IMG/VR virus record: IMGVR_UViG_3300022602_001925
Location: 1 to 37,559 of that record
Direction: 5' to 3' (one strand)
Length of the DNA stretch: 37,559 nt
DNA from: a virus
Shown here: piece after piece, positions 1 to 37,559 of the stretch
Position numbering within the stretch: the first letter of the stretch is position 1
How the letters are laid out: each line of letters begins with the position of its first letter
Program-made: the position numbers and the translations under genes
Notes under the pieces: model-generated
What the model was told of the DNA's origin: nothing
The model's database searches: none
What the model saw: the letters and a program-made list of their open reading frames with translations, nothing else

Positions 1-1058
1 GTTGTGCGTTTAGATAGTTCTTTTAGTGACTTGCTGCCCGTATAAGTTAGAGTGCTTCTTATACCGCCAAGAATATCCTGAACAGTTTCACTAACATCGC
101 CACGATATGGCACAGCAACTTCTTTGCCTTCTGCTGCACGATAGGATTTCAACCCACCGCTATGCTTTTCATTGGCAGATTTTGAACTCATACCATAAAA
201 TTTAACAAACTGCTTGGTAGTAAAGATATCATCAGGAGTGCCATCATCTTGTATCCATACTTGGTTACTGCGAGTAGTTTGGGATATGATGCTACCACCA
301 CCTTGATCGTGGCCCGCAAAAAGTCCACCAATCATTACGAAGTCTGCGCCAGCCCCAAAAGCCTTAGACACATCGCCAGGACAAACGCAACCCCCATCGC
401 TAATGATATGTCCACCAAGCCCATGAGCAGCATCAGCACACTCAATAATAGCACTAAGCTGTGGATAACCAACACCCGTTTTGAGACGAGTAGTACAGAC
501 ACTACCAGGACCAATACCAACTTTAATAATATCTGCTCCTGCAAGTAACAACTCCTCTGTCATTTCACCTGTTACAACATTGCCAGCAATGATAATTAGG
601 TCAGGATTTTCACTACGGAATTTTTTAACAAACTCTACAAATCGTTCTGTATAACCATTGGCAACATCAATACAAACAAACTTGATATTATCCTTTGGCA
701 ACATTCTTTTAACAAGTTTGAAATTTTCGTATTCTTCTTGTTTAATGCCAAGACCATAAGCCCAATAGTCTTGTATTGCATAGCCAGTGCGACCAATCCA
801 TAGGATAAGGTCTTCTGTTGTATAATTCTTACGTAAGCATGTAAACATCTTGTAAGTGGCAAGTTTCTCCGCCATTTCAAATGTTCCAACGCCATCCATA
901 TTCGCCGCCATAATTCCTACGCCAGTCCAAGATGCACCACTGTTTCTAAACTTGAATGTTCTTTCTAATGAAACTTCTTCACGACTTGTGAGAGTAGACC
1001 GTTTAGGCAAGATTAAAACGTCGGAGAAATCCAACTTGGTATCATTGATAATACGCAT
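1..1058 (-). CDS. guaC: GMP reductase (3' end cut by window edge)
   Basis: GMP reductase converts GMP to IMP with NADPH, moving guanine nucleotides back towards the adenine branch. The reading frame gives 352 codons before the window edge and closely follows the E. coli type GuaC (about 347 aa), so perhaps only a dozen or so residues are missing. Visible landmarks are the N-terminal KRSTLTSR segment, [10 protein letters not shown], the CIDVANGY strand, AGNVVTGEM, and the catalytic loop [11 protein letters not shown] with the active-site Cys near residue 188. Then come [19 protein letters not shown] and the flap RAAEGKEV, with a C-terminal ELSKRT. There is no CBS domain, which separates it from IMP dehydrogenase. 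The start ATG at 1058 follows an AGGTGA ribosome site. It is the last visible gene of the bS21 cluster. A phage copy probably adjusts purine pools for an A+T-rich genome (inference). Confidence 0.93.
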
Positions 1059-1072
1059 TTTTCACCTATTGA

Positions 1073-1321
1073 TTAACGAGCGATGCCGCTATTGCGAAGT
1101 TCTTTCAACTTCTTCTGCCAACGCTTGGCTGCACGAGCCTTTGCCTTCTTGCGAACCATGCTTGGCTGCTCAAAGCGTTCACGCTCACGAAGAGTTTGGA
1201 AGATGCCATCCTGTTGAAGCATCTTCTTCATCTTACGAAGTGCCTTGTTGACATCGTTATTGTGAACTTCTACAAAAAATCCACGCTGTTTAACATTCTC
1301 AATTTCTGGTCTATGTGACAT
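1073..1321 (-). CDS. rpsU: Ribosomal protein bS21
   Basis: This is a small basic protein of 82 aa matching bacterial small-subunit protein bS21. It has the FFVEVHNNDVNKALRKMKKM strand-helix start, then RERERFEQPSMVRKKAKARAAKRWQKK, rich in Lys/Arg. bS21 sits near the anti-Shine-Dalgarno end of 16S rRNA and helps initiation. Phage-encoded bS21 is known in marine phages and is thought to exchange into host ribosomes. I chose the second ATG (1321), because AGAGG lies six bases before it, whereas it abuts the ATG at 1327. The gene overlaps the end of the upstream 130-aa gene by 11 nt, suggesting coupled translation. The product is slightly longer than E. coli bS21 (71 aa), mainly through its N-terminus. 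Confidence 0.92.
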   Translation of the reverse strand: MSHRPEIENVKQRGFFVEVHNNDVNKALRKMKKMLQQDGIFQTLRERERFEQPSMVRKKAKARAAKRWQKKLKELRNSGIAR

Positions 1322-1703
1322 TATCATCCTCTTTGATATAATTTGTATGTTGTTGAATTAGCCAAGTATATATGTCAAAAGTTTGCTTATGACAATATTC
1401 GGCAATCTTGTTGGAGCCTAATGCCCAACAATTCTTTTGTGCAAGCAACCAACCTTTAAGAAGTTCTTTGTTGCCGCTAAAACGGGAATTAATTAAGGTA
1501 GCATAAGCATGTTTATTAGCATTAATACACCATGCATCATCTTCATCTTTGCTACCATATAAAAATAAGGTAATATCTATACCAAGATCATTGATAGTTG
1601 TGCTGAGGCGTTCAATATCGCTCCATTCAACATCAACAAGTAGAACCTTGAACCTCGTGTCCAAGTCCATATCTGGTGCAGTTACAATACGACTATCGTT
1701 CAT
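1311..1703 (-). CDS. Hypothetical protein, 130 aa
   Basis: I do not recognise the family. The N-terminal half alternates hydrophobic strands and helices (FKVLLVDVEW at about 19-28, then GIDITLFLYGS at about 41-51), as in a small Rossmann-like or PIN/NYN-like fold. The acidic pattern needed for a nuclease call is not clear. The C-terminal half is helical with several Trp and Cys residues. The start ATG overlaps the stop of the upstream membrane protein as ATGA, and the 3' end overlaps bS21, so all three are probably one translationally coupled unit. Confidence 0.75.
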   Translation of the reverse strand: MNDSRIVTAPDMDLDTRFKVLLVDVEWSDIERLSTTINDLGIDITLFLYGSKDEDDAWCINANKHAYATLINSRFSGNKELLKGWLLAQKNCWALGSNKIAEYCHKQTFDIYTWLIQQHTNYIKEDDNVT

Positions 1704-3232
1704 TGACCTAAGCTATCAATCGCACTTTGTTCAGCAGGTGTCATTTCTTCGTATTCAACTTCTTTGCGTTGCATTCTACCTAACTGCCAGTGCTTCCAAT
1801 TTATATTCTCAGTATAGCTAGTATTTTGTTGTTTGTCAACAACAATCCACTCTGTACCATTCCATTTATATAGGTTATTTGGTTGAGTGTTCATAATAAA
1901 CAACTGTCCATTGTAAGGATTAGTTGGAAATTGACGACCGATAATATCTGTGTCTATATCAAGCAAATATGAACGAGCATCAATTCCTTCGGCTTCTTCA
2001 CGGAACATTTCTCGTTCAGCTTTAAGCTGATGAATCTCACGGTTCTTGACATCTATTTCTTTAAGCAATTGATCTAATGCAACTGTCAAATCCATCAATG
2101 TTTTGCTGTCTGTATTGTCTACAATCTTTTCAACTTCATGAATAATTTCAACAGGAACTTCTACCACTCGTTCAACAATAGTTTCAACGGGAACCTCAAC
2201 AATCTTTTCAAGAGTAGTTACTGTTGGAACTTCAACAATCTTTTCAATGATATTATCACGATAGATAGGAACAGCTTGCGTGATAACTCGTTCAATCACT
2301 TCTGGTTCACGGTTACGCAGTTCTTCTACTTCTTCTTGAAGGGCTTCTGCGCGAATAATAGCATCATTATTATATACGGTTACAATCTTTTCAACTGGAA
2401 CTTCTACAATAACTTCTTTTACAATTTCGTCTGTTTGTTCATCTTGCTCGCGCCGACTACCACTGATACCCATTGTTGCACCGAGAACCAAAGAGACCGC
2501 AAGAGGATCAAAGACAGCAACGATAAAAATAATAACCCAACGAACTGCTCGTTCAAGTAAAGACTTGTCAACATTATCTCCATATATTAATTGTGCAATA
2601 TATTTAATTGGTCCAACTTCGGCTTCAACTTTTAATTGTGCCTGATTAAGTTTTAACTTTTGACTATTCAAGTCTTGGATACGAGCATTGGTATCATCAA
2701 TAGTCTTGTTAGCTGCTTCACGATCTTTCTTTTGACTATCGCGCAATTTAGTTGCTTGCGTAGCCAATGTAGCTGTACGATTATTATCTTTTGTAGCATT
2801 AGATGCACTGCCGCTTAGCAATCCATTAACTGCATCATCCATCTGCTTGATAACAGCTTGATTATCTTTAATGCGTTGTTGCTCAACTGCAATGTTTTGA
2901 TCAATCTGCTCAATAAGAAGTGTATTATCGCCTACGCTGCTTGTAGTTTCAATATGTGCACGGCTAAGAAATCCAAAGATTCCCATAGATGTAACAAACA
3001 TCAACACAATAACAGCAATGGCAAGATACCATTTAACAATAAAGTTTACACGGTTCCAATTTTGATGCAACCATACTGTGGTAATAATCTTACCAAACTC
3101 TAACACACCGCCCATAATGATAATAGGGATAACTGCGCCACTGAATATGGCAGTGAGACCAGCAATACTATAATATGCAGCTACGCCACTAATACTAATG
3201 GCACTTAGGAGTGCTAAAATGTTTAAGAACAT
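1700..3232 (-). CDS. Membrane protein with long coiled coil and VEVPVE repeats
   Basis: This 510-aa protein has about four predicted membrane segments: two near residues 1-50, one near 70-90 (AIAVIVLMFVTSMGIFGFL) and one near 230-255. Between the third and fourth lies a charged coiled coil rich in Gln/Lys/Asp. After the fourth comes a repeat zone of Val/Glu/Pro units such as IVEVPVE and VVEVPVE (about 275-370), then another helix and a short domain containing YKWNGTEWIVVD, typical of phage structural or carbohydrate-binding modules. I place the start at 3232, where TAATG links it to the upstream stop; the longer frame to 3265 would begin inside that gene. The function is unknown. The layout suggests an envelope protein with a large cytoplasmic or periplasmic rod made during infection. 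Confidence 0.8.
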   Translation of the reverse strand: MFLNILALLSAISISGVAAYYSIAGLTAIFSGAVIPIIIMGGVLEFGKIITTVWLHQNWNRVNFIVKWYLAIAVIVLMFVTSMGIFGFLSRAHIETTSSVGDNTLLIEQIDQNIAVEQQRIKDNQAVIKQMDDAVNGLLSGSASNATKDNNRTATLATQATKLRDSQKKDREAANKTIDDTNARIQDLNSQKLKLNQAQLKVEAEVGPIKYIAQLIYGDNVDKSLLERAVRWVIIFIVAVFDPLAVSLVLGATMGISGSRREQDEQTDEIVKEVIVEVPVEKIVTVYNNDAIIRAEALQEEVEELRNREPEVIERVITQAVPIYRDNIIEKIVEVPTVTTLEKIVEVPVETIVERVVEVPVEIIHEVEKIVDNTDSKTLMDLTVALDQLLKEIDVKNREIHQLKAEREMFREEAEGIDARSYLLDIDTDIIGRQFPTNPYNGQLFIMNTQPNNLYKWNGTEWIVVDKQQNTSYTENINWKHWQLGRMQRKEVEYEEMTPAEQSAIDSLGQ

Positions 3233-3597
3233 TATATATTTACCTTGTTTTCTACCAGATACCAACCGATTTTCTTTAAATCTTCACGCACTTCTTCGTC
3301 AATCATACCTTCGGAAATATAACTGGCATCATCAACAAAACTTGCTGTATAATAACGCATATAATCGCCACTAAAAGAACCATCATATAAACCAGCAGCA
3401 ATACCGCCCGCATGACGCCAAGAGCAAGACCATTGTTCTGCTGCTAAAATTGATAGAACTTCTGCCTTAATAAATTCATTATTACAGAGCGTAGCATAAA
3501 GATGCTGACAATAGATATCGTTATTTCGTGCTTTATCACGAATATATTGGCTATCAAACAAATCTTGTTCAAGGTTTGGTTTGGGTTGATCAGTCAT
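3232..3597 (-). CDS. Hypothetical protein, 121 aa
   Basis: Acidic soluble protein with no recognised domain. It contains SILAAEQWSCSWRHAGGIAAGL and GDYMRYYTASF, a pattern I associate with conserved small proteins of T4-like phages. The start follows CACGGAG, a good ribosome site. Its stop codon overlaps the start of the membrane protein gene (TAATG). It is the first gene of the unit running down to guaC and lies divergent from the lipase gene. Confidence 0.78.
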   Translation of the reverse strand: MTDQPKPNLEQDLFDSQYIRDKARNNDIYCQHLYATLCNNEFIKAEVLSILAAEQWSCSWRHAGGIAAGLYDGSFSGDYMRYYTASFVDDASYISEGMIDEEVREDLKKIGWYLVENKVNI

Positions 3598-3652
3598 AAA
3601 AACGCTCCGTGATATTTAATCTACCACACGAAGCTTCATAGAGCAATATTAA

Positions 3653-3660
3653 AATAAATA
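3653..3660 (+). promoter_or_regulatory. Late-promoter octamer upstream of lipase
   Basis: AATAAATA, one mismatch from the T4 late consensus TATAAATA, 22 nt before the lipase ATG. The 85-nt divergent gap 3598-3682 holds no gene. The placement suggests that the lipase is made late. Confidence 0.55.
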
Positions 3661-3682
3661 TTAATCTAACAGGGGATCAATA

Positions 3683-4441
3683 ATGTTAAAAGACCTAAGC
3701 ATACCTGAATTGGCCGTAACAATGGCAGAATTAGCAAGTGCAGCCTATCAAGATGACAATAAAGCCATTTATGCTGCTCTTGGATTTACAAAATATAAAT
3801 TTTTAGACAATGAAGGCGCACAAGGCCATGTTGCTGCAAGTGATAAAGAAGTTATCGTCGCTTGTCGCGGAACACAGCCTACTGAGCCAAATGATTTACT
3901 TGCCGACCTTGATACTATTCCAAAGCGTCATGGTAAGGGATGGGTTCACGAAGGTTTTCGTCGTGAAGCAAGAAAAATTCTTGACCAAGTATTAGATTGG
4001 GCAGCGAAGAATAAGGGTAAAGATATATATGTTACTGGTCACAGTCTTGGTGCTGCAATGGCACTTTATATCACCCAAGAACTAGAATTTGCTGGTTATC
4101 CACCAACAAAACTTATGACCTTTGGACAACCACGACTTGGCAATGCTGATTATGTTTCGGATATTAAAACAGAGCATTATCGCTTTGTAAACTGCAATGA
4201 TATGGTTACGCATGTGCCACCGCCAGTGTTGCTATTCAAGCATCATGGTCAACTATGCTATATCAACTTCTATGGCAATATTCGTCCACTAAGTCGTTGG
4301 CAGCGTTGGAAAGATATGCTTCGTGCTCGCAAACGCGCATGGAGTAAAGGTCAATTGTTTGATGGAATTTATGATCATGGAATGGACCATTATATAGAAA
4401 AATTGACCAATATTCGTGATACTGGTCAAAGCATTAATTAA
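3683..4441 (+). CDS. Class 3 lipase-like alpha/beta hydrolase
   Basis: This 252-aa protein has the Lipase_3 layout: an oxyanion strand VIVACRGTQP (about 57-66), the nucleophile elbow VTGHSLGAAMA with Ser121, FGQPRLGN (about 147-154), the Asp of CNDMVTHVPP (about 173) and a C-terminal His in DHGMDHYI (about 236). All three catalytic residues are therefore present. No signal peptide is visible. The enzyme probably hydrolyses acyl esters of lipids. AGGGG lies before the ATG, and a late octamer lies 22 nt further up. It is one of four plus-strand genes and overlaps the stop of the cell-wall hydrolase by 4 nt. A role in breaking host membranes at lysis is an inference from this neighbourhood; a role in lipid scavenging is possible. 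Confidence 0.88.
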   Translation: MLKDLSIPELAVTMAELASAAYQDDNKAIYAALGFTKYKFLDNEGAQGHVAASDKEVIVACRGTQPTEPNDLLADLDTIPKRHGKGWVHEGFRREARKILDQVLDWAAKNKGKDIYVTGHSLGAAMALYITQELEFAGYPPTKLMTFGQPRLGNADYVSDIKTEHYRFVNCNDMVTHVPPPVLLFKHHGQLCYINFYGNIRPLSRWQRWKDMLRARKRAWSKGQLFDGIYDHGMDHYIEKLTNIRDTGQSIN

Positions 4442-4908
4442 TTTGCATCAGTATAAAACCAGTGGTGTCCTATCTTTTTAATAAACTTGAACTGTTTGTT
4501 CTTAAAAGGTTTATTATTAAAGTATAGTGCACCATTGGTTGGATCAATCATATAGGTTGAATATAGCACCATCATTGCAATGCTGTAAAAATCTCCACGA
4601 TTTTTATCTTGGTCAATAGGCGTGAATGGAAAACAAATAAAAGTAAACTGACATTCGCCACCGCGCTTTTCATAAACAATTTTGCATGGTGACTTAGGAA
4701 ATTTGCCGCTTTCTAATCTATTGCGAATTACCCATGCAATAGCAACTTGTCCCGCATAGTCTTCGCCACCAGCCTCATTTTTAATGGCTTGGGCAACACA
4801 CTCACTTGGAGATTCAATATAAACAGGTAGTTGGGGCTTTGGGGCTTTGGCTGCAACAGGATAACTCACCGTTGTAATAAGTGCCAAAGATAATAAAAAT
4901 TTATTCAT
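4438..4908 (-). CDS. SleB-like cell-wall hydrolase with signal peptide
   Basis: This 156-aa protein starts with a clear Sec signal (MNKFLLSLALITTVSYPVAA, residues 1-20). The body matches the Hydrolase_2 (SleB/CwlJ) family: ECVAQAIKNEAGGEDYAGQ with the putative catalytic Glu near 45, AIAWVIRNRL, then DPTNGALYF and GHHWFY at the end. Family members cleave peptidoglycan glycan strands. It is probably the phage endolysin, exported by the host Sec system (inference). The ATG at 4908 follows GAGGG and was chosen over an upstream in-frame codon at 4962 because that extension lies in the tmRNA terminator and breaks the signal peptide. It lies just downstream of the tmRNA gene. Confidence 0.87.
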   Translation of the reverse strand: MNKFLLSLALITTVSYPVAAKAPKPQLPVYIESPSECVAQAIKNEAGGEDYAGQVAIAWVIRNRLESGKFPKSPCKIVYEKRGGECQFTFICFPFTPIDQDKNRGDFYSIAMMVLYSTYMIDPTNGALYFNNKPFKNKQFKFIKKIGHHWFYTDAN

Positions 4909-4918
4909 CGCCCTCAAT

Positions 4919-4955
4919 AAAAAAGTGCAACTTTTCTGTTTCGAGGTAAGTTGCC
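4919..4955 (-). terminator. Rho-independent terminator of the tmRNA gene
   Basis: On the minus strand a 7-bp stem (GCAACTT with AAGTTGC, arms 4948-4954 and 4927-4933), closed by a 14-nt loop, is followed by CACTTTTTT. It ends the tmRNA transcript just before the hydrolase gene. Confidence 0.8.
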
Positions 4956-5229
4956 AACCCAAGAAATTACGCCGCTAGGCGCATTTCAAATGGAGCGTTA
5001 TCATTCGCTGCATTTACTTTTTTTGGTCTATAAAGCAACCAACCTACTATCTACTTCAACCCTTTCAACGTCAATCGATCCCTTGCTGGCCCATCAAAGA
5101 TACATCGGGTGTTCGGAAAAACCTATTACACCATATTTGTTCCGACTATGGAAACCAATGTATCTATGGTGGACCAGGAGGCAGTCGAAGCCTCGTCTTG
5201 CCCGCCTATTAGTTGCTATCAACAATAGT
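4956..5229 (-). ncRNA. ssrA: Circularly permuted two-piece tmRNA (alphaproteobacterial type)
   Basis: tmRNA rescues stalled ribosomes and tags the unfinished protein for proteolysis. In transcription order: the acceptor piece has a 5-bp T-stem GAGGC/GCCTC with T-loop TTCGACT (5178-5194), then CTGGTCC (5177-5171) and ACCA (5170-5167). An intervening segment (5166-5093) folds on an 8-bp stem (5158-5165 with 5098-5105). The coding piece opens with GGGCCAG (5092-5086), which pairs with CTGGTCC in a 7-bp acceptor stem that has G3-U70, the alanine identity pair. It is followed by GGATCGATTGACG, like the tmRNA D-loop region, a TTGGT/ACCAA stem (PK1 position), an A-run, and the tag frame GCG AAT GAT AAC ending CTA GCG GCG TAA (5008-4967). 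The tag reads ANDNAPFEMRLAA (one more Ala if GCA is the resume codon). A P5-like helix encloses the tag end. The exact processed ends are not visible. Confidence 0.93.
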
Positions 5230-5233
5230 ATAT

Positions 5234-5264
5234 TATTTATAGCATAGGGAAAGAGTTATGTCAA
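5234..5264 (-). promoter_or_regulatory. tmRNA promoter: sigma70-like plus late octamer
   Basis: TTGACA (5264-5259), a 17-nt spacer and TATAAA (5241-5236) form a near-consensus sigma70 promoter. The -10 is also the exact T4 late octamer TATAAATA (5241-5234). Either would start RNA near 5229, directly at the acceptor piece, so the tmRNA could be made both early and late. Confidence 0.75.
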
Positions 5265-5267
5265 GGG

Positions 5268-8200
5268 TTATTTTCGGGTAATTGTGGTTGTTTGCCCATC
5301 TGGTCCACTGCCACCCCAAGGAGCCGTAATATTACGATCCATAGAAGTGTTAGAGACTTGCATCAACTGGTTGAATACTGCGCTAAATTTGCCCAACAAT
5401 CCGCTCAGACTAATGCTGCCTAATAGGGTTGAACCCAACGCATCAATATTAGATGGAGTAATTTGTGATAGCATTTCTAACACACCATATACCATTTGAT
5501 CTGTGCTAAATGGATTATCATACTTTGTTGTTCCAATGTCACCATAAAGCATTTTAGTAAGAATACTCATCAGGGTTGCAACAAATGTATCATTATTAGT
5601 TAATACTAATCCCTTTTCATTTATTTCAGCAAATGGTATCTGTGTACGATCTAGTCCAATAATATAAGCCTGATTACCAACAACAATAATATTACTATCA
5701 ACAGCTTGCTTCAACATATTCATGCCAATATTTTGACGAACTTGTGGATTGGTACCATTCCATTGTAAATCATAATAGGTTTCATCAGCCTGTGCTGGCA
5801 ACATCTTGCTTGGATCAAATCCAGCATCTATGAGAACAGTGTTGCGAGTATCAACATAGATATCTTGTGGAGTTTGTGGAATATATTGATCTGCAAGATT
5901 TTCAGGAACAATTGGCAAATTGCCAGTATATGCTGCAACATAAAAAGAACCAGGATCGCGATAATACTGACTATGAGGAAGCTTGAAGCGTTCTACATTA
6001 ACGCCAAGTGGTTCTAGCGCAGCAGCATTACGTCCCATACGCATTGCGCCCTTAATAGCATCGCCATAAATGTTATCACTTGCAACTCGTTCTAAGTAAT
6101 CGCCAATTTGACCATAGTTATTTTGTTGACCATGATAAGGTAAGCTATCAGCAAATACATACGCACTAACTGGGTTATTGCTATTGTATGGTTCAAATAA
6201 ATTAACACCGAAGTTAGTAATATGATGATTTTCTTTTAAGATTTGTGCACAACTTGCAGCATGTGCTTGTTCGCAAGCTTGGATTGCTGCCTGAATAGCA
6301 GGATCAGTTATACCTTTTACTGCTTGAAGAGCAGTTTCAATCTGTGCAACCAATGCCAATACAGCACTATCTAATGTGGTATATGTAACGCCATTGATAA
6401 CAATGCTATCAGCACTTGCAGGTTGACCACCACCGCCAGCATTGCCAGGAACATGATAGCCACCTGTAAGAAGTTTTTGTAGTTGAACAACTAGCGCGTT
6501 TACTGCTTGACCTTGTGTTGTATTCATCAAATCATTATTTGCTGCAATGATAATTGGCAGCGTGTCATTGTGAACATAACCAGCGGGCGTTCCAATATAA
6601 TCAGCCATTGTTAATTCACCAATGCTGCCACCGCCAAATCCCCAAGTTTGATAAAGTTTATCTACTGCGGGTTTATACATTGGTGTGCTCATTTGACTTA
6701 AATGATTCAAGTCAAGACCAGCATCTGTTTTACTAATTGCTGTGCCAATTTCTTGGAATGTTTTTGATTTTGTAATACCAAGACTAATAAAATGTTGACC
6801 TAAATCTTTAAATGATTTACTTGGGCTAGTCGCTGCTAAATCTGGACACATATGATTAAAATCAGTCAATTGTCCTAAATTGCTCAACGGAACACTAATA
6901 TTAAATTTACTGCTAACAGCACCGAGTGCCGCAGGGTCAGTAATATTAGTTAGAATTTGATTTACTTTTGTATCATGTAGAGGATTATCAATGCCAGCAA
7001 TTGGAATATTGTTTAAAACAAGTTGCTGAGTTAATCCTGTTGCAATGCCAAGGCCAGCCGCAACAATTTGATTAGCAACATTACTTGGTTGCTGTAAACG
7101 CAGCAGATTACTAGTTGAAAATGTTCCAAGATTTGATAGGTTACTTGCTGCTGCTGGCAGATTGCTAGTTAATGCACTCATACCGAAGCTAACAATGCCA
7201 TTATTGTTTAAGAAATTTGCGCCAATTCCGCCTGGGCTATTTGCACCAAATGCAAGACCAGCAGCTTCTGCGGCAGCGCCGACCACATTATTTGCAATAC
7301 CACTATACGCATTGGTTAATCCAATCTGCTGCATAAATGCACTAGTGCCGCCATATGCGGCACTGCCAATCATATTGTTGGCAACATTGTTAATCATGCC
7401 AGTTAATCCGCCAGCCGCACCAAATTGTTGAATTGCATTAGGAAGATTTAATGGATTTTGTAACACACCTTCAAGTGGACCAATCAATCCACCAACCGCA
7501 CCGTTAAGTGCTCCGCCTACAATATTAGTAAGACTGCTTGGCAGAACGCCTGTAAGACTAGGAAGAATACCACTGCCAATAGAACTTAAAGCGCCCATCG
7601 CGCCACTGGTAAGCTGATTTAATGGACCAGTAATTTGACCTAATGCTCCTGCTAATCCGCCAGTAAGTGCGCCAGTTGCCGCAGACAATGCTCCACTCAT
7701 TGCACCAGTAAGTCCAGTTGCGCCAAGTGCACCAGTTAACGCACCAAGTGCACCATTTAATCCTAATCCCAGTCCACTAAACAATCCAGCGCCTGCAATG
7801 GCACTTAAAATGCCAAGGCCAGCGCCAGCGCAACCTGCGCCAGTGCCAGGTGCTGCACCTTTTGCGTTCTTAGGTAAATTTGCACTTGGTCCACCTTTTG
7901 AAACTTGTCCGTTATATGTACCATTAATCAGCGCGGCTTCATCAGCACGACGACCTGGATTTGAACTTAAACTACCAAGTTGATCAGACATTGCTTGACT
8001 GTCGCCGCTTTGAGCAGCAGCAACAGGATCAGCCAAACATGAACTATTAGGACCATAATTATAAGCAGCATCAACATAGGCTGCTTGCTGCTCAGGAGTC
8101 ATATTATCCCATGCTGGTTCGCCAATGCGATTGGCAATTCCAGCAGCATAGGTGTTATTCACTGATGTTTGTAAAAGACCTTGCGCATCGGTTTGATTTA

Positions 8201-8354
8201 TTGTATCACCAGGTTGAACAGGAGTTCCATCAGCATAATAGTGGTTGCCATAGCCAATAGCATAACCATTAACATCATAATATGCAGTGCCTCGGAAATT
8301 TTCTTGACTGGCAATAAAGCTAGTAGTAAGTGTTGGGTCTTTAAGTGTTGCCAT
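5268..8354 (-). CDS. Tail spike protein: N-terminal lysozyme fused to glycine-zipper region
   Basis: This 1028-aa protein opens with a T4-lysozyme-like GH24 domain (about 1-155): SQENFRGTAYYDVNGYAIGYG, with Glu18 and Asp27 in the places of T4 Glu11 and Asp20, and a later RRADEAALINGTYNG. The usual catalytic Thr is replaced: GYAIG stands where T4 has GYYTIG. Residues about 165-380 are Gly/Ala/Leu-rich, with many LTGAL and LGALTGALG units, a glycine-zipper pattern seen in membrane-active segments. The remaining C-terminal part is a mixed-fold domain without a recognised family. The next genes encode a repeat protein and a PAAR tip, so by analogy with T4 gp5 this is probably the cell-puncturing spike or hub. 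GAGATAACA precedes the ATG. Its stop lies just upstream of the tmRNA -35. Confidence 0.85.
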   Translation of the reverse strand: MATLKDPTLTTSFIASQENFRGTAYYDVNGYAIGYGNHYYADGTPVQPGDTINQTDAQGLLQTSVNNTYAAGIANRIGEPAWDNMTPEQQAAYVDAAYNYGPNSSCLADPVAAAQSGDSQAMSDQLGSLSSNPGRRADEAALINGTYNGQVSKGGPSANLPKNAKGAAPGTGAGCAGAGLGILSAIAGAGLFSGLGLGLNGALGALTGALGATGLTGAMSGALSAATGALTGGLAGALGQITGPLNQLTSGAMGALSSIGSGILPSLTGVLPSSLTNIVGGALNGAVGGLIGPLEGVLQNPLNLPNAIQQFGAAGGLTGMINNVANNMIGSAAYGGTSAFMQQIGLTNAYSGIANNVVGAAAEAAGLAFGANSPGGIGANFLNNNGIVSFGMSALTSNLPAAASNLSNLGTFSTSNLLRLQQPSNVANQIVAAGLGIATGLTQQLVLNNIPIAGIDNPLHDTKVNQILTNITDPAALGAVSSKFNISVPLSNLGQLTDFNHMCPDLAATSPSKSFKDLGQHFISLGITKSKTFQEIGTAISKTDAGLDLNHLSQMSTPMYKPAVDKLYQTWGFGGGSIGELTMADYIGTPAGYVHNDTLPIIIAANNDLMNTTQGQAVNALVVQLQKLLTGGYHVPGNAGGGGQPASADSIVINGVTYTTLDSAVLALVAQIETALQAVKGITDPAIQAAIQACEQAHAASCAQILKENHHITNFGVNLFEPYNSNNPVSAYVFADSLPYHGQQNNYGQIGDYLERVASDNIYGDAIKGAMRMGRNAAALEPLGVNVERFKLPHSQYYRDPGSFYVAAYTGNLPIVPENLADQYIPQTPQDIYVDTRNTVLIDAGFDPSKMLPAQADETYYDLQWNGTNPQVRQNIGMNMLKQAVDSNIIVVGNQAYIIGLDRTQIPFAEINEKGLVLTNNDTFVATLMSILTKMLYGDIGTTKYDNPFSTDQMVYGVLEMLSQITPSNIDALGSTLLGSISLSGLLGKFSAVFNQLMQVSNTSMDRNITAPWGGSGPDGQTTTITRK

Positions 8355-8356
8355 TG

Positions 8357-9589
8357 TTATCTCACATTTGTTTTATGGAATGTTGGTGGTGTCCATGCGA
8401 CACCATTTGGATAATATGTATCTGCGAGAGCGTTCAACAAACCTGGTATTGAAATAGGAGCACCTGTTGATACCAATTTTTTAAGAGCAATAGGTTGCGG
8501 GCGTAAACTATCATTTTGATTAATTGCTAAATTAGTATCAGGATTATCTTGAAGTTGTTTTAATGGACTATTCGCACTGAAATACTGAAAAGCAGTTTTG
8601 TAATCATCAGTAACTCGTGGAATAGCATTGCCACCAACAAATTTTGTTGCAGAATCAGCAGCAGTCGGTGGTATTAAATCTACTGGCGGAATATAAAGTT
8701 GCGGAGGAGTATTTAATACAGCAGATTTTAATTCATCGCTGTTATGCAAACTATCATGAACATAACTTAAATCTGTTCCAAGTGCGCTTTGATTTGTATC
8801 AAAATCTTGAATTATATAATCTGCAAATGCTGCACGAATTGAACTTCCAATAGAATAATAAGTGTTAGCATTAGCAAGATTGCCAGTTCTTGTATAGATA
8901 CTTGCAGGCAGATTAACTAGCACACCAGTTACACTATCTTGAATTGGCGGATGATAGTTATTAACTATACTAACATTTGCAAGTAATCCACTGCGAGTCC
9001 AATTGAATAATTGAGTATTGATTAATGATAGACCAGCAAAAAGATTAGGTTCATTAAATGCTTGTCCAGGACCATAGGTGGTAGTAGCAAAAGTTACTGG
9101 CGTTGTATAATATTGTAAGTTTGCAATGTTAGCTTGTGCGTTTGCATTAATATAAACACTAGTATCGCTTGTAACTAATTCAACTGTTCCAACATATGAG
9201 TTTGGACCAATACCAGAATTTGCAACCCAAAGTTGTTTACCATAACTTAAATCTGTTGTAAATTTTGTGCCAATGCCTGTTACTGTTTTGCTATAAATGT
9301 TACTGGTAATATTGCCAGTAGTATAATAAGTGTATGTATAAGCATTTGGAGTTACTGCACGATAATGAAAACTTGTATTAGATAATGCTAAGTTTGCATT
9401 GGCATTTAGCAATAAACTCGTATTGCTAAACACATAACTCACATATCCTACAAAGACATTGCCAACATTGCCAATTACTGAACCAGGTTTTAGTTGGGTA
9501 ACAAAACTAGTTCCACTGCCAAACACATTGGCGTTGCCAGTGAATGAAGTAATTGTTCCTGTCCCATTAGCATAATTTCCTAACGCCAT
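8357..9589 (-). CDS. Baseplate/tail structural protein with duplicated beta domain
   Basis: This 410-aa protein is rich in Asn, Thr, Ser and Tyr and has no Cys. Residues about 8-70 and about 92-155 are two copies of one beta-rich unit with the pattern G-x-G-T-x-F-x-T-x-L, then VGYV or VGTV, then a TSLLLNANA or TSVYINANA end. Such units are common in phage baseplate and fibre proteins. The C-terminal half is helical and Pro-rich (PPQLYIPPVDLIPP at about 295-308). The start overlaps the PAAR stop as TAATG and the stop lies 2 nt before the lysozyme-spike gene, so the three are surely co-expressed and probably assemble together. Confidence 0.8.
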   Translation of the reverse strand: MALGNYANGTGTITSFTGNANVFGSGTSFVTQLKPGSVIGNVGNVFVGYVSYVFSNTSLLLNANANLALSNTSFHYRAVTPNAYTYTYYTTGNITSNIYSKTVTGIGTKFTTDLSYGKQLWVANSGIGPNSYVGTVELVTSDTSVYINANAQANIANLQYYTTPVTFATTTYGPGQAFNEPNLFAGLSLINTQLFNWTRSGLLANVSIVNNYHPPIQDSVTGVLVNLPASIYTRTGNLANANTYYSIGSSIRAAFADYIIQDFDTNQSALGTDLSYVHDSLHNSDELKSAVLNTPPQLYIPPVDLIPPTAADSATKFVGGNAIPRVTDDYKTAFQYFSANSPLKQLQDNPDTNLAINQNDSLRPQPIALKKLVSTGAPISIPGLLNALADTYYPNGVAWTPPTFHKTNVR

Positions 9590-9870
9590 TAGATCGGACC
9601 TATCAAAACATCGCTTTCATGCGGAATAGCATTGTGACCCAATGCTTCAAAAACTCCAAGATAACCAAGCGGTCTTCCACCTACGATGATACTTGGAGCA
9701 CCTGTAATAATAGGATTTGGTGGATGCGGCGTTGGTCCAAAACCTGGATGAGATGTATACATATCACCGATACGAGCGGCGGGTCTACCGTTAATAATAA
9801 CGGTAAAATCACCCATAAAATTAACACCACCGCCTGTATTAAAATTTCCTATCTTGGTTGGAATTGGCAT
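9589..9870 (-). CDS. PAAR-repeat spike-tip protein
   Basis: This 93-aa protein has the PAAR layout: GRPAARIGDMYTSHPG, HPPNPIITGAPSIIVGGRPLGYLG and GHNAIPHESDVLIGP. The spaced His residues are likely zinc ligands. PAAR proteins form the sharp conical tip on phage tail spikes and type VI secretion spikes (T4 gp5.4). AAAGGA precedes the ATG. The gene sits at the head of the spike operon and overlaps the next gene by one base. Confidence 0.93.
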   Translation of the reverse strand: MPIPTKIGNFNTGGGVNFMGDFTVIINGRPAARIGDMYTSHPGFGPTPHPPNPIITGAPSIIVGGRPLGYLGVFEALGHNAIPHESDVLIGPI

Positions 9871-9880
9871 TGATTATCCT

Positions 9881-10177
9881 TTAAGCAGTTGCCAGTGTCA
9901 GTCCTGTCGTCTTGGCAAGATACTGAGTAGCAATATCACTTTCTGTTTTGCCAGAGAGCGCAATTGCTCTTTTATTTAACACTACTGGATCAGTGGGTGC
10001 AACACTAAAAATTGCAGGTGCTAATCCAAACCCACCTTGTGGGGTAGAAATCATAACCAGTGGCTTTAATAGAGTATAGGTAGTTGCGTTTTCTTCACTT
10101 ACGCGACTAATAATTTCTTCGCCAGTGACAGTCTTAAATGTGTATACGGTATTCTTATCGGTTTTAGAGATTAACAT
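9881..10177 (-). CDS. Hypothetical protein, 98 aa (small beta-barrel-like)
   Basis: This is a small protein opening with YTFKTVTGEEIISRVSEENATTYTLLKPLVM, a strand pattern like a five-stranded Sm/SH3-like barrel. It ends with a helix of TESDIATQYLAKTTGL type. I recall similar small proteins in T4-like marine phages, but no function is known. The start lies inside the end of the glutaredoxin gene, with AGGAAAG as ribosome site. Confidence 0.75.
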   Translation of the reverse strand: MLISKTDKNTVYTFKTVTGEEIISRVSEENATTYTLLKPLVMISTPQGGFGLAPAIFSVAPTDPVVLNKRAIALSGKTESDIATQYLAKTTGLTLATA

Positions 10178-10415
10178 TTTTTCTTTCCTGTAATTCGTTG
10201 AGTGACAGTTTACTTAGACCTGTATAACCACCTTCTACTAAAAGTTTGTTATTATAATAAATCTGTGGCACAGTCTTATGTCCCTCTGCAACAAGCCAAT
10301 CACGGATGCCTTCATCGTTAATATCTACTTCTGTATATTCTTCACCCCAACTTTTGAGTAGGTGCTTTGCTCCATCGCAATATGGACAGTTGTCTTTTGT
10401 GTATAATGTAATCAT
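10164..10415 (-). CDS. Glutaredoxin
   Basis: This 83-aa protein matches the glutaredoxin family: active site CPYC at residues 10-13 after YTKDN, TVPQIYYNNKLL with the cis-Pro, and the GGYTGL glutathione-binding turn. It probably supplies electrons to the phage ribonucleotide reductase encoded just upstream (NrdA ends in a CESC pair), as T4 NrdC does. A strong AAGGAG precedes the ATG. Confidence 0.93.
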   Translation of the reverse strand: MITLYTKDNCPYCDGAKHLLKSWGEEYTEVDINDEGIRDWLVAEGHKTVPQIYYNNKLLVEGGYTGLSKLSLNELQERKNVNL

Positions 10416-10427
10416 TTATATTACTCC

Positions 10428-11279
10428 TTAAAAATTACAATTTTTTTTACACTCTGGCCGTGAGTTAGTTTTTAATTCAGTTTCTATATCCATTTCGTTT
10501 GTATATTCAATATCTGAAATAAAACAACAAGTTGATATTCTACCATCAGCATTGATATATAAACTTGGATATTCTAAATGCATACATGATTTTCCCACAG
10601 CACTATGATTTGTTAAATTATCAGAAAACTTCACATAATTAGACCATAGTTTTAAATTTAATAATTTACCAGTTTTATAATGTCTGGCATTTAAATTTAC
10701 ACGTGGATTTTTTATAATTTTAAAACTGTGAAATTTTAATTTTTTACTTAATAAAAACGCTTCTTTTATTTGATGTTCGTTGTGTGCAAATGGTATAAAT
10801 TGCCATACAGCTTTTCCACCATTAGAAATAAAAGCATTTGCATTATCAATTATTTTATTATAATTTGTTCCTTGTCTATAAATCTCATGTGTATCTTCTA
10901 AACCATCTAATGCAAAGAAAACTAGATGTTCAATATTTTTAATTTTATTACCTAATTCGGCCCACCATTCTTGGGTTTTTAAACTTCCATTTGTATGGAT
11001 ATGAATAAAATATTTTTTAGAAATTAAAAAATCTAAAACCTCTAATATATTTTTTGCTGCAATAGGATCGCCATAATTTCCGCATATTTGAACAGTTTTG
11101 AGCATAGGAAGTGTATCAACTATTTCGCGAAGCCTTACTAAAGACAAGTCTCGTTCGATCAGCCCATCAACTAATTTAAATCCATCGACGTTTCTTGGAC
11201 ATGACGGACACCATGCATTGCATCTTGATGATAACTCAATGTGTATCCATTTTACAGTATTTAAAAATGGATTATTCAT
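10428..11279 (-). CDS. Radical SAM protein with SPASM-like C-terminus (RSAM1)
   Basis: This 283-aa protein has the radical SAM cluster motif Cys20-x3-Cys24-x2-Cys27 (CNAWCPSC) after IHIELSSR, then ICGNYGDP (the place of the GGEP strand), HTNGS and FALDGLEDTHEIYRQG. The C-terminal part has CMHLEYPSLYINADGRISTCCF and a final ECKKNC, a SPASM/twitch-like site for a further Fe-S cluster. Its closest relative in the window is the gene at 25252-26262. The substrate is unknown; SPASM enzymes often modify peptides. I chose the ATG at 11279, coupled to the zinc-ribbon stop by ATGAATAA, because a longer frame to 11396 would run through that small gene out of frame. Confidence 0.85.
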   Translation of the reverse strand: MNNPFLNTVKWIHIELSSRCNAWCPSCPRNVDGFKLVDGLIERDLSLVRLREIVDTLPMLKTVQICGNYGDPIAAKNILEVLDFLISKKYFIHIHTNGSLKTQEWWAELGNKIKNIEHLVFFALDGLEDTHEIYRQGTNYNKIIDNANAFISNGGKAVWQFIPFAHNEHQIKEAFLLSKKLKFHSFKIIKNPRVNLNARHYKTGKLLNLKLWSNYVKFSDNLTNHSAVGKSCMHLEYPSLYINADGRISTCCFISDIEYTNEMDIETELKTNSRPECKKNCNF

Positions 11280-11436
11280 CTTTAACCATACTTGGTTTTT
11301 CTGGTCGGTCGGCGCAATAATCACATTCTGGATCATTACATGTTTTTTCCAACCATATATCACATGCTTCACAATAATAAGCATCGTGTTTTTCATTATA
11401 TTTTTTTTCAGAATTGCAAGTCTTGCATTTCTTCAC
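11272..11436 (-). CDS. Small zinc-ribbon protein (GTG start)
   Basis: This 54-aa frame fits exactly between nrdB and the radical SAM gene. The GTG start overlaps the nrdB stop (GTGA), and its TAA overlaps the next ATG. It has the Cys pairs KCKTC (4 and 7), YCEAC (22 and 25) and C33, C38 and C41, which would bind one or two zinc ions, and ends with a charged tail. I recall similar small proteins beside nrdB in marine T4-like phages. The function is unknown; it may be a partner of the reductase or of the radical SAM enzyme. Confidence 0.78.
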   Translation of the reverse strand: MKKCKTCNSEKKYNEKHDAYYCEACDIWLEKTCNDPECDYCADRPEKPSMVKDE

Positions 11437-12536
11437 AGACTAAATCCACTGAATGAATTGCTATCAACATCTTGCTTGGTGCCACCAATAACATAAGATG
11501 AGATTTCTGTTTCTTGTGGCGCAACTTGAACTTCTGCACCAGCAATCCACTTCTGTGTCCAAGGCAGCGGATTATTCTTTGTAGGATATGGCTGACCGAG
11601 ACCAACTGCTTGCATACGCTTATTAGCAATAAACTCAACATATTCAGCAAGTAGTTGATAGTTCAAACCAATCATAGAACCATCCTTGAATAGATACTGC
11701 GCCCATGCTTTTTCTTGCTTAACTGCATCATCAAATAACTTGATAGCATCTTCACGACACTCTATTTCAATCTTGGCATATGCTGGATCGTCTTTTGGCA
11801 AGAGTTTTAATAGCGTTTGTGTACCAGCAAGATGCAGATTTTCATCACGAGCAATCAACTTAATAATCTTGGCATTGCCTTCCATCTTTTTCAATTCAGC
11901 AAATGCCCAGCTACATGCAAAAGACACATAAAAGCGAACACCTTCGAGAATGTTGACACTCATAAGGGCAAGCCAAAGTGCCTTCTTATGTTCATAAAGA
12001 GCATATTCGGGATGCTCTTTATCTGCAAAAAAATTATTCATAGTAATAAGTTTGTCATATAGTGCAGTAATATCGCCAGCGCAATCAACAATTTCTTGGA
12101 TGTCCATCATCTCATCAAATACTTTTGATGGATTAGCATACACATTACGAATGATGTGTGTATAACTGCGGCTATGAATAGTTTCACTAAATGTCCAAGT
12201 AGTAATCCAAGTTTCTAATTCTGGTAGAGAACAGATGGGACCAAACGCTACTGCTGGCGCACGACCTTGCACAGAATCAAGTAGTATTTGACGTTTTAGA
12301 TTGCTCGTAAAGATGTGTTGTTCATTGGGCGTTAAGTCTTTAAAATCTTTGGCATCACGAAGAATATCAACTTCTGTTGGCAACCAAAAAAACGACAATT
12401 GTTTTTCAGTAAGTTTTTCAAATTGACGATATTTCAAGGTATCATATCTTTGAATACTAACACCACCATTTGGGTCCAGAAACGCAAGTGATTTAGTGTG
12501 ATCGCTTTTGTCCATAGCATTAAAAACTGTCGTCAT
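11433..12536 (-). CDS. nrdB: Ribonucleoside-diphosphate reductase, beta subunit (class Ia)
   Basis: This 367-aa protein aligns along its length with E. coli NrdB. The diiron ligands are visible as Asp87 (ILLDSVQGRAP), Glu118 and His121 (SETIHSRSYTHI), Glu198 (LEGVRFYVSF) and Glu232/His235 (ARDENLHL). The radical Tyr is Tyr125. The C-terminal tail (YVIGG ... FSL) that docks on NrdA is kept. It works with the alpha subunit to make deoxyribonucleotides. The start lies inside the end of the homing endonuclease gene, with GGAG 8 nt upstream. The frame is complete. Confidence 0.97.
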   Translation of the reverse strand: MTTVFNAMDKSDHTKSLAFLDPNGGVSIQRYDTLKYRQFEKLTEKQLSFFWLPTEVDILRDAKDFKDLTPNEQHIFTSNLKRQILLDSVQGRAPAVAFGPICSLPELETWITTWTFSETIHSRSYTHIIRNVYANPSKVFDEMMDIQEIVDCAGDITALYDKLITMNNFFADKEHPEYALYEHKKALWLALMSVNILEGVRFYVSFACSWAFAELKKMEGNAKIIKLIARDENLHLAGTQTLLKLLPKDDPAYAKIEIECREDAIKLFDDAVKQEKAWAQYLFKDGSMIGLNYQLLAEYVEFIANKRMQAVGLGQPYPTKNNPLPWTQKWIAGAEVQVAPQETEISSYVIGGTKQDVDSNSFSGFSL

Positions 12537-13128
12537 ATTTTATTCTCCAACCTTTACAATGTCCTTTTGTCGCAGATTTAAAAGTTCCACGAATTGCTTG
12601 TTCTTTCAAACTTTGATATATTTTTTGTGTATTTTCTTTAAAGTGCGTTTCTACAAACTCTTTTAAGCATTTAGTATGCCATTCTTTACCTTCGTTGTCA
12701 ATAATCAAATAACTTTTTGAGTTTGGATTTTCGGAATAAGTTCTATCAACTCCATACATACCATTTTCTTGACCGTAGTGCGGCTTGTGGTTAGGGTGTT
12801 TTTTACCATACATTGGGTTTTTTTCACCAATATAATCTGCACCGTGATGTCCGCCATCAGAGTTTGGACTTATATTATAAAAGTCATTACTGGTTGCAGC
12901 TTGGTAAAAATCTAACCAATATTTTTCTCTTTGTTTTAACAAAGTGCGTGTCTCACAAATATCTAATATATTTCGTTCAAAGTTTTCTAAACCATATTTT
13001 TTTACAGCATGTTTAAAATACTTTCCAGAACCAATGTAGGAAGACGAAGGGTCTCCCCATCGTTTTCCTACATACTTCATTCCGTTTATTTTATTAGTCC
13101 AGATGTATATAAAACCAGAGTTTGGCAT
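12520..13128 (-). CDS. GIY-YIG homing endonuclease (Seg-like, NUMOD3)
   Basis: This 202-aa protein has an N-terminal GIY-YIG nuclease domain: GFIYIWTNKINGMKYVGKRWG, then KYFKHAVKKYG and a Glu in KQREKYWLDFY (about 70). It is followed by NUMOD3-type DNA-binding units (GEKNPMYGKKHPNH, GQENGMYG) and a C-terminal helical part. Free-standing enzymes of this type cut phage genomes lacking the gene and spread by repair. It lies between nrdA and nrdB, a common place for such genes, and overlaps the nrdB start by 17 nt. Its own promoter carries an exact late octamer. GGAG precedes the ATG. Confidence 0.92.
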   Translation of the reverse strand: MPNSGFIYIWTNKINGMKYVGKRWGDPSSSYIGSGKYFKHAVKKYGLENFERNILDICETRTLLKQREKYWLDFYQAATSNDFYNISPNSDGGHHGADYIGEKNPMYGKKHPNHKPHYGQENGMYGVDRTYSENPNSKSYLIIDNEGKEWHTKCLKEFVETHFKENTQKIYQSLKEQAIRGTFKSATKGHCKGWRIKYDDSF

Positions 13129-13144
13129 AACAATTCTCCACTCT

Positions 13145-13174
13145 TATTTATACATCTCTACTTCTTCTGGTCAA
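13145..13174 (-). promoter_or_regulatory. Promoter of the homing endonuclease: late octamer with -35 box
   Basis: The exact late octamer TATAAATA (13152-13145) is preceded at 16 nt by TTGACC (13174-13169). It thus resembles the tmRNA promoter and could be read by sigma70 or by a late sigma factor. It lies in the short gap after nrdA. Confidence 0.65.
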
Positions 13175-13177
13175 TTA

Positions 13178-15484
13178 TTAAATTGTGCAACTTTCACAGT
13201 TCTCTTGGTCATCAAGGGTAGCAAATGTAACGGACAGTGGCTGTTCTTGTGCCAATTTAGAAATATCAATTTCACCTTGGCCATCAAAATTATTAAAATA
13301 ATACAAGGTTTTGATACCATATTTGTAGCACAACAGTAAGTGACCAATCATAACGCTCATTGGAATCTTTTCATCTTCATAGAATGTTGGATTGTATGAA
13401 GTGTTGGTTGAAATACTTTGGTCAATATACTTTTGTAAAACAGCAACTAATTTCAAATAACCTTCTGGTGACTTTTGGTCCCATAGCAGTTCATACTTGT
13501 TCTTTAACTTGCGGAACTCTGGCACAACTTGCTTTAACACGCCATGCTTGCTTTGCTTGACAGAGATAAGGCTACGTGGTGGTTCAATGCCGTTTGTAGC
13601 ATTGGCAACCTGTGCACTAGTTTCTGCTGGCATAAGTGCCATAAGTGTACTATTACGGATACCATGTTCTTTTAAACTTTCACGAAGTGATGCCCAATCC
13701 ATGCGCTCCACATGTGGAACAAGTTCATCAACTTCACGCTTATATGTATCAATAGGCAGAATACCATAACCATACTTGGTTTCATCGCTCTTTGGTGCAG
13801 CACCACGTTCAATAGCAAGTTGGTTACTTGCCTTGATAAGATAATAACTCCATGCTTCTGCATACTCATCAACGAGTGCCAATGCACGAGGATCACTATA
13901 ACTCATATCATTCTTTGCAAGAAAGTAAGCAAAGTTAATAATACCAACACCAAGTGGACGACGATTCATTGTGCTTAGCTGTGCTGCAATGACTGGATAG
14001 TTTTGATAGTCAAGTAGTGCATCAAGACCACGAACGGCAAGGTCGCACATCTTTTCAAAGTCTTTTGGTTCTTTAACATTGCCCCAATTGATTGCGGATA
14101 GTGTGCAAAGTGAGATTTCACCTTCTTCATCAAAGATATGATTCAATGGCTTTGTAGGAAGCGCAATCTCAGCGCACAAATTGCTTTGCTTGATGACAGC
14201 TTTGCTTTCAATAAAAGCACCATGTGTATTAGCATGGTCAACATTCATAAGATATATGCGACCTGTATTCTTGCGTTCTTCCATGAACTGTGAGAATAGG
14301 TCAATTGCTTTATAAGTCTTCTTACGAATCTTTGGATTCTTTTCTGCCTTTTCATAAAGTTCCTTGAACTTATCTTGGTCAGCAAAGAAAGCATCATAAA
14401 GACCTGGCACATCACTAGGTGAGAAGCAAGTAATATCTCCGCCGCTTAGTAAACGCTCGTACATAAGTTTGTTAAACTGAACACCATAATCCATCTGGCG
14501 AATACGGTTATCTTCTGTTCCCTTATTGTTTTTGAGAACCAACAAATCTTCTACTTCATAATGCCATAGCGGGTAATAAAGGGTAGCAGCACCATTGCGA
14601 ACGCCGCCCTGTGAGCATGATCTAACTGCTGCTTGGAACATCTTATAGAATGGAATTAAGCCTGTGTGAGAGGCATCACCCTTGCGGATAGGAGAACCGA
14701 TAGCACGGATAGAACCTGCCCCAATGCCGATGCCAGCCTTTTGTGAGACATACTTAACAATAGCACTGGATGTGGCATTGATGCTGTCTAGGCTGTCACC
14801 TGTTTCAATCAACACACATGATGAGAACTGACGCTGTGGAGTGCGAAGACCTGCCATAATTGGAGTTGGAAGAGAAATATCATGCTTAGAAATGGCATCA
14901 TAATAATCACGAACATACTTCAAACGAGTTTCTTGTGGATACTTGGCAAATAAGGTTGCGGCAATAAGAGCATAAGCAACCTGTGGAGTTTCCATTATCT
15001 GTCCAGTGACACGATTCTGCACCAAATACTTTCCACGAAGTTGTTCCATAGCAACATAGGTAAGAGTAGCATCGCGATCATGGTCCACAAACTTTTCAAT
15101 CTGCGCCCATTCGTCAACAGTATAATCTGTGAGCAAAGCAGGATCATAAAAACCGCTTTCAACATTTTTGTTAATGATGTCAATTAATGGAAGTGGCTTA
15201 TAATCATCATACACTTCTTTACGAAGATGATAGTTTACAAGACGACCAGCAACATATTGATAATTTGGCGCTTCCTCACTAATAAGATCAGCAGCCGCCT
15301 TAATTAAAGTTTCCTGAACTTCGGTGGTTTTAATATTATTATAAAATTGAATTTGACTTCTAATTTCTAATTCACTGGCACTTACGCCACTTATATTTTC
15401 TGTTGCCCAGAATACGACTTTATGTAATTTCTCAATATCTAATGGTTCCTTGCGACCATCACGCTTTGTAACATTGATTGCCAT
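13178..15484 (-). CDS. nrdA: Ribonucleoside-diphosphate reductase, alpha subunit (class Ia)
   Basis: This 768-aa protein matches E. coli NrdA (761 aa). An N-terminal ATP-cone (about 1-90) allows allosteric control of overall activity. Catalytic residues are visible as Cys223 (SSCVLIETGD), Asn435/Cys437/Glu439 (NLCAEIALP) and Cys460 (SLCTLSAINWG). The C-terminal redox pair is CESC (763-766). It reduces ribonucleoside diphosphates with NrdB and glutaredoxin. I chose the ATG at 15484, which follows AAGAGAAGAG; a TTG at 15499 overlaps the upstream stop and is a less likely start. The retained ATP-cone means it should still respond to dATP. Confidence 0.97.
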   Translation of the reverse strand: MAINVTKRDGRKEPLDIEKLHKVVFWATENISGVSASELEIRSQIQFYNNIKTTEVQETLIKAAADLISEEAPNYQYVAGRLVNYHLRKEVYDDYKPLPLIDIINKNVESGFYDPALLTDYTVDEWAQIEKFVDHDRDATLTYVAMEQLRGKYLVQNRVTGQIMETPQVAYALIAATLFAKYPQETRLKYVRDYYDAISKHDISLPTPIMAGLRTPQRQFSSCVLIETGDSLDSINATSSAIVKYVSQKAGIGIGAGSIRAIGSPIRKGDASHTGLIPFYKMFQAAVRSCSQGGVRNGAATLYYPLWHYEVEDLLVLKNNKGTEDNRIRQMDYGVQFNKLMYERLLSGGDITCFSPSDVPGLYDAFFADQDKFKELYEKAEKNPKIRKKTYKAIDLFSQFMEERKNTGRIYLMNVDHANTHGAFIESKAVIKQSNLCAEIALPTKPLNHIFDEEGEISLCTLSAINWGNVKEPKDFEKMCDLAVRGLDALLDYQNYPVIAAQLSTMNRRPLGVGIINFAYFLAKNDMSYSDPRALALVDEYAEAWSYYLIKASNQLAIERGAAPKSDETKYGYGILPIDTYKREVDELVPHVERMDWASLRESLKEHGIRNSTLMALMPAETSAQVANATNGIEPPRSLISVKQSKHGVLKQVVPEFRKLKNKYELLWDQKSPEGYLKLVAVLQKYIDQSISTNTSYNPTFYEDEKIPMSVMIGHLLLCYKYGIKTLYYFNNFDGQGEIDISKLAQEQPLSVTFATLDDQENCESCTI

Positions 15485-15495
15485 TCTCTTCTCTT

Positions 15496-15981
15496 TCAAA
15501 TTGGTAAATTTTTGTGGTTTATGCGATTAATTAATTCTGCCGAAGAACTAATCGTGAGGTTATTTACAACCTGTCCTTCTTCATAATTGAGCGTATATAA
15601 TCCGCCTTCGCATCTGACTAAATTAAGATATTCATGTTTTTTTCTATCTCTATAAACTTCAATAGTCATTGTATCACGAAATGGATAAGAAGTATAATAT
15701 AAAGTATAATATATTCCTAATGCTCGTGCAGAATCGCAATAAATTCCATCGCTAATTAATGTCCAAGGATCAGGCCAAAACCTGTGATCATCAAATTCTA
15801 GATATGAATCTATGACAGGACATTTAGCCCATGCTTCCGCAACAGCACTGATATGATTTTCAGTTATGCTTTTGCGGAAGGTGCGCCATTTAAGGATATT
15901 ATCAGTAGACTGTTTAGTAAACCAATTAGATGAGTTCAAAATACCTGATAGCAAAATTGAGAAGACCTGTTCCGTTTCCAT
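15496..15981 (-). CDS. Conserved hypothetical phage protein, 161 aa
   Basis: It contains WRTFRKSI, VAEAWAKCPVIDSYLEFDDHRFWPDPWTLISDGIYCDSARALGIYYTLYYT and a C-terminal strand region. I recall this Trp-rich pattern (WPDPW ... A-L-G-I-x-Y-T) from proteins beside tail-fibre genes of marine T4-like phages; no activity is established. The first 56 nt overlap the end of the tail-fibre gene, and no later ATG would leave the conserved part intact. A role in fibre folding or attachment is a guess from position. Confidence 0.75.
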   Translation of the reverse strand: METEQVFSILLSGILNSSNWFTKQSTDNILKWRTFRKSITENHISAVAEAWAKCPVIDSYLEFDDHRFWPDPWTLISDGIYCDSARALGIYYTLYYTSYPFRDTMTIEVYRDRKKHEYLNLVRCEGGLYTLNYEEGQVVNNLTISSSAELINRINHKNLPI

Positions 15982-18900
15982 CTGATGTATAAGTTATGTC
16001 AGTTCCATTATAACCGAATGTTATACCAACATCACCAGATTGATTATAGTCATCATCTATACTATAACTTCCACCGCTTGTCAAGCTTAATTTAACTGTG
16101 CCAGTTCTTAATTGACTATTTCTTTGAATACCATAATCCATAAGAATTGTTGTATTGCCAGCAAATCCATCATATCCACTGCCAATAACAGCAGTTGTAC
16201 TGGCAGTTAAACTAGTAGTATCGCCACTATATTGTTGTAGCGTTCCGCTACGCAAATAGTTTGCATATGCCCATTCAACTGTGTTAACTGTTTCTGTAAT
16301 TACATCATAATCAATTCTATCAAATGTGTCACCAATACTTGCACAGCCAATTGCAGTGCTTGCCCAATAGATGGCTTCTACCTGTGGATTTGCTACACCG
16401 CCATTATGGTCACCAACATCTGAAAAGTAATTGTTTAAACTTACAAAGTTAGTGCAATTAGATGCATACACACCATTTGCATAAATTAAGTTCATATAAC
16501 TATTGCTTAGAGTAAGACCCTTTGCGCTAGTTCCTGCTAGATAAAATCCATAATAAAGATTTTGGAATGTGTTGCTATCAAATAATCCGTTGCTTGTATA
16601 GTTTCCACTTGGAACATATATGCCAGCATTAAATCCATCAAATAAGCAATCTACAACATTAACATCACTTGCAAATGTTAAAGTCTTACCTAACAATTTA
16701 ATGCCAGCGGTAATGCTGCCATTGTTAGCATCTGTTGCTGAACTTACAGAAGCAAATGGCCCTTTAAATCGCACATTGTCAAGAGTAATACGACTTGTGC
16801 TATCAATTATAATACCATCATTAAGGCTTTGTAGCGTCATATCACTAATAGTAATATCAGTTGGCAAGCTTGCACCATTTAAACCAATTTGATTTTGAAT
16901 CTGTTGCAAATTATCAGCAGTATACATTACCCAAGTAGTATATGGATAGATATAAGGATTTGCTATCTGAGTAATTTGTGTATTATATGTGCCTTCACCA
17001 CGCAGTCTTGCATGACTTGGGACATTAACGCTGCCACTTACAATATAATTTCCAGCAGGAAAATAAAGTATCTTATGAGATGCAAAGCTGTTAACACGGC
17101 AATATATTTCATACATCGCACGATTGATGGCTTCTGTATCATCAGTTACGCCGTCGCCTTTTGCACCAAAATCTTTAACACTAACAAAATCATCTAGTTT
17201 CTGCTGTATGGTGCGCTGAGTAGTTGTTCCACCAAAACTATAACTTTGGCTTGTCCATGTAGTTCCGTTTGCACTATAAGAAATCTGTCCATTAGCACCA
17301 ACAGCATAATATTTTCCGTTAAGATAACCCATGCCATCGCTTGTATAATTTAAAGATGCACTACTTTTTTGCCAATATTTGAATTGATTGGTAGAATAAT
17401 AAAGATAACCATATCCTCCACCCATAACATTATATGAGCCGTTTGTGGCAACATCATTAAGGTCTGGATAAAGAAGATTAGGCCCATAATAAACAGTTAA
17501 TGCTGAATATGTTGAATCATCTTGACTTGTTAGATATGTTAGCGCATTATCGCCAACAACAAAGAAATATGTTCCAACAAAAGTAACACTAGTAAAATCA
17601 CTGAGTGTGTTTGTTGCTTTTGTAAACCAAGTTGTGCCATTTGTACTGATCGCAAGGACGCCATGGTCACCAACTATCATCCATATACTAGTAGGACTTC
17701 CACCAGGCGGTGTAAATGTCAAGTACAGAATGTTGTTAAGATCGCTTAATGCTACTGTATTGTTACTTGGATCGGTTGCAGAGTTATTAATTGCACTAGT
17801 CCATGTCGCAAATGATGAAGCATTTGTACTGCTAATACCAATACCACTGGTTCCAACTGCAATAGCTTTGTATGTTCCGCCACCTAAATTTGCAACAGTA
17901 ACATCTCTCAATCCAGAAGTTGTTCCACTGCTTTGTGAAGTCCAAGCAGTTGTATTTGGGCTAGTAACTACTGTTCCAATTGATCCAACTGCAATCCAAG
18001 TTGTATTGGCACCCTTAACAACAGCTTTTAGATTATTAGATGTTCCACTAGTCTGAGAAGTAAATGTTGTTCCGTTTGTGCTAGTTAAGATAACACCACT
18101 ATCACCAACTACTACCCAAGTAGTGCCATCAAAATATACACCATTTAATCTAGTTGTTACGCCACTTGTGCGCAAAGTCCATGCAGTTCCATTACCACTA
18201 GTATAAATTGCGCCACTATCAGTCAACGCAGTAAACAAGCCAGCGCCATTATGATAAATGTATGTAAAGTTTTGTATACCACTGCCAATGGTTGTAAGAT
18301 ATGTTAGTGTATTTGCGGTAACACTATTCTTATAAACATCGCCCCAACTAGTAATAGCATACACATTAGTACCATCGTTAGTAACAGCAGTAAATGCATC
18401 AACAAGACCACGATACCAAGTAGTGCCATCACTACTATAAAATACTTTATTATTTGCGCCAGTTGCAACAAAGCTGCTAGAACTGTCAACAAGATATCTA
18501 ACATTTAGCAAATCTTGGAATGTAATTGTTTGATTTGACCAAGTAACCGCATCACTACTGGTAACTACAATGCCATTATGCCCAACTGCAACAAAAGTGC
18601 TGCCGCCATATGCAATACCATTAAGACTTACACTAACGCCACTGCTTTGTGCAGTCCATGTAACTCCATTAGAACTTGTATAAATTCCACCAAGAAGCGT
18701 TACTGCAACAAATTGTCCGCTAGCATATGCAACAGCATTAATATTGGTATAGGATACGGCTCCACTTGGTTTCCATACGATACCATCGGTAGAATATATA
18801 ACGGTGCCATTTGCACCAACTGCAACAAAAGTGCTGCCGCCATATGCAATATCAATAAGATTGTTAGTTGTTCCACTTATTGTAGATGTCCAAGTTGCTC

Positions 18901-19240
18901 CATCGCTACTTGTTAAAATATTTCCACTACCGCCAACTGCCACATATAGTGTGCCATTGTATGCAATAGCATTGAACTGTGCTTTTGCGTTACCAGTTTG
19001 TGGATTATAACCTGCGTCACTATTTTTAAAATTATAAAGATTGGCTAGGTTTAAAATATCACTATACTGAGTAAGAATTTCAGTATTACCAGCTTGCGGA
19101 GCGCCGTCTGTAACAAGACCATTGCCGATAAAAAGACGGCGTTGGTCTACTACATAACCTAGTTCTGCCTTAGCTAATTGGGGTAGATTCTCTAATAATC
19201 CGCTACGATGTTGTATACGGCTGATTTGAACGATTGACAT
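15926..19240 (-). CDS. Giant tail fibre: beta-propeller repeats plus pectate-lyase-like helix
   Basis: This 1104-aa protein has three parts. Residues about 1-65 (QHRSGLLENLPQLAKAELGYVVDQRRLFIGNG) resemble the short N-terminal module of many fibre and tropism-determinant proteins. Residues about 85-670 hold a dozen or so repeats of about 40 aa with the pattern GSTFVAVGANGTVIYSTDG ... W, like Ycf48/BNR propeller blades. From about 685, VSVKDFGAKGDGVTDDTEAI starts a pectate-lyase-3 type right-handed beta-helix, with FPAGNYIVSGSV and SHARLRGEG, to the C-terminus. Such proteins bind or cut host surface glycans. Two blade-coding stretches share a perfect 35-nt repeat. Transcription probably starts at CATAAATA just upstream, and a hairpin overlaps the ribosome site. 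Confidence 0.9.
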   Translation of the reverse strand: MSIVQISRIQHRSGLLENLPQLAKAELGYVVDQRRLFIGNGLVTDGAPQAGNTEILTQYSDILNLANLYNFKNSDAGYNPQTGNAKAQFNAIAYNGTLYVAVGGSGNILTSSDGATWTSTISGTTNNLIDIAYGGSTFVAVGANGTVIYSTDGIVWKPSGAVSYTNINAVAYASGQFVAVTLLGGIYTSSNGVTWTAQSSGVSVSLNGIAYGGSTFVAVGHNGIVVTSSDAVTWSNQTITFQDLLNVRYLVDSSSSFVATGANNKVFYSSDGTTWYRGLVDAFTAVTNDGTNVYAITSWGDVYKNSVTANTLTYLTTIGSGIQNFTYIYHNGAGLFTALTDSGAIYTSGNGTAWTLRTSGVTTRLNGVYFDGTTWVVVGDSGVILTSTNGTTFTSQTSGTSNNLKAVVKGANTTWIAVGSIGTVVTSPNTTAWTSQSSGTTSGLRDVTVANLGGGTYKAIAVGTSGIGISSTNASSFATWTSAINNSATDPSNNTVALSDLNNILYLTFTPPGGSPTSIWMIVGDHGVLAISTNGTTWFTKATNTLSDFTSVTFVGTYFFVVGDNALTYLTSQDDSTYSALTVYYGPNLLYPDLNDVATNGSYNVMGGGYGYLYYSTNQFKYWQKSSASLNYTSDGMGYLNGKYYAVGANGQISYSANGTTWTSQSYSFGGTTTQRTIQQKLDDFVSVKDFGAKGDGVTDDTEAINRAMYEIYCRVNSFASHKILYFPAGNYIVSGSVNVPSHARLRGEGTYNTQITQIANPYIYPYTTWVMYTADNLQQIQNQIGLNGASLPTDITISDMTLQSLNDGIIIDSTSRITLDNVRFKGPFASVSSATDANNGSITAGIKLLGKTLTFASDVNVVDCLFDGFNAGIYVPSGNYTSNGLFDSNTFQNLYYGFYLAGTSAKGLTLSNSYMNLIYANGVYASNCTNFVSLNNYFSDVGDHNGGVANPQVEAIYWASTAIGCASIGDTFDRIDYDVITETVNTVEWAYANYLRSGTLQQYSGDTTSLTASTTAVIGSGYDGFAGNTTILMDYGIQRNSQLRTGTVKLSLTSGGSYSIDDDYNQSGDVGITFGYNGTDITYTSDGNGTGLLNFAIRYFELI
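18582..18616. repeat. 35-nt perfect direct repeat, copy 1
   Basis: This sequence recurs without change at 18816-18850, 234 nt (78 codons) away and in the same frame, inside the propeller part of the tail fibre. It encodes a blade segment containing IAYGGSTFVAVG. Confidence 0.9.
18816..18850. repeat. 35-nt perfect direct repeat, copy 2
   Basis: Second copy of the in-frame repeat of the tail-fibre gene. Identity at synonymous positions suggests recent duplication or recombination between blades. Confidence 0.9.
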
Positions 19241-19242
19241 GC

Positions 19243-19265
19243 ATATCTCTCACTATTAGAGATAT
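19243..19265 (-). promoter_or_regulatory. Hairpin over the tail-fibre ribosome site
   Basis: A perfect 8-bp inverted repeat (arms 19258-19265 and 19243-19250, 7-nt loop) lies just before the fibre ATG (19240). Its downstream arm contains the GAGAG that serves as Shine-Dalgarno. The upstream arm overlaps the late octamer, so RNA started there would lack it. Confidence 0.65.
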
Positions 19266-19278
19266 TTATGTATAAATG
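19263..19278. promoter_or_regulatory. Back-to-back late-promoter octamers
   Basis: On the minus strand CATAAATA (19270-19263) faces the tail fibre. Directly beside it, on the plus strand, TATAAATG (19271-19278) faces the homing endonuclease. Each has one mismatch from TATAAATA. The minus-strand call is the stronger one. Confidence 0.55.
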
Positions 19279-19303
19279 GCAATGCTATTTGCAATACTAA
19301 ATA

Positions 19304-19341
19304 ATAGTGTAGGTCACGGGTTGCCGCCCCACCTACTCTAT
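19304..19341 (+). other. Imperfect 10-bp hairpin in the leader of the plus-strand endonuclease
   Basis: Arms ATAG-T-GTAGGT (19304-19314) and ACCTAC-T-CTAT (19331-19341) pair with one T-T mismatch, and GGG/CCC can pair inside the loop. No T-run follows on either strand, so it is not an obvious terminator. It may control expression of the following gene, as leader hairpins do for some phage homing endonucleases. Confidence 0.5.
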
Positions 19342-19362
19342 GTTTAAGAGGAACACAGCGCA

Positions 19363-19971
19363 ATGGTATTTACCAGCACTAATCCGCCAAGCGGATATTA
19401 TGTATATGCTTATATAAGAAAATCAAATGGAACTCCATATTATATTGGCAAAGGCAAAAATAAAAGAGCTTGGAATACGAGACATAATGTATCGGTTCCA
19501 AAAGATCAATCTAAAATTATAATTCTTGAACATAATCTAACTGAAATAGGTGCATTAGCAATAGAACGGCGTATGATTGCGTGGTATGGTCGCAAAGATA
19601 TTGGCACTGGTATATTACATAATAAAACAGATGGCGGCGATGGAATAAGTGGATGGACACCATCTTTAGAAACTCGTTCTAAAATTAGTTCTTCAAAAAA
19701 AGGAAAACTCTTATCGGACGAGGCTAAAAGTAAATTAAATAAATTAAGAAAAGGCATAACTCATACAGAAGAAACAAAAACAAAAATTGCTAATTCAAGC
19801 AAAGGAAAAATTTTATCAGAAGAAACTAAAGCAAAAATTTCATATGCAAATAGTAACCGTTCTCCGTGGAATAAAGGAAAAACTGGCATTTATTCGGCAG
19901 AAGTTATTGCAAATAAATCTGCTGCCGCAAAAAAACAATGGGAAAAAATTATTCAGAGTAAAATTTTGTAA
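19363..19971 (+). CDS. GIY-YIG homing endonuclease with NUMOD3 repeats
   Basis: This 202-aa protein starts with a divergent GIY-YIG domain ([27 protein letters not shown], about 11-36) and a Glu in [11 protein letters not shown]. It then has repeated NUMOD3-like units with the pattern S-x-E-T-K-x-K-I-S/A ([43 protein letters not shown]), expected to bind DNA. It is on the opposite strand from its neighbours and overlaps the end of the PD-(D/E)XK gene by 23 nt. AGAGGA lies 10 nt before the ATG. It is probably an inserted selfish gene, different in sequence from the endonuclease at 12520-13128. Confidence 0.88.
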
Positions 19972-20644
19972 CTCTATCCCACCATGCTTCTGTCCAGTGA
20001 TCAAATTCGTCACCATTGATAATCCAACGCTGTGGTTCACAATCCTTTGAACACATAAGGATAACAATCTGCGAAATATCAGTGCCAAATACTTTATTAT
20101 GAGCAGAGGCATATGCTGCACCTTGAATGAAATAGTCATGAATCCATTCAGTTTTCTTTGGTTTATTGGTTTGTTTATAATCTATGATAGATGGTTTGCC
20201 ATTATATACCCCAACAAGGTCAGTTGTGCCAGCATACAGTTCAGGATAATATAATCCTGTTTCCATTCCCCAGTATTCTTGCAACTGTCCTTTAAGATAT
20301 TCATCAATAATAATATCTGCCATCTTTGCTGGCTGTTGGTGAACAAGATTGCCACCTGTTTTTAATTCACCAAATTCAAGCCAGTTTTCTAGCTGCTTGT
20401 GCATAGAAGTGCCACGACCAGCAGCTTCTGTTGTAATAGCTTGTGCTTTTGCCGCACCGACTCGCTTGCGCCATTCATGCAGTGCCTGAACTTTTTCTTT
20501 TGGTTTAGTTTTATCTAAGATTGTAGTAACACTAGGCACAATATCGCCAGTGGGAGTCAAATAGCGTCTGCCATGCTCTGTTTCTTTGCGTTTGATTTCG
20601 TTATAATCATATTGTGGATTATGCGTTACATATGAATTTGCCAT
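19949..20644 (-). CDS. PD-(D/E)XK nuclease (RecB/Cas4-like exonuclease)
   Basis: This 231-aa protein carries the RecB-family nuclease motifs: [15 protein letters not shown] with His82, ETGLYYPE (about 129), [23 protein letters not shown] with Asp142, Asp155 and Lys157, and a helix with IQGAAYA that includes the Gln-x3-Tyr motif. No Cys cluster like that of Cas4 is visible. Proteins of this kind are often annotated as exonucleases in T4-like marine phages and probably act in DNA replication or recombination or in host DNA breakdown. The ATG lacks a ribosome site and lies 6 nt after a promoter -10. Confidence 0.88.
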
Positions 20645-20650
20645 TCTTCA

Positions 20651-20678
20651 AGAATAACATAATTTAGGATATTGTCAA
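20651..20678 (-). promoter_or_regulatory. Sigma70-like promoter of the nuclease gene (leaderless)
   Basis: TTGACA (20678-20673), a 16-nt spacer and TATTCT (20656-20651), then TGAAGA and the ATG at 20644. The expected start of transcription coincides with the start codon. Confidence 0.65.
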
Positions 20679-20686
20679 GTAAAAAA

Positions 20687-21025
20687 TTACCAGCTAATTT
20701 GCCAGTTAATATATTGACCATCGGCAGAAACTCGGCTAATGGTATAACCTAATCTAGCAAAGTTATCTAATACAGATTGCATTGAACCACTTGCCAACAC
20801 ATTGGATACGCTTGTTTGCCAAGCATTATAATAATTAGGATCAAGGGTCATTGGAGTTCCAACAACAACATTTCCATTAAGAGGAGTATTAGTGCTGCGT
20901 GTTACTGTAACATTCACGCCACCAGAATTAACTGCACTAAGAATATTAAGATTTAATAAGGCAATTTCAGTTTCAACTGTTGAACTGTCTATACTTGCGA
21001 TTCTGGCATTGGTTGCTGTAAACAT
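20687..21025 (-). CDS. Hypothetical structural protein, 112 aa
   Basis: Small Asn/Thr/Val-rich protein. A helical start (ETEIALLNLNILSAVNSG) is followed by strands and a C-terminal YYNAWQTSVSN ... LDNFARLGYTISRVSADGQYINWQISW. I recall this ending from small proteins in the late clusters of T4-like marine phages; the function is not known. GGAG lies 6 nt before the ATG, and AATAAATA lies 15 nt upstream, so it is probably a late virion or assembly protein. Confidence 0.75.
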   Translation of the reverse strand: MFTATNARIASIDSSTVETEIALLNLNILSAVNSGGVNVTVTRSTNTPLNGNVVVGTPMTLDPNYYNAWQTSVSNVLASGSMQSVLDNFARLGYTISRVSADGQYINWQISW

Positions 21026-21039
21026 ATCTAACTCCGTAA

Positions 21040-21843
21040 TTATTTATTGGATTTTTTATTAGTTTTTACTTTGAATGTTTTACCACCAACGGTAAACTCA
21101 CTATGACCAGCTTCACGAGCAGCAGCAAGTGCGCCAGTGAATTGATTGCCTTCATCAAGGCTTAATTCTGTATCAGTTGCTTCTGTGCCAGCTTTATATA
21201 ATTTTTCTATATCGCCTTCATTGCGTAACAACTTAAATGCAAGATTATCAACGCCATATTCGCCATCACGATCAAGACCACTTTGGCGCATATTCTTAAT
21301 TTTTTTCTTTAATCTCTCAATAGTTTCACGATCACCGCTATCTACCGCTTGGTCAATTTCATTGTGCAAGTATTCATACTTGTCTTCAATGTTAGATGTA
21401 TCTGGCTGAGCAGTAATCTTCTTTGGAAACTTTACCCAGTTATCATTATAAACACTGTATATGCCATTAGAGATATGCTTTTCATCGCTGTTCTGCACAT
21501 ATACTTCAACTGCATGACCGAATATGGTAATATCATGCTGATCATTAAATGCACTTTTCTTAGCAAGAAACATTTCTCTAATATCTACTTCACATGGCCC
21601 ATTGACATCTGCAATCAAATGCAAGTCAATGTCACTGACAGGAGTATAATTAAATGAAGCATTGCTGCCACTAACTGTAATATCAGTTAGTTTAATATCA
21701 TCTACATTAATAAATTTAAGAAATTCTCTGGCAATCTTGAATAGCGCAAGACGAACTTCTGGTTTTAAACGATTATTTTCCCACAACTGTGGGTTTAGTT
21801 TATCATGAAATTTTGTTAGTTGTTCAAGATCACCAATGCGCAT
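21040..21843 (-). CDS. Pol-beta-type nucleotidyltransferase
   Basis: This 267-aa protein has the nucleotidyltransferase core: VSGSNASFNYTPVSDIDLHL, with Gly59-Ser60 and the metal-binding Asp71-x-Asp73, and a third carboxylate at Glu113 (AVEVYV). The active site thus looks intact. The C-terminal half is a charged helical region (KYEYLHNEIDQAV ... ETIERLKKKIKNMRQSG) and a final Lys-rich tail. Family members transfer NMP or AMP to proteins, RNA or antibiotics; the substrate here is unknown. It lies in a cluster of late structural genes, so modification of a virion or host component is possible. No good ribosome site precedes the ATG. Confidence 0.8.
   Translation of the reverse strand: MRIGDLEQLTKFHDKLNPQLWENNRLKPEVRLALFKIAREFLKFINVDDIKLTDITVSGSNASFNYTPVSDIDLHLIADVNGPCEVDIREMFLAKKSAFNDQHDITIFGHAVEVYVQNSDEKHISNGIYSVYNDNWVKFPKKITAQPDTSNIEDKYEYLHNEIDQAVDSGDRETIERLKKKIKNMRQSGLDRDGEYGVDNLAFKLLRNEGDIEKLYKAGTEATDTELSLDEGNQFTGALAAAREAGHSEFTVGGKTFKVKTNKKSNK
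21041..21048 (-). promoter_or_regulatory. Late-promoter octamer
   Basis: AATAAATA, one mismatch from TATAAATA, in the short gap before the 112-aa gene and touching the stop of the gene upstream. Confidence 0.5.
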
Positions 21844-21855
21844 AAGGTATTTAGA

Positions 21856-22314
21856 TTAAAAACGCGCTGCTCGTGCAGCCATTTTATCAACTGTGGCCTT
21901 TTCTGGATTAGCACCACCCGCAACATCAACTTCTGGTTCTGCTGCTGGTTCGCCGCCCATACCCATACCTGGTTCACCGCCGACTGGTGCGTTCATATCA
22001 GGCTGTTCTTCACCTGCGGCTGGTTCTTCCATGCCCATACCAGGGTCTTCTTCTTCTGGCTCGTTACTCTTGCCAATGGTCAATGAATTTTCATCATAAT
22101 CACCAATGAGTTCATCTAGTGCAGGATATTCTTTTTTAAGACCATCTAATGCTCGCCAATCAAATGGATAACCAGCGTTATTCATAAGATTGGTAACATT
22201 GTTCATTGGAATTTTTGTGTCATCTTTTGTCTTACTTTGCAGATACTGCAAAATTGTCATCAAGGTTCCAACCTGACTACGAACAAAATCTGGCGCAACT
22301 TCTAAGAGTTTCAT
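21856..22314 (-). CDS. Hypothetical protein with Gly/Pro/Glu-rich tail, 152 aa
   Basis: The folded part (about 1-80: MKLLEVAPDFVRSQVGTLM ... YPFDWRALDGLKKEYPALDELIG) is followed by a disordered acidic region with GMGMEEP, GEEQPDMNAPVGGEPGMGMGGEP. The segment PDMNAPVGGE is also in the upstream protein. I start it at 22314, one base after the upstream stop (TAATATG). No function is recognised; position suggests a capsid or assembly role. Confidence 0.75.
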   Translation of the reverse strand: MKLLEVAPDFVRSQVGTLMTILQYLQSKTKDDTKIPMNNVTNLMNNAGYPFDWRALDGLKKEYPALDELIGDYDENSLTIGKSNEPEEEDPGMGMEEPAAGEEQPDMNAPVGGEPGMGMGGEPAAEPEVDVAGGANPEKATVDKMAARAARF

Positions 22315-22315
22315 A

Positions 22316-23230
22316 TTATGCTCGTTTACCACGACCTAATTCAGCAGGTCCACCGACAGCACTGTCAGCAGTAGCTAAATCTGGTTCTTCGGCACGAGGA
22401 GGCATTGGTGCCTCACCGCCAACTGGTGCGTTCATATCAGGTGTTGCACCCATATCAGCGGATGGTTCGCCCATGCCTTGCTGACTATAAACTCCACGAC
22501 TTGCATTGTCAAGAGTATCACGAGCACTGTTTGCTGCATCAAGAAGACCTTGAAGAACTTGTCTGGTTGAATCATTAAATGAATTTGCCTGATCCATGCC
22601 AATCTCATCCTTCATAGCACTAACAAGTGCTGGAAGCTGTTCATTCTGCATATCGCTGATCTTTTCTACGATATCCTGAACTGTATCAGCAAGGTCACGA
22701 GCGGCCATAGTAACACGAGCCTGTTCAATTTCACCTTCTGTCAATGCTGGTGGAAGATTGATGCTTTCGTTCTTTGCCATCTTTGTGGCAGTAGCGTACA
22801 TAACTTCTTGTCCACGCTTGCCATAACGCTTTTCAAAGTCACCTTTCTTGCCTTTAAGAGCCTTTGCATAATGCTCACGCTTTTTAAGTTCAGTAGGTGA
22901 TAATTCACGCTCACTAAGATTCTGTGTGCAGTAATCAGTGATTGCTTGCATTTTTTCTGCAATAATTTTACGTCCATGTGCCATTTCATTTTTCCATGTT
23001 TCTAGGACTTTGGTGACCATAACCGCTTCCATGTACTGTGGATTACGCTCAGCATGATGAACTTGTGAACTCTTGCGAATATTAGAAAGTTTATTGTGCA
23101 TAGTTGCTAACATTTGACTAGCACTGCCTTCTGTGAGACCATTTAGATTAAGCTGCCACTTATATACTTTTGCCAACTGTTGGTTAAGTTCACTGGCAGA
23201 TAGATTATTAAATTCTTTTACAAACATCAT
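22316..23230 (-). CDS. Probable virion or assembly protein, 304 aa
   Basis: Largely helical protein. Residues about 115-155 read ELKKREHYAKALKGKKGDFEKRYGKRGQEVMYATATKMAK; the ending EVMYATATKMAK is a motif I recall from several structural-region proteins of marine T4-like phages. A coiled-coil part follows (VQDIVEKISDMQNEQLPALVSAM), then a Pro/Gly/Ala-rich tail with PDMNAPVGGE, shared with the next gene. AAGGAC precedes the double ATG and a late octamer lies 17 nt upstream. It could be a scaffold or core protein (inference). Confidence 0.78.
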   Translation of the reverse strand: MMFVKEFNNLSASELNQQLAKVYKWQLNLNGLTEGSASQMLATMHNKLSNIRKSSQVHHAERNPQYMEAVMVTKVLETWKNEMAHGRKIIAEKMQAITDYCTQNLSERELSPTELKKREHYAKALKGKKGDFEKRYGKRGQEVMYATATKMAKNESINLPPALTEGEIEQARVTMAARDLADTVQDIVEKISDMQNEQLPALVSAMKDEIGMDQANSFNDSTRQVLQGLLDAANSARDTLDNASRGVYSQQGMGEPSADMGATPDMNAPVGGEAPMPPRAEEPDLATADSAVGGPAELGRGKRA

Positions 23231-23247
23231 GATGTCCTTGTTTAAGT

Positions 23248-23255
23248 TATTTATT
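23248..23255 (-). promoter_or_regulatory. Late-promoter octamer
   Basis: AATAAATA, 17 nt before the ATG of the 304-aa gene; it overlaps the 3' end of the gene upstream. Confidence 0.5.
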
Positions 23256-23685
23256 GCAAAGAGAGACTTTTTTCTAATTCTCTTAATTGTTGATCCAATA
23301 AACTAAGGTCATTCTCTGTTCTACTAAGTCTACTATATAAAACTGGATTATCTGATTTTTTAAGTCTAATTGTAAAGTTATTTTTATCTTCTAAAAATAC
23401 ATCAAGTTGACGATCAATGCCATGCATCTGATTACTATCTTGATAGCGTTTTTTACTAATCAATGCAGCAAATAAAATGGCAATTCGCTGTTGCTTAAAA
23501 TTTCCGATCTCGGTTTTATCTCGTTGAACACTCCATGCGTTATCTGCTGGCTTGACCAAGATATTATTAACCATAAACCCATTCCGCACTGACTTTACAA
23601 CCACAACGCCCTTAGTAGGCAATGTGTTGTAAGAATCAGTGATAAATTGTGTGATTTTGTTGAAGTTTTGTTTTTCGCTGTTCAT
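23251..23685 (-). CDS. Hypothetical protein, 144 aa
   Basis: Basic, soluble protein with strands near the N-terminus (GVVVVKSVRNGFMVNNILVKPADNAWSV) and a C-terminal coiled coil (SRTENDLSLLDQQLRELEKSL). No family is recognised. A further in-frame ATG lies at 23700, but a good promoter -10 overlaps it, and the predicted transcription start is the ATG at 23685, so I prefer the shorter form as a leaderless gene. If another promoter is used, the longer 149-aa form is possible. Confidence 0.72.
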   Translation of the reverse strand: MNSEKQNFNKITQFITDSYNTLPTKGVVVVKSVRNGFMVNNILVKPADNAWSVQRDKTEIGNFKQQRIAILFAALISKKRYQDSNQMHGIDRQLDVFLEDKNNFTIRLKKSDNPVLYSRLSRTENDLSLLDQQLRELEKSLSLQ

Positions 23686-23691
23686 CTTCTT

Positions 23692-23720
23692 AATATACAT
23701 GACAGCGGAAACATTGTCAA
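23692..23720 (-). promoter_or_regulatory. Sigma70-like promoter, leaderless gene
   Basis: TTGACA (23720-23715), a 17-nt spacer, TATATT (23697-23692), then AAGAAG and ATG (23685). Same layout as the primase promoter. Confidence 0.65.
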
Positions 23721-23993
23721 TTAACTATGTGCTTTTGCAACATATAATATTAAGCCCAATAGGGCTGTTAGTAGTGAGCCAATAATGCCAATTCCTAAGC
23801 CAACGAGTTTTTTATAAGCCAAAGTCTCTTTTTCGATTAATAATCTTTTAATATCGCTGACTATGGTTTCGACTTTTTCTAGTCTTAGTTCCATAGTTTC
23901 CATTTTAGATTCCATTTTGTCATAACGCTCGGCGCAAATGTCAACATGGGCTTCTAGACTAGTTCTTTCGATGTCATATGTTTTGTTTGCCAT
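23721..23993 (-). CDS. Holin-like protein (XhlA-type layout)
   Basis: This 90-aa protein has an acidic start, a coiled coil at about 15-55 (ERYDKMESKMETMELRLEKVETIVSDIKRLL) and one C-terminal membrane helix at about 64-84 (LVGLGIGIIGSLLTALLGLILYV). That order is typical of haemolysin XhlA-type phage proteins, which act as holins or holin partners. It may therefore let the phage lysis enzymes act. A late octamer lies about 26 nt before the ATG. A structural membrane anchor is the alternative. Confidence 0.7.
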   Translation of the reverse strand: MANKTYDIERTSLEAHVDICAERYDKMESKMETMELRLEKVETIVSDIKRLLIEKETLAYKKLVGLGIGIIGSLLTALLGLILYVAKAHS

Positions 23994-24019
23994 GACAATA
24001 TTTACTCCGTAGCAACAAA

Positions 24020-24027
24020 TATTTATT
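24020..24027 (-). promoter_or_regulatory. Late-promoter octamer
   Basis: AATAAATA upstream of the holin-like gene, with GGAG between it and the ATG. Confidence 0.5.
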
Positions 24028-24033
24028 ATTCAA

Positions 24034-24381
24034 TTATGATAATAAAAAGCATATATTTTTATTATCGGTTTGAGTCAATGCGCATTTCAATGGCAACTCA
24101 ATAGTTTCATTAAACCCAGATATAATAGGCAGATAATTAATAATCTGTTCTAACTCAGTTGTATCTTTTGTCTTTTTATCCTCAAAGTCAAATATCCATA
24201 TATTATGGAAACCACTGTATGATTTGCCAAAATCTAAACCATTTATATCACGGCATACTTTTTTAGGATAACATAAAATTTCAAAATCAGAATATAAACT
24301 TATTGATTGCAACAAGCTTATCCAATTCTTGTTTATATTGGTTTCGTTACCTAAATCTATCAAACTAAAACATCTAATCAT
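24034..24381 (-). CDS. Hypothetical protein, 115 aa
   Basis: No family recognised. Alternating strands and helices (MIRCFSLIDLG, LLQSISLYSDFEILCYPKKV, HNIWIFDFEDKK, ELEQIINYLPIISG) suggest a small globular alpha/beta protein. No clear ribosome site precedes the ATG, which lies 18 nt past the T-run of a strong terminator, so it needs its own promoter or read-through; TATACT just upstream is a weak -10 candidate without a -35. Confidence 0.6.
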   Translation of the reverse strand: MIRCFSLIDLGNETNINKNWISLLQSISLYSDFEILCYPKKVCRDINGLDFGKSYSGFHNIWIFDFEDKKTKDTTELEQIINYLPIISGFNETIELPLKCALTQTDNKNICFLLS

Positions 24382-24398
24382 ACTAGTATATAGACAAT

Positions 24399-24425
24399 AA
24401 AAAAGGGTGGGAAAAATCCCACCCT
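24399..24425 (-). terminator. Strong rho-independent terminator
   Basis: Perfect stem GGGTGGGA/TCCCACCC (arms 24417-24424 and 24405-24412) with an AAAA/TTTT loop, followed on the minus strand by six T (24404-24399). It ends the transcript of the 146-aa gene. Confidence 0.93.
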
Positions 24426-24452
24426 CTAATAGGTTGTATCCTATTACTGATC

Positions 24453-24893
24453 TTATGAACCAGCGTAAGTGATACGGAAACCGTTGTTAAGAACGCTTGT
24501 TCCGCTTGCGTTAACATTGTTGTTACCATAGTAACCACCGCCGTTACCGCCGTTACGGATCATGCTCTGAACAGTAGAAGCAATACCTGCATCAGTTGAT
24601 GCAAGACCTTCTGCGCCTTCAAGTAGAACTGAAAGGTTGCCGTTAGTGTTTGCTTCGATTTGGTAAGCAAGAATTGTAGTGTTTGCAGCGATTGCTTTTA
24701 GAATGCCTTCAACTGCATAGTTAACACCAAGTTCTGCTTGTAGGTTAGCCTTAGTTAAGCTACCGTCTTGAACAACGATAGCAAGAGCAACTGGGAACTT
24801 ACCAATAAAGCTTGCACCAGCAGCGGTTGTGATAAAGCCCTTGCCGTCACCGACTGCACCGACTGAACCATTTACACGATAAAAATCTGCCAT
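24453..24893 (-). CDS. Probable abundant virion protein, 146 aa
   Basis: Ala/Gly/Asn-rich protein without Cys: MADFYRVNGSVGAVGDGKGFITTAAG, then AYQIEANTNGNLSVLLEGAEG and a Gly/Asn-rich stretch (NGGNGGGYYGNNNVNASG) before NGFRITYAGS. It is a single-gene transcription unit: exact late octamer, a possible 5' hairpin, GGAG at good spacing, and a strong terminator. This layout points to high late expression, so I take it as a capsid or decoration protein, but no family is recognised and the identity is unproven. Confidence 0.8.
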   Translation of the reverse strand: MADFYRVNGSVGAVGDGKGFITTAAGASFIGKFPVALAIVVQDGSLTKANLQAELGVNYAVEGILKAIAANTTILAYQIEANTNGNLSVLLEGAEGLASTDAGIASTVQSMIRNGGNGGGYYGNNNVNASGTSVLNNGFRITYAGS

Positions 24894-24933
24894 TTTATTT
24901 CTCCAAAAATATGCGTTATTACTACGCTAATGG

Positions 24934-24941
24934 TATTTATA
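24934..24941 (-). promoter_or_regulatory. Exact late-promoter octamer
   Basis: TATAAATA, 40 nt before the ATG of the 146-aa gene. RNA started about six bases further on would begin at a small GCGT/ACGC hairpin, which may stabilise the message. Confidence 0.75.
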
Positions 24942-24971
24942 TTTTAAAAGAGAAATGGTAGATTAATGATA

Positions 24972-25220
24972 TTATTTGCTTTCATTAATTTTACGCAAGC
25001 CACGAACGAATTTTTGGGGTTCTTGGGTGCGGATGCTGTTTAACAATCGACGTTCAAGTTCATCGGCTTCTGGGGTATCATATGTTTCACGAAGTTGATT
25101 AATTAAATTGATAGCACTATTGATGATATGATTGGCACGGCTTTCTAAAACCAAACCATTATTTTGACTAACATTCATGGAACTTAGTTCGTCAAGAATA
25201 GAACGGGTTTGTTTGCGCAA
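24972..25220 (-). CDS. Hypothetical helical protein, 82 aa (TTG start)
   Basis: Charged, mainly helical protein: RSILDELSSMNVSQNNG, ANHIINSAINLINQLRETYDTPEADELERRLLNSIR, then a short basic end. The pattern INLINQLRE-x-Y is one I recall from small T4-like phage proteins of unknown role. The start is a TTG, supported by GGAG nine bases upstream; the first in-frame ATG would remove 14 residues. Confidence 0.7.
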   Translation of the reverse strand: MRKQTRSILDELSSMNVSQNNGLVLESRANHIINSAINLINQLRETYDTPEADELERRLLNSIRTQEPQKFVRGLRKINESK

Positions 25221-25251
25221 AATTTAATACTCCAAAATTATTTAGGGCAAT

Positions 25252-26262
25252 TTATGCAGTTTCTAATTTACCACAGGCAATATCACACTGTATTAAACGA
25301 CCATCTTTGACACTTGTTTTAGTCCAACTTGATTCTACTTTACTGAACCAACGTATGGCTTCTTCAAGAGTTGTTTCATGCAAATTGTTATTTTGTATTA
25401 ATGGTTTAATTTGGGAATTAACAAATCCGTGAAACCCTTTATCATAAGTAAGAGGACTAAACCCCATAAAACAACATGGATATACACGACCGTCAGCAGC
25501 AATATAAATTGAATTATTTTTTTTTGTAAAACAACTTAATTTTCTATTTGGATCATAAGGAGGATAACCATATTTTTTTGTAGAATCTCCATGAAATTCA
25601 ATAATTTCATTTATCTCAGTGTGTGCTTTCCAATCACCCATAACATGAACTAGATTGCCCTTGCGGTCAAATACTGGCCCACTGTTTCGTCCATGATCGA
25701 CTAAATTGAACTCATGGAAACCATATTCTTTACTGCGTTGTTCTGCTTCGAAGATTTGATGTTGGTTGTGATCAAATTTAATCATTTTCCACATAGTACG
25801 ACCGCCAGCAGCCATATAGGTTTTTGCGTTCTCAATTATTTTATTAAAATCTGTATCTTGTCGATATAAATGATGAGTATCTTCTAGCCCATCTAAGCAA
25901 AATTCAACAGTCGTGTTTGGTATCTCACCAAGTTCTGCCCAAAATTCACGATTTCTTGCACTGCCATTGGTGCTTATTTGTATTTTTAAATTAGGGTTGC
26001 ATGATGCAAAATATTTGAGAATAGGCAATGATTCTAAATTAGCAGTAAAATCTCCAAAGTTTCCATTAACCAATATGTTGCCCAATTGTTTTATAAAATC
26101 TGGACTAAATGATTTTTGCATTAATTCTAATGATAAACTTGTTTCTTCATATCCACGATTATAAGGATAACCGTATAAATTTCTAGGACATAGTGGACAA
26201 CGAGCATTGCATAAGCTACTAAATTCTATATGAAGATGTTGTATTTTTTCTAACTGAATCAT
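25252..26262 (-). CDS. Radical SAM protein with SPASM-like C-terminus (RSAM2)
   Basis: This 336-aa protein is a clear relative of the enzyme at 10428-11279. The cluster motif is Cys18-x3-Cys22-x2-Cys25 (CNARCPLC), followed by NGNFGD, ISTNGSARN and FCLDGLEDTHHLYRQDTDFNKI. The C-terminal part has SCF ... IYIAADGRVYPCCFMGF and a late QCDIAC, likely ligands of an auxiliary Fe-S cluster. It is about 50 residues longer than RSAM1, mainly by an insert before the DGRV site and a C-terminal helix region. Substrate unknown. It is divergent from RSAM3, separated by 26 nt with a palindromic TATTTAAATA. No ribosome site is seen. Confidence 0.87.
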   Translation of the reverse strand: MIQLEKIQHLHIEFSSLCNARCPLCPRNLYGYPYNRGYEETSLSLELMQKSFSPDFIKQLGNILVNGNFGDFTANLESLPILKYFASCNPNLKIQISTNGSARNREFWAELGEIPNTTVEFCLDGLEDTHHLYRQDTDFNKIIENAKTYMAAGGRTMWKMIKFDHNQHQIFEAEQRSKEYGFHEFNLVDHGRNSGPVFDRKGNLVHVMGDWKAHTEINEIIEFHGDSTKKYGYPPYDPNRKLSCFTKKNNSIYIAADGRVYPCCFMGFSPLTYDKGFHGFVNSQIKPLIQNNNLHETTLEEAIRWFSKVESSWTKTSVKDGRLIQCDIACGKLETA

Positions 26263-26288
26263 ATGGTATTTAAATAGAATGTATCACA

Positions 26289-27572
26289 ATGAATAATATT
26301 GAAAACAAATTAAGAAAGCGTGGGGAATTTTTCTGTCCTGCCAAATGGGAAGAATTATACCTTTATCTCAATCATGGTAATACTAATAGTTGCCACCATC
26401 CTATACCTCATGCAATACCAATAGAAGAAGTTATTAATAATCCTGCTGCATTACATAATACCTCTCATAAATTATCTGTGCAGCAGCAAATGCTTGATAA
26501 CGAAACGCCAGCAGAATGTCATATGTGTTGGCATCTTGAACAAAAAAATATTACAAGTGATAGATTTATTAAATCAGAAACATGGGAAGATAGCATTGCA
26601 ACACTGGAAGTTAATCCAGATCATGTTCCAAAATTTATTGAAATAGTATTTGACAATTTATGTAACTTAAATTGCAGCTATTGCGACAGTGGACAAAGTT
26701 CTAAATGGGCTGGCATCTTGGAAAAAACTGGCGCATGGAATTTAAATTCAGATACTCGTGATTTGTACAATAAAGTTCATATAAAACCTAATAGTATAAA
26801 GCAAGAATATCTAGATGCTTGGAATATATGGTGGCCACAGATTAAAAGTAAAGTACAAACACTTAAAATAAGTGGCGGTGAACCATTGATTAGTCCTAAC
26901 TTTTGGCGTACAATGGATCAACTTGAACCAAATGATAATAATCTTAGTATAGCATTAAACAGCAATCTTTCAGTAGATACAAAATATATAGAAAAACTTA
27001 TTGAGTATTCACCCAAAATTAAAAAAATAAGAATAGCAGCTAGCATTGATTCAGTTGGAAAGATTGCTGAATTTACTCGTGGTGGCCTAGATTATAATTT
27101 GTTTTGTAAAAACATTCATTATTGGTGTGCAAATAGTCCAGATAATTGTTTCTTAAATTTACAAAGCACTGTAAATGTGTTTAATATCTGGAATATCACA
27201 GATAAATTTGACTTGCACTTAGAATTAAAACAACAATATGGCGATAAAGTTACAGATTTTTACAGTACTCTTGTTAGATTTCCTGAGTTTCAAAGCATAT
27301 TAGTGTTACCTTATGCGCTAAGATCAATGCTTTATGAAAAAATATCTATATGGTATGATGCTAATATTCAGAAGTTTACCAACAAAGAAAAAATTTATAT
27401 CGATAAAACATTTCAATATTTAATTTCAGAAGATGATTCAGTAAACCAAAATAATAAACTAATATACAAAAACGACCTTAAAAACTTTATCAAAAAGTAT
27501 GAAGGATTTACAAAATACAAATTTAAAGATGTTTATCCTATTGAATTTGTAAACTGGTTAGAACAACCATGA
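26289..27572 (+). CDS. Twitch-type radical SAM protein (RSAM3)
   Basis: This 427-aa protein has an N-terminal Cys/Trp-rich part (FCPAKWEELYLYLNHG, SCHHP, then AECHMCWHLEQ at about 76-85) like the twitch segment found before the radical SAM core in related phage proteins. The core begins at FDNLCNLNCSYC (Cys125, Cys129, Cys132), with ISGGEPLIS at about 194-202 for SAM binding, and LNSN and ASIDSVG strands. The C-terminal 100 residues are helical. On the plus strand, it overlaps the end of RSAM4 by 15 nt. It is related to RSAM4 in layout. Function unknown. Confidence 0.85.
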   Translation: MNNIENKLRKRGEFFCPAKWEELYLYLNHGNTNSCHHPIPHAIPIEEVINNPAALHNTSHKLSVQQQMLDNETPAECHMCWHLEQKNITSDRFIKSETWEDSIATLEVNPDHVPKFIEIVFDNLCNLNCSYCDSGQSSKWAGILEKTGAWNLNSDTRDLYNKVHIKPNSIKQEYLDAWNIWWPQIKSKVQTLKISGGEPLISPNFWRTMDQLEPNDNNLSIALNSNLSVDTKYIEKLIEYSPKIKKIRIAASIDSVGKIAEFTRGGLDYNLFCKNIHYWCANSPDNCFLNLQSTVNVFNIWNITDKFDLHLELKQQYGDKVTDFYSTLVRFPEFQSILVLPYALRSMLYEKISIWYDANIQKFTNKEKIYIDKTFQYLISEDDSVNQNNKLIYKNDLKNFIKKYEGFTKYKFKDVYPIEFVNWLEQP

Positions 27573-28697
27573 ATAAATTTCAGGAAATATTTGTTCAAAT
27601 GATTCTTTTCTATAATTGTCGTGTAATTTAATATTTTCTCTAAATTTCTCTAACAATGCAGTGTCATCTGCATCTAACCATTGGCTAATATTTTGCAAAT
27701 CTTCATGTTTGCTAGTTAATAATTTATTCTTGATGATTTCTTTATACTGAGTTGGAAATATAGAACATCTATAATATTCTGGCTTGGATAGTTTACCCAA
27801 CCATGGCTTTGGTAGTTCGTTATCCAGAAAGTATGTAAACATTTCGTCAAGATAATAAATTGTAAACACACTAACGGTGGTGCTAATGCTTAACTGCATG
27901 TTAAGTCTAAGATTAATATAATCTCTATACTTTATTAAGTTTTCTTTAACATCATCCCAGTTAGCATTTTTTCTGTTGTATTCAAATCGTGCGCCAATAT
28001 CATCTATACTAGGTTGAATATCAATCCATCCTAGTTTGTCAAATATATCCCAATATTTCTGATCTGGAAACACAGTGCCGTTTGTATTATAATGTAATCT
28101 AATTTTTTTAGCATTGGGCGAACTAGAAATTTTTTCTAGTATTTCTAAATGCTTCTCATTATCATATAAGAATGGTTCACCACCATGTAAATGCAGTTCT
28201 AATATGTCATCTGTCATATTCAATAATGATTGCCATACTGAGGCATCATTTGCCCAATTTGCTATCTTATATTTTATATTATAGATATCTTGAAATTCTT
28301 TCTTCCAACTACTGCTTGAATTAGGACTACAAATTCTACATTTTAAATTGCATATGTTTCCAAGTGGCAACGTCAATAGCAGTGTATTTGATGCGGTTAA
28401 CTCAAATTCATCAAATTCTTCTTTCCAACGGTCATAATCCATTTGACGTTTACTTGGATAGTTTGCTGCTTCATCTTTCCAACAACGGTCACATGCTATT
28501 GGTTTATCACCAGATAAAAAAGATTCTTTTAATTTGGTTAATCCGTTGCTCTTTTTATAATCATCAATGGAAATTTCATTGATATTATAACCTTCCCATC
28601 CATCCGCAGTTTTTACATTAAACTTGCAGCAAGGTCTAATAGTTCCGTTATTATCTATATCAAGACCAGTCCATGGTTGGTGACAAAATGATTGCAT
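27558..28697 (-). CDS. Twitch-type radical SAM protein (RSAM4)
   Basis: This 379-aa protein begins with FCHQPWTGLDIDNNGTIRPCC, a SPASM-like site at the N-terminus, and ACDRCWKDE (about 69-76), then the core motif NICNLKCRICSP (Cys116, Cys120, Cys123), LHLHGGEPFLY (about 168-178) and HYNTNGT. The C-terminal part is helical. The N-terminal cluster site followed by the core is the arrangement named twitch-domain radical SAM. It is two bases after the helicase stop and may be expressed with helicase and primase. Substrate unknown; a protein or peptide is possible. Confidence 0.87.
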   Translation of the reverse strand: MQSFCHQPWTGLDIDNNGTIRPCCKFNVKTADGWEGYNINEISIDDYKKSNGLTKLKESFLSGDKPIACDRCWKDEAANYPSKRQMDYDRWKEEFDEFELTASNTLLLTLPLGNICNLKCRICSPNSSSSWKKEFQDIYNIKYKIANWANDASVWQSLLNMTDDILELHLHGGEPFLYDNEKHLEILEKISSSPNAKKIRLHYNTNGTVFPDQKYWDIFDKLGWIDIQPSIDDIGARFEYNRKNANWDDVKENLIKYRDYINLRLNMQLSISTTVSVFTIYYLDEMFTYFLDNELPKPWLGKLSKPEYYRCSIFPTQYKEIIKNKLLTSKHEDLQNISQWLDADDTALLEKFRENIKLHDNYRKESFEQIFPEIYSWLF

Positions 28698-28699
28698 TG

Positions 28700-30106
28700 T
28701 TACGGCTTCTGTTTAAGATTACTTAACATCTGACGCAGCGCACTGCTGTTTACATCTGCGGCAACTTTGCCAACAGGTTCATCTGGTGCCATATCAGTGA
28801 CTGGTTTAGTGTTGCTGCCATTCTTAATACTGGCAAATATATTACTTCCAGTCTTCTTAAACTGTTGATCGTTGCTATCATCTGGCATATCACGAATACG
28901 CAAGCTATCAATATCAAATTCAAGTTCAACCTTTTGACCAACACCACTGGATGAACGAGTTTTCATTAACTGTAACTGATATTTGCCATGTTCACGCATA
29001 CTACGAGATGTAAAGATACCAAACAAGTTATCTGCGGTGTTAATCTTAGAAATACCACCAGAAATATGACTATGGTCAAACTCTACTTCTTCAACACTAG
29101 CACGGTTTAACTGTGATGCAGTGACAAGAAGAATATCCATTTCCTTTGCAAAGTTACGAATTTCTTCACTAACATACTTGTCCTTAACAAACAAATCACT
29201 TGGGCTAACCTTGGCACTAACTGGCATGAGTAGGTCAAGGTAATCGATCATAACAAAGTCAACACGACGACCACTACGAATTTGCAATTCTTTGATATAT
29301 GCACGAACATCATTGATATTACTCTGTGCTGGCATATACTTGATTTGCAATTTGCCGCTCTTTTTACCAAGCATCTTAACTTTAACTTCAATATCTTCAA
29401 TATTCTTAAAGATGTCCTTAGATGGCGTATTAGTTAGCATGCCATCAATACGCATTGCAGTCAATTCTTCACTCAACTCAAGCGTGATATAAACACCGTT
29501 AAGACCCATCAATACCCAGTTACATGCAATATTCTGCATAAACAGTGATTTGCCCGAACCCGAACCACCAGCAAAGATATTCAATTCACCACGATTAAAT
29601 CCGCCATACAGTTTTTGATCAAGTGTATTCCAACCTGTGCTAGTTTGTCCGTTATTATCTTTAATCTTGGTAAGGCGAGCAATAGGATCAAGAAAGTAAT
29701 CTGTGCCAAGGTCTTTGGTCAAGCTGATTTGCACTGCATCTTTAATAATCTTTTCAACAGGATCAAAGTCACCTTTTTCTAACATATCAGCAGCTTTGAG
29801 GATTGCTCGTTCAAGTTCTTTTTGTTTGGTAAATCCTTCAAACTCACTCAAGAACCAACCAATATGTTCTTCGGTCATGCCAGTTATTGGCTGAAAGATA
29901 TTGTTGGTAGCAGCATTAATCTGCTCATGCAGCGGCATGACAGTATGCTTCTCACAGTGTTCTTTGATAAAATCTGCTGCACTCTTCAAACTACGATCAA
30001 AGTTATTTGGATTAAAGATATTCTGTACCCGCACATAGCTTTGCGGATCACTGAGCATCATTTCGATGAATAACTTTTGTATTGCCGAGTCATAATTTTT
30101 GGACAT
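28700..30106 (-). CDS. Replicative DNA helicase (T4 gp41/DnaB family)
   Basis: This 468-aa protein has an N-terminal helical domain (about 1-130) and a RecA-like core: Walker A AGGSGSGKS (about 179-187), TLELSEELTAMRIDG, Walker B DFVMIDYLDLL (about 287-297), ASQLNR, and a late QLQLMKTRSSSG region. The last 60 residues are low-complexity. It would unwind duplex DNA 5' to 3' at the fork as a hexamer together with the primase encoded two genes upstream. The ATG has no ribosome site and follows a promoter -10 by five bases. Confidence 0.95.
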   Translation of the reverse strand: MSKNYDSAIQKLFIEMMLSDPQSYVRVQNIFNPNNFDRSLKSAADFIKEHCEKHTVMPLHEQINAATNNIFQPITGMTEEHIGWFLSEFEGFTKQKELERAILKAADMLEKGDFDPVEKIIKDAVQISLTKDLGTDYFLDPIARLTKIKDNNGQTSTGWNTLDQKLYGGFNRGELNIFAGGSGSGKSLFMQNIACNWVLMGLNGVYITLELSEELTAMRIDGMLTNTPSKDIFKNIEDIEVKVKMLGKKSGKLQIKYMPAQSNINDVRAYIKELQIRSGRRVDFVMIDYLDLLMPVSAKVSPSDLFVKDKYVSEEIRNFAKEMDILLVTASQLNRASVEEVEFDHSHISGGISKINTADNLFGIFTSRSMREHGKYQLQLMKTRSSSGVGQKVELEFDIDSLRIRDMPDDSNDQQFKKTGSNIFASIKNGSNTKPVTDMAPDEPVGKVAADVNSSALRQMLSNLKQKP

Positions 30107-30111
30107 ATATT

Positions 30112-30140
30112 ATACTACACATTTCCTGTAATTTAATCAA
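30112..30140 (-). promoter_or_regulatory. Sigma70-like promoter of the helicase (leaderless candidate)
   Basis: TTGATT (30140-30135), a 17-nt spacer, TAGTAT (30117-30112), then AATAT and the ATG at 30106. A TATAAT overlaps (30114-30109) but would sit only two bases before the ATG. Confidence 0.5.
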
Positions 30141-30709
30141 TAACTAGTTAGAGACTTGCATAATCTATTAATCTTTGGTTCAAAAAATTTTAAATTAACA
30201 CAACGAATATAATAATCTTTCTTAATTTCTCGCAATCTTGAATAATTATTTTCTACCAATAATTTAAAAATATCGGTTAGATAATAATGAGTTGCATTTT
30301 CAAAATTTTTCAAGATATATCTTTTCCAATAGAAAAATTCTCGTAAAATCTTGCACCAAGTAATAAAAAACTCATTTGGTAATTCAAAATTATATGGAAC
30401 ATTGATATTGTTAAATTCATTTTCAACAATATATGTACTTGCCATCGCAATCGTCTTATCTTCTCTTTCTGTTACAATAATCTGATCAAATAAATGCCAT
30501 GGAATTTTATCAGATTTAACTTCTTTTAAAAAATCTGATGCCATTATTTTTACAACATAATCATCTGCATATAATTTCTCATATAATGCTTCATCAAATG
30601 TCTTATGATCAAACCACTCGCCAAGATTTTCAATATTATGCTTTTCTGCTAGCAGATTGCACAAAACTGAACTGCCACTGCGCTGATGTGAAAAAACACA
30701 TATTCTCAT
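30137..30709 (-). CDS. Sulfotransferase-like protein
   Basis: This 190-aa protein opens with RICVFSHQRSGSSVLCNLLAE, the 5'-phosphosulfate-binding loop of the PAPS-dependent sulfotransferase fold (R-S-G-S-S/T). The strand IIVTEREDKTIAMAS (about 75-90) fits the 3'-phosphate site of Stf0-like enzymes. The rest is helical and Lys/Phe-rich. It could sulfate a host or phage glycan or lipid; a kinase-like role is less likely because there is no GxxGxGK loop. The start ATG overlaps the primase stop (ATGA), which is why I prefer it to the codon at 30718. Confidence 0.78.
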   Translation of the reverse strand: MRICVFSHQRSGSSVLCNLLAEKHNIENLGEWFDHKTFDEALYEKLYADDYVVKIMASDFLKEVKSDKIPWHLFDQIIVTEREDKTIAMASTYIVENEFNNINVPYNFELPNEFFITWCKILREFFYWKRYILKNFENATHYYLTDIFKLLVENNYSRLREIKKDYYIRCVNLKFFEPKINRLCKSLTSY

Positions 30710-31707
30710 TGAAACCACCTTTTAGAATGCAATTGAATCTTTAATGTATTAGTATGCGCATTGTCAAGAATGCTACGCATAGTAAACAGTTGACCATACT
30801 TAGCAACAGCATCGGCAACATCTTTAATACCACTTTCCCAATCAGGAAATGATACACCCCATCCATATTTTAACGCAGCATCAACCATTGCTCCACCAGC
30901 CTTATCACGGTCGGGGACAACAATGATATCACGGTCAAGTGTTTCAATGACCTGTGCCTGACCATCATTAATTTCATTCGAACAGATTGCAAGCGCACCG
31001 ATAGCAACTGCATCTAACAAACCTTCTACTACAATACAAAACTGTGCATCCTTATGCTGTCGATCATAACCCCATATCATATTGCTTGGGTAATTAGAAA
31101 AGTATTTAATTTTCTTTTTACCATCTTCAAATAAACGCCCACTAAAACCCATAGGTTTATTTTTCCACGTAAATGGAACAAGCACACGGTTACGCAATGC
31201 TGCATCATCTGTCCAATAGAACTCATGCAACTTATCACTGAAACCACGAGCGTCAAGATAATTGATAGCCGCTTCAAGAGAATTATAATCCTCTTCATTG
31301 ATATAACCATCGTTTAACCAACTTGTGATAGGACGACCAGGACATGGGTCACGAGGCTCATAAGTTGGCAACTCACGGGGTTCAATAACCGTTGGTTCAT
31401 AGCTTTCTTGACTGATTGCAAATAGAGCAAGACGACCAATTTCATCTTCGCCCATGCCAAGCCACGCCATCCAACGCCGCATCTTATAAGAAAGACGACG
31501 ACCTGGCTGCCAAGAAGCAGTGTAATGGCAATTAAAGCAATGAGCAGTTATACCGCCGTCTGGCGATGGCATAACGCCGCCACGACCACGAGTATCCGCT
31601 GTATGACCATTATGATGGCAGCAGACAGCATTGAAGCTTATCCAGCCGCTAGGCGTGGATTTGCGCTTCCATGGCAGATGCTGCATGATTTGGTCAGTAA
31701 TTTCCAT
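30706..31707 (-). CDS. DNA primase (T4 gp61-like)
   Basis: This 333-aa protein has an N-terminal zinc-binding part with VCCHHNGH and HCFNCHY (about 29-62), a middle domain with RNRVLVPFTWKNKPMGFSGR (about 171-190) and a Toprim core: CIVVEGLLDAVAIGA with the catalytic Glu and DIIVVPDRDKAGG with the paired Asp residues. Thus it should make short RNA primers for lagging-strand synthesis with the helicase. The ATG at 31707 has no ribosome site and is exactly where transcription from the near-consensus promoter should begin. Confidence 0.94.
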   Translation of the reverse strand: MEITDQIMQHLPWKRKSTPSGWISFNAVCCHHNGHTADTRGRGGVMPSPDGGITAHCFNCHYTASWQPGRRLSYKMRRWMAWLGMGEDEIGRLALFAISQESYEPTVIEPRELPTYEPRDPCPGRPITSWLNDGYINEEDYNSLEAAINYLDARGFSDKLHEFYWTDDAALRNRVLVPFTWKNKPMGFSGRLFEDGKKKIKYFSNYPSNMIWGYDRQHKDAQFCIVVEGLLDAVAIGALAICSNEINDGQAQVIETLDRDIIVVPDRDKAGGAMVDAALKYGWGVSFPDWESGIKDVADAVAKYGQLFTMRSILDNAHTNTLKIQLHSKRWFQ

Positions 31708-31713
31708 TAAACT

Positions 31714-31742
31714 AATATAACAGATTTATAACAATCTGTCAA
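31714..31742 (-). promoter_or_regulatory. Strong sigma70-like promoter of the primase (leaderless)
   Basis: TTGACA (31742-31737), a 17-nt spacer and TATATT (31719-31714), then AGTTTA and the ATG at 31707. It is the best sigma70 match in the window and its expected +1 is the A of the start codon. Confidence 0.78.
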
Positions 31743-32527
31743 GGGCGATAATAGATATAATTCATTGCACCATTGGTCTGCGTAATTTTAAACCGAATGG
31801 CACGATATTTGCCTTGGAAATTAAAGTAGGTATTGCCAGTATAATTAGTAAGTGTTTGGTATGATACAGTTGAATATGCGTTAGAATCAATGGTAACAGC
31901 GCCATCCAAACTTGCCTGTAATTCAACATTGCCAGTAAAAGCATTAGCTTGATACTGCACAGTTTGGTATACTGCCACGCCACGAACATAGTTAGATGTT
32001 AGAAAGCTACTTGTGTATGCGACATTCTTATATTGGGTATCACTATTATTCGTGTAAACAAACGCATTTGCTGAATAGCTTGGAGTAAATTTTGGATAAA
32101 CTGCATCCAATATTCTCGCTTGTCCTTGTGCATTATAGTTGTCATCGGAGAATACAATCTCTTGTTGACCTTCGCCATTGGTAACAACAATGCTATAATT
32201 ATAATTGCCAGGATCAATATCATCTAGCACACTGCCTTCAATAAGGCAAGTTGCAACGCCATCTGCGGTATAAACTAGGTTAAGATTGCGAGTTAACACT
32301 AATTGTTGATTGGTGATACTGAAAAGGTTAAATAAAACTGTGCTTTGCAAAAGGCTCACAGGTTTTTGGTCGCTGTCTTTGATAACGAACTTGAATCTGT
32401 TATCTACACCTTTATAAATTTGAAGTGGCTTCGCGTAAAACAACTGATTCTCCCTATCAAGCGTTAGGTCACTGTTCTTAACAACGTTTATAATTTGTGG
32501 ATATAAATAACCGTAAATTTGCTGCAA
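31739..32527 (-). CDS. Baseplate/tail structural protein (BppU-like N-terminus, TTG start)
   Basis: This 262-aa protein is rich in Asn, Tyr, Thr and Val, without Cys except one. Residues about 25-130 (YAKPLQIYKGVDNRFKFVIKDSDQKPVSLLQSTVLFNLF) resemble the immunoglobulin-like N-terminal domain of phage baseplate upper proteins. The C-terminal half (VRGVAVYQTVQYQANAFTGNVELQASLDG) is a beta-sandwich-like module. It is probably a tail or baseplate part. The start is TTG, with AAGGG nine bases upstream, and a late octamer precedes it. Confidence 0.75.
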   Translation of the reverse strand: MQQIYGYLYPQIINVVKNSDLTLDRENQLFYAKPLQIYKGVDNRFKFVIKDSDQKPVSLLQSTVLFNLFSITNQQLVLTRNLNLVYTADGVATCLIEGSVLDDIDPGNYNYSIVVTNGEGQQEIVFSDDNYNAQGQARILDAVYPKFTPSYSANAFVYTNNSDTQYKNVAYTSSFLTSNYVRGVAVYQTVQYQANAFTGNVELQASLDGAVTIDSNAYSTVSYQTLTNYTGNTYFNFQGKYRAIRFKITQTNGAMNYIYYRP

Positions 32528-32546
32528 CTTAATGGACCCTTTTGAA

Positions 32547-32554
32547 TATTTATT
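32547..32554 (-). promoter_or_regulatory. Late-promoter octamer
   Basis: AATAAATA, 19 nt before the TTG of the 262-aa gene and immediately next to the ATG of the divergent plus-strand gene. Confidence 0.5.
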
Positions 32555-32926
32555 ATGATTTCACTTGAACAAATGCTTGAACAATATCCGTTCCTAACTT
32601 ATATAAAATATCCTACCGCTGACTATATCGGCATCATACAAAATCATGATATTGATATTGTTTCAATGTATGCTTTTAATAAGCTACGAACCGAAGAAGA
32701 CAAGCGAGGGTTCCTAGAAGCAGCAGAAATATGGTGGTGGGAATCGAATAGACTAATTCCTATTAATATATTCTTAAAAAATAACTGGGATAAGTTTCGT
32801 TACAGTACAGTAACCTTAACAACAAAAGATATTCGTGAACAACACGGTCATATCGTTTCAATAGCTAAACTAGCAGAACGCAGAACCAAGCGCCGTGTTG
32901 TTCAATTAGTCAAACGCCTCGCATAA
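32555..32926 (+). CDS. Hypothetical protein, 123 aa
   Basis: A mostly helical protein with EAAEIWWWESNRLIPINIFLKNNWDKFRYS, then a basic C-terminal part (AKLAERRTKRRVVQLVKRLA) that could bind nucleic acid. No family is recognised. No ribosome site precedes the ATG, and no plus-strand promoter is clear. It overlaps the end of the mini Pol III alpha-like gene by 21 nt, tail to tail. Confidence 0.72.
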   Translation: MISLEQMLEQYPFLTYIKYPTADYIGIIQNHDIDIVSMYAFNKLRTEEDKRGFLEAAEIWWWESNRLIPINIFLKNNWDKFRYSTVTLTTKDIREQHGHIVSIAKLAERRTKRRVVQLVKRLA

Positions 32927-33466
32927 CAAATTCATATGAACCATCACTAACAGTGCGTAACTATATGAGTGGGATTTCTTAAAGTAATAGCCTTCACTTG
33001 GCTTGTCCCAAATCTCAGCAGCAATTTCTTTCCATCGTTTACCAATCAAATATCTCTTCGCTGGCCGTATAAGAGCCAATACCATTGCAAGCTTATCAAG
33101 TGTGTCTGGATAATGTTGCAATATGATATCATGATGATTCCCAATGTGAACGACTCTGGCACAGAACTCTTTATCCTTTAATTTTTCCCACTGCGGTTCT
33201 TTTGCAACCAACGCATCTAAATGCGCATTATCTCGCACAAGATTATATACTGAATTATTCAGTAAATCTAGTTTCATATATCCTAATTCTTCGGCAGCAT
33301 CATAATCTATGTTAGCTAACCCTGTAATTGGATTAAATGGAATAGGATTAACATAAACACCGCTGTTATGCTTGACAATAACACCATCACGATTAATAGA
33401 CGCAGGAATATGCTTGATAATCTTTAAGATATTGTTTCTATCACTTAAATCTATGTCAATATCCAT
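32906..33466 (-). CDS. Miniature DNA polymerase III alpha-like protein
   Basis: This 186-aa protein keeps, in order, short motifs of the bacterial Pol III alpha (DnaE) catalytic region: MDIDIDLSDR at the start (compare D-F-D-V-D-F), VKHNSGVYV at about 31-39 (compare GKHAGGVVI), GYMKLDLL at about 62-69 (compare LVKFDFLGL), LAMVLALIRPA at about 126-136 (compare LVALVALFRPG) and GYYFKKSHSYSYALL at about 159-173 (compare FNKSHAAAYAL). The three catalytic Asp positions seem kept. The PHP, thumb, clamp-binding and OB parts are absent; DnaE is over 1000 aa. Whether it polymerises DNA is unknown. The start is coupled to the upstream end by overlap with TAA-ATGG spacing. Confidence 0.72.
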   Translation of the reverse strand: MDIDIDLSDRNNILKIIKHIPASINRDGVIVKHNSGVYVNPIPFNPITGLANIDYDAAEELGYMKLDLLNNSVYNLVRDNAHLDALVAKEPQWEKLKDKEFCARVVHIGNHHDIILQHYPDTLDKLAMVLALIRPAKRYLIGKRWKEIAAEIWDKPSEGYYFKKSHSYSYALLVMVHMNLLCEAFD

Positions 33467-33727
33467 TTATATCCACCTTAACGCAAACAACGCCGCAGAT
33501 TTGGCATTCTCAAATGCCAAAGTGCTTGAATAATCGTCGCCATGCCAATGCCATTCTCCTTGAGTATTTTTGAAAATCCAACTTTCAATATTCTCATCCC
33601 AAAAATATGAAAGTCCCCAATCAACATTAACAACAAACCATCCGTTTGCAATACATTCTTCCATCTTTTTGAAGTTTTTGTCTTCTTCGTTCATATAATC
33701 ATCTTCAAAGTCAAACTCTTTAATCAT
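33467..33727 (-). CDS. Hypothetical acidic protein, 86 aa
   Basis: Acidic, Trp-rich: MIKEFDFEDDYMNEEDKNFKKMEECIANGWFVVNVDWGLSYFWD, then WHWHGDDYSSTLAFENAKSAALFALRWI. No family is recognised. I use the ATG that overlaps the upstream stop as ATGA (33727) rather than the GTG at 33733. It is followed directly by the mini Pol III alpha-like gene. Confidence 0.7.
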   Translation of the reverse strand: MIKEFDFEDDYMNEEDKNFKKMEECIANGWFVVNVDWGLSYFWDENIESWIFKNTQGEWHWHGDDYSSTLAFENAKSAALFALRWI

Positions 33728-33984
33728 GCCCACCTCATTAAGAATAAGTTACGTTCTTCATCATTCATAAATGCTAATATCATACCTTTTTGTGACCATG
33801 CTGTCAAGGAAGAATTGCACCAGTTGGCAATTTCAAGTTCATTAATAATATAATATGTTGGATCAGCAATAACAAGAATACTACTATTCTTCATCAAGTC
33901 TATGGCGCTCATAGAATCAATATCATAAGTTAAATCACGAACCTGTTTTAAAGATGGCGTTGCCACCACAAATCGCTGTGACAT
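33724..33984 (-). CDS. Hypothetical protein, 86 aa
   Basis: Small alpha/beta protein: FVVATPSLKQVRDLTYDIDSMSAIDLMKNSSILVIADPTYYIINELEIANWC ... FLMRWA. No family recognised. It is linked to the upstream zinc-finger gene by TAATG and to the downstream gene by ATGA, so it is one link in a chain of coupled genes. Confidence 0.7.
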   Translation of the reverse strand: MSQRFVVATPSLKQVRDLTYDIDSMSAIDLMKNSSILVIADPTYYIINELEIANWCNSSLTAWSQKGMILAFMNDEERNLFLMRWA

Positions 33985-34709
33985 TATAAACCTGCTTGTG
34001 CTAGGATATGACGAGTCATTTCAGTATCAGCAGCATAATCTTTTAGCTTCTTTGTCCAGAACTGCGGATCAATCCAACGAGAAAGTAAGTTAAGTTGTTC
34101 CTCAGATAGTGAATCAAACTTATCAATGCCATTATCGCAGCAATAAATTGCCCAACAACTAATGCGACCATTAAGAATATGCTGAACAAAACGATTGGCA
34201 CTTACTTTATTAAAGTAATCATTAAATTCATTGCCAGTGTCTTCTGCCCATTCTTGCATAGTAATAATAGATCGTTCTAGCGCATCAGTGCTGCTTTCTT
34301 GGCGCAGCAGTGTATAAAGATATTCTTCATATACCTTGTCTTTGCACCAGTTATCAATTTTGATTTGGTTCTTTAATACATAATCCATAAATTGTTTAAC
34401 ATTGATTGCACTGATTGCAACACAGTGTCGCCCAAACTTTACAAATGCATTATAAAAGTTGTTATTGCAAAAATCATCATATGATTTTAACTTGGCACTG
34501 CCTTGTGTAAGTTCATAGAACCGTAGCCATGTTTGGAAGCCAATGATGACGCCCTTCTCGCCACGCTGCAAGTCACGGCGCTTAGGTTCGCATTGATGAA
34601 CAGCTAATGTGCTTTCACGCACAAATCCTTGCCCACAATATTTGCATATGTGTTCACCAGGTTTAAACTCTTTTCTTGCTTCAATAGCTATTTTACGCAA
34701 TTCGTCCAT
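33984..34709 (-). CDS. C2H2-type zinc-finger protein, 241 aa
   Basis: After a short helix (MDELRKIAIEARKEF) comes one zinc-finger-like unit, HICKYCGQGFVRESTLAVHQCEPKRR (about 20-44), with Cys, Cys, His, Cys spacing suited to zinc and a basic tail suited to DNA. The long C-terminal part is helical, with FQTWLRFYELTQGSAK, VNRFV-like ANRFVQHILNGRISCWAIYC and DPQFWTKKLKDY. I recall such proteins from T4-like marine phages, without a known role. The ATG at 34709 has no ribosome site but follows TATAAT by six bases; a longer frame to 34838 would lie inside the deacetylase gene. Confidence 0.75.
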   Translation of the reverse strand: MDELRKIAIEARKEFKPGEHICKYCGQGFVRESTLAVHQCEPKRRDLQRGEKGVIIGFQTWLRFYELTQGSAKLKSYDDFCNNNFYNAFVKFGRHCVAISAINVKQFMDYVLKNQIKIDNWCKDKVYEEYLYTLLRQESSTDALERSIITMQEWAEDTGNEFNDYFNKVSANRFVQHILNGRISCWAIYCCDNGIDKFDSLSEEQLNLLSRWIDPQFWTKKLKDYAADTEMTRHILAQAGL

Positions 34710-34715
34710 CTTGTA

Positions 34716-34724
34716 ATTATAACA
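34716..34724 (-). promoter_or_regulatory. Extended -10 promoter of the zinc-finger gene (leaderless)
   Basis: TGTTATAAT (34724-34716) is a consensus extended -10, followed by TACAAG and the ATG at 34709. No good -35 is seen. Confidence 0.6.
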
Positions 34725-35247
34725 GTTTTTGTGCGGCAGGGGTAATAAAATATTTCCACATACGCAAATCAAATCCACGAATAACTTCTTCATGCAGTGG
34801 AAGTTCACTTGGGTCATATGGCGGTGTTGGTGTGCCAATTAAGTGATTATAATAGTCTGGATAACTTCCAAAATATACTTTTGGTGTGGCAATAAAATTG
34901 GTTACTTTGTGGATAAACATATGGTGAGGATGACCATACTCACCTTTCTCATTATGTGTTAGTATAATATCTGCGCCATCGCATAAAGCACGTATCCACT
35001 GTTCTGCATCACCATTATTAAATCCTGTTTTACCCTTTTCAACACTTTCCCAATTATCGGGCATACCACAAAATTTTGTGCGAATACCACGGCGTTCCCA
35101 GAATTGAGAAATCTCTGCTCCACGAGGATCGGTTCGTTGATAGGTAAGATAACATATCGTCCAATCCCAATCACTGTGTTCCATTATGAATTGGTAGGCA
35201 AAGATTGCGCAATCATCTGGATGAGCAACCATACATACCGCTTTCAT
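34717..35247 (-). CDS. PIG-L/LmbE-family deacetylase
   Basis: This 176-aa protein has the family hallmarks: VAHPDD at about 7-12 with the zinc-binding His and Asp, ILTHNEKGEYGHPHH at about 95-109 with the second zinc site, and FGSYPDYYN. Such enzymes remove N-acetyl groups from GlcNAc-containing substrates. The start overlaps the stop of the glycosyltransferase (ATGA), so the two probably act on the same glycan. It could modify host surface sugars or a phage glycoconjugate (inference). The protein is a little shorter than typical members (about 220-250 aa). Confidence 0.9.
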   Translation of the reverse strand: MKAVCMVAHPDDCAIFAYQFIMEHSDWDWTICYLTYQRTDPRGAEISQFWERRGIRTKFCGMPDNWESVEKGKTGFNNGDAEQWIRALCDGADIILTHNEKGEYGHPHHMFIHKVTNFIATPKVYFGSYPDYYNHLIGTPTPPYDPSELPLHEEVIRGFDLRMWKYFITPAAQKLL

Positions 35248-36062
35248 ATGCGTTCCTTTACAAATTCATCCCATGCGTTGCGTTGGTCAGCATCAAGAAG
35301 TTTATAAGCACGAGGATGCACACTTGCAGTAAGTGTGTTTGGTTGGTGAACTCTTTTCCACCAGATATTGAAGTTTGGCACATCATAGTCTGCTAGGTTA
35401 GCAACATCAATTATTTGTTCACCAGTATACAAATCATCAAAGTTTCCTTGTTTAGTTACCCATGCACTATAACATAGAAACTCAGTAATTCCATTAATAT
35501 TAAATTCACAATTACTTTCAAACCAGTTTATAAAATCAGGTTCTTCATAAACCATTTCTTTCATTGTTTGAACATCTGCAAGAAATGGTACACCAGCAGG
35601 ACTTAACCAATCAATGCGTGATATGTTATAATGTGTTTTAAGATATTCAATTCCACGATTCCAATGAGTATGTGGAATATCCCAAATTGCAAATCTTGCA
35701 CGGTTATACTGGTCAAAAATTTCTTCAAGTTGAAATGGACGAATAAACCATGTCTTGGCATCAAGTATCATGCACCATTTACTTTCTGCATGTGCACTGC
35801 CAAGTATCTTGCATACTTGCTGAGTATACCAACCTGTCAAATGAGGCGATGGATAATAACCAAACTCGCTACGATGAAATATGCGAACTTTATAACCAAG
35901 ATCGCCATACCACCTTACGTCAATATCGTCATGAGTTAGCGTGTCATCATTTAGTATGACATATATGTTTTGTATTTCATGATAAAAGTAATAAGACATA
36001 CTATATGCTTGATGTTCAAGCAAATGTAATTCATCACGATAAACAACAGTTAACAAGTCCAT
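35244..36062 (-). CDS. Probable glycosyltransferase (GT-A-like)
   Basis: This 272-aa protein has a nucleotide-sugar-binding style start (DLLTVVYRDELHLLEHQAYSMSYYF, IQNIYVILND), a WYTQQVCKILGSAHAESKWCMILDAKTWFIRPF segment (about 79-111) with an acidic D-A-K in the place of the DxD metal motif, and later NINGITEFLCYSAWV (about 188-203). The pattern resembles the DUF6492-type glycosyltransferases. It is translated with the PIG-L deacetylase by ATGA overlap. The sugar and acceptor are unknown. Confidence 0.78.
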   Translation of the reverse strand: MDLLTVVYRDELHLLEHQAYSMSYYFYHEIQNIYVILNDDTLTHDDIDVRWYGDLGYKVRIFHRSEFGYYPSPHLTGWYTQQVCKILGSAHAESKWCMILDAKTWFIRPFQLEEIFDQYNRARFAIWDIPHTHWNRGIEYLKTHYNISRIDWLSPAGVPFLADVQTMKEMVYEEPDFINWFESNCEFNINGITEFLCYSAWVTKQGNFDDLYTGEQIIDVANLADYDVPNFNIWWKRVHQPNTLTASVHPRAYKLLDADQRNAWDEFVKERI

Positions 36063-36064
36063 TG

Positions 36065-36280
36065 TTATTTTGTCATCTCATGTAGTATTCGTGCATGTTG
36101 AAGTGAATCCATAACGGTTGCATCTTTGCTTTTGAACACTGGACCCCATTCTTGCCACCATGTAACCAATTCAATTATTTCAGGTGTAAAGTTCAACATC
36201 AATTGTTGACCACCGAAGGTGTCATTTGTTTGTAGATATGCTATTCTATAATCATTTGTTGATGAATTTTTAATCGTCAT
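36065..36280 (-). CDS. Hypothetical protein, 71 aa
   Basis: Small soluble protein: DYRIAYLQTNDTFGGQQLMLNFTPEIIELVTWWQEWGPVFKSKDATVMDSLQHARILHEM. No family recognised. The start overlaps the stop of the gene upstream (ATGA) and its stop lies 2 nt before the glycosyltransferase. Confidence 0.68.
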   Translation of the reverse strand: MTIKNSSTNDYRIAYLQTNDTFGGQQLMLNFTPEIIELVTWWQEWGPVFKSKDATVMDSLQHARILHEMTK

Positions 36281-36738
36281 TTCATTGCTTCTTTAATTTC
36301 TTTATCGCTATACCCAAGTTCAACTAACATTGATTTATAATCAGTATCACTGATTTGATTAGAGAGAAGTTCTGCTTCATCTGTTTTAATATGCGGATAT
36401 AATTCTAATAATTTCTGTGCTCGTTTGTTCTTAGTAGTCTTACTGCTATATGCCATCCACTCATGACGATGCTTGCCCATGTTAGGGGAGACAGTGGTCA
36501 GAAGAAGCCATTGTAGTTTAGGATGCTTGTTAATATCAAAGAAACGCTTGTTCACACGCTCGTTCATTGCTTGCAGATAATATTGCTGCAATTCTGGAAT
36601 ACCGTTTACTACGCTGCCCCAACGCAACATAAGATATGTGGAGAACTTCTTACGTTCTTCATCTGTTAACTCATCATAGAAAGCACGGTTCTTGGTATCT
36701 AACTGTGCCATTTCATAACCAATGTCAAGTTTGTTCAA
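36277..36738 (-). CDS. Possible clamp-loader small subunit (gp62-like), TTG start
   Basis: This 153-aa helical protein reads FYDELTDEERKKFSTYLMLRWGSVVNGIPELQQYYLQAMNERVNKRFFDINKHPKLQWLLLTTVSPNMGKHRHEWM, then KNKRAQKLLELYPHIKTDEAELL. The helix order and the F-S-x-Y-L-M-x-R segment recall the small clamp-loader subunit of T4-like phages (gp62, about 187 aa), which with gp44 loads the sliding clamp. No gp44 or clamp gene is in the window, so this is tentative. The start is TTG, overlapping the upstream TGA (TTGA), with GGGGAG ten bases before it. Confidence 0.6.
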   Translation of the reverse strand: MNKLDIGYEMAQLDTKNRAFYDELTDEERKKFSTYLMLRWGSVVNGIPELQQYYLQAMNERVNKRFFDINKHPKLQWLLLTTVSPNMGKHRHEWMAYSSKTTKNKRAQKLLELYPHIKTDEAELLSNQISDTDYKSMLVELGYSDKEIKEAMK

Positions 36739-36944
36739 AAGTTATTTTCTCCCCAAGTAGAAGTTTCATTTTCCTCTTGTTTGCTCACATGATACATTAT
36801 TCGCAATTGGTCGGCAAGTTCTTTAAGTGTAGGATTGTGTTCAGTAGCACGAAGAATCGCCAACCATTCTTCGTGTTCTTTCATATAATTTCTATCATAT
36901 TCATATGAACGAATGCCGCTGCCTTGTGTCTTTACGTTTCCCAT
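36735..36944 (-). CDS. Hypothetical protein, 69 aa
   Basis: Charged helical protein: YDRNYMKEHEEWLAILRATEHNPTLKELADQLRIMYHVSKQEE. The middle resembles a small helix-turn-helix (LKELADQLRIMYHV), but the call is weak. No ribosome site precedes the ATG, which lies six bases after a promoter -10. Its transcript probably continues into the gp62-like gene. Confidence 0.68.
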   Translation of the reverse strand: MGNVKTQGSGIRSYEYDRNYMKEHEEWLAILRATEHNPTLKELADQLRIMYHVSKQEENETSTWGENNF

Positions 36945-36950
36945 AATGTT

Positions 36951-36979
36951 ATACTATCATAGAATTTTTAATAGGTCAA
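36951..36979 (-). promoter_or_regulatory. Sigma70-like promoter, leaderless gene
   Basis: TTGACC (36979-36974), a 17-nt spacer, TAGTAT (36956-36951), then AACATT and the ATG at 36944. Confidence 0.6.
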
Positions 36980-37476
36980 ACGATATTTTGGATGTCAATA
37001 GTTTCACTTGCACGGCTAATTTCTTTAACAAAATAGGCACAAACTGGCTTTGGTCCATCGCTCAGCGGAATGCACAATAGTTGACCATTTTTTAGTTTAG
37101 GAAAATACCAGCGCACATCCTGATAGACATCTTCAATTTCAATTGGCATAAAGGCTGCACGAAATGAACTTAATGGATTGAACGTAAATGCTTGGAATCC
37201 ACGGTCATTAAGTTTTGTAAGTGGTAAGGCTTCTAAATCACCAATCTCTGCTTCGCCAATAAGAATACGCCAATTATATGGCATCATGATTTTATGTTCG
37301 CCAATCTTTAATACAAGTGCTGGATCATTAAAACTTTCTAAAAATACCAACGGCAAGAAATAATAATCTGCTTCTGGTGGATTAGAGTTATCTAGCACAC
37401 AGAAACGCAAGTCATCAACTTGTTCTGGTAGGTTATTCATTTCAAATACGGTGTTATCAACTGTAAGTATACGAAT
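36976..37476 (-). CDS. Hypothetical protein, 166 aa, with apparent ATT start
   Basis: Soluble, strand-rich protein: DDLRFCVLDNSNPPEADYYFLPLVFLESFNDPALVLKIGEHKIMMPYNWRILIGEAEIGDLEALPLTKLNDRGFQAFTFNPLSSF, then DGPKPVCAYFVKEIS. I recall it as a conserved protein of T4-like marine phages without a known role. The first ATG (37440) has no ribosome site, but a perfect AAGGAG (37490-37485) lies eight bases before an in-frame ATT (37476). The 12 codons between (RILTVDNTVFE after the start) read like a true N-terminal strand. I therefore start it at ATT; no ATG, GTG or TTG is available there. Confidence 0.7.
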   Translation of the reverse strand: MRILTVDNTVFEMNNLPEQVDDLRFCVLDNSNPPEADYYFLPLVFLESFNDPALVLKIGEHKIMMPYNWRILIGEAEIGDLEALPLTKLNDRGFQAFTFNPLSSFRAAFMPIEIEDVYQDVRWYFPKLKNGQLLCIPLSDGPKPVCAYFVKEISRASETIDIQNIV

Positions 37477-37503
37477 GGTAATATCTCCTTAAACTAACTT
37501 AAC

Positions 37504-37530
37504 TTTATATAAAATATTTTATATTGTCAA
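37504..37530 (-). promoter_or_regulatory. Sigma70-like promoter at the right end
   Basis: TTGACA (37530-37525), a 15-nt spacer and TATAAA (37509-37504) lie before the AAGGAG of the 166-aa gene. Unlike the leaderless promoters it leaves about 20 nt of leader with a strong ribosome site. The rest of the right end (37531-37559) holds no supported gene. Confidence 0.55.
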
Positions 37531-37559
37531 ATAATAAATAATAATGTCAGCCACGATGC

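Follow-up and report, generated by a model that had tools for sequence, protein, structure and literature searches.

A 186-residue phage protein as the C-terminal unit of a split minimal DNA polymerase III alpha

A split minimal DNA polymerase III alpha has already been described in the group 2.2 jumbo phages (Iyer et al. 2021, PMC7824862). In these T4-like phages, of the RaK2 and Atu_ph07 types, a stand-alone C-terminal unit binds Mg2+ and the template, the NTP-binding N-terminal unit is encoded by a distant gene, and a family B polymerase accompanies the two. An ancestral state was proposed for the minimal Pol III alpha in the same study (Iyer et al. 2021, PMC7824862). Full-text literature searches of open-access papers returned no experimental work on the split polymerase. 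The two units correspond to PHROG 11778 (C-terminal unit, hereafter C-unit) and PHROG 11127 (N-terminal unit, hereafter N-unit), library entries which, as returned, do not name them as halves of one enzyme.

The stretch of DNA analysed here, called the window, is a 37.6-kb fragment of a phage genome. The original prediction placed in it a 186-aa ORF carrying DnaE motifs in the right order, and this ORF was indeed found on the minus strand, with its ATG at 33466 and its stop codon at 32908-32906. The sequence AAGGTGG stands just 5' of the ATG, directly behind the preceding ORF. As predicted, the protein is less than one fifth as long as DnaE, reaching 16% of the length of the E. coli enzyme (186 versus 1160 aa). 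The features of the gene are as follows.

32906..33466, minus strand: C-unit ORF, 186 aa, the C-terminal, metal- and template-binding unit of a split minimal DNA polymerase III alpha
33449..33463, minus strand: codons of D2-I-D4-I-D6 (E. coli D401-F-D403-V-D405), with the first two catalytic aspartates; unchanged in 100/100 covering members
33266..33268, minus strand: codon of D67 (E. coli D555), the third catalytic aspartate, within K65-x-D67-x-L69, from the family alignments
32957..32977, minus strand: codons of K164-S-H166-S-Y-S-Y170 (E. coli K758-S759-H760...Y764), from the family alignments

Five motifs follow one another as in DnaE: D2-I-D4-I-D6, K32-H33-N-S-G36-V37, K65-L-D67-L-L69, IRP (133-135) and K164-S-H166-S-Y-S-Y170-A-L. 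Alignment with PDB sequences equated D2, D4 and D6 with E. coli D401, D403 and D405, and K65 and D67 with K553 and D555. The predicted aspartate pair was thus present as a motif, but its assignment had to be corrected: the catalytic pair is D2 and D4, D6 being the conserved D405. The order of the motifs exceeds chance. The four-motif pattern did not arise once when the protein was shuffled 200,000 times, and the C-unit scored 12.5 bits against a DnaE profile when the best of 2,000 shuffles reached 5.3. A spacing-aware version of the pattern selected 101 of the 10,838 stop-to-stop frames in the collected loci, all 101 of which belonged to the C-unit family.

Pfam and PDB sequence searches with the single protein gave nothing useful, and profiles and structure were needed to establish homology. 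The full length of the C-unit matched PHROG 11778 ('DNA polymerase'; E 1e-60), while matches to the DnaE families were weak. Profile-profile comparison, which had been proposed as a check of the polymerase assignment, matched it to cellular DnaE (E 2e-6, probability 89%). Relatives in other T4-like phages, which it had also been proposed to look for, were found, for example in RaK2 and Atu_ph07. In all, tblastn matches were obtained in 68 phage records, four of which, from Lactobacillus phages, matched at the KSH end only. The jumbo phages concerned include PA5oct, Atu_ph07, Phosso, RaK2, 121Q, GAP32, CBB, SCTP-2, XacN1 and Stenotrophomonas CM1; the gene also occurs in a smaller phage, Slicko01 (141 kb). 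IMG/VR contained at least 597 confirmed homologues. Many genome records label the protein hypothetical or 'putative membrane protein', an annotation that merits correction.

We first examined conservation by aligning 22 diverse members, which are 32-94% identical to the window protein. Columns without any change were D2, D4, I5, D6, H33, G36, P43, K65, D67, L69, W93, P120, A131, I133, R134, P135, K137, H166 and Y170. When the set was enlarged to 103 distinct sequences, about 100 of which cover the positions, D2, D4, D6 and D67 were present in every covering member. The C-unit is a stand-alone protein that begins at the DxD motif and carries the three catalytic aspartates, in keeping with the type sought (about 190-215 aa, beginning at DxD or just ahead of it). 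Pairwise dN/dS was 0.08-0.12 against five relatives, most of which approach saturation at synonymous sites; a sixth relative was saturated. Judged from these substitution patterns, the C-unit is under purifying selection and is not a relic.

The AlphaFold2 model of the C-unit, built with 76 family sequences, had a pLDDT of 93.9. In a Foldseek search of the PDB with this model, the best 16 matches were all DnaE or PolC, with modest E-values (2e-3 and above). VIA-align placed C-family polymerases in all of its top 15 rows (Z 5.9-9.1), the next row being unrelated (Z 3.3). Nearly all of these rows spanned model residues 1-186, against E. coli 401-780 or PolC 972-1295, and the top row, 3f2b (PolC/DNA/dGTP), covered 182 residues at 3.5 A. 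The predicted structure is therefore like DnaE/PolC, and like these only, over its whole length. It has the palm/fingers fold of a C-family polymerase, and not the unrelated or palm-less fold that would have contradicted the original prediction.

Several parts of a polymerase are missing from this chain. It starts at the residue matching P400/D401 and has no GS (phosphate-binding) motif. Where DnaE has 106 residues of thumb region (D405 to H511) the C-unit has 27, and the part of the fingers that runs from the RP to the KSH motif (R639 to K758) has 30 residues instead of 119. Missing too are the YQEQ and ADxLRRAMGKK blocks, which in full-length DnaE vary hardly or not at all.

The GS motif is carried by another protein, the N-unit, of about 175 aa (PHROG 11127, labelled 'DNA polymerase'), which we located by searching complete relatives, first with Pfam PF07733 and afterwards with a family profile. 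By profile it was present in 12 of the 12 phage records examined (complete or long), all of which also matched a family B polymerase (PolB). The Atu_ph07 N-unit matched PHROG 11127 with an E-value of 2e-70, and the sequence GxGRGS was unchanged among the members. In a PDB profile search the N-unit aligned to E. coli 322-392, ending at the residue matching L392. Residues 78-177 of its model corresponded to E. coli 279-393, C-family polymerases standing well above all other fold matches. Since the N-unit ends at L392 and the C-unit begins at D401, the cut in the palm falls in the interval from 392 to 401 (E. coli numbering). The homology of the N-unit rests on these PDB profile and fold searches; a profile comparison with alignment A6 was discarded, as it matched only the one-piece row of that alignment.

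By our count, 62 of the 64 records with a C-unit also matched the N-unit by tblastn. One of the two exceptions was Slicko01, whose N-unit was recovered by profile; the other was record PP728206, of 109 kb. The upstream neighbour of the C-unit in Slicko01 was considered as a candidate and rejected, since by eye it has no GS motif, the true match lying at 79.0-79.3 kb. Two weak matches among the other contigs with a C-unit (G002, G023) were also rejected; they came from the GS motif of a separate one-piece DnaE-like protein of 567-582 aa. Conversely, 10 of 18 long contigs with an N-unit carried a C-unit, and the others may be incomplete. The distance between the two genes was about 15-34 kb in the XacN1, CM1 and RaK2 types and 182 kb in Atu_ph07. 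No fused or adjacent pair was seen in the loci carrying either unit, and these loci thus gave no Rosetta-stone evidence. Neither an N-unit nor a family B polymerase was found within the 37.6-kb window, and among 12 other contigs with a C-unit the N-unit was found only in the 354-kb contig of L117. The window being a fragment, its own phage presumably carries an N-unit gene elsewhere.

We counted the neighbours of the C-unit gene over 106 loci, many of which are truncated. In the window these neighbours are the following.

32555..32926, plus strand: 123-aa ORF (PHROG 11637, a label without function), convergent with the C-unit and overlapping its 3' end; on the opposite strand in 101/106 loci
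31739..32527, minus strand: virion structural protein-like ORF; 92/106 loci
30706..31707, minus strand: DNA primase (gp61-like); 67/106 loci
28700..30106, minus strand: DnaB-like replicative helicase (gp41-like); 62/106 loci
33984..34838, minus strand: PHROG 11058 protein, the upstream neighbour of the C-unit; 87/106 loci

The order C-unit, PHROG 11637, virion protein, primase, helicase was shared, with small variations, by the window and by Atu_ph07, Phosso, PAC2 and RaK2. The C-unit thus lies in a replication-gene neighbourhood, as sought for the C-terminal unit of a split minimal Pol III alpha, and the N-unit gene is often close to the clamp loader.

Other features of these loci are given as observations. 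In two close relatives, the one-piece DnaE-like polymerase (567-582 aa, without PHP) adjoins the helicase gene on the opposite strand, at L022:262-1965 (minus; contig IMGVR_UViG_3300022602_000130) and L213:7509-9257 (minus). By eye the protein is nearly identical in the two, although their C-units differ more, and the gene may be a recent insertion; no counterpart lies beside the window helicase (around 28700). Upstream of the window C-unit are overlapping genes for a PIG-L-type deacetylase-like protein (34717-35247, minus) and a DUF6492 protein (35244-36062, minus), and L025 and L213 have a comparable pair of genes. The window encodes four radical-SAM proteins (10428-11396, 25252-26262, 26289-27572 and 27558-28697), two with SPASM, three of the genes standing side by side after the helicase gene. 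A permuted tmRNA gene at 4967-5229 (minus) was detected with Rfam RF04321 (84.6 bits, cut-off 47) and missed by ARAGORN. Its tag frame reads AANDNAPFEMRLAA*, which we take to be of the kind found in Alphaproteobacteria and which would hint at an alphaproteobacterial host. Two ORFs that by eye look like GIY-YIG/NUMOD proteins, at 12520-13128 (minus) and 19363-19971 (plus), lie one between two ribonucleotide reductase-like genes and the other beside a tail-fibre-like gene.

Taken together, the results indicate that the C-unit is probably the C-terminal subunit of an active split minimal C-family polymerase, used by a T4-like jumbo phage as an accessory to its family B replicase. The three aspartates that bind metal, and what little is left of the fingers, would come from the C-unit, and the GS (triphosphate-binding) motif with the remaining palm from the N-unit; jointly the two chains would fold into a single active site of about 360 aa. 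Lacking PHP, thumb, clamp-binding and tau-binding parts, the pair would be non-processive and would probably synthesise short DNA stretches only, or add a few nucleotides, beside the family B replicase, for instance by extending primers or filling gaps at the primase/helicase/clamp-loader complex. Physical assembly of the pair, its polymerase activity and this role are inferred; the invariant aspartate triad strongly suggests that the pair is catalytic. Templated, processive synthesis is uncertain, since the loss of YQEQ, ADxLRRAMGKK and the thumb makes template following doubtful. The protein had been described as looking like a compressed Pol III alpha core. Its palm and fingers homology was borne out, but it is not a complete core, being one half of a split one.

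The loss of the thumb and of the YQEQ/ADxLRRAMGKK fingers, with retention of the metal- and phosphate-binding motifs, would also fit an active nucleotidyltransferase that is not a templated polymerase and that, like other Pol-beta-fold NTases, extends DNA or RNA ends by one or a few nucleotides in end repair or tailing. Many RNA and DNA end-repair NTases are known in jumbo phages (Iyer et al. 2021, PMC7824862). However, the palm, the IRP motif and the KSHxxxYA fingers motif, all specific to the C family, are kept, and the C-unit gene sits with primase and helicase, the N-unit gene often near the clamp loader. We regard such a nucleotidyltransferase as rather unlikely. The suggestion of a minimal nucleotidyl-transfer enzyme was nonetheless the best of the three originally offered, provided that it is read as a two-subunit enzyme rather than a single chain.

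The other two suggestions, a regulator of host Pol III and a relic, fared less well. A non- or partly catalytic factor that sits on primer-template or replisome sites and thereby modulates either host Pol III or the family B enzyme of the phage might be envisaged since the C-unit has no GS motif, which makes it unlikely to be an active NTase alone, and since a family B polymerase is already present in 12/12 relatives examined. A pure regulator would not need the catalytic aspartates, which are unchanged in every covering member. The C-unit has none of the parts by which alpha binds host factors (clamp, tau, PHP/epsilon), and the co-occurring phage N-terminal half makes regulation of the host enzyme less likely still; no positive support for it was found, and we consider a modulator of either kind improbable. 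Decay of an ancestral dnaE gene of the phage into a relic could account for a protein with 16% of DnaE length left and many domains gone, but not for an invariant active site, a dN/dS of about 0.1, the hundreds of IMG/VR homologues and a synteny conserved over distant phages, so that this explanation appears highly improbable.

If the two units of the split polymerase do rebuild an active site, they would define the minimum for C-family polymerisation. Such an enzyme would be, as far as we know, the first two-gene split-palm C-family polymerase assembled without an intein.

The dnaE gene of Lactobacillus phage ATCC 8014-B2 (gp099/gp101) bears on the origin of the split, as it is interrupted inside PD|IDTD, within 1-9 residues of the C-unit split point. 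The interruption, at 2453-3462 of this locus (L210), is a probable group I intron, and the record annotates two DNA polymerase genes. Exon 1 would end in TATCCAGAT (YPD) and exon 2 would begin with ATTGATACAGAT (IDTD). The insert gave two group-I-intron-like matches (E 1e-4 and 2e-3), both below the Rfam gathering score, and holds an ORF with a NUMOD3 motif. In contrast to the C-unit, this dnaE is presumably spliced and, apart from the insert, it is of full length and includes PHP, thumb and fingers. One phage has an intron-like element in the very motif at which the polymerase of another is split. This coincidence makes gene fracture plausible, and suggests by analogy, the phage groups not being close, that the split arose from a once whole dnaE rather than by ancestry. 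We advance tentatively, with more doubt than belief, the fuller proposal that the pair is a working thumb-less two-gene polymerase of about 360 residues, derived from a phage dnaE fractured at PDxDxD and not the survivor of an ancestral minimal replicase. We know of no C-family polymerase smaller than a working pair of this size would be. Such a pair would also put to the test two opposite accounts of minimal Pol III, as a relic of an ancestral state (Iyer et al.) or as the product of gene fracture.

Compared with DnaE and PolC (PDB 2hnh, 2hpi, 3f2b), the C-unit has the palm, part of the fingers and the three catalytic aspartates, and shares the motifs KHxxG, KxD, RP and KSHxxxY in the same order. 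It differs from them in that no GS motif is joined to a complete palm in one chain, and in that PHP, thumb, full fingers, HhH, OB and beta (clamp)- or tau-binding parts are absent. Compared with the system of Iyer et al., the window member comes from an uncultivated phage and its partner is not visible in the fragment. The window ORF is the C-terminal unit of the split polymerase that these authors described, and hence of a known kind rather than a new discovery. To that description the present analysis adds the exact split point, the invariance of the catalytic residues over about 100 members, the structural match and the co-occurrence counts of the two units.
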